A stretch of 64,000 nt of DNA from Xylogone sp. PMI_703 (taxonomy: Eukaryota > Ascomycota > Leotiomycetes): positions 4,774,001 to 4,838,000 of the forward strand of contig JAJTUQ010000002.1 in assembly GCA_021399445.1 (NCBI GenBank). The letters run 5' to 3'. Within the stretch, counting starts at the first letter, position 1. Every line of letters starts with the position of its first letter. Of the stretch, positions 1 through 64,000 are shown in pieces. Below the pieces are notes generated by a model. That model was not told the DNA's origin. It worked only from the letters and a program-made list of their open reading frames with translations, and searched no databases. A program made the translations under genes and the position numbers.

Positions 1-297
1 GTGATCGTAAGATTTTGTGAATGGGATGGGAGTGGAAGGCGGTTTACAAGTAATTACTATAATTATTTGCCAACGTCGATAGGGAGACAACGAACGGTTT
101 TAAATAGAGATTCAACTTTGTAGTCTTTTCCCATGAATTAGTATTACGGAATTGAATAACTATATCTCTGTATGATGTTCAAGACCTGACTTCTTGACAT
201 GATATTCAGCCCGTGGACCAAGATATGCACATACAGGGGGACAACAAGACGAGGACAAGGTTGGGGTCATTAATACATTAGTACTATTTCTATATGT

Positions 298-2547
298 TTA
301 TTCTACGCCTTTTTGACGTTTCTTCCTGGTAGGCGGTTCTTTTACCGTCTCCATAACTTCGTCATCTTCTTCTTGATCGGCTTCTGATCCTTCTTCTACT
401 TCGTCCCCTGAGTCGGGATTCTCCTCACTGTCGTCATCGGATTCCAGGCCAAAAGCGTCGTCGACATCTCCAGCCATGTCATTGAGGTCGACTCCTCCAT
501 CACTGTCAAACCCTTCGAACTCATCATCCTCCTCTTCCTCCCCGTCTTCAGAGGAGTTTGAGTCGTTCGAGGCAGCTGCGGAGGTATTTGCTACAGATTC
601 TCCTTCGTCTCGTTTTCGTTTCTTACCCATCTCACCTAACTTCCCCTCTCGGCCTTCGATACCTTTCTCCTCTTCCTCCCCCTCAGCGACAGGGGCAGGG
701 GTATACCAAGGGATCTTGCCTCTAAGGAAGTCATTCAGGACCATTTTCGCGACACCGTCGACATCTGGCTCCCCGCCATGTAATAACCTGCCACCTTTAC
801 GAGCAAGTAATTCTAGAAATTGTATATGGTCTTTATATCCCTTTAGTTGATATGTTCGCTCAATATGCTGGGGCTTGGTTTTGGATAAGACGGCTGGGAT
901 GTATTGTTCCGGATTCTCAACATTTTCAACTCTTACTACACCACGTAATAAAATATCTTGAGGTGTATCCGAACTACTTGGTGGAACTACTCCGGGGCAA
1001 TCGATAAGGTAGATTCTCTTCATGAGAGTAATGTACTGCCAGACCTTTGTTTCACCAGGGATTGGCGCGACTTTACAAACCACCTTCTTCCGTAGAGTGT
1101 TAATGATAGATGATTTCCCAGTGTTTGGGTATCCGATGAATCCAACTGATATTTGTTTTCGATCGGAGTGTAATGATGAAAATTGACGGAGAAGTTGAAT
1201 AAGTGAGCCTTTACCAAATGAGTTGTTGATGGAAGCGTGGAAAGCTAGAGTAGGATACTCTTTTGAAAGATTTCGAACCCAAGAAGCCTGTTATACAGTT
1301 AGTAACCTCCTACTGGACCCTACTTTCTCGTATAACAATGATTGAAAATGTATGAATCATTACTAAGAAAGCCACCATAAATATTACCGCAGATTGCGGT
1401 GGTGGTATTCAACTCAAAACGAAACAGCACCAATCTCTTTACGACAGACCCTCCAAAACGGTGAGTTGTCTACCTATGGCCCAAAGGACATAGGCGGCGA
1501 GATTGGACTCGATCTACCAAAGTTGTAACAGGCAGCCTTCCATTGAGATGCGCAGTTATAATGCAGAAGAAGCCTTGACTTAACGATGGAACTGAAAGGG
1601 GAGGAAATGCAGGAAAAGAACCAGGAAGTATAGTGTGAACTTACAGCAACCTTAGTAGGCACAAGATCGCACTTATTCAGAACAAAAATTAGGTGCTTAT
1701 GTGGTGCCTCCTCCTTGATATATTTTTCAACACTTCGGCATCGGGTGCCTAAAGGATCTCGAGCATCTAAGACATGTATCACCACATCCGAAGAGTCGAT
1801 AACCTTGTATAACTCATTCCATATCCGCTTACTCTGGCCTTTGCTGAAGATTGCTTCTCGAGCACTAGCTATCTGGCCATCATCCTCTGCTGTTCCTTCC
1901 GCATCAGCACCTGAAGTTCCGCTTAGAAGCTTGGCTTGCTCAAGGCGATCAAGGTATGTGTCATGGCTCTTAACACTATCGTCTGCAAGATCCTCAAGGG
2001 TACTAACGCTAAGCTTTACTCTCTTCCGTTGAGACTTAGGTCCAAAAACGTCACTAAATGGCGATGCCTCCACAGTCATCTTTGCTTGATGCTGTTTCAG
2101 ACCGTTCGCGTCATGATTATCTCTGATCAAACTCATAGGCAACTTATTTGTTTTTAAGAGAACCGAGTATGGATCATTTGCTCTCTCAGCCATTGCCTCT
2201 CTAAAGGCAGTAAGAGCATCTTGGCTTATCACTCTGGAATTGGTAAACCATTTTCTATTTGGTTCAATTCTTGCTTGAGGCTTCTCTTTGCTCTGAAATG
2301 AGGCAGCCTTTGTGATTTCGCCAGCAGCATTGCGTTGCGCCTTTCCATCCTTGAACATATTCAAGGTCTTGATCTTCTTCGCAGAGCTGCCGAATTGTCA
2401 GCCTCCATTCCCATTAGAAAGACCAACCATCAATATGAAAAAGACGTACCGATAGAAGTTCTCGCCTTTGACCCTGACATTGGCCATGCCATCTCCAACC
2501 TTCCCCTGCCGGATTTTCCGGTTTGCTTCCTTTTTACCGGTACCCAT
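298..2547 (-). CDS. NOG2: Nucleolar GTPase NOG2/Nug2, 60S ribosome assembly
   Basis: Exons on the minus strand are 2450-2547, 1645-2386 and 298-1287, giving 609 aa. The protein is a circularly permuted GTPase: the G4 motif NKCD (about residue 270) comes before G1, GYPNTGKSS (about 332-340), and G3, DCPG (about 375). This order and the N-terminal [20 protein letters not shown] block are diagnostic of NOG2, which joins pre-60S particles and marks a checkpoint before nuclear export. The C-terminal 130 residues are acidic and end in a basic KKRQK stretch, as in nucleolar proteins. Intron 1 is 63 bp. Intron 2 is 357 bp, long for this window, with an ACTAAC branch site close to its 3' end. The start is the only ATG giving the conserved [11 protein letters not shown] start. 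The gene shares a 252-bp divergent spacer with mS26. Confidence 0.95.
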
Positions 2548-2799
2548 CTTGACTTCCTCTCCCTCTATGCGCAGCACAGATAAGTGTTAGTCAAATACTT
2601 CAGGACTGAAGTTGGGAGGCAGGTGCTTTTAAAGCAGAAAAAAAGTTCACGATCGCTAAAAAGAAAAGTTCGGTGGCTGAAGAGCGCCAAGAATGCAATA
2701 CCGACGCTAAAAATTATTTGGCAGTTGAACCTCCTCCACAACGTCAAGATATACCGTGGGACCTCAATTCCCAAGGAATTGAGTCCTTGCGCAGAAAAT
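2548..2799. promoter_or_regulatory. Bidirectional promoter between NOG2 and mS26
   Basis: These 252 bases separate two divergent start codons, a cytosolic ribosome-assembly GTPase and a mitoribosomal protein. The spacer is short enough that both promoters must lie in it or overlap it. An open frame continues upstream of the mS26 ATG through this spacer, but it does not resemble protein of that family. No specific site was identified. Confidence 0.5.
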
Positions 2800-3711
2800 A
2801 TGCCTCCATTAATATCGCAGAGCTCATTGAGCTCGCTGGCACGATGCAAGTCATGTGCGGGGCCAATTGCAGTCCGGAGTTTCACAACCTCTTCCCGTCT
2901 CTCTAAAATCTTTCCAGAATCTCCCAAATTCATAGAGATTCCAACTCCACCTCAGCGAGATGCAGCTCCTCCTAGAGATATTAAGGGAACACTTCCAGCC
3001 CCTAGAAACATATTCCCAACTCGAGGTCCGAAAAAGACCGAGCCGGAATACTTAGCTGCAGTAACACAGGAGCCAATAGCCCACCATCACCTTTCCAAAC
3101 CACAGAATGAATACATAGCATGGAAGCGCAGAATGGCAGAGTGGCGGCGAACAAACCTTAGAGAAGGTATAATAGAACTTCATGACAGAAAGGTGCGCCA
3201 AGACAAACGTCTTGCACGCCGGAGTGAATTGAAGAGGAAAGAGAGGGACCAACGTTTCAACGCACCCATACGGGAAGATGAGCGTCTAACGAATCCCACA
3301 ATTACGGCCGCCATGTCGAAGCTCCAAATGGGCGTACTTCCGGATCCGGACCGCGAGGCACGCCTGGTTGAGAAAGCTGAGAAAGCCAAGGCTAAAGAAG
3401 CAATGCGGGAAGAGGCACGAAGAGAAGCTCTACATACTCTTTACATGCATGCTCGGTCGTTTATTACGACGGAGCAACAATTAGATGCTGAGATTGAGAA
3501 GATATTTGTCGAATCTCCGTTCGGACAGGTCCATGAAGGGAAGACGAATATTTGGGACGCCTTGGGAGCCCCGCCAACTGTCCAAGATATGTTGTCAACT
3601 ATCAACAACACACAAAGGTCGGCTGTTGCATTTCATGCTGGTCCAGCTGATCTTACTGGAAAGAGAATTAAGAAGATCGCAGAGGAACTTACAGGTGGGA
3701 AAATGGATTAA
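2800..3711 (+). CDS. PET123: Mitochondrial small-subunit ribosomal protein mS26 (Pet123)
   Basis: This is a single-exon gene of 303 aa. It has a basic, Ser-rich N-terminus (residues 1-35, with an RSFTTSSR segment) that looks like a mitochondrial targeting sequence. A lysine/arginine-rich middle with long charged helices follows (EYIAWKRRMAEWRRTNLREGI, then a KRLARRSELKRKERDQRF-like run). This matches the fungal Pet123/mS26 family of the 37S mitoribosomal subunit. I placed the start at 2800 rather than at upstream in-frame non-ATG codons, because the targeting peptide begins there and the preceding residues are unlike the family. It is divergent from NOG2. Confidence 0.88.
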   Translation: MPPLISQSSLSSLARCKSCAGPIAVRSFTTSSRLSKIFPESPKFIEIPTPPQRDAAPPRDIKGTLPAPRNIFPTRGPKKTEPEYLAAVTQEPIAHHHLSKPQNEYIAWKRRMAEWRRTNLREGIIELHDRKVRQDKRLARRSELKRKERDQRFNAPIREDERLTNPTITAAMSKLQMGVLPDPDREARLVEKAEKAKAKEAMREEARREALHTLYMHARSFITTEQQLDAEIEKIFVESPFGQVHEGKTNIWDALGAPPTVQDMLSTINNTQRSAVAFHAGPADLTGKRIKKIAEELTGGKMD

Positions 3712-4848
3712 AAGGCGGATATTTTGGAGTCCCGACTGTATGATAACACTGATTGGTGTATGGGCAAAACGCTTGTGCCAATATGTTGTATAAATATCCC
3801 TAAACAGCTCCTGCTAAATTATGAATACTGCATGTATGCTAATATTCGGCGACGCCTTTCTAAGTGCTTCTCATAGCTTTCTTGGAGTTGCATTCTAATC
3901 TACAACCAGGCGTGTTCTCTCGAAACAGCCCAACGTTGCCAGTCAGCAGCATTATAATTTTTGCATAAGTGTGCATATAATGTGAATATATGCCAGATCC
4001 ATCTCTCAACTTGTTCACAGCCGCACTCTCAAGCTTAACGAGAAAATTATCAAGACCTCAGGCAGGATAAGGTTCTGTGTGCCAATAGTTGTTCTTTCAT
4101 TCGGAACAGTATCTAAAATGAAATTCTAGTTAATTCAAGGTCTCAGTGAAGGACTCTCCCTGAAGAGCCAATTACAGATCTACCTGTTGAATTACGTCAT
4201 ACATCGACAGATCACTCAATCAGATCAACTGCACTCTATCTGAACATTTTCACTTAAGTGCCGTAGAAAGGGGACATGTAGCTGTGTAAGAATCCCCCGT
4301 ACGATATGAAAATACTGAATGAGTGAAAACTGATATAGTTAGTAGATATTCAATACTTTCCGAGAACAAGAGGGAAGGTGTATTGCTATACAAAGCCCTT
4401 GTCTAAAAAACTGTCTCACATATAAAATATGAGAGCTCTACCGTAACTCATCCCACGAAAGACCCGGAAAGATAGAGAATTGAATAACAAAAAAGATTAT
4501 TGAAACATGTGGACACAATAGAAGAATAGAAGTCTGACCTTGACTCACGAGGATAGTATTCTATTTCTATTAGGCTCCGCAGAAGGAGCACACCGGTGAA
4601 TAAACCTCTTTCCCCCAGACTAATGAATTTACATTCTTCTCTCCCAAAAAACGATGCCAACCTACACACATACCATAAAAATCCAAACAAAAACAAAAAG
4701 CCTAGATACATCCATGGCACTGCTCCTCTCCAACCAAACAACTCTACTACCTTCCTCCAATCTCTAGAAGTGATCTAACCCCCGACAGTTTGGACGCACC
4801 GCAAGACAGACACACATACGCACGCGGTCAAACATACACATACACGTC
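3712..4848. other. Intergenic, no gene seen
   Basis: AT-rich spacer between mS26 and the small gene at 4849. Short open frames on both strands have no family resemblance and poor coding character. The last 100 bases, with repeated CACACA/ACATACACA runs just before the ATG at 4849, look like a fungal 5' leader. Confidence 0.6.
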
Positions 4849-5340
4849 ATGGCCTCTCTCGACTCAACCTACGCACTGATCTTCAGCAAAGAGACGCTCA
4901 AGCTCGCCGGTCTGATGGGCGTGGCATGGAGCAACAAGCTCCTGTCCGCCGAGATGGAGAGACGCTGGTTTCACTTCATGTGCAAGGTCATGCCGGCTAT
5001 ATATGCCAGGACCGCCATGCCGCAGAAGCAGTACGAGGAGATCTCGAACTTCATAGATGAGATGAATGATTTTGTGCGGAGTGATGGTGAGTTATAGTGA
5101 TTTCTCTCATTTTGGTTTTCGATTAAGGGGGTTCTGTCTTGGGCTTTTGGCTCTGGTTACTGGTAGAAAGGAAGTGGTATTCTTGTTGTTTGAGGGGAGG
5201 TTACATGCTAATGGTTGGCTTTGAATGATCTAGTGGGCCCTACGAAGGAGCAGATTGAAGCTGCTGAGAAGGCTAGACCGAAGGGATGGGTTCCTCCTAT
5301 GACTTTCCAGGAGTGGATAGACTTGATTAATTTGGAATGA
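4849..5340 (+). CDS. Small conserved-looking protein, function unknown
   Basis: There are two exons, 4849-5086 and 5234-5340, giving 114 aa. The intron has a GTGAGT donor, a GCTAAT branch-like site and a CTAG acceptor, and splicing keeps the frame exactly. The protein is soluble and rich in Met and aromatic residues (MERRWFHFMCKVMPAIYART). It ends in a compact block KGWVPPMTFQEWIDLINLE. It has no signal peptide or membrane segment. I do not recognise the family. The clean splice sites, a C-rich leader and even amino-acid composition support a real gene over a chance frame. Confidence 0.75.
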
Positions 5341-5726
5341 GGGCTATTGAATGGGGAAGTCATGATTCATGATTCATGATTATTAGACTTTGAATTTGGT
5401 CCTTGGTACATACGTTAAGAGACACGTCGATACCTCACGCAGTTACTGGTCTTATAATAATTAAAAGAATACGTCTTCAATTGCGGTTTTTGCAACTGCG
5501 GTTGAATATGATAAACTAAAAACCCCATGTTCAGATGCTTATTTTTGATTACATATATGCCGTTGTATATAAACGCCAGTAGATATCATTTTCATGCCAA
5601 AGATGCAAACCGAACACGCCACGCTCATGGGACCGTATAGAGAGAGGTATCAAAGCCGCCGCCATTAATCATTGCAATCACCTCCCAAAACAATAAACAT
5701 GCATAAAAACTCGGATTTCACATTAT
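5341..5726. other. Convergent 3' spacer
   Basis: 386 bases between two convergent genes. It contains a small direct repeat, three tandem copies of CATGATT near 5361-5381, and AT-rich 3'-end sequence. No gene is seen. Confidence 0.6.
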
Positions 5727-7511
5727 TCATGAAAAGTCTTCGTCGTCACCTTCTCGACGCCTTGTTACGGGACTTGGACTATCCAGAACGATAGAAGGGA
5801 CAGCTTGGAGGTGCAAGCTAGGTAACTGTGGTGCAGCTGCTTCTGTAGATGAAGATCTCTCCGGCGATGTTGCTCCTTCTGAGGAACTATTGTGGCCTTC
5901 CTCTTCGCTTGTGTGACTTCTCGTGCTAGCTTGACGTGTAGGCTCTGGGAAGCGAGCCGAAGCTCTTCGTTCCACAGGGCTGGCGTATTCAGGAGGCGGC
6001 TCCTGAGGAGGATGGCTTGGGTGTGGAGTATCCAATGGAATATTTTCATAATCTGGAGGGCTATGTGGTGGAACATCGTCGTGTGAAATGATCTCAGGGC
6101 TGCTCCCAGCGCCATCAGAGCTCGCTCTGCTTTCCCTTCTACCATCCGCCAGGAGACTCTCAGCATTGGAGTCGGCTCTCGACCGGGTGAGTGCAGGTGA
6201 TGGGAAGTCGGACATTGTATCGATACTGAGCACCGAACTTGTGCTTCTATCCCTCCTATGGTATTGACCACTTGCAGCAATACTTGCAGCATCACCGAGA
6301 AGGCCTTGCCTCTCGCTGTCTTGGCTGGCACGAATTCTTGTACCATCATGTCTGGCAACCCCTAAGTCGGCGTATGAAACCGAGGAAACTGCGCGGTTAC
6401 GCTCCTTCTTTATCCGCTCTACATCCCTTCTCAGTTCCTCTACTGTTCTTGCACCAGTTGCATTAGAGGCAGCTCTTGCTCGAGCCTGTATTTCTCGAAG
6501 CGCAACATAGTCACCTCTCTCTCTTGCCTCTCTCCTTTCGTTCCTTCGTTGTTCCCGCTCTTCATTCTCTCTCCGTCTGGCTAACCGCACTTGATACAAA
6601 GCCTCCATCTCCTCTTCTCGACGAGCCTCAACTTCATCGACAGTTTCTGGGTACTCTACCACCACGTCAATGCCGCCTCGCTCGCCTTCCCGACCGAGGA
6701 CTCGCTCATTGTGTCTGGGATCAGGATGGTATGCCGGCAAGGTCATGACCGAGCGAACAGATGTGTTTCTATCAATACCTGCGGTGGCACTAGGCACCGT
6801 TGGTCCAGCTGCATTGCCAAATGAGGCTGCTGGCTGGCGAGAGGGTTCTAGGTTGTCGGTTGTTCGAGGGAGTCGAGTGCTTCCTGGGTTCCATGATTCC
6901 CAGCGCTTCTTCAAGAATTTTGTAGGGATATATTTCGGATTCTGATGACTAGCACGAATCCTACGAACCAATATACAAGATAACAGGATAACAACGAGGA
7001 CGGCTATGGCCACGGCGATTGCCTATAGATAGCGTATCAGCACGAGCACGAACAAAACACAAAGAGATCCAAAGGATGAAGTAGCACTCGGCTAAGCCAG
7101 TCTCCGCTGGACTGTCCATGCGTGGCCGACAAAGATCAACACTTACAACTATTGCAGCCGTGCTCATGCCAGAATTTGAATTCTGCTGTCCATTTAGAAC
7201 GGCACTGGCAGTGGGAGAGGCGGAGGTCGTCGGGTTAGTCGGCGCACGCGCGTCTACTTTATCGGTCCCATAAGGGTCCAGCTCCCCGCCTGTGGAGATG
7301 TACATTTCGTGCAACAGAGTGTCTGAACCATCCACGAGGCGAGTGGGAGGGATAGAGGACTCTCGACAATATATTTCGATGGAGTTGTGCTGGCGAATTG
7401 CTTCTTTATGCTTTGGTATGCGGCTGACGTTGGACGGGGGGCGGCTGCAACAGCAGTAGGGCAGGTGTTGGCAAGCGATGGTCAACTTCACGCGCACCTG
7501 GCCAGGACCAT
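5727..7511 (-). CDS. Single-pass membrane protein with long charged cytoplasmic tail
   Basis: The main exon is 5727-7022, joined through a 124-bp intron (GTAAGT...ATAG) to 7147-7444. A proposed 14-nt first exon, 7498-7511, would be joined through a 53-bp intron ending in TGCTGTTGCAG; together these give 535 aa. The N-terminal half is Ser/Thr/Asn-rich. One hydrophobic segment follows (AIAVAIAVLVVILLSCILV), then a basic RRIRASHQNPKYIPTKFLKKRW stop-transfer. The tail has a charged coiled-coil-like region (EARREEEMEALYQVRLARRRENEEREQRRNERREARERG) and a long Ser/Pro-rich disordered end. The architecture resembles fungal single-pass sensor or adaptor proteins, but I cannot name it. The 5' end is uncertain. 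The first in-frame ATG without the upstream mini-exon is at 7305, and no clear signal peptide is visible. Confidence 0.72.
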
Positions 7512-9742
7512 TTCAACAAGCTTCGGCGGGAGTGGTGATCAGATATTGGTGGGAGGGCCCCCGGATTCCTAATACGCGCAGCGTAGCGCAATGCGGAAGT
7601 GTAATTAAAGAAAAGGAAGGTTTTGTAGGAAGTGGAGAGAAGGAAAGGGATGGGCGACGATGACGAGAGATTATGGGTTTGGTGTGCGAGCAGAACGAGG
7701 AAGAACTGTCAGATCCTAATATGGCGCAGCACCAGCGAGGAGGCATTGGAGCTTTAACTCATTATTTGACAACATGCCTCCAGCAAGCAGAGCTCAAGGG
7801 CTGGCAGGGTCCAATTGCAGTGGCCGCGAGGTTGGCGGGTTCTTGGGGCCAGGGCAGAGAGGAGAGCGCGAAGAGTGCAGGCCGCCTTCCAGCCACCGCG
7901 CTTTCTTGCTGTCACCACTGGGCGAACGCGTCGTATTTTTAGGAACCCGGCCGGTGGCTGGTGGCTGGGGGGGTGGTTGCGCCTCAAACTGGAAACTATT
8001 GTACACTGTAAAAGTACCGGTACCTGTCTCTCGTGCTTGGTATTATGCGCCCGGCATGTCTCGTCAACCATCGCACTTTACTGTGTAAACGCCCGGTCTC
8101 GAGGGTTGTGACAAGAAAGGCTTCTCGTGGTGTTTCTATACTCTATCTTCGAATTCTAGCATCATCTCCCTTGTGTATCGGTTTCCCAGTTCCAGTACAG
8201 CACTCCTTTCGGTGATCGGCTTGCTGCAACAGTACAGTAACATGACGAAACACACCACGGCGACTGCGCAATGCCAATGTGGCACATCATCAGCCCCGAC
8301 CAACGCGGAAATGTACCGTGTACATCATGTCCGATGTACGTGAGCAGGCAGAGCAGCGAGCACTGGTGAGCTCGTGAGGTCGGCCAGCGTGATTGCGTGG
8401 GCCACGGAGCCTCAGGCGCGCGCCCGGAACGAGCAAAGCACTGTGACAACTCCCTGGCATGCCCCACCTTCCTCGCAATATTTGATTATCAGTTAAACTC
8501 ACGAAACGCCTACAGGTAACGGTGCTCCACTCATGTACTATCTATCCCTTCAGAATAATGCGATATGCGAATACCTGACTTAGAGTTACTTACAGAAAGA
8601 GAGAAAGAAAAGAGCAGCATGCTTCAAGACAATTCAATACGCTCTTTAACAGGCGTTGCTCGGAGGTCACGGAGTAGGCTTAGAGCAACATCCCTCCCTC
8701 CTTCCAGCGTAGATGACGCACATGACGGCTAACACGGCGATTCACAAGAGTAAAAAAAACCGCATTTACCTTACTCTTTAGCAGTGTTTGATCTCGCATT
8801 CTCTCCAATAATAGATAGTCAAAATTGGCTCGTATTTCTTATCGGCTATTAACACGGGTTACTCGTAGTTGGTGGAGAGTTGGCCACTGCAATTATGAGT
8901 GTATTCAAATCACACCTTCATCCGTTTCATCTTCGTACCAACACCAACACATTAAGAAATAGGGATACATGCGGAAGTCAAGGTAATTAAGCAGACAATG
9001 CTACATATATGCTGATCAGTAAACTACTGTATGTAAATACTAGCATCCTGAGGTTTAATTAGGCCTTAAGACCGCCGGATCTAGGCCGTGTGCTTATATA
9101 AAGATGCACATGCACGAGCCGCAAACCAAGCTCCTCAGCTCTACCTCAACTGATCAGATTTTGAAGCCACCAGCATGTAAATGTAACTTGCAAGAGAGTT
9201 CGTTGTCTCTAGGCCTCCAGTACCTCAATTAAATGATATTTAGCAATGCAAAGCGTTCCGATGCCAGCCAGGGACCAAGGACCAGAATATCAGATAGCAG
9301 ATAGCAGAATAGCAGAAAATATAATTATTGCCAAACAATCAAATCAAGAAACAACTGAAACAAAAAAAAAATTAACATGATAATGGTGATAAATATACCG
9401 TTCATGGAGAAAAAAAAGAGGAGTCCGTCGTATACTCCAGTGAGCTCCCTTGGTTGTGCTCCGATCCCCACGGTTGGAGTCTCCAGGAAACACAGGGAGA
9501 GGGAGAGGCTACCACAACGCCACACACCCTTGGTTGCAAGAATTATGCTAATATTGCTATATATCCCTCTCTCACGATTCTACTTAGACTGGTACCGGTC
9601 CTGTATCCAAAGGGACGCTAATCGGGAGAGGAGCAAGAAATGGCTGAGAGAAGTCCGATTGTGTAGAACAGGAAATACCGCTTAAATTGCTACAATTGAC
9701 ACGCTAGTTTACTTACAAAATACGCCTGTTAATCCAATCTTA
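7512..9742. other. 2.2-kb intergenic region, no convincing gene
   Basis: This region holds only overlapping short frames on both strands, with biased composition and no recognisable domain. It has a palindromic GTACCGGTAC site at 8014-8023, degenerate AGATAGCAG repeats near 9290-9315, and an A-rich run at 9361-9373. It probably contains the promoter of the membrane-protein gene that ends at 7511 (minus strand). Confidence 0.55.
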
Positions 9743-11171
9743 TCAACCAATCTTTTTCTCTAGCTTCTTTAAGAATCCCCCAACGCTCTTCTCCAACTGC
9801 CCCGCTCTCTCTTCAAGCTTTCCTCTGGGTGGCTTGCCAGGTTTATACTTCGTGGTAGCCTCTCCCTCAGTTGGTCGGTAAAGCTGCTGGTGAACAGCAT
9901 AATCATTCATAAGTGGAGCAGAAGGTGCCGTGTTGGAGTATGAATAATTGGAATATCCACCCGGTGGCGGTGCAGGCACTCCCGAGAGCCCTGGAGAATA
10001 TATCCCTGGGCGAGTCAATGGGGAAGAGATGCCTGATGAGCCTGGATGGTTTGCATATTGAGTTGATGGAACATTGGTCGGGGCGGTTGGTGGTGGTGCA
10101 AAGGACATCTGAGGCTGGGGGCTGAAGCTTTGTGAGAAGGGAGACTGGAGTCCTGCAGATGGGGGAGGGGCTGATGCAGATTGCGGCGGCCCAGGGAAAT
10201 AACTTTGCTGCACTGGCGGCTGCCCTGAAGGTGGACCGGGGAATATAGGTGCATGGGAGCCTGCTCCATAGTGTTGACCCTCATCCGATGCTGCTGCAGT
10301 TGCGAGGGGATTCGCAGAACCCGCATCTGGAGGCGGAGGGGTCTTTTCGCGGTGTTTGATCGCTTCAGGTGCAGCAGGTGCCGCTGGATTGTATGCAAGT
10401 GGTGCAAAGCCGTCACTATCCTGGCTGGTCGTAGCAGTTGAGACTGGAGGTGGCCCTGGAGGTGGAGGGAGCGTGGAAGTTGTTGAGGCTGAATTTCGAT
10501 TGTGCGCATTGTGATAAGAGGGATCTGCAATTGCCACGTTCTCCAATCTTTGCACCACAGGACTCATATCAACAGGGTGAGAGGATGAAGGCGCTGGCTC
10601 TCCCTGTACTGTGACCTGGTATGGCGGTAGCACCCTTCTAATACCGTTAACAAACTGGAGGGCATCTTCTTTAGTCCAGAAGTATATATCTATTGTGTGA
10701 AGCTTATAGAGAAATTTCTGTTCATTTTTTGGGTCATATGTGGGTAGGTGCCATTCACTGGTGTCAGCTGGAGTGTTTTGTTGCTGAATGCCGTTTACCG
10801 TCAAGGTAACCAATGTAGAATGGCTGTATGAGTACAGAACCGTGGTGGTGTCAAGATCTTAGCCCAAATGGTTAGTAATTAAAATACCGGGTACATAACT
10901 TGTGAAGCTTAGACATACGGCCATTGAATGCATCTTGGTCAGGGCTTCCTGGGTTGTTTGCGACTTCTATTCGGGCTCGTCTTTGAGATGCATTCTCAAA
11001 GAGGTAGAGGTAAGATCCCTTATCAAATCTGTGATGGGGCGGTTTCGAATTTGGAGGACTGTAATAGTAGTGCAGGTCCGAAAACCTACTCCCATTAGGA
11101 TCATTTATAACAATCCGTATGGCGCAAGCTTACAGCGTCGCAACAAGCTCTTCTCCTGGTCGAGCCGCCAT
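9743..11171 (-). CDS. Proline-rich ascomycete protein, function unknown
   Basis: There are three exons on the minus strand, 11134-11171, 10919-11085 and 9743-10857, giving 439 aa. Donors are GTAAGC and GTATGT; acceptors are TAG and AAG. Residues 1-140 look folded, with many aromatics (LHYYYSPPNSKPPHHRFDKGSYLYLFEN, then FLYKLHTIDIYFWTKEDALQFVNGIRRVLP). This is followed by about 230 residues of Pro/Ser/Gln-rich disordered sequence. It ends in a basic amphipathic tail (KLEERAGQLEKSVGGFLKKLEKKIG). There is no signal or membrane segment. The folded head could be a PH-like module by its alternating strand pattern, but that is only an impression. Confidence 0.8.
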
Positions 11172-11801
11172 GTCTGTCACTTGCCTACCCCGCTCTCCTA
11201 GGTTCCAGATAGGTAATGGAATGGAAGCCGCAAGAGTGTTTGACAACAATCGCGCAGATTTATTGCGATAACAAGAAGTGTGAAAAGATTGAGGAAGATA
11301 GGAAAGAAGACACTACGAAATAAAAATAAAAATTTGGAACTTACCATCAAGTGAGCTCTCTAAAGGTAATCAATCATCCATGGGCGGCAAGCTTGCATGT
11401 TTAAGCGCCAATCGATCCTCGGAGCCAGGGGTTGTTGATCTGCCGTTCGCCATTCATAGCAAGGGTCTGATATTCTGCCTCCTGAGGCACCAACACAGCT
11501 ATGAGGCTACAACAAATTTGTTTCCGACTTCATTGCTTCAATTGTGGGTGCCATATATATTACCCATGATCATCTTGGATCTTATTCGGTCCAATTGTTG
11601 TCGCTGCCGAATTTAATATATTTTCTCTCTATCTAAGGTATAATTGACTCATGCCCGTACGATCCTAGCTGTGAAAGCTAACCCTAACTATAGTTATACC
11701 CCAGCGAACGGTATCTTTTTCGTGGTGATAGGTCTTTCGCCTTGCTCGTGCCAATACGGGCTCTTGCACAAAGTGTTTCCACGCGCACACCAAGGAACAA
11801 A
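11172..11801. other. Divergent promoter region
   Basis: 630 bases between the divergent proline-rich gene (minus) and uS8m (plus). An AAATAAAAATAAAAA run lies near 11320. No gene is supported. Confidence 0.5.
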
Positions 11802-12290
11802 ATGTCTCTAGTCAATCTAGCACATGTGTGCTCCCATCTTCAGAATGCCTCTAAAGCAAGACTTGGGTTGACCTCGGTCCCATCGACGAATATGATCCTC
11901 AGACTTTCCCTAGCTTTACAAAATGCTGGATTCCTCTCCTCAGTCACACGCGGGGGCCCTACACCACCCCCGATGGATGCTCTATCAACATATGTACCCG
12001 AGCCAGTCACACAGGCCAATATTGCGAGTAGGAGGTTATGGCTTGGGCTGAAGTATTATAACAATGAGCCTGTCTTAAGGAAAATGGGCCTAGTCAGCAG
12101 GCCTACGAAAAGAGTGTGGATGGATGCAGAGGGAATATCGCAGCTTGTTCGGGGGAGAGATGCAAATTACGTCAAGGGGTTAACGAACCCAGGGGAGTGT
12201 CTATTTGTAACGACAGATAAAGGGATCTTAGAAGCTAGGGAGTGCGCGGAACGAAAAATTGGTGGTATGCTCTTGTGCAGGGTGGTATAG
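11802..12290 (+). CDS. MRPS8: Mitochondrial small-subunit ribosomal protein uS8m
   Basis: Single exon, 162 aa. The start MSLVNLAHVCSHLQNASKARLGLTS and the C-terminal NPGECLFVTTDKGILEARECAERKIGGMLLCRV block are typical of the fungal mitochondrial S8 protein. The bacterial-like C-terminal S8 motif G(I/E)L..R.A...IGG.LL.R.. is retained. It binds small-subunit rRNA in the mitoribosome platform. An in-frame ATG lies upstream at 11742. I prefer 11802 because family members begin there. The gene runs convergently into LYS12, with only 209 bases between stop codons. Confidence 0.9.
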   Translation: MSLVNLAHVCSHLQNASKARLGLTSVPSTNMILRLSLALQNAGFLSSVTRGGPTPPPMDALSTYVPEPVTQANIASRRLWLGLKYYNNEPVLRKMGLVSRPTKRVWMDAEGISQLVRGRDANYVKGLTNPGECLFVTTDKGILEARECAERKIGGMLLCRVV

Positions 12291-12499
12291 AGCCACGTGC
12301 TGTTGCTTTTTTTTGTATTATAGGATCTGCATGTGGGGTGTTTGGAAGGGCCATCCAGACCATTTGGAGCATTTATACGGCTTGTGTACTTTATCAAACC
12401 ATGTACATTCACGACGATTTAAAGTGTTTGCAGATTTACGTGAGTTCACCATATACAAACACATTCAATGAGATGACTTCACTTCTCTATTTTTTTCAA

Positions 12500-13639
<1,140 letters not shown>

Positions 13640-14233
13640 TGTCGCACGGGTGCTTTTGCGGATGCTCTTCGATGACCGAGCGAAACCGGCCGAGGAATTT
13701 TTGTACCTCTGCCCCAAGCTAATTCGGAGAGCCCGCTTGTACCGTCCACGCGCACGGAAGGAGGGAAGGTACCGGCACCCCCTGTCCGAGCTCCTTGATG
13801 CTGCTCTGCACGGGCTTTGACTCTGAGAGCCCCTTTTCGCGCTTCCCCACCACAGCTGTTTGAGCGTGTCCCTGCATGGATCCTCACATAATATTCCACG
13901 ACGCGGAGCGAACCACTTACAAATTCCATCATCCCCGGCAACTCCTTACTTAATATCGTCCTTTCCCTACTTGCCACGTTTGACTGTTTGTTGACTGCTT
14001 TAAAAATATAGTTCGGCGTGCCTTGCTGGCGTTAATACCGCCTCAGGAGAGGAAGCACTGCTCCCCGTGTCCTGTTTGCTTCAGGTGCATTCTGCATTTC
14101 CATCAGGGTCCAGGCGACACGCAACCAATCTAAGGCCACATTCACCATTAGACAGCTGCTTTTGGATAACAGTTATTGGGTGACCACAATATTTTATGCT
14201 ACTATCTGCAGTTTCTACTGAACTGTGCCCAAC
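13640..14233. promoter_or_regulatory. Divergent promoter between LYS12 and the gene at 14234
   Basis: 594 bases between divergent start codons. No specific factor site was assigned. A minus-strand frame across the LYS12 start is a shadow and is not supported. Confidence 0.45.
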
Positions 14234-16213
14234 ATGTCATCCGGCGTCCGCAACTTGCGGGCGATGTTTGAGAACAAGGAGACCTCAAGCAGTCCACCGG
14301 ATCGAGGAAGGTCTCCATCTTCTCTAGGTAAGCAGCCTGGACTGTTTCACTGGTGGATGCTAAGGGAATCAGGCCCTCCTAGCAATACAACGTCTCCGCA
14401 ACCCCTTTCGAAAGTCCGGACGAGCTTTGTGACCGTGGAGAAGAATGGGCAAATTGGGCTTCAATTTAGCAATGTCAAGAAGGATACTGGCGCCGAGGAG
14501 TCTACAGTAGAGTCTACAGCCGCGAAACGAAGGGAGAGCTTCAGTGAGGATCAACCGCCGCAGACAATACCTGAGGTGAAGGAGCCAATTAAAGCCGAAC
14601 TAGAAGAGAGGAAGAAGAGCATAGCAGTGGATGAGGTAATACCAGAGGTTGCAATAGAAACTCCTTCAGAGGAGCCGGGAAAGAAACTAGGCGACGAAGG
14701 CGACAAGAGCAGTGCTGAAGCTCCTAAAGATACTGACATCAAACCTACAGTATCCGAGACCGAAGCGCCTGCCGATGCAGAGAGCAAAGAATTACTGCCA
14801 AAATCAGAGGCTAGCAATGGGTCGACACATGGAGACACAGCACCGGTTGCACACCCTCTTGGGGACAAGGCCGCTTCAACCGGAAAGGGATCAGAGAAGT
14901 CCTCAACTATCAAGACTACCGCGCGACCGACTACCACACCCACGATTAAGACAACTCCTGCTACTAAAGTAGCCCCCAAGCCTGCAAAATCGCCTGTACC
15001 AAAAACACTAAGTCCACAGAAGAGCCCTACCAAGGCAAGGTCTAGCTCGAGACAACCGGAGAAAAAGCCTAGCAACCCTTCGGGAGTAGCGACAGGGACT
15101 TCGAAAACTTTGCAAGCAGCGTCAACAGTTTCTACTACTAGAGCAAAGTCTCACTCACCTCCGCCAAAGACGGGAGTTGTTAAGCCAAAGCCGAGATCTC
15201 CTACGCGACCAGTCAAACTACCAGCATCCATAACTGCACCAACAGCAGCTTCTGGATCGAAGACGGCTCCTGCTTCATCGACAAACAAGCAGACATCCTT
15301 AACAGCAACACGGGGGACGGATACGCAATCGACAGTGCGCCCTAAAAGCCGCACTAGTCTAGCTCCTGCGAAATCTACAGAAACGAAACCATCGACGGCC
15401 AAAAAGGCACCAAGCCGGCCATCGTTGGGTCCTCCACCCAGTTCAGTGAAGAAGCAACCATCAAGACAAAGTCTCCACTCAACAGCACCACCAGATGAAG
15501 GATTTCTGGCTCGTATGATGCGTCCGACTACCTCATCGGCGTCAAAAGCAACAGAAAAGCACCCGGTGACACCACCAAAACGGGATCAGTCTTCTAGAAG
15601 GTCTAATCGAAGTGATACAAAGCCAACTAGCACCGCTCCAAAGATGCCTAAATTAACCTCAGCTGCTAATCATGCAGATAAGGTACCAAAAATAGCAGCC
15701 TCGGCAGCTAAAAAATCGGCTGGAGTGTCTAAGCCAAATGCGGCGAAACCCGCCGAACTTCCCTCTCTAGAAGTTACGCAAGCTGAAGCTGAGGAGAAAC
15801 CAGAAGGAAGCGAAGCCTCCGAAAGCCAAGAAGGCTCTAGAAGTATTGAAGAAGATATTGAGCACTCGATAAGCCCAAGTCCAGAAACTGCTGAGCATGT
15901 TGAGGATATAGCTGCAGCCGAAGAAGAGCCTGTAGCGGACCTAAGCGATGAGGCTACCCCAACGGGCGAGCTCTCAGAACCCACCGAAGCGGAGGACAAA
16001 GAGAAGATCGAGGAACAAACTGAGGAGCTGACAACGTCTGAAGATACTTCCAAAACCGGCCAGGCTAATGATATTCATGAATCAGATGATACTGCCGCGC
16101 CAGAGTTAGAGGCAACCAAAGAAGACACTGCTGTTGAGGGAAAAGAGTCCGCAGAAGGTACGGCCATAGAACAGCCTACAGAACCTGTGGAAGCTTCCAA
16201 AGAGAATGTATAG
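14234..16213 (+). CDS. Low-complexity S/T/P/K-rich protein, function unknown
   Basis: The ATG at 14234 begins MSSGVRNLRAMFENK. A probable 45-bp intron at 14328-14372 (GTAAGC donor, GCTAAG branch-like, CAG acceptor) is a multiple of three without a stop, so the frame is open with or without it; spliced length is 644 aa. The VRNLRAMFENK head and the PLSKVRTSFVTVEKNGQIGLQ block look like short conserved motifs. Most of the remainder is disordered and rich in Lys, Ser, Thr, Pro and Ala (about residues 160-470), followed by an acidic Glu-rich C-terminus (500-640). No signal or membrane segment is present. The style resembles fungal cytoskeleton- or septum-associated scaffolds, but no function can be assigned. 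Confidence 0.82.
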   Translation: MSSGVRNLRAMFENKETSSSPPDRGRSPSSLGKQPGLFHWWMLRESGPPSNTTSPQPLSKVRTSFVTVEKNGQIGLQFSNVKKDTGAEESTVESTAAKRRESFSEDQPPQTIPEVKEPIKAELEERKKSIAVDEVIPEVAIETPSEEPGKKLGDEGDKSSAEAPKDTDIKPTVSETEAPADAESKELLPKSEASNGSTHGDTAPVAHPLGDKAASTGKGSEKSSTIKTTARPTTTPTIKTTPATKVAPKPAKSPVPKTLSPQKSPTKARSSSRQPEKKPSNPSGVATGTSKTLQAASTVSTTRAKSHSPPPKTGVVKPKPRSPTRPVKLPASITAPTAASGSKTAPASSTNKQTSLTATRGTDTQSTVRPKSRTSLAPAKSTETKPSTAKKAPSRPSLGPPPSSVKKQPSRQSLHSTAPPDEGFLARMMRPTTSSASKATEKHPVTPPKRDQSSRRSNRSDTKPTSTAPKMPKLTSAANHADKVPKIAASAAKKSAGVSKPNAAKPAELPSLEVTQAEAEEKPEGSEASESQEGSRSIEEDIEHSISPSPETAEHVEDIAAAEEEPVADLSDEATPTGELSEPTEAEDKEKIEEQTEELTTSEDTSKTGQANDIHESDDTAAPELEATKEDTAVEGKESAEGTAIEQPTEPVEASKENV

Positions 16214-17292
16214 CAGTAGGATGTTGAGTAAAATACGTAGGAATGATTTTGAGGTGATTTTTGTCCGGTGATACCATAGCATATAATTGTTTTGTCATGT
16301 CTTTAAGCGTTTGCATATTTTTACTTTTAAGATACAGCATCCCCACAATCTGCATTTGGATTTTGCACAGACTTGTGATTGGCTCTAGACCGGAGCCGTT
16401 TGATATCCCTGACCTGCTACTATACAGTTACATCCGGTTTCTTATATTTCTGCGTCAATATTATATATTTGATAGTCTTCTCCGGTTTCTTGAGGCACTG
16501 ACCTAGGGTGGTCAACGGTTCTACACGTTTATATCTTTCCAGTTGATTAAGATGAGGCATGGAACTATGAGCGTTTAATAAAGGATATAATTTGTATTGA
16601 GTGACATGGTGTTTGATATCTATTTCGGTTATTGACATGTGGAGTATGGTACAAATGAGGTAGACAGTAGAAAGTGCACATTTATACTATAGTCAAAATT
16701 CCATGGCCTGGCTCTTCTAGCAAATATCGTGCGTACCGCCCAGTAGGTCCATGCCTGAGATTTGGCAACAAACTACAACAATCGAGTAGAGAATCATTGC
16801 TACGAACATATTCATAAAGGATACCCTTTGTAATGGCCTAATGGTTCTTAGATATCCTTACATGACTTATATTCAATAGTAACCTAGTTATTCATAATTT
16901 TCATTGCTATAGATTTCTTCTGGAGCCCGTTCCTTGCCCCTTTTGATGCCTTACCTGTTTCTAGTTCCAGGCTACTTATAAGAAAAGTTCTCCTGAGACA
17001 TCCTGATAAAACTTGGCGTCCTTTCCACCCAATGGTAGTATAGTTTCAAAGATGACTAGTGACAGAGAACAAGTCTACTATCTCATAATATATATATATA
17101 TATGAATAGACCGTGGACATTAGTGGACTTGAGATGCGTCTCGAAGACAGAAGTGCTGCGTATATGTTTGGGGTGGATTTAATACAAATTATCAAGCGTC
17201 TCAAGTATATGATTCCAGATTGTCCTCAAGCCTATCCATTGATGATACTGACCTAGGCATTCTGAAAGGAATGTAGGTCAAAACTTTCTGGG
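16214..17292. other. Convergent spacer with hairpin and AT microsatellite
   Basis: No gene is seen. A TA dinucleotide run lies at about 17086-17103. An imperfect palindrome at 17250-17279 (GACCTAGGCATTC paired with GAATGTAGGTC around a short loop) sits just past the stop of the MFS gene and could be a 3'-end structure. Confidence 0.5.
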
Positions 17293-19179
17293 TTATAGGC
17301 TGTCGATGTTAAATTTCTTTCTTAGAACTTCGCCCCATTTAAAAAGGGCCCATGGTACAGGTAACAATCCTATAGCAATGAATGCTAATAAACTGTTTCC
17401 CCATCCTAGTCCTAGAGTATCATACATCTGTTGGCCAGCTAGAGGAAGTACTGCGCCGAGCACACTTCGGACCACTGCATTCGCAGCTAAAGCGCTGGCC
17501 GCAAATACTGTATACGCATCGACGAGATATGTTTGAATACTCATGAATGTAGATATATTCCCGACCCCTATGAGGCCAGTTGATAATATTGGAACGATCC
17601 AATGGACATGATACTGAGCTGTCCATCCGTATATGAAAAAACCTGCCGGGATAAGAACAGCGCATGGTATCATTGGCGGTAAGCGGTATTCTGGTTTCAT
17701 ACCTTCAGGTTCTCGGCCTTCGGCTTGGGCTGCCCGATCTGCCGCCGCTGTACGAGCTTTCACCGTACGATCTGAGATCCAAGCAAAGAAGAACAGACCT
17801 GCGAGAGAGCCTACACCAAGGCCGAGATAGGTAAGCCCCACACTGCCAGGAGAAAAGTTGTAGGTCTCTTCAAAGACAACAGTAAAAGTAGTGAATAAGA
17901 GGTAAAGGTAGCCGTATATCACACCAACATATAAGCTGGTCGAGAGGACGACAGGTGACATTATAAGCATTTTTGCAGGCCGAATAATAGAACGCTTGAA
18001 GTAGTCTTTCGCCGAAAGACCAGCATCTAATTTTGACCGGAGGTCCATATTTCCTGTCTCTTTCTGCAAACGTAGTGTTTTCCTCTTCAAGATAACTACT
18101 GCGTACGTCTCACGCATGAGAAGAATGGAGCCAACTAGGAAAACACCACTGAGCATACTTAAGACCCAGAAGATCCAGCGCCAGCCTTTGGCTTGCGTTA
18201 AGTATCCTCCACAAATTGGACCGACTACACAAAAGAATCAGCTCTAACTTTTGGAGATTTTCGGGGCCAGCAACGCACCAATTGGACCAATAATCGGTCC
18301 CATGACGAAGAATGACATTGCCTTCCCACGGTTTTCTTGGGAGACGATATCGGCTATTGTACCTCCTCCTGGAAATACTGTAAGCAAATCGATAAGGACC
18401 ACGGTAGAACCTGACACTGCATACCGTTGGTTAATGGGCAACTCCCCCAGATACCAGCCATAAAGCGAAAGCCAATAAGCATGTTGAGGTTAGTAGCTAG
18501 TGCACATGCGATTGTAAATACCAGGAAGAGAACATTGCATATATGATATACTGGAAGTCTTCCATAGACCTCGCTGCACGCAGGAATTAGAGCCGAGATA
18601 TCGATGCATGTATTTTAGAAACTCTTACCTGGCGGGTGCAAGGAAGAGAGGGCCGACCGCAAATCCAAGAATATATACCGACACAACAAAACTGGCAAGT
18701 TCCACGCTTGTGCTGTTAAACTCTTCCATGAGTTGAGGGACTCCAGGAGCAAACATGGACGATGCAAGAGGTGTAACAAAACATATAGCCGATATAATGA
18801 AGATATTACTCCTCTTCAACCAATCACCCCAGTTCATCGGGTTCTCACGGTCATCAGGGCCATCCCACCATACAATATTGGGATCATCTATCTCTTTGGT
18901 TTCAGGCTCTAACCCTTTTTCTATGTCTACTTGTACTTCGACATTTTCTACGGCAGTCTCAGTTTTACTTGAGCCACTCGAAGCTTTGTGATGTAGTGAC
19001 TTCTCATGAGCTATATAGCCCTCGTTAGATGGGATATCTGCATCATGTCCTTCAAGAACTGCAAGCGCAATTTTTTCCTCATCCGAAACCTCGGGCTCAT
19101 GATATGGTGGCTTCACGTTTTTGCCATCCTGGCCCGGTAGTGTCTCTTTGTCAAGAGCCGATTGCTCGAAGGACGGCAT
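17293..19179 (-). CDS. MFS multidrug/polyamine-type exporter (DHA1 family)
   Basis: Four exons on the minus strand, 18629-19179, 18425-18573, 18279-18368 and 17293-18224, give 573 aa with three introns of 54-56 bp. After a 115-residue acidic cytoplasmic N-terminus comes [14 protein letters not shown], the entry motif of the fungal Tpo/Flu1-type drug:H+ antiporters. Twelve membrane helices follow. Antiporter motif C ([17 protein letters not shown]) is formed across the third splice junction, which confirms the exon model. It likely exports toxic organic compounds or polyamines at the plasma membrane; the substrate is unknown. It lies about 0.9 kb from the ABC exporter on the same strand. The frame is intact despite fragmentation in six-frame view. 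Confidence 0.9.
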
Positions 19180-20097
19180 TGCCAGCACCACTGCTCTCTA
19201 ATAACATCGTCATGTTAGTAGATTTATTTTTAAATAATCAAACCCCGCAGGATCAGTTATTTTTCGATATAGCGAACAAATATATGCTCGATATAATTGA
19301 TATGCGAAATCACGAAAGAGCTTAACATTGATGGGAAATGGAAGGTTTAGATGCGGTAGGCCAAGGGGCGGGATAAGCTTACTGAGCACAGGGTAGCGAG
19401 CGGGGACACCCGCCTGGGGGTGGGGAGCAGATTCTGGGGAACTGGAGCACAAAACTCCTAAATTGCCGCCTTGGGGATCAATTTTGGTTGCACTGGGGAG
19501 AAAATACAAATAGGAGATGCAGATAGAAATCAGAAAAGAAACGTCTCTTCAGCTGAGGCTACTAGACTCCAAACTAACTAACAATCTAACACAGCTTCCT
19601 ATTTCCACCTCCAGCGCGGAATTTATCCACGGACATAAACCTTGCCGCATTAGGGCCAATTGCGAAACCCCAAGCCGGTTATCGGATCATTAATACCCTT
19701 CTTCATTCAAGTTCGACCAATGCACATTTTAACAGCTTTACGTACGTTTCTCCTCATTCATGATGAACCAGGTACCCCATTCTACGGTAATGAGATATGC
19801 TAGATGCAAGCACTGGTAGCAAAGCGAGTTTTGTTCAGGCATATATGAGAAGACGTTTACTCTAAAACACTGCTTTGCATTTCAGGGTCAAAATGTTGGA
19901 AGAAGGCAAAATACCATTAGTAATTACCCTATCAATGGTCTCAAGCAAAGAATCGATAGCAACTCCTGGATAATTACTAGAGATCCACTCGGAACCATTA
20001 TCCCGAGAAATTCATAAACGCTTTGTGTGGTACGGTACAATGAAGCCTACCACAGTGCCCTACCTACCTTACCAGTAATAGTTGTGATGACCTCCCT
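19180..20097. other. Intergenic, promoter of the MFS gene
   Basis: 918 bases between the MFS start and the ABC stop, both on the minus strand. Short frames only; no supported gene. Confidence 0.55.
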
Positions 20098-23000
20098 TTA
20101 ACTCCGATGCTTAAGCCCGTCTGCACCAGATACTGTATCTTCGTTTTTTGCGCTGGGTTCACCATTTGGAGGTCCCATGCTACCTATTTCCCCCAGAAGC
20201 GTAGCAAACACTCCCCCGGATTTGGCAATCAGCTCCTCAAATGCTCCACATTCCACTACTCTTCCAGACTTCAAGTATACCACTCGATCCGCAACCTTCA
20301 TCATCTCGACATCATGTGTGATAATTACCACAGCAAATCCTCTTGCCTTGTCTGATATCATATATTGCCGTATTGTCTTCCTAATAGCCTCAGCGCTCTC
20401 ATTGTCCAATGCACTTGTTGGCTCATCCAGAACCAGAAGTTGTGGTCTCCGGATTAGCGCTCGGGCAATTGCTAATCGCTGTGTTTGTCCTCCACTAAGT
20501 CCCTGACCACCCTCTCCAATAAGGGTACCGTATCCCTCCGGCAGGGATTCTATAAAATCATGGATTCCTGCTTCTTGAGCTGCTACAGCAATAGCCCGAG
20601 GATTATTATATGGTGATGTTTCTGCAAGTCCATAAGTAATATTAGCTGCTATTGTAGTTGGGAAGAGAACTGGATTCTGTGGAACTATAGCCATGAGACT
20701 GCGAAGTGACGCGGTATGTATGCTCTCAATAGGTGAGGTGGCGAACGTCAATGACGGGAGTAAATGGAGTGGATGATTGATGGGCTGGAGCTGGTATAAA
20801 CCCATTATAATGGACGTTACCGTAGATTTGCCACTACCTGAAGGGCCCACTATTGCCGTGCATGAACCTGCATCGAATTTCATAGATACATTGTCGAGAG
20901 TCAAAACTTGTGGATGACTGGGATATGCAAAGCATAGAGACTTTATGTGTATCGGAAATAGAGATGTTAGACGCTCAGTACCGTGAGCTTCATGTGAAAG
21001 GAGTGGTAGATTCGCAAGCCGTATCAAAGATGTTGCAGTAACGCGTGACGAGTTGATCTGTGGAACTAAATAAAGCATAGCACTAGCATTTGATATTCCG
21101 AACAAAAGTAAATTCATGACGGAGAATATTTGCTGTACATTGCGTTGACCAGAGGTAACGATGACCGTTCCGTAATAGAATACAAGTCCAGCAACACAAA
21201 AGCTTATCATGTTTGTGCACCCAAATAAGAGACCACAGTAGCCGGCTCTCGATAGGCCTATCTTGTATGCATTAATTGTTGCCCTTTTATGCTTATCTTC
21301 AAAGTAGGCTTCCAAAGTGAGAGCTCGAACAGCTTTGATATTGAGAAACGCCTCAGTAAAAATATTGCTAGCATCATCGGAGGCATGATTGCATTTATCT
21401 TCCCATTTGACGCTCGCCCAATTGAAAGCTCTTGTAATGATGAAGATGACAGGACCACATGCGAGAGTGACGAGAGTAAGCTTCCAGGATATTATCAGGG
21501 CCCAGACGAGAGTTATGCACAGTATCCATAAAGCAGTGAAACAGTTTCCTGCAAACCGTCCAATGAAGTTTCGCATTTCTTCCGCATTTCTGTCCAAACA
21601 CTCGCTTAGATAATTACCTGTGTATGAATCAAACCAACATTTTGGTTGACTTAATATACGTCTTAGTGCTTCGACTCTCATTGCGTTGACCCAGGCATCG
21701 CCGCTCCGTTCTAGACAGTAGCGCGAACAAAAAGAAGCTAGGCCATCCATAAAAGCCACTGCAAGAAGTATCAACGCCCATTTTCGGGATTCAGCCCCTC
21801 TATTTTCATGGAGATTGAAAACGTTGAGCAAATTTGCGAAAACAAAGGAGAACAATGGGGTAGCAGCAGCAACGATTATAGCTGTAACGAACCCACCAAC
21901 AAAAAAAGTCCTATCTTTCCACGCTAAAGTAGGCCAGACCGTACAGAAGATCTTCCATAAGGTTGCGGGCTTTTGCTCTGGAGCCGTCTTGTTGCTAGTT
22001 TCTCTTGTGGGTAAAGATTCCAACGGCATCGTATGGTGTTCATCATCCTGTACATTGCCTTCCCGTGAGACTGAGCCAGTTTGAATGTTGTTGCCCGCCC
22101 CTGATACTACCTTATCCAGAGATACGGATCTTGATGAATGGTTTGGCTGTTTTCCGTTACGTTCCAAATTATTGTATTCCTCTGAGGAGATCCTTGTATT
22201 GGTTAATATTGTATTTGCAACAATATTATAATTCGATGGAATCCTGGGAGAGAACATACGCTCACTCTCAAATGATAGATTCCTAGAGCTTATTGTATCC
22301 TGTACAGCGAGATATCTCCTAAATCGATTTGACCGTCGAGGTATGTCTCCAGAAGGTCTTTCAGTGTTATCATTTGATAGAGATGCTGGATCCATTAATT
22401 CACCGTGATCAGGAGATCTATTGGATTTTGAAAATAAACCACTCGATTTCTTGGAGAGGTTACGCTTATAGCCCTCTTGAGTCACTACACCACTCTCCAT
22501 GATGTATACGTACTCGTCATCTAATATTGTCGAGAGGTCATGAGTGATGATGATAGTTGTTTCATTCTGACGCCACTTCCGGATTGTACTTATGACTTTG
22601 TCTTTATTCTCCCTATCTAGGGCGCTGGTAGCTTCATCAAGTATTAGAATTGATGAATCACGTAGTTGTGCCCTGGCGATACAAATTCTTTGGTTCTGCC
22701 CTCCACTCATCATTTTCCCCTTCGATCCGATTAGAGTGTTAATACCTTCGGGAAGTGCATCTAGTGTCTCTTCTAATTCGGCAGCTTTACACGATTTCCT
22801 AATCTCTCCTCTCGTAGCTCCAAGTTTCCCGAATGCAATATTCTGCAATATCGATTCGTTGAAAACTACACTGTGTTGTTGGACGAGAGTAACGTTTTTG
22901 TGAAGCCAGGCTATATCGAGACTGGCGATAGGGTGTCCATCAAGTAAAATCTCTCCTTCAAGTGGCTCATAGTATCTCATGATTAAATTTGCCAATGTGC

Positions 23001-24301
23001 TCTTCCCAGATCCACTCTGTCCAACAATATACGTTGTCTCTCCAGCAGGAAAAAAGAAACTGGATTTTTTCAGTACAAGTTGGCTCCGATTTGAAGGATA
23101 AGAGAAGGAGACCTATATCTCGTTATTAATCTTGAAATCTGGCAAAAGCTTATTACCTACGTCATTGAACTCAATATCTCCATGACACCTACTAGGAACT
23201 CGTAAGTCGGAGTCCGTGTGATGTTTCCGTTTAGTGTGAGCTTTGTGCACGATGGATTCCAAAGCATGCCCAGCAGAGATTCCTTTAGCAAGAACCAACC
23301 ATTGAGGGAGGATGACTTCCACAGCTTGCATCGCATTTAAGCAAGCATAAAAGGCCGTGAGAATGTGTCCGGGATCCGTCCCCTGGGCTACCAACACCAG
23401 GCCATACCAAAAGCCTTGTACGAATAGCAATATAACAATAAATTTCATGATACCCAGCTGCAGTGCGCTCAGTAAAGCCTGGGTAAGGTAACTGCCCCTT
23501 GCTCTTTGAATAATTGTGTCATATCCCCAGACTTCCTGTTCCTGGCCATTGAACGCCTTCACCGTATCAATTGCTGAAATTGCAGAACTAGTCAATTTTG
23601 ATGCCTTTGCTAGTTCCTCGTTTTGCGCCTCAATGGCTGGAGTAAGTCGAATAGATATGAAGTACAATGCAATACATGCTACAGGAGCCGTTGCAATGAT
23701 CACAAATGTCAACTTCCAAGAGAAGTAGAATGCAACACCAATTGCCGCAATTGATGAGACTAGTTCATATAATAGAAATCCCAAAGGTTGTGAGACCGCC
23801 AGTTGGAGTTCTCGAAGTTGTCTACTAAAATTAGTATGATGTTACTTTGAGTGACAGGAATGTTCAAAGTACCTACGTTTGAATTCTAACCGTAAAGGAA
23901 CTAATGCCATCATCAAGGAGGTCGTACCACTCTATATCCTTATCAATCATACTGACGAACATCTGTTCGCGTATATTCATGGCTTGCAGCTCTCCAAATA
24001 CCATCCACGAGGAAAGAAACAGGCCCAAAAAGAGCCACAATGCTCCTCCTAAGACACCGAGCCCTATGCACCAATTTGAAATATCATGTAAAGCACTATG
24101 TGCGTCGATAGATCCTTCTGCGAAAGCTGTTAAGGAAGAGAAGATCTTCCCAAAAAATATTGCACCAGCAGGTTTAATAACTGCTGCAATTATTGTAAAG
24201 ATTATGGCGGCTATGAGAGAGGGTGCATGGCTTCGAGTTGTGAAGCCGAATAACGAACGTATAGACATAGGCACTTGCTCTCTAGATGATATTGTGGCCA
24301 T
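20098..24301 (-). CDS. Full-size ABCB transporter, Ste6-like
   Basis: Three exons on the minus strand, 23877-24301, 23161-23824 and 20098-23112, encode 1,367 aa (introns 52 and 48 bp). The order is TMD1-NBD1-TMD2-NBD2. NBD1 has Walker A GQSGSGKST (about 394-402), a Q-loop QQHSVVFNESILQNIAFG, signature MSGGQ, Walker B ILILDEATSALD and ITHD. NBD2 has GPSGSGKST (about 1115), LSGGQ, LLVLDEPTSALD and ITHD. The DDEYVYIMESGVVTQEG stretch after NBD1 and the TMD2 sequence recall the yeast a-factor exporter Ste6, so the substrate could be a farnesylated pheromone or another lipopeptide. Related fungal ABCB pumps also export drugs, so the substrate is inferred. The start ATG at 24301 is the first in frame after a leader with a non-ATG frame. 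Confidence 0.9.
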
Positions 24302-24998
24302 ATTTTCCTGCCTCAAGTTCGAAATCTACTCCGTATACTGTAGTGGTGGCGCTGTTGATCTTCAAGTGGGTTGCGTTAAAGAGATATTGCAATGGATGAA
24401 CGGCGAGCCATTAAGTCACTGTGGATAACAGTGAACAAAAATTCCGAAATAGAGCTGCAGGCATTTAGATTATAGGCTACGGCAGAAAGCTAGTAGGAAA
24501 CAGTTATTCTGTGTCCATGGCCATGCACGTCTAAAATATACCATACCAGTTCTTGTGGCGCAAATCCTTAGCATTGTTCTTTATCTCAACAACAAAGAAA
24601 AATGACTAAACGCAACTGAGCCAAAACGCCTCATAATCGAAATGTGAATCTTGGTCATCACAAAATAACAAAACTGTCTATTGCAGTACTGGGATGGACA
24701 CCTTAGGGAAATGGTGGTCTATTGCGCATACCTACGCTCCTCTTCCACCATATAACATACATCTTCAATGTCCATTTAGGACTTCTTGCGGTATCATGAA
24801 GTTGAACATGGTCCAACAATTCGCACGCTTGATCCGGTCTCAGCTGAAGCCCCTAGAGCCGGTATATCATCCAATTGATCTCTATCTCGTTACGAAGACC
24901 GAAAGGATTTTGTTGATAGACGCCAGACAAGATTGGAGTTAACCAGAAATTGTGGTTAGTTATGATGGGAGTGCTACCATCTTATACCATGTGTTTCT
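24302..24998. other. Intergenic, promoter of the ABC transporter
   Basis: 697 bases upstream of the ABC start and downstream of the PBDC1-like stop. No gene is seen. Confidence 0.55.
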
Positions 24999-25712
24999 TC
25001 ATGGGTCTCCTTTTGGTGCATCCTTTTCCTTCTGGTTATTCTCGTATATCCAGTCATTCAGTCCTAAGCGATTCCTGCTAGGCAGTGAGATTCTAGTGCC
25101 GAAAGTAATTTCTTATGGAGCAGTAAAAGGGTGCCATACCTTGCAATTTCGATTGCGTAAAACTGCATTCGAGGGACTTATCATCAATTAGCTCTATTCA
25201 CGGAATTAGGATCATTAGGTCTTACCAAAAATTGTCTCATCCTGCCCATACTCCCATTTAGGATTGGCTCTGAGCATTGTGCCAAAGTTATAGTCGTCGA
25301 TCTTTTTCTCGTATGCCATCATGAACTTCCTCCAACGCTCTTTGCCAGACTTGCTCTTCATCTCATCTTCATCTATTGTTGCAGCGGCATCAAACTCCGG
25401 AAAATCTGTCTTCAGATGTTCGTATATTTCATCATCCATCTTTGTCAGTCGTAGAGTCGAGCCGCGGACTTTCTCAAGGATTGCCCAATATGTAGACATA
25501 TGTTGAACAACTAGTGCGGGGTGTTAGTAGTGGAGGTCGGCAGGTCGTTTTGGGGTATATAAAAATTTCAACCTTTGACAGCAAATTGTTTCTCAATCTA
25601 TGGTTATATAAGTATATTATATTCGGTACTTATCGGGTAAGGAAGATAATCTTACATCTTCGAGGTTATCGGCTTCCTCAGCATTGAAATTAGCTGGCGC
25701 TTGAGCAGACAT
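24999..25712 (-). CDS. CHP1: PBDC1/YPL225W (Chp1)-type eEF1A chaperone
   Basis: Five small exons on the minus strand, 25656-25712, 25573-25597, 25226-25510, 25140-25176 and 24999-25074, give 159 aa, a normal length for the family. Splicing produces a continuous family signature: IEKQFAVKVVQH, then LRLTKMDDEIYEHLKTDFPEF, KERWRKFMMAYEKKIDDYNFGTMLR, and VPRMQFYAIEIARNRLGLNDWIYE across the last two junctions. The yeast homologue YPL225W is reported to be a ribosome-associated chaperone for nascent eEF1A. The protein is cytosolic, with no signal or membrane segment. Four introns in a 480-nt coding sequence is dense. The exon 4/5 junctions were chosen because they restore the QFYAIEIARNR core. Confidence 0.92.
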
Positions 25713-26759
25713 TGTGTATTTGAAGGCGAGAATTGTCCGTTGTTATGATTTGACAGATCAGTATATACACAGTAGTATGATAAAATACAGTAATAGTAAG
25801 CGAGATAGATCTGTATTTCTATTATGTTGCTGTGTAGGAGGTAGTGGCAAGATAGTTAGCAAACATTCTATGTATTCTGATGCCCTGTTGACCCAAAATT
25901 TGCGGCGGGGTGATTCGGAAACTGCCGAGAAGCTTCGACTCAATTCCAACTACAATTCATTCAAGTATTCCGGCCACTACTAAGATTAATCTAAATTGTC
26001 TTGTGAAAACCGTTAATATACTCAAGTATAGGAAAATTAGTCCCACTTCGCAAATATCAGATATCATATCCCTGTATAAGGGGCAAACAGAACTATCTTT
26101 GCGACATAAACTAGAACGTGGGAACGTAAGTCATAAATTATGTACTAAGGAAAGACATTCTCTAGTTGGGCTTTACATATTTAATAATCCGTCAAAAGGG
26201 AAGAAATCACACGTCTTATCTCGGGCTTTTAATTCGTGTCTGTTTTTCTCATTGAATTTTACGCCTAGCATGCTGTCGTTGGGTTAAAACTCTATGCAGT
26301 GAGACCAATTAACTTAGTCGACTTGCACATAGGGTCCATGATATGTGGCAACGGCTTCAGAATAGGCCTCGAGATAATATTCGGGGCTTAAGGGTATATT
26401 TCATTGAGTATTGCCTGTGGGTTGCTATTAAGATACCGGGGCTTTACGATTTTCACAGGTCATCACAGGCTACCCTTCTGGGTAATGAGCACAACTAACC
26501 TTGATATACCATGCTAAACAGCTTAACGATCTCATTTGACTTATTGTCGCTACTAATATATTATGCACGCCACACTGATTTGCAGGTTATTAATATTTAG
26601 CTTCTTCAAATCGACTTATATTTTGATCGCTACCACTGTTGAAGTCTTTGGGAGAACCTCAATAGCGATCCAAGCATGCTGGATTGTGCAGAAGTTGACT
26701 TATTGATTTCGATTGAATGTTCCAACATTCTAATGTGAAACCAACCAAATTCATCAATC
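25713..26759. other. Divergent intergenic region
   Basis: 1,047 bases between divergent genes. It is AT-rich. One 125-codon plus-strand frame (25910-26287) lacks coding character. No gene is supported. Confidence 0.55.
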
Positions 26760-28078
26760 ATGACTAGCCAAAGGGCTTCCAAACCATTACGGCTTGTTTC
26801 TAGCAGTGAGTTTACGCGTTTAAATCCATGACCAGCCAGTTAACCTTTTTGTAGTAGCATCGCTTCGTTCTCATCGTAAGAATGACAATCGAGACTATTC
26901 TCCATATTCGCCTGTCACCAAGATCAATACCGATCGGAGAGTATCTGCCCAATCTTCGACTCCTGGAACACCGTACCAAGGATATATAGAGAATCGGACG
27001 TCTCCATTTGAATTCGAGAGAACGAATGATATCGTAGGCATACAAGATGGCTCAAAGCATCAACGTCCGGTCTTTGAGGTCTTAGTTCCGAGTTCATACC
27101 AGAATGAGTATGAAAGCGGGTTCTTTGTGCTTCCGGCAAGCGTACGAAAGCAGATATACTCAGAGTGCTTCTCATTAGAGTCTCGAAAGATCTCTTTGTC
27201 TCCCCCTTTTGCTACGACTGGAGTATTTCCTAATAACTATTTTGCATCACCATGGGAGGTCCTAGCCCCAGTACTAGGCGGACTACATAGCTGCGCAGTA
27301 CTTAGACATGAGCTAATGGCCTACTTTTGGATGCACTACCATTTCCATGTGACGTTATCGATCTTCACGGGACCGGTTTTCTCACCTCTTACATCTACTT
27401 GGCTTGTTGAGAATATCGACCTAATACAACATTTAACGATCGAAATTGACCTTACACGTTTAGATGGTAATTGTATAAATCTGAGAACGAAGCCAAACGG
27501 CAGCAAAGTCGACCAGTTGCTTGTTACTTTAATCAATGGCATCTCAACTTCTCATAAGGTTTCAAAAATGGCAGAACTTAATCTTATGTGTCGACGGTAC
27601 TTCCGTTTCGGTTCCTCAGGCAAATTTGAGATTGAAGATAGTAAGTTACTAACTACCCATAATCATTATATCCATTTGATGCATATCTATATATCTCTGA
27701 TGACTAATAATGGGATCAGTCTTCAATTACCCTGATGAAAACCAATATCTTCATGATGCTGTCTTTCAACTTCGTGGAATAGTTCAAAAGTCAAGGGTCT
27801 CTGGATTCAGTTTTCGCTATAGCAGGATGCTTCTAAACGCACTGTTTGGCGAGGGGCATAATCGACCAAAGTATATCTACCCGCCGGAGTCTCCATGGCC
27901 AGTTATTGGAACTTCGCCCGCCACCCCTTTGAATATTTGTCCCACACCTTGTTTCACGACATTGACGGGACCATCTAGTTCCGGTGTATTTGAGACTCCG
28001 AGATCTGTCAGTACTTTCGATACTGGAAAGTCCAATACTTCCGAAAGTTCTGCAGCTCGAAATAGAGTGCACTTTTAA
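26760..28078 (+). CDS. Ascomycete orphan with F-box-like-style domain
   Basis: Three exons, 26760-26805, 26855-27640 and 27720-28078, give 396 aa. The introns are 49 and 79 bp, with GTGAGT and GTAAGT donors. A Ser-rich N-terminal tail (1-90) precedes PVFEVLVPSSYQNEYESGFFVLPASVRKQIYSECF. The LPASVRxxIY element resembles the start of the large lineage-expanded fungal families often annotated as F-box-like or 2EXR-like. The block YFWMHYHFHVTLSIFTGPVFSPLTSTWL looks strongly conserved. The C-terminal 60 residues are Pro/Ser-rich. No catalytic motif is visible and I do not assign a function. The splice frame closes exactly. Confidence 0.78.
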
Positions 28079-29080
28079 TTTTCATTGCGTACTATAGCTT
28101 CTTCTGATTTGCATTTATTGAGTTCGGATTAAGAGATGCATCAGTCTTAGTGGACTTGCAAGGGCACATTACAAGCAATTGGGAGCGGCTGGTGAGTTTT
28201 ATGGAAATAGCAAGCCAAGTTTTCTTTTTATTACTGAAGAGTATATAAGACTGATGAAAATGTACAAATTTTCTGTTCTTCGAATTATGTCGAACTAAGG
28301 CGAGTAGTCCTCCAGTTTCGACTATTTCTAGAATGCATGAAACGCTTATGCCTATGGACATAGTTATGACCGGTATCAAATATCTGCCACGCGACTAGTT
28401 TCGTGTTTCATACTGCATTGGGAAGTTTTATAAATAAACTTCTTTGAGTCATATATGATCCAAGTCTCAGGTAGCTGTACCGGACAAAGGGTGCCCAATA
28501 CAGCATACTAACAACAAAGCACTGCTTTTAGCCTAACACGTTTCTCTAATACCAAAGCCTTGTTTATGACACATTGCATGCAGCTCGCCCCGCTCTTTTC
28601 TGGTATTAAGGCTGCGCCTTACTATTGAGTTGCATCTTGTGCCTGAAGGCTTCGCCTATCTATTGACCCTTACAAAGATCGCACCAATCAACCGCAGACA
28701 CGCTCAACCAGCGCATAGCGTGATTCCCAAAATTTTGGGGACAATACAGTCTATTTATCTACTATGTTCAAGTGAATAGAAGATAATCCAAGGCCTTTGT
28801 GGCGAGTTTCACTGCGTCTTTATATCTCTTGTTCAACTCTTCTGCTTCACTCCCGTGAGACAATTTGGTCACCTCCCTCGACCAAATTACTCGGCTCCTT
28901 TACTCCTTATTCATTCTCTTAGCCTTTGTTCTACTCTTCTAAACCAATTGATGCGGTACTGCTTGTGATTATCTTACACGGCATAGTCAGAACAAAGCTC
29001 CATAGTTGATCTTTGTTCGATACTGCATATATCTATGTTCAGCCTGCATTTGTACCCGCATCATACTTGAAGCGACAGCC
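28079..29080. other. Intergenic, no gene seen
   Basis: 1.0 kb between two plus-strand genes. CTTTATT/CTCTT-rich sequence from 28800 to 29080 looks like a promoter/leader for the gene at 29081. Confidence 0.5.
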
Positions 29081-30224
29081 ATGGCACACCAAAGTAAGTA
29101 TTACCAATGCATTCGCGTTGGCATAGTTCCCAGCTTTAGGAAGTGTGGCTAACACTCTATGGGCAGGTTCCCACCATTCGCGACAACACCAACTTACCCG
29201 TGCTGAACAAGAAATCCTGGAAGCACTTGATAGTGGAGTCGGCCCTGATGAACTTGAGCTTGCTCTTCTAGAAGCCTGGGATGACTTCCAAACGCCCCCA
29301 AAGGAGCGAGCTCGCGTTGTAATGTGGCTCAATGCGCTCCGTACAGTGACATCAAAGTCCCAAGGTTATAGATCTACGCTGCGCGATAACTTGGAGCCTG
29401 AGTTACAACAGAAACGTAGAAGCAACAGGTGGTCTACTCAACCTCATATCCTACAGGGCCTGGTGGATGAACTATATGCAGAAGGTAAATTACACAAACA
29501 AGCATTCTTTACGGGTTGTTTGCTTTATCTTGCTGACGTTGCTCTTCTAGGTGCCGGTGCTGGACATCGATTTGAGTCAGAGAGACAACCAAACAATTCA
29601 CCACCGAGTAAGTCCACATACAAATCTGTCCTAAACACTCTATTTGCAATTGAAGCTGATATTCAGTATTTGAAAGAATTCAAGAATGCGTTTGGTGACG
29701 AAGACTTCCGAGATGCCTATTCTCAAGCTAGGCGATACCAACAACAGTACGAAAATTATCGCTCTGAAAACCCGACTTTTGAATACCGAACCTTCACTGT
29801 CGGACGTGGAGGATGCAAGCATTCGCCCGGTCACAGAGAAGAGACTACTTCGCATTACACATATCACGCAAGGCACCCCGAGGAACCCTCATATACACCG
29901 CATGCACCCCGCTCAACCAACCCAGGACACCCGCCAAACGTGAGACGAGCCTCTGAAGCTTTCATTCCCAACAACTACAGCTATCATACCCAAGATAGCC
30001 GCCCTCCTTACAACGAAGGGTACCGTCGTCAATCAACCTCACATGCTAGTAGTCACCCACGATCTCATGCAAATCCATCGCCACGAGTTCCGCACACAGA
30101 CGGAGATCCTTGGACAGAGTTCCGTGACTGGCAACAACGCAATGAGAAGAAGACTCACCATCAACATGTCCGAAACAACGATGCTCGGACTCACTACTCG
30201 TACGAGGTCGAAGAAGCAGACTAA
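29081..30224 (+). CDS. Orphan protein with helical N-terminus and His-rich tail
   Basis: Exons 29081-29093, 29167-29484 and 29551-30224 encode 334 aa. Intron 1 starts GTAAGT and ends GCAG. Intron 2 (66 bp) has donor GTAAAT, branch-like GCTGACG and TTCTAG; it is stop-free and a multiple of three. If intron 2 were retained it would add 22 hydrophobic residues (AFFTGCLLYLADVALL). Residues 1-120 are helical and charged (QLTRAEQEILEALDSGVGPDELELALLEAWDDF). The second half is rich in His, Tyr, Ser, Arg and Pro, probably disordered. I do not recognise the family and no signal peptide is present. Confidence 0.72.
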
Positions 30225-31079
30225 TGATGAGCTACCGTGCTGGACTGTTTTTTTACGATCTATTGATCTATTGATCTCTTGCTGTCTCATGTTTTCATAT
30301 TTTACTTTCCCACTAGACTTTGATGATCATACACATAAAGGGGGACTTGATTTTCGTTCCAAATGAGTTTCAGGAAAGAGTGGAAATGACAGGATATCAT
30401 CTTTCCTTTGCTAATTTCCTTTTCTTTTGGGGGAGAGGCCAAAGGACACACACTACAGGATAACGGATTCTTATGTTGTACTTTAGAGATATTTTTGGTA
30501 TGCGCTGATTTACAACCTTGTCGGTGCATATGCATCATAGACGAACAGACAATATAATTCTTGATGAAATTAAGCAGCTTTCGAGACTTGAATGAAATCT
30601 GTAGAGTAATATACCGAAAACTTTACTGTAGAATTGTAATGTCACTATTAAACTTAGTTCAACAAGGGTCTTAGTTAAAGGGGGATAGATCACGTGTCTG
30701 ATGAGCTAAATTGACATTCTATCTAAAGCAGGTGTAACTAGCAACAAAAGCAAGACGAAGCTCTTGGTACACGAAGAGCTACTCAAAGTCCAGAAACAAG
30801 GCTACAAAGGAGTGTCGTTGATACATTATTCATCATAAGAGAGAGGCAGAGAGGAGTAGGAAGAATAACGTGAATTCGGGTATCATTCATCATTAGTACT
30901 TTTGACCCTTCTGTGTCATACCATCTTTACAATCTCATGGCTCCCAACCCTGGAAACCGACCAAACCGTTTAACCATAAAACACCTGCAATGCAACGCCC
31001 AAGACCGAGGTCTATCTGGAACAATGAAAAGGAAAAAAAGCATCTATCCTCCCATTTCACCTCCTTGCTTAGAAATACC
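30225..31079. other. Convergent 3' spacer
   Basis: 855 bases between convergent stop codons. It has a short tandem GATCTATT repeat near 30257-30275. No gene is seen. Confidence 0.5.
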
Positions 31080-32120
31080 TTAAACTGCTGCGTGGCTATA
31101 TGGCTCATAGCCACCTTCAACACGTGTCGGCTTGTTGAAATTCTGTAGCGGAACCCCTCGGCCAGTGTAGCCAGTTTCCTGACCGCCGTATGGATCACCA
31201 ACTCTCTGATATCCGTTCCCACCAAGTCCACCAGAGAGGAGCTTCTCACCGTCTGAGCTACCGCGGAAGTTTCGACGATCCCGATGTCGCTCTCGCTTCT
31301 CTGGGGCGCAGCAGCAAACCGAGAACAGCCAAAATAGTGATCCAGCAATGCTGAATGCTGCTGCCAACCAGGTTATGGCAAGGAACGTGGTATTGAGCTT
31401 GGCATGGACACCGTAGTTTTTAACCACCTTATCAAGGGCGCCAACAACAACGGCAGAGACCACAGTAGCAAGAACCGAGGCGCAGATGATGGCAACCGTG
31501 CTGATACCGCTGATGATCCAGGTGCAGCATGAGCCGATGCGGGAGCACAGAGCAAATAATCCGAAAAGTAGCTCAGCCGCAGTAGCCACAAATGCGATAA
31601 TGTAGACGACCTGAGTCCATTTGGAAAGAACCTTGAAGGTGTGCAAAGCGCTAGTCAGTTCTTTAGGAAGTGTGACGTTCTTTCCAACAGAGGCAGATGC
31701 TGTCTCTTCCAGTTTGGTAACGTTGACAGCAGAATTGGCCCAGTCAAACTTTGGTTTGGGGCAGTGGGTTTTCTCGGCTGTTTTGTTACAGTAAGTCCAT
31801 AGATCGATCTTGTAGAAGTCTGAAAGTCCAAGTTCAGATGCTGTGAGGTTGGTTCCGGAGACCAAGTTGCCGATTACTTCGCTCGGTAGATCAGAAAGGT
31901 CGGGGAGCGGGACAGGTTCTGGTTCTGCGACACGTTTGAAAATGTTGACTAGGTTGGCGAAATCGTTTGTTGAGATCGAGAGGTTTTGTGTGTTGATATC
32001 AAACATATCCAGATTCTTGTTTGTTACTCCAGCTAGAGCCACGATAAGAATGCAGATCAGGCTTGCGACCGTCAGTGCAAAAGGCAGGAAGACGCAGAAG
32101 AAGCGTCCGACGTTAGCCAT
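31080..32120 (-). CDS. SUR7: SUR7/PalI-family plasma-membrane protein
   Basis: Single exon, 346 aa. Four membrane segments are visible: an N-terminal one (residues 8-30, FFCVFLPFALTVASLICILIVALAGV) and three clustered at about 170-275. Between the first and second lies a large, probably extracellular loop with Cys (WTYCNKTAEKTHCP) and several N-glycosylation sequons. The C-terminal 70 residues are cytosolic, Arg/Gly/Tyr-rich (RRNFRGSSDGEKLLSGG). This is the SUR7 topology of proteins of the MCC/eisosome furrows. PalI-like pH sensors share the fold and are the main alternative. PIL1, the eisosome core protein, is 15 kb away at 47350. Confidence 0.88.
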   Translation of the reverse strand: MANVGRFFCVFLPFALTVASLICILIVALAGVTNKNLDMFDINTQNLSISTNDFANLVNIFKRVAEPEPVPLPDLSDLPSEVIGNLVSGTNLTASELGLSDFYKIDLWTYCNKTAEKTHCPKPKFDWANSAVNVTKLEETASASVGKNVTLPKELTSALHTFKVLSKWTQVVYIIAFVATAAELLFGLFALCSRIGSCCTWIISGISTVAIICASVLATVVSAVVVGALDKVVKNYGVHAKLNTTFLAITWLAAAFSIAGSLFWLFSVCCCAPEKRERHRDRRNFRGSSDGEKLLSGGLGGNGYQRVGDPYGGQETGYTGRGVPLQNFNKPTRVEGGYEPYSHAAV

Positions 32121-35068
32121 TGTGACGCCCGATAGATTTTTGATAGATAGAACGAATGTGAAGGGTTTTAAGATGATTAAGCAACGATGGACAAGACTTG
32201 ACAGTGAACGTCGTTGATGGATGTTGTTGGAAGAATTTTGGATGAAGTGGGCTGGTTAAGTACGTAGGTAGAGATTTGTTGATGCGGGCAGGCAAGACAA
32301 CATGGGATACTGCGCCCCGGTGGCTGAGCGACACATCAACCACGGGGAGGGAAGCAGGACGCTGGGAAGCCAAAGGCAAACCAAGCTGCAATAGCCAGTA
32401 AGGCTGCGCACTGCACTAAGGATCCTTGCACTAGACCCTTCCTGGGTCGTTGTTTTTACATTGGGATCTTCAGCATAGTGAAGCCTGGGAAGCACATCAC
32501 TATTATTTCCTTACACGCTTCTATTCCATAATTTACAGGTAGCAATCCATCCAGCTCATTACTCGTTTTACAACGAGCTCCATCAGACCCATATTGTCAG
32601 TGCAACATGTTGCAACAAAATATGCTGATCTGAGTGGGTTGTTCGATGACGACGCCACGGGGTAACCAGGTGGAGCCGCCTGAAGCTTGGCGTCCGCAAG
32701 CAGGGTGAAGAGATCCTTCTGATGGCGATAAACCGCGATACTGCGTTATATCGCGATAAGTGCGTCTATTTTTAGCCGCACCGAGCCATACAAGCCATGC
32801 TGAGCCCTCTTTTAGGCCTCGTCACCAAGCCGAATCTGTGTAAGACATCGCTGGTGGTTGCACTACCTACTAAAGTATAACCCAGCCAACGACCAGGCAG
32901 ATTCCCTTGCCCGCCCGCGCGTCAGCTCATGAGCCGCAAACTCGTGCGAAGTTTCATCGTGAGGTAGCCGTGGCGGGGTCTTGTGTTAGGTAAGGGAGGA
33001 ATATGCGAAGATCAGTTTCACTTGGCAGCCATGGTGACGGGAACAACTTTCATCCTCTCCGAGCTACGGCAATGGGAAAACAATAACCCGTAAGAAGCAC
33101 GTGCTCGGTCAGCAGTACCAAAGCAGAATGAATCACGTGATAGTTAATTGCGGGCCGATGATGCTGGTGGCTGGTAGACAGCGAGAATCATTGAGCATGG
33201 GATCCAGAGCTCTTGCTCCACGACTTGCAATGCAATTGTCAAATAGGGAAAGCAGTCGACATTTGTTAATGTCAAGTATGCGCTCTTCTTCTACAAGTGT
33301 GACGACTTCATATATTAACATGTCGTGCTGGACAGGCAAAACATAGTAATCTCTTCATAAGACTTCTCCCAATGCGTCACCGATCCCCTAGTGGCAAATC
33401 CGGTGGATCTGAGAAAGCAGTTGAACTGGTGAATCAGCACTCTACAGCTGAGGAGCCTTCTGAGCTTCCTCATTCCCATGGTCGTAAATACCGTGCAATT
33501 GGCTATGAATGCATGTGTATTTCCCGTAGCCGTAGCTTTCGTATGGAATGTGTAATATTCAGTCGTGCAATTGCGCAGGAAAAGAAGGTGGTTCTTGCTC
33601 TCTCTGGCACCATCACCGCAGTACTGTAGCGCAAATACTCCACAAACTCAGTTGTCCTCAGCTCTTTAGGAATTACTGTAGTGTCCCACACACGCGCGCA
33701 CCGGAGGGATGTTGACGTGGTACCTGGACTCCTGGGCAGCCGGATCAACTGGAAGAGGGCCCTGGAAACAGGCGCCAAGCCAACGCAGGTCGAATCGAGC
33801 AGTGAATCTAACCAGTCGTGCCCGTCACTCCTCCCTCCAACCCTCGACGACCAGCGGGACATACACCTATCAGGCCAGTCCGCCAGCACAGAGTTGCACT
33901 CCAGGCGGATCACATTGCATCGCATCCAAGATTCTAGAAGCCCGGCGGATATACAAGAGAAGTGCGGAGGTACCGCGTGCCTCCTTCTCGCAGCACTCCG
34001 TGCCCGTTCTGCCTGCCTGGCTCGGATTGTTTACTGAGCAATCCGCGTATTTTGAGAGCTCTCCCGCACCACGGCTGTATTTCATTCATAGTTGTGACTC
34101 GTTGGAAGGTCCAAGATTACTGTGCGTGTGCTAAAGTACGAGAGTACATGCCGGAAACCTCATCGAGACCCATTGACTCGAGCAGTGGGAATCTAAACGC
34201 TGCTAGGAAGTCAATAGTGGCCAGACCGGGCTCTTTGACGAACCAACCAGCGTAACCCCACCGCCCAAAAAGTCGTCACCTAGCCTTACTTACCTAACCA
34301 GGCTTTAACGGTTTGGCGAACAACCTCAAGTCTTCTCCGTTCCCATCAGCTTGTGATATATATCTCTCCTGTATTTTCTTCACGGCCCAGGCCACTGCAG
34401 AAATCTAGCAAGCTGCCGCTCCATTCCTGCGACACTGCACCATCTCTCATCTGAGACGGTCCCTGACGTGCAGTCTCCTGGCGGCCCCCGTTCACTCTTT
34501 CCTGGTCGGGCCAGAACCACGGCCGAAGTTGTCTCGGTCTGTGCCACTTGCATTACTGCTTCCCTCCCGACTTTTGCGGCCCAACTTGCTGTCCAACTCT
34601 CCAATACAATCCGGCATCGCGACTGCTCTGCTCTTTGGCTCCATCTGCTGACAAGCAGCCTGCCAGCGCGTGCTCACTCGTCCTCGACAGCTCTCGCCGC
34701 CATTCCCATATTCAACTACACCCCACGACCGACCCCACGTGGCTGCGAGACCTGTGGCCCCTTGCACTATCACCTTTCCTCTCACATTTTCTTCTCCTGG
34801 CTTTTGTGCTGGATAGAAAATCCGGCAGCATAGAAGAAACATCTGGTCCAAAGTCCATTACGACGAGGGCTAAAGCCTATCTCCGGCTTCGGTGACGCAT
34901 TGCTGCACGGTTCCCCTTGTAAGCACAATCCACCCTCAAGAGAAAAAAAAAAATCAGCTTTACGAATTCGAACTCTTACAATATAAGAAGTCCATGCAAT
35001 TGTTGCGCCGTTTTCAATACTTTACCAGTACGCCCAGTGCTTCATTTCGAAAACCATAAGCGGGCAAG
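32121..35068. other. 3-kb region between SUR7 and PPZ genes
   Basis: No supported gene. Several overlapping frames of 100-140 codons occur on both strands at 33.5-34.9 kb in C/T-rich DNA, and none resembles a protein. The pyrimidine-rich stretch at 34380-34900 and an A11 run at 34945-34955 probably form the promoter and long 5' leader of the phosphatase gene. A TATCGCGATA palindrome lies at about 32749-32758. Confidence 0.5.
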
Positions 35069-36917
35069 ATGGGAAACCAGCCTTCCAAGGGACCAGGCTC
35101 CGGCTCGGGCACGTCTACACCTAGAGGTAGTATGTCTGCAGCACCGGGAGACAAATCATTTTCGGACCTTCAGTCATATCCCTCGTTTAGCAAGTCTGAC
35201 ACAAAAGACTCTACGAGATCATTCAGAGGTGCGCTACGGTCAAAGATACCCGGCTCCAAGACTGACAGTCCGCGAAACTCGATTGCTGGGTTTCCAAACG
35301 GAGATATAAATGGAGATAAGCCAGATGCGATATCAACAAAATCAGGGAGAAATGGGAAGGGCCCTCTGGGAAAGCTGGGACGTTCCGATACAGATTCACC
35401 AATCTCACCAGTTGGCCCATCTGATGCCGAATCTCTGACCTCGCCTGTAGACGATCCTCAGCCTCCTCCATCTCCGACTACCTCTCAATCTGTACGGCAG
35501 GGTGTGCATGATGTCGCTGCTGCGCAACGTTCAGGTGAAGTTGGCCATGTCTCTGACCAACCACCTTCTGGAACCACCAATCCATACTCTCACCTGCAAA
35601 AGCCAGGACAGTCCATCTTGGTCAAGAAACCGGATACACCAAACCCAGTGGTGAACCCAGTTCTTGATATGCTCAAGACCCTTGAGCATGAAAAAGAGAC
35701 CCATGGTATGGCAATGAGCGAACTGAAGGAATCAGATGTCGATGATTTTATAAAACGTCTCCTGGATGCGGGTTATGCAGGGAAAAGCACGAAGGGCGTC
35801 TGCCTCCGAAACGCCGAGATTACTGCGATCTGCTTGCGTGTGAAGGAGATCTTTTTGGAGCAACCGCCTTTGTTAGAGCTCGATGCACCTGTTAAGATAG
35901 TGGGAGATATTCATGGCCAATATTCCGATCTTATTCGAATGTTCGAGATGTGTGGTTTCCCGCCGAGTGCTAACTTCCTCTTCCTTGGAGACTATGTTGA
36001 TCGAGGGAAGCATTCTTTGGAAACAATATTACTGCTTATGTGCTATAAAATCAAATACCCGGAAAATTTCTTCCTCCTTAGGGGAAATCATGAGTGTGCG
36101 AATGTTACACGTGTTTATGGTTTTTACGATGAGTGCAAACGGAGATGTAATGTGAAAATTTGGAAGACATTTGTGGATGCCTTCAATACGGTATGTCGAT
36201 CCTATATTTATACATAATTACTTTTATACTCACTAATAACGTCCATAGCTTCCAATTGCTGCAATTGTTGCTGGGAAGATTTTCTGCGTTCATGGTGGGT
36301 TGTCACCGGCACTCAGTCATATGGATGATATCCGACATATCGCAAGACCAACGGACGTACCTGACTTCGGCCTCCTCAACGACCTCCTTTGGGCTGACCC
36401 AGCAGATCAAGAGAAGGATTGGGAATCTAGTGAACGAGGCGTAAGCTATTCGTTTGGAAAACGAGTTATAACCGACTTCCTTGCGAAACACGACTTTGAT
36501 CTCGTCTGCCGAGCACATATGGTTGTTGAAGATGGATATGAATTCTTCGAGGATAGGATCCTTGTCACTGTGTTCTCAGCCCCGAATGTAAGTTCAAAAC
36601 TTTGGTCTCTCTAATCTGCGTTTGCTCCCCACATGGTTGAAAGGTCTAGGCCGTATATACTAACCAGGGTTAGTACTGTGGAGAATTTGATAATTATGGC
36701 GCTGTTATGAGCGTCTCAACCGAGCTGCTTTGCAGCTTCGAGCTTCTTAAACCTCTGGATTCTAGCGCTCTCAAGAGTCAGATGAAGAAGGCTAGTAAAA
36801 AGAGAAACAGCATGCTTAACAGCCCTCCGGTACGTATTCATCTTGCTATCTTTGCATATTATGTTATCTGTACTAATGTATTTCTAGCCAACCGGTTTTG
36901 TCCCTCAGAGTGTATAA
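35069..36917 (+). CDS. PPZ1: Ser/Thr phosphatase of the PPZ type
   Basis: Four exons, 35069-36190, 36249-36587, 36674-36829 and 36888-36917, encode 548 aa; all introns are phase 0. It starts MGNQPSKG, an N-myristoylation signal. About 210 Ser/Pro-rich disordered residues precede a PP1-like catalytic core with GDIHGQ, GDYVDRG, RGNHE, the HGG motif (VHGGLSPAL) and [13 protein letters not shown]. The last motif is assembled across the third junction. The long N-terminal extension plus myristoylation site distinguishes PPZ from PP1. In yeast PPZ enzymes act at the plasma membrane on cation homeostasis and cell-wall integrity. The final exon is only 10 codons and ends PTGFVPQSV. Confidence 0.93.
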
Positions 36918-38277
36918 ACTACACATACATACTGTTAATTTAGAACGACTAATGCGAAAGGCCTGCCAGCGTTGGCAGTTTGGAGATGATGCCACCCTAA
37001 TAAACTGGAATAAAGACATAAACTTGAAAGTTCTCAGGGACCTGCTCCAATCTTACACAAACCAGAGACGGGTTATTAGCCTCTGCAAGCCTTCAGGTGA
37101 AATATTCTGAGGTAGATTACCGAAACCGAAGAGCTGGGTTAGCCATATGCTAAAGAGTGGTACGAATATATTATGGAAATACATTGCTACCAGCTTGAAC
37201 GGCACTTTGGCGGAGAAATCTTCGAATAGCCGATTCAAGCTTGGTCCCCTAGACAGTTGGTCTGATCCGCGAGATATGAAATCAAAAGATGCCACATAGA
37301 ATACGCATCTCATTCCTACTTGTTTCACATTGTTTGTTCGCGATATGTCTATTCGTTTTGGAATTGCGAAGGGATGGGTCCTATTTTGATGCTATGCTCG
37401 CTGGCGTTCACAGATGGTTCATGGGTACTTGGGATTCATGATTGGAATGCACTAGGATCAAATTGGGAGAGGATAGGCATTATTGTACTGATAGGCGATT
37501 AATTAGCAGAGCTCTTTAGCATGGATGATGAAAATATGGTGTTTTTTAGCATAAATACGGGCTTTCCGTACTTGAGGTGGAACTGATTCTTTCGTATTTT
37601 CTTGGCCAAAATACCCTAGCTGATTAGCCTAGAAGGTACTTGGTTTCGTATTTAATTCATGAGCAAGTTCAGTTAGGATGCCAACATGCCTGCCAGATTT
37701 GCTCTCCTTTGGTATCAATATTTGGACCTCACGTAAAGAAAGAGACTCTCCCGAAGAATGATAGGAATGTTAAAACACATACCAATAAAAGGAATACGTT
37801 GAAGCTAAGGTCATCATTCATGGTCGGACCATCGTTTCTCCTTCCAAGCATGCACGACGGAGACAATAAACTACTTGACGTAACAGTACAGGGCTGTTCA
37901 AGACAAAGATTAATAAAGGAGCATATCATGGTTTCAAAACCCGATATAATCAGTCAAGGCTACAATATCAGGGATCTCCCGACGTGTAAACGGTCTCGCA
38001 TATATGGCATAGGCATAGGCATTGTCTGGGATTTGCTATTGCCTACTACGTTCATATCCCTCGAAGCTGGCTACGATCACTCCTGTTATCCTACTTCTCT
38101 ACCGTAATACTCTACGTATCGTAGTAATAAATTGGTCTTTGCCCTACATTTTGTGCGTGCCACTACTTACTGCGCTCTGACGTTGCGACGAAAGACAAAA
38201 TAAGTGAACCGCCACTAACGAAATTGACTGATTTGGGCAAATAATATGAGATAAGTGAACGATATTTAAAATGTTGC
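36918..38277. other. Intergenic, no gene seen
   Basis: 1.4 kb between the PPZ stop and the tRNA-Ser terminator. Short frames only, including a 155-codon plus-strand frame at 37640-38107 without coding character. Confidence 0.5.
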
Positions 38278-38284
38278 AAAAAAA
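38278..38284 (-). terminator. RNA polymerase III terminator of tRNA-Ser
   Basis: Seven consecutive T on the minus strand begin 7 nt past the tRNA discriminator base. This is the expected position and form of a Pol III terminator. It indicates that the upstream tRNA is, or recently was, a genuine Pol III unit. Confidence 0.75.
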
Positions 38285-38309
38285 GCAATTTCGACTAGAG
38301 CAGGATTTG

Positions 38310-38364
38310 CTATTATCAAGATTAGTCATGTTTAGTTATATGGGAGATTTTAAGGGAAACATAC
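38310..38364 (-). other. GT-AG intron-like insert in the T loop of tRNA-Ser
   Basis: 55 nt lie between T55 and C56 of the tRNA. It starts GTATGT, has ACTAAT near its end and finishes AATAG. Removing it restores the T loop TTCAAAT exactly. It shares its start (GTTTCCCTTAAA) and end (CTAATCTNGATAATAG) with the insert at 38410-38465. Confidence 0.75.
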
Positions 38365-38409
38365 AACCTGCGCCTCCGAAGAGAACAGATTATCTAATCT
38401 TATGATTCG

Positions 38410-38465
38410 CTATTATCTAGATTAGCTGCATTCTAATCTTGATAGCAAGTTTAAGGGAAACGAAC
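38410..38465 (-). other. GT-AG intron-like insert before the anticodon of tRNA-Ser
   Basis: 56 nt lie between T33 and C34 of the tRNA. It starts GTTCGT, has GCTAAT as branch-like site and ends AATAG. Removing it joins CT to CGAA, giving a Ser CGA anticodon loop. The site is not the canonical nuclear tRNA intron position (37/38), which is occupied by a separate 15-nt intron. Confidence 0.75.
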
Positions 38466-38498
38466 AGTCTGTCGCGTTAACCACTCCGCCATCTAGCC

Positions 38499-38930
38499 GA
38501 GAAAAGGTGGGTAGATTGCCTTATCAGAATTTATATTCCGGTCCATAGACCAACGGCTGGAACGTAGTCTTACTGGCCTTTGAGCCATATGCGAGGCTCA
38601 TTATAAGCCTAGAATCAAGTCATTTGGTTAATAAGATTTTTACTATCCCTCAGGCGGGACATTTAAAGTAGCCTTAGAATGGCCATTGGGGCTTGAAGGG
38701 ATAGGACTTGGCGCGTTGCTTTAATGTCATATGTCTGAAAAGGCTACAATGATCACAGCATACAGAAGAGAACAAGTGTTTGACCCAATATAAACATATT
38801 CTTATATTACAGTACTATTAAGGCTACATTATTTTGTTATAGCAGACAGGTAAAAGTACACAGGCATAGCACTCGCTCTCAATAAACATTATTCCATCTC
38901 ATCTTTCTCTCCAATTCAATCAACCTAAAC
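38499..38930. other. Spacer between tRNA-Ser and the secreted-protein gene
   Basis: 432 AT-rich bases. No gene is seen. The promoter-proximal flank of the tRNA lies at its left end. Confidence 0.5.
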
Positions 38931-39542
38931 TTATGCGAATACACGCTTGACGGTGACGGCTTCACAGGTTGGGTTGTTAGAGGTACCGGATCCAACAAGC
39001 CATGCAAGAGTAGTGTATGCATATCCAACATAGGTCTGGCAGATTTGCCAGTTGTAGTATGGAGCGGACTCTTGTGGAATAGAGCCGTTGTCAACAGCAC
39101 CCTGGAGGTTCAACTTATCCTCGGCATCGAAGGAGAAGTAGGTGGCGTAATCGGCACCAGGCTCGAACAATGGGACGGCGATGTTGCTGACAGGGTTGTA
39201 ACTGAGGGTCAATGCCTCTGGCTCGTTGATTCCTCCAGGTTGGAGAATGTAGATTAGGAGACCTTGGGCACCACCTCCGTTAGCAGGAGGGTTGGCGAGG
39301 TTGTAGGTGCTGCTGTTGAAGGTAAAAGTAGGAGCGGTAACATTATCGCTGCCGGAGACACCGCCGAGGCAGAGAGCTTCGATGGCCGCACCCTCGTGGC
39401 AGGCAGTCAGGAAGTGGTTGTCGTATGCAGCATTCGTGGAGGAGACGACGAGAGTGAATGGATCAGAGGCATTGTCGAAAGTGTACTGCGCAAGAGCAGT
39501 GGCAGAGAGAGCCAAGAGGCTAGAAGCGATGGCAGCACGCAT
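38931..39542 (-). CDS. Small secreted protein, function unknown
   Basis: Single exon, 203 aa. A clear signal peptide (MRAAIASSLLALSATALA, cleavage likely after residue 18) is followed by a compact, Tyr/Asn/Ala-rich mature protein. It has four cysteines (CHEGAAIEALC and two near the end) and several N-glycosylation sequons (for example NVTAPT, NSSTY). No membrane anchor, GPI signal or catalytic motif is visible. The style matches Pezizomycotina secreted families of roughly 200 aa often annotated only as domains of unknown function. It could be a cell-wall or effector-like protein, but nothing in the sequence shows which. Confidence 0.85.
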   Translation of the reverse strand: MRAAIASSLLALSATALAQYTFDNASDPFTLVVSSTNAAYDNHFLTACHEGAAIEALCLGGVSGSDNVTAPTFTFNSSTYNLANPPANGGGAQGLLIYILQPGGINEPEALTLSYNPVSNIAVPLFEPGADYATYFSFDAEDKLNLQGAVDNGSIPQESAPYYNWQICQTYVGYAYTTLAWLVGSGTSNNPTCEAVTVKRVFA

Positions 39543-40911
39543 TTTCGAGAGTAGGTATCTGATTGGTTTGTAAAGATTTCTTTATTGGATCTCGAAGAGG
39601 AAAGCTGGCGAGAGATGGATTGAGTGAGGCTTGAGTGGCTTGAGTCTGTCTGGTCATTCCAATGCAGTGGGAATTGTGACGTTCCTTATATACTTTCCTG
39701 AGAAGTCGTCACGCTGCGTGGATGTGACTATTCCGTCACTAATTCCACATACAGGACCCTTGAATGGCATCTTGGAGGTCTTGGCGTCCTGGATACTCAA
39801 TTTAGGATAGCAAGCTCAAACGCCGTCAAGTATTGTCCCTAGCAATCCGGCATGACGTCTGTCTGCGATCTGCGTTTCCCCTTGTTGACCTCGTATTCCT
39901 AGGGTTCTTTCCTGTCACCAGGCTCCACGATTCCCGGGGTATCTCATACCACATCACACAAGTGGTTCCAGCAATTGCAGTCGCTAACAAAAAGATCTCT
40001 TGAACACATTACCACAGGCACGTTGCCGGCTGAGTTGCTCATAGCCATCGGACGCTGTCTAGGAGCTCGTATTCAGAGCGACAGTGACGATCGGATGCCT
40101 ATCCATTGCTTTTCGCGGTTCATGCTAGGGCATCCGGTAAATGAAGTGAGCGATCTGCGAGCGAGAATGCCGGATTCTGAGGTTTGGTCTCTAGCCACGG
40201 GTCCGATCATATGACATGCATGGCCCAAATAGGCCGTGCAGACTGTCAACACAAGTACCGGTACCTTGCCCGCTTTTTGCTCGTATATGCCATTCAAATA
40301 GAGTGCATGGAGTAAGTGCACCGCCTCAAGACAGGTACCGGTAGCACAGGAATTACGCAAACCCTATGCAGTATTTCTATTACCTAATTGTGAGCAGGAG
40401 TAGATATGCTAGCTATACAACCAAGAAAAGCTTCTCCTCTTAATCCTCAAAAACAGTCAGGATAAGTCCGGATACGTCGCTTCACCCTTCGTTCCTCCAG
40501 TAGGTTCAAAGAAACGGCAATGGCGCTTTTGACGGCGGCTTTAGCTGTTGTGGCGCTGCAGCGGGCCTCGCTTTTAGTGGAGTTGAGCTGCCGTCTAGCG
40601 CTTATGACTCCTGAGCCACACTGAGAGGCGCCTGGAGCCGTCTCTGCATGTGGAGCCCTTTGAGCTTGTTAAACATCTTATTCCAGAACAATAACTTTAT
40701 CCCGCTATCCCGCTTGCCCAACTGCTTGGCCTTAAATTAATTGTACAGTGTCACACTGCAGAATCCGGGATACTTGCATCCTTCAGCATGGCTAGCAAAC
40801 AATAGGACATTATTTGTCACACAGCTTGGATATGTCTAACATCTAAATTGTTCAAGAACTCTTTTACTACAGTACTCTTCACCGCTCCTATTGATCTTAC
40901 CAAAACCACGG
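39543..40911. other. Gene-poor flank
   Basis: No supported gene. The first 150 bases are the leader/promoter of the secreted-protein gene. Two copies of a GTACCGGTA site lie at 40255-40264 and 40335-40343. Confidence 0.5.
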
Positions 40912-41033
40912 TACGGACTCTCGCGGTGGACAAAATAATTGGCACAGTGGTACCTAATAGGTCACTGCGCTTTGGTGTGGGATTATGTAATACTGTGCCA
41001 ACTAACCTATTTTGTCCACCGCGAGGGACTGTA
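40912..41033. mobile_element. Short TA-flanked MITE
   Basis: 118 bp (40914-41031) flanked by TA on both sides. The ends form an inverted repeat of about 40 bp: CTCGCGGTGGACAAAATA followed after a small gap by TTGGCACAGT, read inward from both ends, with a few mismatches and a 4-5-nt indel. There is no transposase inside. TA target duplication and TIR-only structure suggest a Tc1/mariner- or pogo-derived non-autonomous element. Confidence 0.75.
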
Positions 41034-42380
41034 CTCCTCTGTACAGTAACACTTGGGTCTGTATAGTGGCGGACTCTATGGATACCCATCAGAACCAACT
41101 GAGATCGTGAGTATGAAGCAGCCGAAAACGGCCCCTTCCAAATAGTGGTCTTTTTCTGCGACAGCGTTGTAGATCTGCATTTATCGATTCTTTGCAGATT
41201 AACCCCTTTTCGACTTATCTGATTTCCAAGCTCCATACTGACAGGCATCTGTTAGCATGGTATCAAAATATGATTAATATTCAATGCAAATATGATTATG
41301 GTAAGTTAATGATCCTATAAAAAGCCACCGGGCTTACTACGCTCTCATTTTACTTGGTCCTTCGTTCCGGAACGATGACATCCAAGCCCATCAGCTTGCG
41401 TTGGCTAGATTACGCATGCAGAAGTATGTACCTCGCCATTTCCGAAATTGCCGTTATTTTTTTTCAGCGAAGACCAAAACTTCACTATCCTACAAAGTGG
41501 CCAATTTGTTACGGTAGTGATCTTGGGTAGCAATTACCACAGAAGTGCTGCGGTAAAGTAAGGATCTATTTGCGATCCGGAGATCTTCTTAGTCTCTTAT
41601 TCTTGCCACTAGTAATAGCTGCCCGGGGAGGTCGATACTGCTACGGTAAGATCACAAATATTTTCCTAAATGAGATCCGATCTACATATCTACCACCTCC
41701 GTACATGGGAGCCATAGCTTCTATTGTCTGAGCTCCATGTGCTTTCATATCAAAACGGTAACAACAAAGCATGCATGCCTTTCACAATATCAAGATGGTG
41801 TACAGTGATATTGGGAACATGAGCAGACTTGGGTCTAGGGGGATCGATGTTAAGTCAAATCAGCAGCCTTTATAATCATGGGAAGAAACAAAGGAGAGAA
41901 CTGGAAAGGCCAAGTGAGTAGAGAACACCATACTCTCTGGATGATAGGTTGCTCGCTAAATCATGCGCCGATGAGAACCAAAAGAGGAAACAGCATAAAA
42001 CGTCGTGTTGCACAACAACTATGTGTTCTACTACAGGGAGGACCCACCCCGGATCCGTACTACTGCTAGGTTTACGTTTGTACTTCTTCCAAATCATGAG
42101 CTTTTGAAGCAAGGCATGCATAGCAGTGCCATGCAAATCCTCAAGCCTCTACTGGATAATCCAACCGGAATATTAGCTAAAAGTATCTACGAGAGCATAA
42201 TGGCATACAAATAAGCAGCCCAACTAATGATGTGCCAATGGAAGCTGATCGAGGATGATCTGATCCTTTGCCTTACATTCTTGCTACACCCCTGAGTGCC
42301 TAAGGTAAGCTTTATTTTGCTCGGCGTATCCGACTTGAGCTCACTGTAGTTTCAAGACAGAGCACTTGTGGTACTCATTT
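41034..42380. other. Gene-poor spacer between MITE and repeat array
   Basis: 1.35 kb with only short frames on both strands. No gene or clear repeat is identified. Confidence 0.5.
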
Positions 42381-42480
42381 GTTGCGAGTCAGAGAATTGA
42401 AAACCGTCACTATAAAGCTCGGCACAGTACTAGAAATGCCGAGCTTTATAGTGACGGTTTTCAATTCTCTGACTCGCAAC
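42381..42480. repeat. Perfect 44-bp inverted repeat
   Basis: The left arm 42381-42424 and right arm 42437-42480 are exact reverse complements over 44 bp, around a 12-nt loop (CAGTACTAGAAA). Each arm is also a unit of the diverged array to the right. Any transcript through it would form a long, perfectly paired hairpin. Confidence 0.95.
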
Positions 42481-43659
42481 GGAAATGACAGCTTCTTTTA
42501 TCACAGCTGCACTTATTTGTCCTTGGTGATGCATATGCCGAGCAATATAGTACTTCTTACTGTTTGTTTTTGGTGCTATCAACGCCGAGAGACATAGTGA
42601 TGATTTCTTATACTCAGATCCGCAACGAAAGAGCTGGTCAATTTTATACTGTAGGTTTATCCCGATTAGTACTATTCACACTCATCCATAGTGACGATTC
42701 ACGGGTTTCTTTTAATTATTGTCTCGGCGTCAGGGTGTATTTGCTGTCATGAAGCATGCTTTGATTTTACTGCAGACCCCGCCGTTAGACTTTTCAGTGT
42801 CACAAGTGCTATGCCGAGATATATAGTGATGGTTTTGAAATCTCAGATTCGCAACGAAAAAGTTGATTTTCATTTATAAAGGGCGAGACTGTGACTGTAT
42901 TGGCTGAAATTTCGTTGCGGATCTATGCGGAGGAATGCATCACTATATCACTCGGCGTGAAGGCTCTTGACGGTATCTGTGATGATAAAGAAGCTCCAGA
43001 AGGGTGTAGACATATCTGCATACACTCACACTCAACTTCTGTCTTGATTTCTCATTAGTCAAACATCCAGAGTTTCGTTGCATATCTTCGTCTCATTCTC
43101 CAGCGCTATTTCTCTCAGCGTTTAGATGATACTTCGTTGCATGTCTGATATCAAATACCCAATGCTATAACGCTAAGCGTATGTTAACCTAGAAGGTCAT
43201 ATATATATTTGTTACTTGTCTTAATCGTACATTTCAGTGCTATATTTCTCGGCGCATGATACAAATATTTCGTTGCGTGTCTAAAGTGAAAAGCTCAACG
43301 CTATAGCCTTTGACCGATGGCTACCTTTCATTGCAGATCTAATGCTTTAAAACCGTCACTATATGTCCTGGCGCAGATTTAGCCTCCTCCTCTACCTGAA
43401 AACAGAGCTACGTTCTTGAACGTTGCGGATCTGAATCTGAGATTTCTTCACTATAAGTCTCGGCATAGGTTTGGGGTCCTCCCAAGTATAGTTGTGAAAG
43501 AGGAATCATGTCCCTTGATCGTTGCGAATCTACGCATTGGCAATCGTCACTATATTTCTCGGCATGCAACTAAGAACACTGTTGTATTACACAGCTATAA
43601 ACAATGGTTTTTCGTTGCATATCTAATAGCTAGAGAGCTTTACTATAGTTCTTGACGCA
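42381..43659. repeat. Diverged array of about 47-bp units in two orientations
   Basis: About 12 recognisable units plus partial ones share fixed ends, TTTCGTTGCGNATCT and CACTATATTTCTCGGCG, around a variable 15-20-nt middle. Plus-oriented: 42381-42424, 42910-42957, 43073-43121, 43132-43179, 43268-43315, 43327-43374, 43419-43465, 43519-43564, 43611-43659. Minus-oriented: 42437-42486, 42583-42630, 42812-42860. Partial units lie at about 42536-42560, 42687-42705 and 43236-43254. Spacers are unique and run from about 10 to 115 nt. After the first, units left of about 42890 are inverted and those right of it direct, so the locus is a large imperfect palindrome. No coding capacity is seen. Confidence 0.8.
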
Positions 43660-44911
43660 TATTTCTTCAGAAGTTGTTAAGTAGACTTGCGATGGCTCTG
43701 CATAGATGCATGAATGCAGACATGTTTTAACATTTGGAGACTTTTCCTCGGTGGTACCTTATCTTGATGATATGCTTCCTGAAGCTGTTGGAAGTTGTAA
43801 CGTTTTCATTGTGCATATCGATAGTTATTGCTATATGATGAGTAATCATCTTTCAGTCACATAGATAGATAGACGCATTGTACGACATGGAACTAGGAAA
43901 TCCCAAGAGCCATAGCAAATGTTCAGTTCCATATTATATAAGACTTTCTTCAAATAGCAGGATTTTCAGTCATTACTAGACAAAAGGCAATGGCACAGTC
44001 CACTGTGAGTATAAATGCATCCTGCTTATTCTCGGGGGCATGCTTACCCCACGGAGCAAATAAGGTTCTTTTGACGAGACCCCACAACTGCAGTGGAGAA
44101 GCTTATCTTGTCTCCATGTAAGCATTTGCCACGAGCTTGATGCAAAGGTACGGTACCGTAGTCTGCTTAAAAGAGATTTGACTTCTAAAAGTCCTGGTGT
44201 GTGTAGCCTAACAAGGCGAGATTTACCGATCGAGGGTGTATGATCTTACAACTAAAAGAAGCTCTTTGAATTGGCAATACCCATGTTCCACTGTGAATAG
44301 CGTGAAGTCAGCCTGGGCCTGTGCTTCCTTCCTATGGCTAACAATGATGTCTCTACAGATCCTCAAAAGGGTTTCAGCAAGGAAAATCTGATTCACGACA
44401 AACCTGCACGATCGTAGTGAGATTGGGAAGGTGTGCTATCAAAACCTCAGATAAACTAGACACCTGCGAATGAAAGATCCGCTCCCGATGGTACAGTACC
44501 TGATTGTATAATATCTTATGCTCACGGCAGAGTCGTTCCGCGCCAGCGTTGTGTCCCGATACGGTAATAATTAAGCTGGCACCAAATAAGACTGGCGCGG
44601 ATGATGTTCGGGCAGCTTTCTCTTTACGGACTCTGTGGCGTAGCGTCAATAATGGATACCTCGGCAACATATGCAAGGGAGAGGCACTAAGAATTAGTTG
44701 ATTGGGAATCTTAACATACTGCTCAATATATTTTGAGGCTTTCTTTCGATCGCTCACTAATTGTCATCTCAGCGTTTGTGATGTTGACCTTTCGTTCCTG
44801 GTTCTTCTGTTGATATACGCACATTGAAAGGGACTTGACTCGCATCTTGTACACTGTACGGAGTATAAACGTTCAGACTAGACTCGGTTGGATACCAACC
44901 ATCACTTCACC
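43660..44911. other. Upstream region of the monooxygenase gene
   Basis: 1.25 kb. No gene is supported; a 127-codon minus-strand frame at 44374-44757 is unconvincing. It probably contains the promoter of the monooxygenase. Confidence 0.5.
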
Positions 44912-46402
44912 ATGGGGAGCATTGATAGGAGCATTGACGCGGATTTCGATGTAGTCATCGTTGGTGCGGGCATTTCAGGGATCAACACTGCCTATCGGCT
45001 CCAGACTGAGATTCCAGGGATCAAATACACCATCCTTGAGGCTCGAGGTGCCGTAGGAGGGACGTGGGATCTTTTTCGCTACCCAGGCATTCGTTCGGAC
45101 TCAGATCTCTATACCTTCGGATTGGCCTGGTTTCCATGGACTGAAAACGAGGGAATTGTCGCTGGGCCTAAAATAAGAAAATATCTCAACAATGCTATCA
45201 GCAAACATGGCATTGATAAACAGATCAAGTTTCACCACAAGGTTGAGACGGCGGACTGGTCAAGCAAGGAACGGAGCTGGATTTTCTCTGTTGATGCCAA
45301 TGGAGAGAAAAAGGTGATCAGATCACGCTGGTATGTTGCAGCCAGTGGATACTACGACTACCACGAGCCTTACAAGGCAGAGATCCCTGGTCTTCAGAAC
45401 TTCAAAGGAACAATACTTCATCCCCAATCCTGGCCAGAAGATCTTGATTACAAAGACAAGAAGATGATTATTGTCGGAAGTGGTGCTACAGCTATCACAC
45501 TCCTCCCTTCTCTCGCCCAAACTGCAGCACGGGTAACAATGGTGCAAAGAAGCCCAACTTATATCATCAGCGTCCCAGGCCGGGACCGGCTAGCAGAACG
45601 AGTCCGCAAGATATTTCCTGCATGGGTTTCCGCCAAATTTGATCGGTGGAAGAATTTCCTCATTCCTCAACTTTTCTATTATTTCTGCCAAAAATGGCCC
45701 CAGTCGGCAAGAAACTTCCTCACCAAAATGGCTCAAAAACAACTTCCAAAGGACATCCCTGTGGATCCTCACTTTACTCCGAGATACAATCCCTGGGAAC
45801 AACGACTTTGTACCGCTCCAAGTGGTGATTTCTACAAAGCCTTACGGAAAGGCAATGCCGATATTGTGACTGGTTCCATCAAAACTGTCACAGAAACCGG
45901 TATCATCATGGAAGATGGCAAGGAAATCGAGGGAGATTTTATTATAACAGCCACAGGGCTCAAAGTACGTGTTGGTGGTGGAACGCGGATATCAATTGAT
46001 GGGCAGCCCCTGAACGTTGCCGACAAATTTGTCTGGAGAACCATGATGTTACAAGATGTGCCAAACGCAGCATTCGTCATCGGTTATTCCAATGCCTCCT
46101 GGACACTCGGTGCAGACGTCAACGCCCACTTCCTCTTCCGTATCATCAGGTACATGAGGAGCAGGAACTTCTCAACCGTAACGCCTAGGTTGAAGGAGGA
46201 GGAGAAGGCTATGAAAACTTTGCCGGTGCTGAAACTCAACAGCGGGTATCTGCTACGGGCAACAAATGCTATCCCAAAAGCAGGTGATGTAGGGCCTTGG
46301 AGGGGGAGGGATAACTACTTAATCGATCTATGGACTGCGAAGTGGGGGAGTATCACGGATCATTTGGAATATACGGAAGCTACGGATAAGAAGAATGAAT
46401 GA
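44912..46402 (+). CDS. FAD-dependent Baeyer-Villiger-type monooxygenase
   Basis: Single exon, 496 aa. The start ATG at 44912 sits in an ACCATGG context. An in-frame TTG-initiated extension upstream is not used. It has an FAD-binding GAGISG (residues 18-23), then GGTWDLFRYPGIRSDSD, then the Baeyer-Villiger fingerprint FKGTILHPQSWP (about 163-174), and an NADPH-binding GSGATA. The C-terminal GYSNASWTLGADVNAHF and overall length resemble EthA-like flavin monooxygenases. Such enzymes insert oxygen next to a ketone or oxidise S/N atoms. The substrate is unknown. It lacks introns, unlike most neighbours, which is common for horizontally acquired or dispensable metabolism genes but not proof of transfer. 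Confidence 0.92.
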   Translation: MGSIDRSIDADFDVVIVGAGISGINTAYRLQTEIPGIKYTILEARGAVGGTWDLFRYPGIRSDSDLYTFGLAWFPWTENEGIVAGPKIRKYLNNAISKHGIDKQIKFHHKVETADWSSKERSWIFSVDANGEKKVIRSRWYVAASGYYDYHEPYKAEIPGLQNFKGTILHPQSWPEDLDYKDKKMIIVGSGATAITLLPSLAQTAARVTMVQRSPTYIISVPGRDRLAERVRKIFPAWVSAKFDRWKNFLIPQLFYYFCQKWPQSARNFLTKMAQKQLPKDIPVDPHFTPRYNPWEQRLCTAPSGDFYKALRKGNADIVTGSIKTVTETGIIMEDGKEIEGDFIITATGLKVRVGGGTRISIDGQPLNVADKFVWRTMMLQDVPNAAFVIGYSNASWTLGADVNAHFLFRIIRYMRSRNFSTVTPRLKEEEKAMKTLPVLKLNSGYLLRATNAIPKAGDVGPWRGRDNYLIDLWTAKWGSITDHLEYTEATDKKNE

Positions 46403-47349
46403 CTGAGCTGTCTTTCACAGAATCAAATCATGTTGCACGTTAACCATCTCAGGATTTCTGGATTCGGTAGTGCACAATTGCGGTCACACTGTTGACTTAA
46501 TTTTGGACCGCGTCTCAGCAAGAGAGCTTGGATTAGAAGACCTGTATATTATAAGTAATCATAAGTAAACACATATTGCCTCAGAATCACTGATTTCGTT
46601 GAATAACGCAAAACATTTCACGAATTAGCAATGAGAGATCAAATAGGTAGGTTGGCAGTTGATGAATAATCCGAGAACCTGCCTGGGGCTGTAAGTGCAG
46701 GTCCCAATGCCAGTGATATGTACAGGCCAGCCCTATGAGGGTTTGGCTTTGCTGAACCTCTACTTTAACCTTATAGCTTATCCAACTTGATGTGGAGAAG
46801 TCCATCTGTGAGGTGGCGCGGGGTGAACCGGCGGGTGTTTAATACTGGACCCGGAATTGGGGGTTGTCGAGCACTGTCCTCTACTTCTAGAGCTAATCCA
46901 GAAAGAAGAAAGGGGTTGGCAGCACGGTTAAAGAGCAATTAGGCTTAGGAACAGTTGACAAAAAATAGATAGCATTCCTCTCCGCAGCATCTGAAAAATC
47001 AATAGCATCAGCTCACAATCATAACTAGAAGTACAGGGCATAAATCCGCATTAACATCTCTACTGCTCCCTAATTTCATTTCCCACTTTCCGATTCACTT
47101 TCACCACGCTTGTTCATCCATTCAACAGCCGGTCTTACCATCCATCCATACTATCTGGTGGGAATCATATCTGAAGGAAAAGAGATGATAGAAATAAGTA
47201 ACCAAAGTGAGCCAAGAAAACAAGCCAGCAACAGCACTAGTGGTATGTATGCTAGGTCAAATTCAAACGCCTCACTCCCTCATATTTCCGGAGATCCACC
47301 GATCTTGTTGACCAGTGTAGCCTTGGGTCCGATGTCTTGTTCATATCAG
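46403..47349. other. Convergent spacer
   Basis: 947 bases between convergent genes. No gene is seen. Confidence 0.5.
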
Positions 47350-48876
47350 TTAAGCGGCAATGGCCTCACTGCGACCCCTCGTCTCTCCATTGATTGGGCC
47401 ATCTTGGACAGAACCCCTAACATCATCCTCGTCTTCATCTTCCTCATATTCGTCGCCCTTGTGGGCGCTAGCTGGGACCCAGAGACCTGAATCGCGTTCG
47501 TTATCGAGGGGTGCATCTTGGCCAGAAAGATCATGGCCTTCCTCGTGACGCTTGATGTTGTTGCGGCGACGCTGAGAAAGTGTTCGCGCACGAGTGCTCA
47601 ACTTGGAACTCACAGCGGCGTTGGCACTGACCCAGTTTGTGAGAGCATCTTCGCAGTCTTGGATGATAGCCTTGCTAGCTTCATAGCCATCATAGGCGGC
47701 ACGGGTCTCGCCTGGTGTCACGGGAGTCTCATCGATGAGCTCTAGAAGGTGTTTGCCATAGCCAGCAATGATAGCTACCTTTTCGCAGTGCTCTTGCAGA
47801 GCATCAAACTGGTAGTTGAAGGCCGCCTTGAGCTTCTCGCGGGTGATATTGGAGAGCTGGGCCTCGGCGACCAAGGACTCGGCCTCGGCGCGGACGAGTT
47901 CTTGCTCGAGAACTACAATCTTGGGGGAATTTGGCTCCTTGTACTTGAGCTGTGCAATCTGATCCGTAATCTTCTGCTTTCCTGCGGAATTATTAGCTGC
48001 CTGTATATCTCACTTCTAAGTAGCCTAAAAGCTTACGGTCTCGGCTCGGCTGCACAGAAGCTTCAATGTTTCGAATGCTCTTGATAGTCACACGGTATTG
48101 GTCATATCGGTCGACGTATTGGTCCTCGAGTTCACCGATCTCATAGAGCAGAACTCCAAGCTTATCCGTGACATCTGACACATCATCATCACATGCCTCA
48201 CCCCAGAGTGACAGTTGTTGCTGTGAGATGTTAACAAACAATCCCTTCATGCAGGGTAAGTTATGTCACATACGGCAACCTCCATGCGCTCCCTGCCTAC
48301 TTGCTCCATGCTGCGCATGACATTCTTTTCCATCTTAACAAGCTGAGAGAGCTTCCTGGCGAGCTCAGGCCCGAATTGTCCGGCCGTTTGGCGTCGGAGG
48401 GCATGTCCTGTGATTCTAGGTCAGTTTGCACTTTCCACAAGAACAATCTACGGTTGTATTGCATCGGCCATTGCCGAACCAGCCATAGGATAAGCTGAGC
48501 GCAAGCAGCTTAAGAAGCACAACATAGATGACACCGGCGATTGCAAGCATTGCGTTATCGAATCTGAAGGCCGCGCCCATACTCTGACTGCTAATGCGGT
48601 GCTATCTCCATCCATCCGGAAGCTATACCAACTCCAAAAGTGATAATGCAGGCATATCAACGAAAACAGGATCAACTACTAACCAATGGTGCCCCGCCCA
48701 AAGAACCGTCCAGACTTCGTGCTTGAGGGTGGTGGAGGTGGGTTTTGAAGCTGCGAGGCCTACAGCAATTATTAGAACCATGCTAGGAAATACGTGATGC
48801 GATCCCACTATGTCCGTGGAGGATGAAGCCATACCGTAGGGGCCCGCGATTGTCTCATAGAATATGTGCGATGCAT
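47350..48876 (-). CDS. PIL1: Eisosome core BAR protein Pil1/Lsp1
   Basis: Five exons on the minus strand, 48835-48876, 48684-48759, 48274-48407, 48037-48220 and 47350-47981, encode 355 aa. The spliced start MHRTYSMRQSRAPTASQLQNPPPPPSSTKSGRFFGRGTIGHALRRQTAGQFGPEL is near-invariant in this family. The Pil1/Lsp1 BAR domain spans about 40-275 (WGEACDDDVSDVTDKLGVLLYEIGELEDQYVDRYDQYR; DRKQKITDQIAQLKYKEPNSPKIVVLEQEL). A Ser/Arg region (STRARTLSQRRRNNIK), likely phosphoregulated, and an acidic tail follow. It self-assembles under plasma-membrane furrows. Intron 2 is about 276 bp, longer than the rest. Confidence 0.96.
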
Positions 48877-50414
48877 TGCGGCGATTCTTGGTGAAGGCTG
48901 CTGGAAAATAGAAGGCGACAAGAGTATGCGCTGGGGGATACTGAAAGAGTTTTGAGATTTATCCTGTGAGGCAAGTGGTGGAGAGGGGAAGTTGCGTTGT
49001 TGGGGACGAGAAGCAGATGGCAGAGGCGTGAAGTATTAAGCTGTCCCACAGCTCATGACGATGGTTCCCTGCATCGACCGGGCGACCACCAACTCGCAAT
49101 GACATCACCTGCGCCGCTTACCTTAGGGCTGGCGGTCGCGCCCATTGCGAACGCGGCCTAGAATATCTCTCCTAATCAGGGATCCTTGGTCCATGAATCC
49201 AGATTCCAGCGCGGTTCTTTGACTTCGACCTCTCAATGACATCTGATCAGCCGCTGTAGTTCGGTTTGCAGCCTGGCTTCTCAATTGACACAGCCTCAAC
49301 GTCAAACAGTGATACCTCCCGAGATGTCCGAACGACCACTAGTTCTGCGCTTTGCCAGACCTGCCGTGGATTGGACCCTCTAAAAGCGTCTGATACTGGA
49401 TGATCTCTCTTGCCTGTCTTATCCACATGCTAAGCTTAATTGCATGGCAGGCAGCCTCGGTAGCTGGACTCAGAGGTATTGGAAGCAGGTACTCAGTATT
49501 AATCTGCGAACGCTGGGTCGAGCTCACGTGATATTAAACCCTTTCCAATTGTACGGTAAGCAGCAAAAGAGGTTAGATGAGGAAGTCCTTAAGATTTCCA
49601 GGGCATATGAAGGTCAAGGTACTAGTCTAGAAAGAGTTACCAACAACTTTCACCTACTCTTTAAGCTTCAATCTGCTGGTCTTAGTGTGCAGGTTTCATC
49701 ACGTGATATGAATCTACGTGTGAAGTGCCGCAGGACTGCTAACTCGTTTTACTATTTTGATTGTATTACTTGAAGCAACATGTTGAAATCACCCGTAAAT
49801 ATTGCGCGCTTTTGAAAAGGGGTGGTGCATAATAAGGTCAAGAGGTAAAGGGGTCCGGTATCTTAGCGCTGGGATTACATTTTTGCCTTTGGCAAACTAT
49901 TCCTTCAATCGCAGACTATAAATTATTTGGACGATTCGTGCCCGCATACGTTATTGAATCCGTAATATACACCATCCAAGAAAGATAGAAATATTTAACC
50001 AGGCATTTCGACTGAAGCTGCTTTAAAGTGCGCTGAAGAATACTGTGCTCTCATGTCGCGACGCGACGTCGCGTTTAGGGGATAATAGCCAGTACGACAG
50101 GTAGCACCTGAATTTGTCAACAGGTCCCTACTTTGGTAAACTAACATTGATTATTTAGGATTCCATATAAGAACCAGCTTAGATCAAGGACCCGCCATAT
50201 TGGAGTATTCTTCTACTAAAGTCGATTCAAGTCGTTGGATCGCAAACTGGACACGTGACTAATTATATGAATCGGTCCAGAATCATTTATCCATCTCTCA
50301 CAAGTTCATCGTATTACGAACTGTGAGGTCAATAGTTCTCTTTCCAATACGATATTATCACATCACGAGTGGCCTCTTTTGGGCATATAAACTTTCACTT
50401 TTCTCACTGCAGGT
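48877..50414. other. Divergent region between PIL1 and the Ezh2 gene
   Basis: 1.5 kb. A 109-codon plus-strand frame at 49444-49773 has no family resemblance. The ATG at 50415 is preceded by a TTTCTCACTGCAG, which looks like a 3' splice site, so a 5'-UTR intron upstream of the Ezh2 gene is possible. Confidence 0.5.
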
Positions 50415-53400
50415 ATGTCAGCTCGCCATCGCAGGCAGCATGATCTGTCCAATGCCATCGTGCTGGACGATTCGGATACAAGCGGCGAGATAGAGGTCAT
50501 TGAGCGTCCTTCAAGCTCTAAAAAATCCCACTCCCAAGGTCCTCATAGATCTTTTGGATCTAAGCCAAATCTTTCACAGCGGTCGTCCATGCAATCCAGT
50601 AATGGTGTTGATCATCCAGCTTCTCAGTCATCACGACGAAGCTATGGCAACACGAATCATAACGATCTTTCAGTGCGGGATGAAGTAGCCGAGATTGTCA
50701 TGGATTTGGATCCCCTAGAAATGGAAGATAGTCCTTCGAAACGGTCGTCTTCGAAGGCCGACTCCCAAGCATCAATAGACTGGCCTGCTCACCCCGGATC
50801 GCCTCTCATTGTTCGGTTGAAATCTCACAAATTCTCCCTTGGCCAATTTGAAAATACGAGTTCCTCATCGCAACCTAAATTAGCAGGGCTTGATTCTGTA
50901 AAGGATCCTCAACTAACACTCCCGGAACGTACTCAAGAAAATATTGAAAAAAAGCTTCAAGGGTTCCTGAATGAGATGCGAGAAAGTCATGCAATGACTG
51001 TAAGATGGCTGTTACATGATGCACGAAGAGATTTCAAATACGTCAAGCCAGCTTGGCAAGACAAAGAATCTCCATTTGCCTCCCTTCAGCCTGCTCAACT
51101 TCCTCAAGGCGAGTCAGCCCCTGCGGGCGCTACGGAGTTAAAAATGGAAACACTGGTAGGTGTAAATCATTCATATAGCATAAGCTACTGCTAAATCAAA
51201 TCAGATACAAAAGAAGAAGACTTCTCGAATTAGAACTAGAGTTGCTGCGAAGTCAGTTGTAGGGGAGACCCGAAGAGTACCTAAATATAGCGCATATACT
51301 AATGTGCATCGAAACATCCTAACTGGAGATACGGAGATGCTGAAATTCATTCCGTTCTTGGGAGATGATGCAGAAGATGTGAAGAAAGACTCTGCTCGGA
51401 AACGATTGCTGAAGGAGCTGGACGAAGCTTACTCCGGAAGACGTGCTGGATCCAGTAGAGACTCGGAACGAGCAACAGAATTACGAGCATATATGGATGC
51501 TTGGCTCGAACAGCTAGACATTGGGCTCGATCAAACGAAACTCGTCCATCATTTCCTTGGAAAAGGTGGTAATGACTTTGGCTTGAATAGAAGAGACAAG
51601 AAGTACCTGCTACAAGCGCATGGAGGGCAGCTTACACAACCAGATTCTGAGGTGGCCAGGAGGTTTGTTCGAGCATTCGAGAAAGTTTTTCAATTTCCTC
51701 TAAAAGATGTAATACTTCCCAATGAAATTGTCAAGGAAATGGTTGAGGTCGGGAAAAGAAGAGCGGAAGCACAGTCAGCTGTGAATGAAGCCCCGGTCGA
51801 ACGACTGGGTACTTATACAGCACTCACATGTCTTATCTGCCAAGTTCTATCCTGCCAAACCCACGGAGATTATGCTCTCCAGCCTCTCGGTGACGATTTA
51901 AGTTCGGACGCTGGCGAACTACAGAATCAAGAACGACCTCGAGAGGATTACAAGTATATTCAGCAACCGCTCATCATGGGATATGAGGACATATTGCGGA
52001 AGCACGATGTTCGGCAAGCCAATAAAGATCCAGCTGAAGTTGAGCCACAAACCGTGAAACATAGACCATGTGGTGATGAGTGCTACTTGAAAGTAGATCC
52101 TCGGGATACGAGTTATGAGTGGCCAAACTCGGATATTGAGACCCTCAACAATATCTTGATTAGCATGACATCTGAGAAACACCGCGCATGTGATATAGCG
52201 TTCTTCATGGATCGTCCTTGTTGGCAAGTCCAAGCTTATATTCTCAAGACAGAGCCCAGAGTACTCAATATAGGAGGGCCGTGGGCTCGAGTTCGTCGCC
52301 CTGATTGGTATGATAATATTCGCAAGGTACTAAAACATGATTTGGATGAGATGACAACAGCCCATCTCCATCAAGAAGGTGGACAGGCTAATCCTGTAAG
52401 TAATTACAAGTGCTCTCATTATGGAAAGCTTTTGAGGAAAGTATGCTAATGAGTATAGTGTGCTCATGCTGGCCCATGTGACAGCCGATGCCAGTGCTAT
52501 AGAGATAATCTCTTGTGTTCTAACCTCTGCGGCTGTGCAGACGATTGTCCTCGGCGATTTACAGGCTGTGGATGCGCTTTGACTGGCTCGGCATGCACAT
52601 CTGAATCGTGTATTTGCTTCAAGCTCAATCGAGAGTGCGGGCCAGAGTGTGCTAGCTGTGGAGCCATTGAGCGTATTGATCCTGCTAATAAGTATAATGA
52701 TGCTCTGTTCACAACAGGCTGCCAGAATGTAGTCTTGCAACGAGGAGTGCCAAAGAAGTTGCTTCTTGGAGAAAGCCAACTGGAGGGCGTAGGTTTCGGG
52801 GCGTATGTTGGTGAGCCGGTATCGAAAGGAGACTTCCTTAGTGAATATACAGGAGAAGTGCGTTCATTTCTATGCTTTCACAAACATACTAGCAATACTA
52901 ATGTTTCCAGGTTATTTCTTTCGGAGAAGCCGAGCGCCGAGGAATTATCTACGACCGAAAATACCTCTCCTTCCTCTTCGACCTCAACAGAGAATGGGTC
53001 ATCGACGCAGCCCGCCTTGGCAACAAGACCCGTTTTATAAATCACGCAGACAATGAGAAAGACGGCTTGAACTGTGAAGCCAAAATTATGCTCGTGAATG
53101 GCGAACATAGGATTAAGTTCAGTGCGTTAAGGGATATCGCTGTTGGGGAAGAGTTACTATTCAACTACGGCAAAAAATTCGCTGAGAAGCATGGATTAAA
53201 TAAGAAGATGCCAAAAGCGAAAGCTGGAGACAAGAAGGGTGTTGTTGTGGGGAAGGAGGCATTGGATGTCTTAGACGGCGTCGATGTTCTCGAATCTGGC
53301 CAAGCAATGGCTAAAAGGGGCAAAATGACGGCAATTAGAGGCGGTCATCGCGGGAGGGGGAGACCGAGGGAGAAGAAGGCGAGCAAAGTTGCAGTGACTC

Positions 53401-53567
53401 GAGAAGTGGAGATGGAGGAGATTGAGCTTCCTCTTGAACTTCCTCCTGATGACGATTCCGAAGATGAGGATGTAGTAATGGAGGATTTGGAAGACGAGGA
53501 CGATGACGATCTTCGCGATTGGAAGAGAAAAAGAAGGACTAATAAACCTTCCAGGTATGCTCGATGA
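50415..53567 (+). CDS. KMT6: Ezh2-type histone H3K27 methyltransferase (PRC2, KMT6)
   Basis: Four exons, 50415-51155, 51205-52395, 52459-52857 and 52911-53567, encode 995 aa. All introns are 49-63 bp and phase 0. A Ser-rich N-terminus precedes the E(z) middle region. The pre-SET CXC cysteine cluster runs from about residue 644 (PCAHAGPCDSRCQCYRDNLLCSNLCGCADDCPRRFTGCGC...). The SET domain follows (about 740-865), with GVGFGAYVGEPVSKGDFLSEYTGE, RFINHA (NH at 821-822) and GEELLFNYG. CXC plus a C-terminal SET identifies the catalytic subunit of Polycomb repressive complex 2, which silences accessory genes through H3K27me3. An added C-terminal tail of about 125 residues has GRGRPREKK (AT-hook-like) and an acidic DDDSEDEDVVMEDLEDEDDDD run. 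Confidence 0.95.
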
Positions 53568-54746
53568 GCAATATGTGAGCTTTTAAAGAAGCCCACTCGG
53601 CGTAACGCGTTGTATCCTATTGTAAGATTATAGTTTGAATTAAGGTTGTGTCTGGGCGTAGTATAGTATAAAAAGTTGTTCAACTTGAGTTTCTCATATA
53701 TTGGAGCTTACAGAACTAAGAGACATGTAAAATGAATACGCAGTATTAACAAATGATCTTGCTACTTTAACAATGCTCTCTGCGTATTGGAGAATCAACG
53801 GACAAATAATAGAGTCGGGGTGTGATTGTGAATTGTACGGGCCCTCCACCTCCAATCCCCGTGCTTGGCTTCCCCACTGGAGTGAGGCGGCTAAATGCAC
53901 TGGACCTGGTGTTAACATCAACATCGGTGAATAGGTTGATGGTCGCCATATAGTGAACCGCCTATTATCAACTATAATAGTTCTGATAAATTCAATACTA
54001 TTGCAAACCAGCAGAGATCCCGGGATGATGGTTCGCTGCGAAAACCTTGCTCCTCCATTCCCCAGGTACAGATACAATACCCCAGATTTTCGCATATCCC
54101 CAGAGCAGACGAAATGGGCACTCAGCGACGGGATCGGATGATTACACCGCAGAATTTACTTCCCAGTGCCGGCGTCGTTCGCGTACTGTAAGCGACGGAG
54201 TGATTCCCTGTATTCCATGCCCAGAGCATGATGGGTCCTGGAGCTCCAGCAACGACTGGTTGTCCGACTCTGGAAATAGATTAAAGATTAGGCGCTTCCG
54301 GCAGCTCGCTCGCCTTCTCCAGGCTCGCCCACCCCCTGGAGCTTTCGGCTGTCGGGAACGCTCAACCGTAAACCCTATTCCAGGTGACCAGCAGATATAT
54401 TGCTAAATAGATTACCCAGCTGGTGCATTATATCGCCCTTTTACACTCCACAGGAAGCGTTACTCAAAATGGAGTGCGGAACTTCTCTTTCCTTATTGCA
54501 GGATGTCTCAATGAGGAAAGGCTCAGCAATAGAGGACCTCTTGGTATCTACAGACACATGGTAAGGCAGGGGAACGTGATATTAGCCGTCACGATTTCTT
54601 GGAATCTTCTATTGTCTTGGTTGATATATATACCTTCTCGATTATCCTGTTTATCTTCTTTCTCTTCGCTTCTGCCTTTCTTTGTTCCACGGCTACTTCC
54701 TCAGAGTCGACGTTGGTGTTGCCTTGTTTGTCGTCTACACCTCACC
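53568..54746. other. Promoter region of the LPMO gene
   Basis: 1.2 kb between two plus-strand genes. Short frames only. A pyrimidine-rich leader (54640-54745) precedes the LPMO ATG. Confidence 0.5.
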
Positions 54747-56363
54747 ATGCTTCGAAACGCCGTTTTCCTTGCAGGCCTTACGGCTTTGAGCAATGCACAC
54801 TCAATTTTTCTACAGCTAGAGGCTGGAGGGACTACATACCGTTAGTCAATTCCTCTCGATGTTAGATAACTCTAGTACTAATGGTCATATAGCAATTAGT
54901 TATGCTATAGCAGATCCGTCCTATGATGGGGTATGTGTCATGAATACACAAATTTAGTGAAGAGATGGAGAGATTTATGTGGTCATATATACTAATATAT
55001 TGTCCTCTTAGCCTATCCAAGACGTTACCACCAATTATATTGCATGCAATGGTGGGCCAAACCCGACAACCCGTGATAAGAACATCATCAACGTCAAGGC
55101 TGGAGATACCGTTCAAGCTGTATGGAGACACACTTTGACAAGTATGTATTTGATTTCTGAAGAATTATCTGCAAACTAATATGGATGTAGGTACGGAGGC
55201 AAATGATCCAGTCTATGTCATCGACCCCAGCCACAAGGTATATTGTGAGCATCCAAATATATGTGATATATACTAATACACACCTTCAAGGGTCCCACTA
55301 TGGCATACCTAAAGAAAGGTTTGGATCACCTGACAACCGTACTCATTTGCAGCCAATATCTGACTGGCAATAGTCGACGATGCTACCACCGATGTTGGAT
55401 ATGGACCAGGATGGTTTAAGATCCAGGAGGCCGGTTACAATGCCGCAAGTAAGGAACCATCCATCACTGCTGTAATATTATAGGTGTATTCTGACTAAAT
55501 AATGTACTCTAGCTCAAGACTGGGCCATCACGGACTTGGTAAGACCGGCATCCCAATAGTGGTTGTATGAAGCATAGACTAACATAGGCTAGATTGCAAA
55601 TGACGGCTATCAAGCCATTAAAATTCCATCATGTATCGAAGATGGACAATATCTTCTCCGAGCAGAACTACTTGCCCTTCATGCTGGTATGATTCTATAT
55701 TCTGAGATTTCAACAAGTTTGTTAATGACCCTATAGCCTCATCACCCGGAGGAGCCCAATTCTACGTGAGTTTTTATCGACATTGTACTGATGCATATCA
55801 TCAAACTAATATCAATTGTAGATGGAATGCGCCCAAATTAACGTCAGTGGAGGTTCTGGCTCTGCCTCTCCAGCAACAGTGAGCTTCCCAGGAGCCTACA
55901 ACACAAACGACCCAGGAATCTTGATCAACATCTATCAAAACCTTCCCAGCTACACCATCCCAGGTCCACCACTCTTCACTTGTCCCGCTGGAGGTGGCAG
56001 CCCACCACCGCCACCGCCACCACATAGCAGCACTACTTTGGCGACTACCACCAGAGGTCCGACCACGACTAGAACGACGACAAAAGTGACAACTACCACC
56101 GGTTCCACGGGAGGTTCTCCTCTCTACGGCCAATGCGGTGGGCAAGGGTGAGTGAATATCTTTGGACATAATGGAAATTATGATCAAGACTATCTGATAG
56201 TGACATGCTAACATGATTGATAACAGATGGACCGGACCAACAACCTGTGCTCAAGGTACCTGCAAGGTTTCCAACCAATACTATAGTACGTCTACTGACC
56301 CTATATGTCACGCACTATTCTTATTGACATTCTCTTCTCCTTCTAGGTCAATGCTTGCCATGA
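54747..56363 (+). CDS. AA9 lytic polysaccharide monooxygenase with CBM1
   Basis: Twelve exons: 54747-54840, 54893-54930, 55012-55141, 55191-55237, 55291-55318, 55374-55448, 55513-55538, 55593-55686, 55737-55765, 55822-56147, 56227-56285, 56347-56363, giving 320 aa. The signal peptide ends LSNA, so the mature chain begins with His18, the first ligand of the copper histidine brace. The second histidine is in VWRHTL (His84), and GAQFYMECAQI carries the axial tyrosine. A Ser/Thr/Pro linker ([17 protein letters not shown]...) leads to a C-terminal CBM1, [15 protein letters not shown]...[12 protein letters not shown], assembled across the last two junctions. Copper-dependent oxidative cleavage of cellulose outside the cell is expected. 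Confidence 0.94.
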
Positions 56364-59177
56364 GATGAATGACTTTTGATTTGAGATTGTCTGACCGAAA
56401 GACTTTGACTGAATCGAGCTCCACGCAGTTAAAGGTGGATAGGAGGATATAGGAGGATTAATTATGACTGCCAAAGCCCCAATGCAGCAGTGCTGGAGTA
56501 GAGATACATTAAAATATTTATAGGGAGGAATAGATTATCTGTATATAGGATCAATGAAGGCCGACTTTAAGCTTAGTTCATATATGTCAGTGATAGCAGA
56601 ACAGGCGTGAGTAGTAAGATGTATATGCTCGCGTAGACACTATCCAAAAGACTGGCACATTCTCCACTGCATGTCTAAAAAGAGGTTATATACTAGTAGA
56701 CACTCTTGACTCTAAGCAGACCTCAGGTGTTAGCATGGGTTCGCAATTCAAGTGCCGTCTGTGGTCGACAATGCTGGGAGCCAAGAGCAGTGGAAAACTC
56801 ATATCGAAAGCTGAAACTATAGATGAGACTCGAGCCTTTATGAAGAATTTAAAGGATTATACTCCATAGTAAAGTGAAAGATGCAGGCTAACACAGGGGT
56901 AATAATAATGTACACGGTGGTTAAGCTGTGTTAATAGAACCTCCTTTGACAAACTGCAGTAATACATATCCCGGATGAAGGACATGTCAGAAAATCTTAA
57001 CTATTCTAAGATTCCGGTGGTTAATACACGCACAAAACCTCCATCTAGTTACCGGTACTCAAGAGTGATGAACCAGCACCCGCCATATCCTTGTTCCTTT
57101 GATCAATGGAGATGCTTTTTCTTTGTCTCTGGTTATCGCCTTTCTACTTCGCTTCTCGCAGGATACAGTCGTGCATTTGGCCTCATTCCTACTAGGCTAC
57201 TCGTACCCCGAGAGATAACCTGCAGCTTGTAACAACGTGTTTGTCATTCTAGTTACGTCAGCGTTGCCTGGCTGCAAGCAGCGAACCTCAGTTCTCCTCG
57301 ACCCGACCAATTAAATGTTCGAAGGTGCAAGCAGTGATGGGAATGTTTGCAGTGCTGGCGACTATTCCTAGGATGGTAGGAGACAAGACGGGCGATCCGA
57401 GAGGTTACTGCAGCCACCCAGGAGGCCCGGGGATAGCAAATAAAAGAAAGTCAGAGAGTTTGCATTCCAGGAATACAACGAAGTGAACAGCATTTCGTGC
57501 GGAAATAGTGCTCAGGGAGAGTCCTCCCATTCTACGGTTTGATTGCTCACCAAACTGTCCATGTCCCTTCTAACTGCTCGATTTGTCTAGTCTCCGTTGT
57601 TGGCGCTTGGGTGCCTGGGGCAGCAAGGCATCACACGTTCACACGACAGCATCTCTGGTTCTGTACGTAGACCCCATGGCTGCTGCTTCAAGATTTCGCA
57701 ATGGACTTGTTTCAACGTGATTTATAGCGGAGTACGGATTGCATCAGATCATCCACGCTTGCTTCATGCCCGCACACCTCTCAGCATCAAGCACCGGAGC
57801 TCTTCCTGTAAGAAAATGTACTTTCGGGACACATGGGCAGCTGTGAGACGTAAGAAGCTTTGCTTATTCCCAATCAAGGACGTCCGAATGCAGCAAATCC
57901 ACCTCCGATTGAGCTACCGAGAGGAAATGAACAGTTCTGTCGCCTCACTTTCTTCCTGTCCACAACCTATACCCATAACCTCTAGCGCCTCGCTGCACAT
58001 GCTAACCTCGGATGGACTTCCCCCATTCTGCTTGGCAACGTGATAAGCAATAACAATTCCTAGACTGCAGAAGCAGTACGGGACTAATGCCAGCAAGCAC
58101 ATTCCATTACCATCACTGACCACGTTACGATCCATAACCATCCCCACGCCTTCCTACCACGATCAGGACCAGTTATCTGTGTGTCTCAAAGCTTTGTCAT
58201 TGCTTTGCACAGCTTCTCCTCGCAGATTCGGCCCCCCTAAGGGTCTTGACCATACATGATAGTTGGGTCTCGAGCATTTGAATCGGACCAAGTAGTTCGA
58301 TCTTATCGGTTGTATCATATCTCTCCCGCAGACTTGGCAACAGTTGTCCTTGCGCTTACGTACAAGAAGTCAGAGATCGTGACTGGTGCTATTGACGGCC
58401 ACCGCGAGGATCTGGCTAGGGAGAAACTCCAGGGACTGGATCGTGATGCTGCCCGACGTCACAGCCTCTTCCTACGGCTACGGAACGGCCAGACGGACTC
58501 GCCCTGGAACAGTGGTAAGTGTTCGGTAGCACTGCGCTACCCCGACGAGATCCCAATCTATGCCAGTCTCTGCCACCTGCAATCCATTCATGATGAATAA
58601 TGGAAGCCAATAATCAGGAGCGAACGCGTCCTCTGACACCGCAGGTGCCGAGCTGCTTGCGAAACTCGTCCGCCGGCTGCTGACGAACCATCCTCGTGGT
58701 TCGTGTTGTCTACTACAAATGGATCTGGTAGGCGCTGGCCCCGCTAGCAGCCGCACCCGGCCAGCCCAATCTAATAGAACCTTCCCTATTTATTCTCTCT
58801 TCTTCATTTCTCTTTTACAGAAACCTATTTGCCTCCTTCATCCTCGACGACCACTGCTCAAGTCTCAATCCAAGTACCAAGGCTCACGAGGCTGAGATAT
58901 ACCTGTGCTTGCTCCAAGTCACTCGTCTTCTCAGTCCAGCACATCAAGTCCTTACTAAGTGTACAGAAGCACTTCTAAAGGCTTTGCTCAAACCCGTTGC
59001 TCTCTACAAAACCTAGCTTTAAAGCAGATCAAGACCAAGACCAAGAACTTCTCTCTTCGCTCTTCTTCTTTTCTGTGGTTGACAGCTTGTTTCGTCGCCG
59101 CATCTCCTATCTTCTCCAACTCTTAGACTTACCCAAGCACCCCCGCAGTATACATACGCAGATGTTGATGAGTCAGT
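56364..59177. other. 2.8-kb region upstream of the amine oxidase gene
   Basis: No supported gene. Frames of 110-150 codons at 57597-58043 (+) and 58256-58600 (+) have no recognisable family. CT-rich DNA from 58790 to 59170 looks like a long 5' leader. Confidence 0.5.
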
Positions 59178-60892
59178 ATGTCGACGCTATTCATATCAGC
59201 TCCTGGCGCTCTAAATCAAAACGAAAACCTACGTCGTCAAGTAGTAATTGCCGATGCGCAACTTCGTGTTGCGCATTCGGCACCCCTACTATCCTCGGCC
59301 AAGGTTCCCGAACCGGCTCTCACCAAGTCGGCCGAGGCTACTGCTGTGATTGAAATACTCCCTAAACAACATCATGTTATCGTAGTCGGAGCTGGTATCT
59401 CTGGCCTGCGGACTGCTTCAGTCTTGCAACGCCATGGAGTCAGCGTGACGATCCTCGAAGGACGCCCAGATCGCATCGGCGGCCGGATTCTCACTAGCCG
59501 CCAGCCCGGGAGGTCCGCTCGTGACATTGGTAAATATTACCTAAAGAACAATATCTTCAACTTGTGAGTGGTTGGGCCTCGTAATCCCAACCACAACAGT
59601 GTGGGTTGTTTCCCTTTTCCTTGGCAAGAGTGTGCTCACATCACCTTCTAGGCGCTGCATGGATGCATGAGACCTCACAGAACAAGCTGGTTCATCTAAT
59701 CCCTAGACTAGGCATTGAGTACTACTTCGATGACGGTACGCCACTCTATTACACCAGAGATGGTCGTGCTGGCGCTCAATTTAAGGCTAAGAAGGTTGCT
59801 GACGAGTTTGCTGACTATTGTGACTGGTTCTACCGAGAACACCCTGATGCTCCTGATCGCTCCGTTAAGGAATTCGTTCACGAATTTGTTAATAAGCATC
59901 CACTTTTGTCCTCTACTGAACGTAAGTGGGCTCCTCAGGCAACTCGTGAAGTCGAGCTCTGGATCGGGACAAGCATTGAAGCGGCGTCTTCAAAGCACCT
60001 CAGCTATTTTGTCACGGAACGCAATCTTTACATGAAAGGAGGCTATGACAAGATTGTTGAATGGACTGCTAAGCCGCTTCTTCGCAATCCAGAAACAATC
60101 CGCTTAGGCGAAGTAGTCAAAGATATCACTTGGGGATCAGAAGACGGATCCATTGTGGTTCATTCCACCAACGACAACAAGGAAAATACTTACTGTGCTG
60201 ATGCCATTGTCGTGACTGTTCCACTTGGTGTTCTACGTCGTAGCATGATTACTTTCAACCCACCGTTGCCAGCTGCTATTCAGACGGGCATCAGCAACTT
60301 TAGCTACGGCGCTCTCGGAAAAGTTTTTGTCCAGTTCTCGGACATCTTCTGGCCAAAGGATAACGACCAATTCATATATTATCCTTCGCCACTCCCACCC
60401 GATACTCCCGTCGATGAGACCTCAATTCTCTCCTATGCCACCGTGACATCTAACTTGTGGATCATGTCTGGTACCAAGGAACTCTGTATCCAAATTGCTG
60501 AACCACTCACGCAACGTGTTGAAGCCATGTCCGACCCCGAAGTGCTTTACGCATTCTTTGAACCACTATTCAAGTTACTGCGCACAGAGCCATATAAAGA
60601 CCTTCCTGAACTTCTTAACATCGAAACGACGCATTGGACCCAAGATCCTTTAGCCGGATTTGGTAGTTACTCCGTCGAAAAAACGGGGGATGATTCTGGG
60701 TTCTTGATGGATGCTCTCAAGCAGAATCGTGGCAGCAGACTCCAATTCGCAGGCGAGCACTGCACTGTCGTTGGTAATGGATGTGTGCATGGCGCCTTTG
60801 AAACCGGGGAGATTGCTGCCAGAAACCTACTTGCTACCTTAGGAGTAGAATACGATGGTAGGGACTCAAGGAGCACTTCCCCCGAGATCTAA
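59178..60892 (+). CDS. Flavin-containing amine oxidase
   Basis: Two exons, 59178-59529 and 59652-60892, encode 530 aa. The junction restores DIGAAWMH, the conserved block of the family, from a GTAAAT donor and TTCTAG acceptor. FAD-binding GAGISGLRTA is at residues 71-80, followed by E..DRIGGRI. Near the C-terminus LQFAGEHC...GCVHGAFETGEIAA completes the FAD site. YMKGGYDKIVEW and VVTVPLGVLRR are also typical. There is no SWIRM or HMG domain, so it is not a full LSD1. Polyamine oxidase (spermine/spermidine catabolism producing H2O2) is the closest general match; the substrate is not determined. No signal peptide or obvious peroxisomal tail is seen (it ends STSPEI). Confidence 0.9.
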
Positions 60893-62350
60893 ACCTGATG
60901 AGAGACTTTATGAGATGAATTTTACATTTCATAGCTTTGCTTCAAGTCTGATCTGCCTTTATTCTGCGTATATTTGGTGTTTTGACTTCCGGCTATGCTA
61001 TTTGTTTGGTTCGGCCACACATCTGCTATTTATATACTGATCTATAACAGCTTCACTTCTACACTCTCGTTTGATGGAGATGACTACGGCGCAGTATGCC
61101 TGTAGCTTACCCTTCTATCACATGGCATTTATGAAATAGCTTTAGGTAGCCTGACAAATTGAATTCAATGTGCTACTGAAATTTCTCTTATCCGTTAACA
61201 AGGCATAAAAGCAGTCGTTCATTGGTTACTTGAATGCCCGCCCAGCCGACAAGTTTTCAGTTCTGGTTACTCTCCTAAATGTATGAAGCCGTATATACAT
61301 CCCCCTTTCCACAACTTTGTGACCACTCCCGCACTATACTTCATGTATAACACATGTGCCAAACTACTGCCAGAGGACTGAACCAGTCTTGCAAGAACTT
61401 TTAGAGCTTTCTGACTTTATACAGTCCAGATCATATCAAAGCCAAGGAAAGCATCGACTGTCACGTGACCTACGCGAATCTTGATGCGACCGCGGACTCA
61501 GGAGCAGCAATAGGGGATTCACCTCTTTGGAATCGGGATAGATGAGGCAAATGATGAATAAGTCGACGAGGTAAAAGGATGTAGCGGGTTACAAAAGGTA
61601 AGTGAAGTTGATACAAGGTTAGTTCAAGATTCGAGGCCAGAGATTATTGACAGATTATGTTACAGATCGCGAGTCACGTCAGCAATCACCATAGAACTTC
61701 ACGAGCGAGAAATAAGAGAGGAAAGATCCAGTCTTGAAGAGAAAGGTAATGATTGTGTTTGTTCTTTTACTGATATCACCGACTACAAAAGTTATATATG
61801 ACAAAAAAAGACAAGAAAATCTTTTGAAAAGATTGTGTTGTTTTGGTTGTAAAAAATATTCGCATTTTTACCAGACAGTCTATCTATGATATAAAACCCA
61901 ATGCAATGCTATTTATATTAAACTGAACAACAAGGAGAAAAGTAAAATAAAAGGGAATTCTGTCCACTAAAGATAAGAGGAATACCACCAACACAAGATT
62001 TTGTTTAAACAAAGACAAGGCCAAAAATTTAAACACACAGTTTATAACAGGGAAAACACGGTGGGTTTGATGATGGTGGTAACCGCTTGTGTGAATTCGT
62101 GCGAACCGTCGGAAACACACAGTGGACAAGGAGGTATGGTATTTGTGTCTATATACAATGTTCGCGTTACAGGCGTGACAGGTGCCGACCGGTGGGGCGG
62201 ACTCCGTTTCAATCATTAACAATTGACAATGGGGTTCGTAGTCGGAACGGACGTGAGACGTTTGTGGCGTGATAGGGGGAGTATTAAAGAGTGTAGGTAA
62301 GGTATCGGAGTTATAGAGGTCTAGTGTGGGAGGTAGGGTGGCGTAACCAT
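60893..62350. other. Convergent spacer and H+-ATPase 3' region
   Basis: 1.46 kb between convergent stop codons. It is AT-rich around 61740-62040. No gene is seen. Confidence 0.5.
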
Positions 62351-64000
62351 CTAGTCATCCTCCTCGGCTTCAGAAGCCTTGGGGACAAGGAAGTAGCGTT
62401 GGTTGCCGTTCTCTTGAGACTCGTGCTCAATGGCGACCTTGCTGAGATGGACGAGGAGGTTCTCAATCTGTGTGTCAGCACGGCTTCTCTTGACACGGCC
62501 GAGGTTGTCAAGCCACTCCAACTGGTTGAGAAGGTAGTAGACGATGGCAATGACGATGGTGACACAGATAGAGTAACCCCAGATGATGACGACGGTGACA
62601 ATGCTGGTGTGGCCATCGTGGGAGAGGAGCTTGTTCTTGGTGAGTGGGTCAGAAGGCTCACCGAAGCCACCGCAAAGCCAGCCGAAGACAGCGAAGAGAG
62701 TTGCGAGGACATCGACACCGAAGATGGCAATGACCAATTGCCACGAAGGCCAAGTAACGCCACCACGAGTAACGAAGATAAGCCAGTTCTCAGTAAGGGA
62801 GATCTCAAGGAAGAGCATGCCCTGGATGGAACCGAAGTTCTCAATGAGACCACCGTTTGGCAAGAAGAGAGAGCCACGGAGAACCCAGGTACCAATGGCA
62901 AGGAGGAGACCAAGGACGACAGAGATAACCCAGATCTTAGGAAGCTGCCACTCGACTGGTCGCTGCTCAAAGTGGGCGTTATCGTAGGCAACAGCGATGG
63001 TAGCCAAATCAGCGAACAAGGCAAGGAAGACAATGAGATCAGCGCGGATGGTCTCGTTGATGATGACCATGGAGGTGACCAAGTAGACTTCCATGTGGAT
63101 ACAGAGAGCGATACGGTATTGGATATAAGCCTTCATACGCTGGAAGATCTGGCGGGCAATCTTGATGGCAGAGACGATGGTGCTGAGACCTGGAGCAAGG
63201 AAGACGATATCGGCAGCAGCTTGAGCGGCCTCAGTAGCACCCTCGACGGCAATACCGCAGTCAGACTTCTTGAGAGATGGAGCATCGTTAACACCGTCAC
63301 CAGTCATGGCAGTAAGATGGCCACGTTGTTGGAGCATCTCGACGACCTGGTACTTGTGCTCAGGGAAGACTTCAGCGAAACCATCAGCCTTCTCAACGAG
63401 ATCGTGTTGGGTAGTACCGCTGAGACCACCGTGGATAAGCTTATCGGAGTTGTAGACCTTGGTACCAAGAGCAAGCATCTTGCAGGTTTCCTTGGCGATG
63501 GCAATGGCGTCACCAGTAAGCATCTTAACGGAAAGACCAAGAAGTTGAGCCTCAGCGATGGTAGAAGCGGTATCATCACGTGGAGGATCGAACATAGGCA
63601 GCATACCGAGAAGCTCCCATGGCTTGTCACCCTGCTTGACGGCAACACCGAGAGAACGGAAACCACGACGAGCGAACTCAGTGACCTTAGCCTTGTACAT
63701 ATCGGCGACCTCCTTGGTGCATTCAGCAAGGTTGAGGATAGCCTTGGGAGCACCCTTAGCGCAAATGTACTCAACACCATCCTTGGTGACAACGGAAGTG
63801 ATACGCTTGGAGACAGGGTCGAAGGGAGTGAATTTCTCGGTCTTCCATCCTTGTTGAAGGATTTCTCTGGCCTTTGGATAGCGCTTGAGAGTAAGGATGG
63901 TAACCTTGTCAATGGGGTCGAGAGACTTGACATTGTGGGAGGAAGCAAGAGCAGCAACAGCCATCATCCAGTTGACATCAACACCAGTGGCAACGAATGG
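62351..64000 (-). CDS. PMA: Plasma-membrane H+-ATPase (Pma-type), 5' end beyond window
   Basis: The visible 549 C-terminal residues are one open frame that runs off the right edge. The first visible codons read PFVATGVDVNWMMAVAALASSHN. It has the N-domain KGAPKA motif, MLTGDAIAIAKETC, the P-domain hinge TGDGVNDAPSLKKSDCGIAVEGATEAAQAAADIVF, and the M5-M10 membrane segments (QIFQRMKAYIQYRIALCIHME...). This is the P3A proton pump that energises fungal nutrient uptake. The C-terminal tail (RADTQIENLLVHLSKVAIEHESQENGNQRYFLVPKASEAEEDD) is longer than and different from that of yeast or Neurospora Pma1, and may mark a paralogue. The strong codon bias leaves long open antisense frames. Confidence 0.95.
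   Translation of the reverse strand, partial: PFVATGVDVNWMMAVAALASSHNVKSLDPIDKVTILTLKRYPKAREILQQGWKTEKFTPFDPVSKRITSVVTKDGVEYICAKGAPKAILNLAECTKEVADMYKAKVTEFARRGFRSLGVAVKQGDKPWELLGMLPMFDPPRDDTASTIAEAQLLGLSVKMLTGDAIAIAKETCKMLALGTKVYNSDKLIHGGLSGTTQHDLVEKADGFAEVFPEHKYQVVEMLQQRGHLTAMTGDGVNDAPSLKKSDCGIAVEGATEAAQAAADIVFLAPGLSTIVSAIKIARQIFQRMKAYIQYRIALCIHMEVYLVTSMVIINETIRADLIVFLALFADLATIAVAYDNAHFEQRPVEWQLPKIWVISVVLGLLLAIGTWVLRGSLFLPNGGLIENFGSIQGMLFLEISLTENWLIFVTRGGVTWPSWQLVIAIFGVDVLATLFAVFGWLCGGFGEPSDPLTKNKLLSHDGHTSIVTVVIIWGYSICVTIVIAIVYYLLNQLEWLDNLGRVKRSRADTQIENLLVHLSKVAIEHESQENGNQRYFLVPKASEAEEDD

Follow-up and report, generated by a model that had tools for sequence, protein, structure and literature searches.

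Introns in tRNA genes are, in the textbook view, the business of a dedicated endonuclease, and spliceosomal introns are found mainly in RNA polymerase II (Pol II) transcripts. Spliceosomal introns are also present in the rRNA genes of some lichen fungi, and U6, one of the small RNAs considered below, is encoded by a polymerase III (Pol III) gene. Two small structured RNAs, U3 and U6, were the only ones known to be often intron-interrupted according to a 2017 study (PMC5832005), and tRNA splicing is set apart from the spliceosome in a 2026 review (PMC13149111). The introns of fungal U6 snRNA and U3 snoRNA genes resemble those that we describe here, as they are short GT-AG introns with a branch site placed in small structured RNA genes. 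Here, in contrast, the hosts are tRNA genes, at least 22 of them, interrupted at 12 positions, and some of the introns split the internal A or B box.

A second point of comparison is provided by the ectopic tRNA introns of archaea, Cyanidioschyzon and nucleomorphs, which also lie outside the 37/38 site, including in the D, variable and T arms (PMC3978253). These introns are linked with the tRNA endonuclease and in most cases with a bulge-helix-bulge (BHB) motif, while many of the nucleomorph ones form no defined BHB; those described here carry, instead, spliceosomal signals. Among the titles, abstracts and passages covered in the open-access literature, we came across no tRNA gene described as having spliceosomal introns. 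We therefore consider the occurrence of spliceosomal-type introns in tRNA genes likely to be novel, and likely to represent a new class of host gene for a known kind of intron.

The interrupted tRNA-Ser(CGA) gene

The gene lies in Xylogone sp. PMI_703 (Leotiomycetes), within a stretch of 64,000 nt hereafter called the window, and all coordinates without a contig or locus name refer to it. Very probably, this nuclear tRNA-Ser(CGA) gene is functional and belongs to a set of at least 22 tRNA genes with U2-type spliceosomal introns outside 37/38; its transcript would be processed by both the spliceosome and the endonuclease. The gene is read on the minus strand, from 38498 to 38292. Its 5' exon of 33 nt (38466..38498) contains the 5' strand of the acceptor stem, the D arm and the 5' strand of the anticodon stem, up to T33. 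It is followed by an intron of 56 nt at 33/34 (i1, 38410..38465; GTTCGT..CTAAT..TAG), by the 4-nt exon CGAA (38406..38409; anticodon 34-36 and A37), by a canonical intron of 15 nt at 37/38 (38391..38405), and by an exon of 26 nt (38365..38390) that runs from position 38 through the 3' strand of the anticodon stem, the variable arm and the T stem to T55. A third intron of 55 nt then interrupts the T loop at 55/56 (i3, 38310..38364; GTATGT..CTAAT..TAG), and the gene ends with an 18-nt exon (38292..38309) going from C56 to the discriminator G73. Both i1 and i3, which fall outside the canonical site occupied by the 15-nt intron, have a single cut placement giving the mature sequence, and both times it is bounded by GT..AG. 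The 15-nt intron was recognized by ARAGORN in the anticodon loop once the GT-AG pieces were removed, with a cut one base earlier that is equivalent.

In the unspliced window, ARAGORN found 0 tRNA and Rfam gave no tRNA at gathering thresholds. (Elsewhere in the window, positions 1346-1591 of the minus strand match the H/ACA snoRNA snR191 with 50.9 bits.) When the two GT..AG pieces alone are removed, ARAGORN calls a tRNA-Ser(cga) with a 15-nt anticodon-loop intron, and when the 56, 15 and 55 nt are all taken out in silico, it reports an intact 81-nt tRNA-Ser(cga). This mature form folds into a cloverleaf with a long variable arm, a correct anticodon loop and the T-loop TTCAAAT, and all 21 pairs checked in the acceptor, D, anticodon and T stems are formed. 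A preliminary description had proposed here a type-II tRNA-Ser(CGA) gene with two GT-AG introns and one canonical intron at 37/38; every testable detail of this proposal holds, from its coordinates and piece lengths (56/15/55 nt) to the mature form, which ARAGORN accepts. Another way of cutting the transcript would give another tRNA. Indeed, with i3 alone removed, ARAGORN reads a serine body in which a 71-nt intron lies at 34/35 and the anticodon is GAT. Such a product is hardly credible, as its intron would sit at 34/35 instead of 37/38 and lack GT..AG ends, and it would combine an Ile anticodon with the long variable arm of a serine-type body.

The mature sequence of the tRNA-Ser(CGA) gene and that of the Ser-TGA gene on contig C1 are identical at 62 of 81 positions. 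Seven pairs differ between them, six of these on both sides, and such two-sided changes are the mark of a structure kept under selection since the two genes split.

Both i1 and i3 start with GT, end with TAG and contain CTAAT with its A, the predicted branch point, 12 nt before the intron end (38422 for i1 and 38322 for i3, both on the minus strand). We compared them with the mRNA introns of the neighbouring PPZ phosphatase gene, on the plus strand, which were placed by exact matching to the database protein P0032. These are intron 1 (36191..36248; GTATGT..CTAAT..TAG, A 12 nt from the end), intron 2 (36588..36673; GTAAGT..CTAAC..TAG, 10 nt) and intron 3 (36830..36887; GTACGT..CTAAT..TAG, 11 nt). 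The three introns share the branch motif and its spacing with i1 and i3, which bears out the earlier remark that the latter resemble the mRNA introns of this genome; as the script permitted GT..AG introns only, the comparison, with n = 3 introns of one gene, is informative only for the branch motif, its spacing and the part of the 5' site beyond GT.

The two introns also resemble each other. Both contain TTTCCCTTAAA close to the 5' end and finish with CTAATCTwGATAATAG, and 22 of the 23 compared end positions agree, a score that is joint top with that of one Arg-ACG pair among 325 pairs of tRNA introns (mean 7.5). Hence, by their sequences, i1 and i3 look like copies of one another. In this they recall the introner-like elements of fungi, which also are copies of one intron sequence (PMC4457414). 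A family of such elements would be expected to have many near-identical copies genome-wide, whereas an exact-pattern search of the 50-Mb genome with TTTCCCTTAAA..CTAAT matched only i1 and i3, a search that diverged copies could escape. We dropped the idea of an introner family on this result and on a second one, obtained with the 3' end, which gave 18 matches at up to 3 mismatches versus 13 in a reversed control. In the comparison of the ends of 26 tRNA introns, the other introns do not form a single repeat family either. No tRNA was seen around a 2-mismatch match located beside a tRNA-Tyr gene on contig C12. A near-copy of the 3' end of i1 and i3 (TAACTAATTTTGATAATAG) is observed at L058:897-915 (C12:346396-346414), about 120 bp from tRNA-Tyr and on the opposite strand. 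The two introns are also linked by an inverted repeat: within i1 lies TTGCTATCAAGATTAG, which is close to an inverted copy of the last bases of i3 together with the three exon bases that follow (38433-38448 with 38307-38325). In the predicted minimum-energy fold of the whole precursor, i1 pairs with i3 and the i3 branch site is hidden.

GT-type introns in other tRNA genes

To describe the rest of the genome, we fetched 56 short stretches, i.e., 33 with a B box (G57) and a T run, 7 with the A57 variant and a T run, 3 candidates for a T-loop intron, and 13 B boxes without T run. The G57 pattern with a T run had 104 matches, of which 100 were listed, versus 33 in a reversed control, and the A57 pattern with a T run had 56 versus 48. 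The set of fetched loci is neither random nor complete, and the tRNA inventory is accordingly incomplete. We did not base the inventory on RF00005, which gave a score to 63 of 1824 candidates and failed to detect the tRNA-Ser(CGA) gene of the window, a second Ser-CGA gene (L156) and all the other interrupted genes except two (L091 and L092). Genes with GT-type introns were found in 15/33 stretches of the first group, 4/7 of the second, and 0/3 and 0/13 of the last two, and the 13 B-box places without T run (L163-L175) contain no tRNA at all; L091 and L092, reached via Rfam, and the gene of the window complete the 22. An Arg-ACG-like copy without 5' half (L142) was excluded before the counts.

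In total, at least 22 tRNA genes carry 26 GT-type introns of 49-64 nt. In our own loop numbering, these occupy 12 positions: 14/15, 18/19, 19/20, 21/22, 25/26, 26/27, 30/31, 31/32, 32/33, 33/34, the variable arm next to 48, and 55/56. Canonical introns of the nuclear type, located at 37/38 and removed by the Sen endonuclease, are present in the same genes (n = 15, 11-37 nt, all at 37/38 in our numbering), and the two kinds contrast sharply: GT..AG ends are found in 24/26 GT-type introns versus 0/15 canonical ones. A YTRAY motif whose A lies 9-15 nt before the intron end also occurs in 24/26 GT-type introns, versus a mean of 2.7 and a maximum of 9 in 1000 shuffles. The bounds of 20 of the 26 can be placed in two or more ways giving the same mature tRNA, and the GT..AG placement was the one chosen; the remaining six, which allow a single placement, are GT..AG in four cases, GT..TG in one and GT..CG in one. 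Four of the 26, i1 (GTTCGT) and i3 (GTATGT) among them, do not have AG at intron positions 4-5. In the Arg-ACG genes L124 and L125 (C1:6080960-6083800), the intron GTAAGT..TTAAC ends with TG and CG instead of AG, while the paralogue L143 has CAG; these ends may be either mutated acceptors or cases of non-AG splicing. ARAGORN accepts 21 of the 22 mature forms, rejecting that of the Leu-CAA gene L148 and reading L141 with an 8-nt loop.

One could suppose that the tRNA splicing endonuclease excises all three introns of the tRNA-Ser(CGA) gene, as it does for the ectopic introns of Cyanidioschyzon and archaea, and that the GT..AG ends are fortuitous. Examples of ectopic tRNA introns associated with the endonuclease and the BHB are indeed known, many nucleomorph ones having no defined BHB (PMC3978253), and nucleotides 2-5 of i1 pair 4/4 with exon nucleotides 1-4, one step out of register. 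In register (intron nucleotides 2-5 with exon nucleotides 2-5), the central helix of the BHB forms 2/4 pairs for i1 and 1/4 for i3. This crude test of a 4-bp helix does not discriminate, as the helix is complete in register in 1/26 GT-type and 0/15 canonical introns, and we dropped BHB pairing as an argument against the endonuclease since the canonical introns fail it too. On the other hand, the uniform length of 49-64 nt, the GT..AG ends, which none of the 15 canonical introns has, and the branch motifs would all be superfluous for an endonuclease, and we hold removal of all three introns by this enzyme to be very improbable. Most likely, as judged from these signals, the spliceosome removes i1 and i3 and the endonuclease the intron at 37/38.

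Several other candidates were discarded. Further T-loop introns were sought with GGTTGT..AGCRANNCC, which gave 100 matches versus 81 in the reversed control; flanks were examined for three matches besides i3 (L136-L138), and these have no paired T stem. The A-box-like matches L061, L062 and L064 resemble, by eye, dispersed tRNA-headed repeats and not genes, and L063, L093 and L094 are not tRNA-like. The first three have tRNA-Leu/Ser-like 5' halves and a common TTTTGTTGCACGTC leader, and no 3' half was seen. Another locus, L123, is tRNA-like and has a B box, and is not accepted by ARAGORN. No gene for tRNA-Asp, Glu, Gly-GCC, Val-AAC or Ser-GCT appeared in the genome pattern and Rfam scans; these genes may be interrupted in a way that is invisible to the patterns, or have a different T loop.

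Paralogues and the question of pseudogenes

The paralogues of the interrupted genes are informative as regards their function. Of the three genes for Pro-AGG, one carries introns at 14/15 and at 32/33, and the other two carry one at 19/20; all lead to an identical 72-nt tRNA. The four Leu-AAG genes, two of which have an extra D-loop intron, lead to an identical 82-nt tRNA. In the Pro-AGG, Leu-AAG, Phe and Arg-TCT families, exons are 100% identical between paralogues and GT-AG introns 59-70% (around 50% when shuffled). This contrast is weaker in the other families, i.e., Leu-TAA (exons 98%, introns 62%), Leu-CAA (82-83% and 54-67%) and Arg-ACG (94-97% and 79-91%). Relatives without a GT-AG intron exist for Phe (L140), Pro-TGG (L153) and Ile (L080, in our reading; Asn for ARAGORN). 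For six isoacceptors, all the copies found are interrupted: Pro-AGG (3/3), Leu-AAG (4/4), Leu-CAA (3/3), Leu-TAA (2/2), Arg-ACG (3/3, leaving out L142) and Arg-TCT (2/2). In the other loci that were fetched, ARAGORN gave 63 distinct hits, where identical neighbours may be merged, and by our loop reading none of them belongs to these six isoacceptors. The labels given by ARAGORN differ from our loop readings in several cases, above all for L131 (Leu-taa versus our Leu-TAG); should the ARAGORN label be correct, one Leu-TAA copy would lack a GT-AG intron. We also counted ten codons in PPZ, Ser TCG among them, and codons of the interrupted isoacceptors are used there, for instance AGA (7), CTT (15), CCT (14) and TTA (2); CGC is absent. 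Taken as a whole, the interrupted tRNA genes are probably not pseudogenes.

The tRNA-Ser(CGA) gene of the window had first seemed to be the sole CGA gene, as a query with its mature sequence returned only Ser-TGA and two of its own exons. The B-box search overturned this view by revealing, at C19:7875938, a Ser-CGA gene with only a 14-nt canonical intron (L156), whose sequence matches the mature sequence of the first at 59/81 positions and differs at 22/81. A further locus called Ser-cga by ARAGORN, with an intron at 34 (L127), has no long variable arm and was read as Gly-CCC. The uniqueness that the preliminary description implied for the locus does not survive these results, given the 21 further tRNA genes with GT-type introns and a Ser-CGA gene that lacks them. 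The same description had held that another intact Ser-CGA gene, combined with an absence of reads across the junctions, would designate a pseudogene with insertions, and the first of these two elements, the intact gene, was found.

The locus could then be a tRNA-Ser pseudogene hit by two related insertions, the working CGA gene being the one on C19. This reading takes in the existence of L156, the splitting of the B box, the relatedness of the two inserts and the inverted repeat that they contain. It accounts poorly for the absence of any broken pair among the 21 checked and for the six two-sided changes relative to Ser-TGA. Moreover, GT and AG exactly delimit both inserts, each with a branch motif 12 nt before its 3' border, the T7 run downstream is retained, and 21 other tRNA genes are interrupted in a similar way, among them all the copies found for six isoacceptors. 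A pseudogene at this locus is, on these grounds, quite unlikely. Because the stems are perfect and six pairs have changed on both sides relative to Ser-TGA, L156 would not by itself make a pseudogene of the interrupted gene; its existence does mean that the latter, which we continue to regard as functional, may be dispensable.

Transcription, processing and consequences

The case for a functional interrupted gene is reinforced by the 21 other tRNA genes with GT-type introns and by the U6 snRNA gene, which is interrupted as well. On contig C20 (L176:1482-1534), U6 is interrupted immediately upstream of GAAACGATACAGAG by a 53-nt GT..CTAAC..TAG intron, inside which the Rfam match begins, missing the 5' exon. 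A degenerate U6-like copy without intron is found at L178:1501-1594 (C12), and its sequence makes it possibly a pseudogene derived from spliced U6 RNA.

The internal Pol III promoter, made of the A and B boxes, is not intact in the tRNA-Ser(CGA) gene. Its A-box region is identical to that of two Ser-TGA genes and the A box is intact, but i3 splits the B box, which weighs against the proposed recognition of the gene by Pol III. A candidate upstream TATA element, TATAAATT, is present at -37 (38528..38535, minus strand). More generally, TATAW occurs between -55 and -20 in 11/22 interrupted tRNA genes and in 23/71 tRNA genes found by ARAGORN, a set that includes some interrupted loci, compared with 12.6% of random stretches. 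According to a review (PMC3978253), the transcription of tRNA genes is influenced by an upstream TATA box in some plants and fungi, and yeast tRNA genes that bear one are transcribed without TFIIIC in vitro. The TATA element could compensate for the split B box.

Transcription of the interrupted tRNA genes by Pol II rather than Pol III, followed by the action of the spliceosome and the release of the tRNA by RNase P and Z, would by reasoning account both for the access of the spliceosome and for the tolerance of split A and B boxes. Against this, a T7 run resembling a Pol III terminator lies 7 nt after the tRNA-Ser(CGA) gene (38278..38284, minus strand), and TTTT occurs inside only 2/26 GT-type introns versus 6.5 expected (P 0.014), both of which point to Pol III. 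In addition, U3 and U6 of other fungi have spliceosomal introns, so that Pol II need not be required (PMC5832005). Pol II transcription is, in our opinion, unlikely.

In the pathway that we propose, Pol III, aided by the upstream TATA element and the intact A box, would make a precursor ending in the T7 run. The spliceosome would then take out i1 at 33/34 and i3 at 55/56 as GT-AG introns, using their CTAAT branch sites. The cloverleaf could form only afterwards, and the tRNA splicing endonuclease and a ligase would excise the 15-nt intron at 37/38; we place this step after the spliceosomal one because i1 and i3 break the fold that the endonuclease needs. The predicted product would be a normal 81-nt tRNA-Ser(CGA) reading UCG. 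As for the origin of the introns, one of i1 and i3 probably derives from the other by copying within the gene, for instance through reverse splicing or template switching.

If this is correct, the failure of ARAGORN and Rfam on this gene is explained, and the genome offers a natural test of how the spliceosome deals with Pol III transcripts whose exons are very short (4-33 nt in the tRNA-Ser(CGA) gene). Intron gain would also become datable on genes whose exons are identical in several families. The spliceosome could process tRNA precursors routinely, from around two dozen tRNA genes that include all the copies found of some essential isoacceptors, and translation capacity would be coupled to splicing. 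On balance, we lean towards an even broader view, in which the translation apparatus of this fungus largely depends on the spliceosome. The tRNAs Pro-AGG, Leu-AAG, Leu-CAA, Leu-TAA, Arg-ACG and Arg-TCT would be made only via spliceosomal splicing of Pol III precursors, many of them then spliced by the endonuclease, and introns would still be arising in tRNA genes, in the case of tRNA-Ser(CGA) by copying to a second site.
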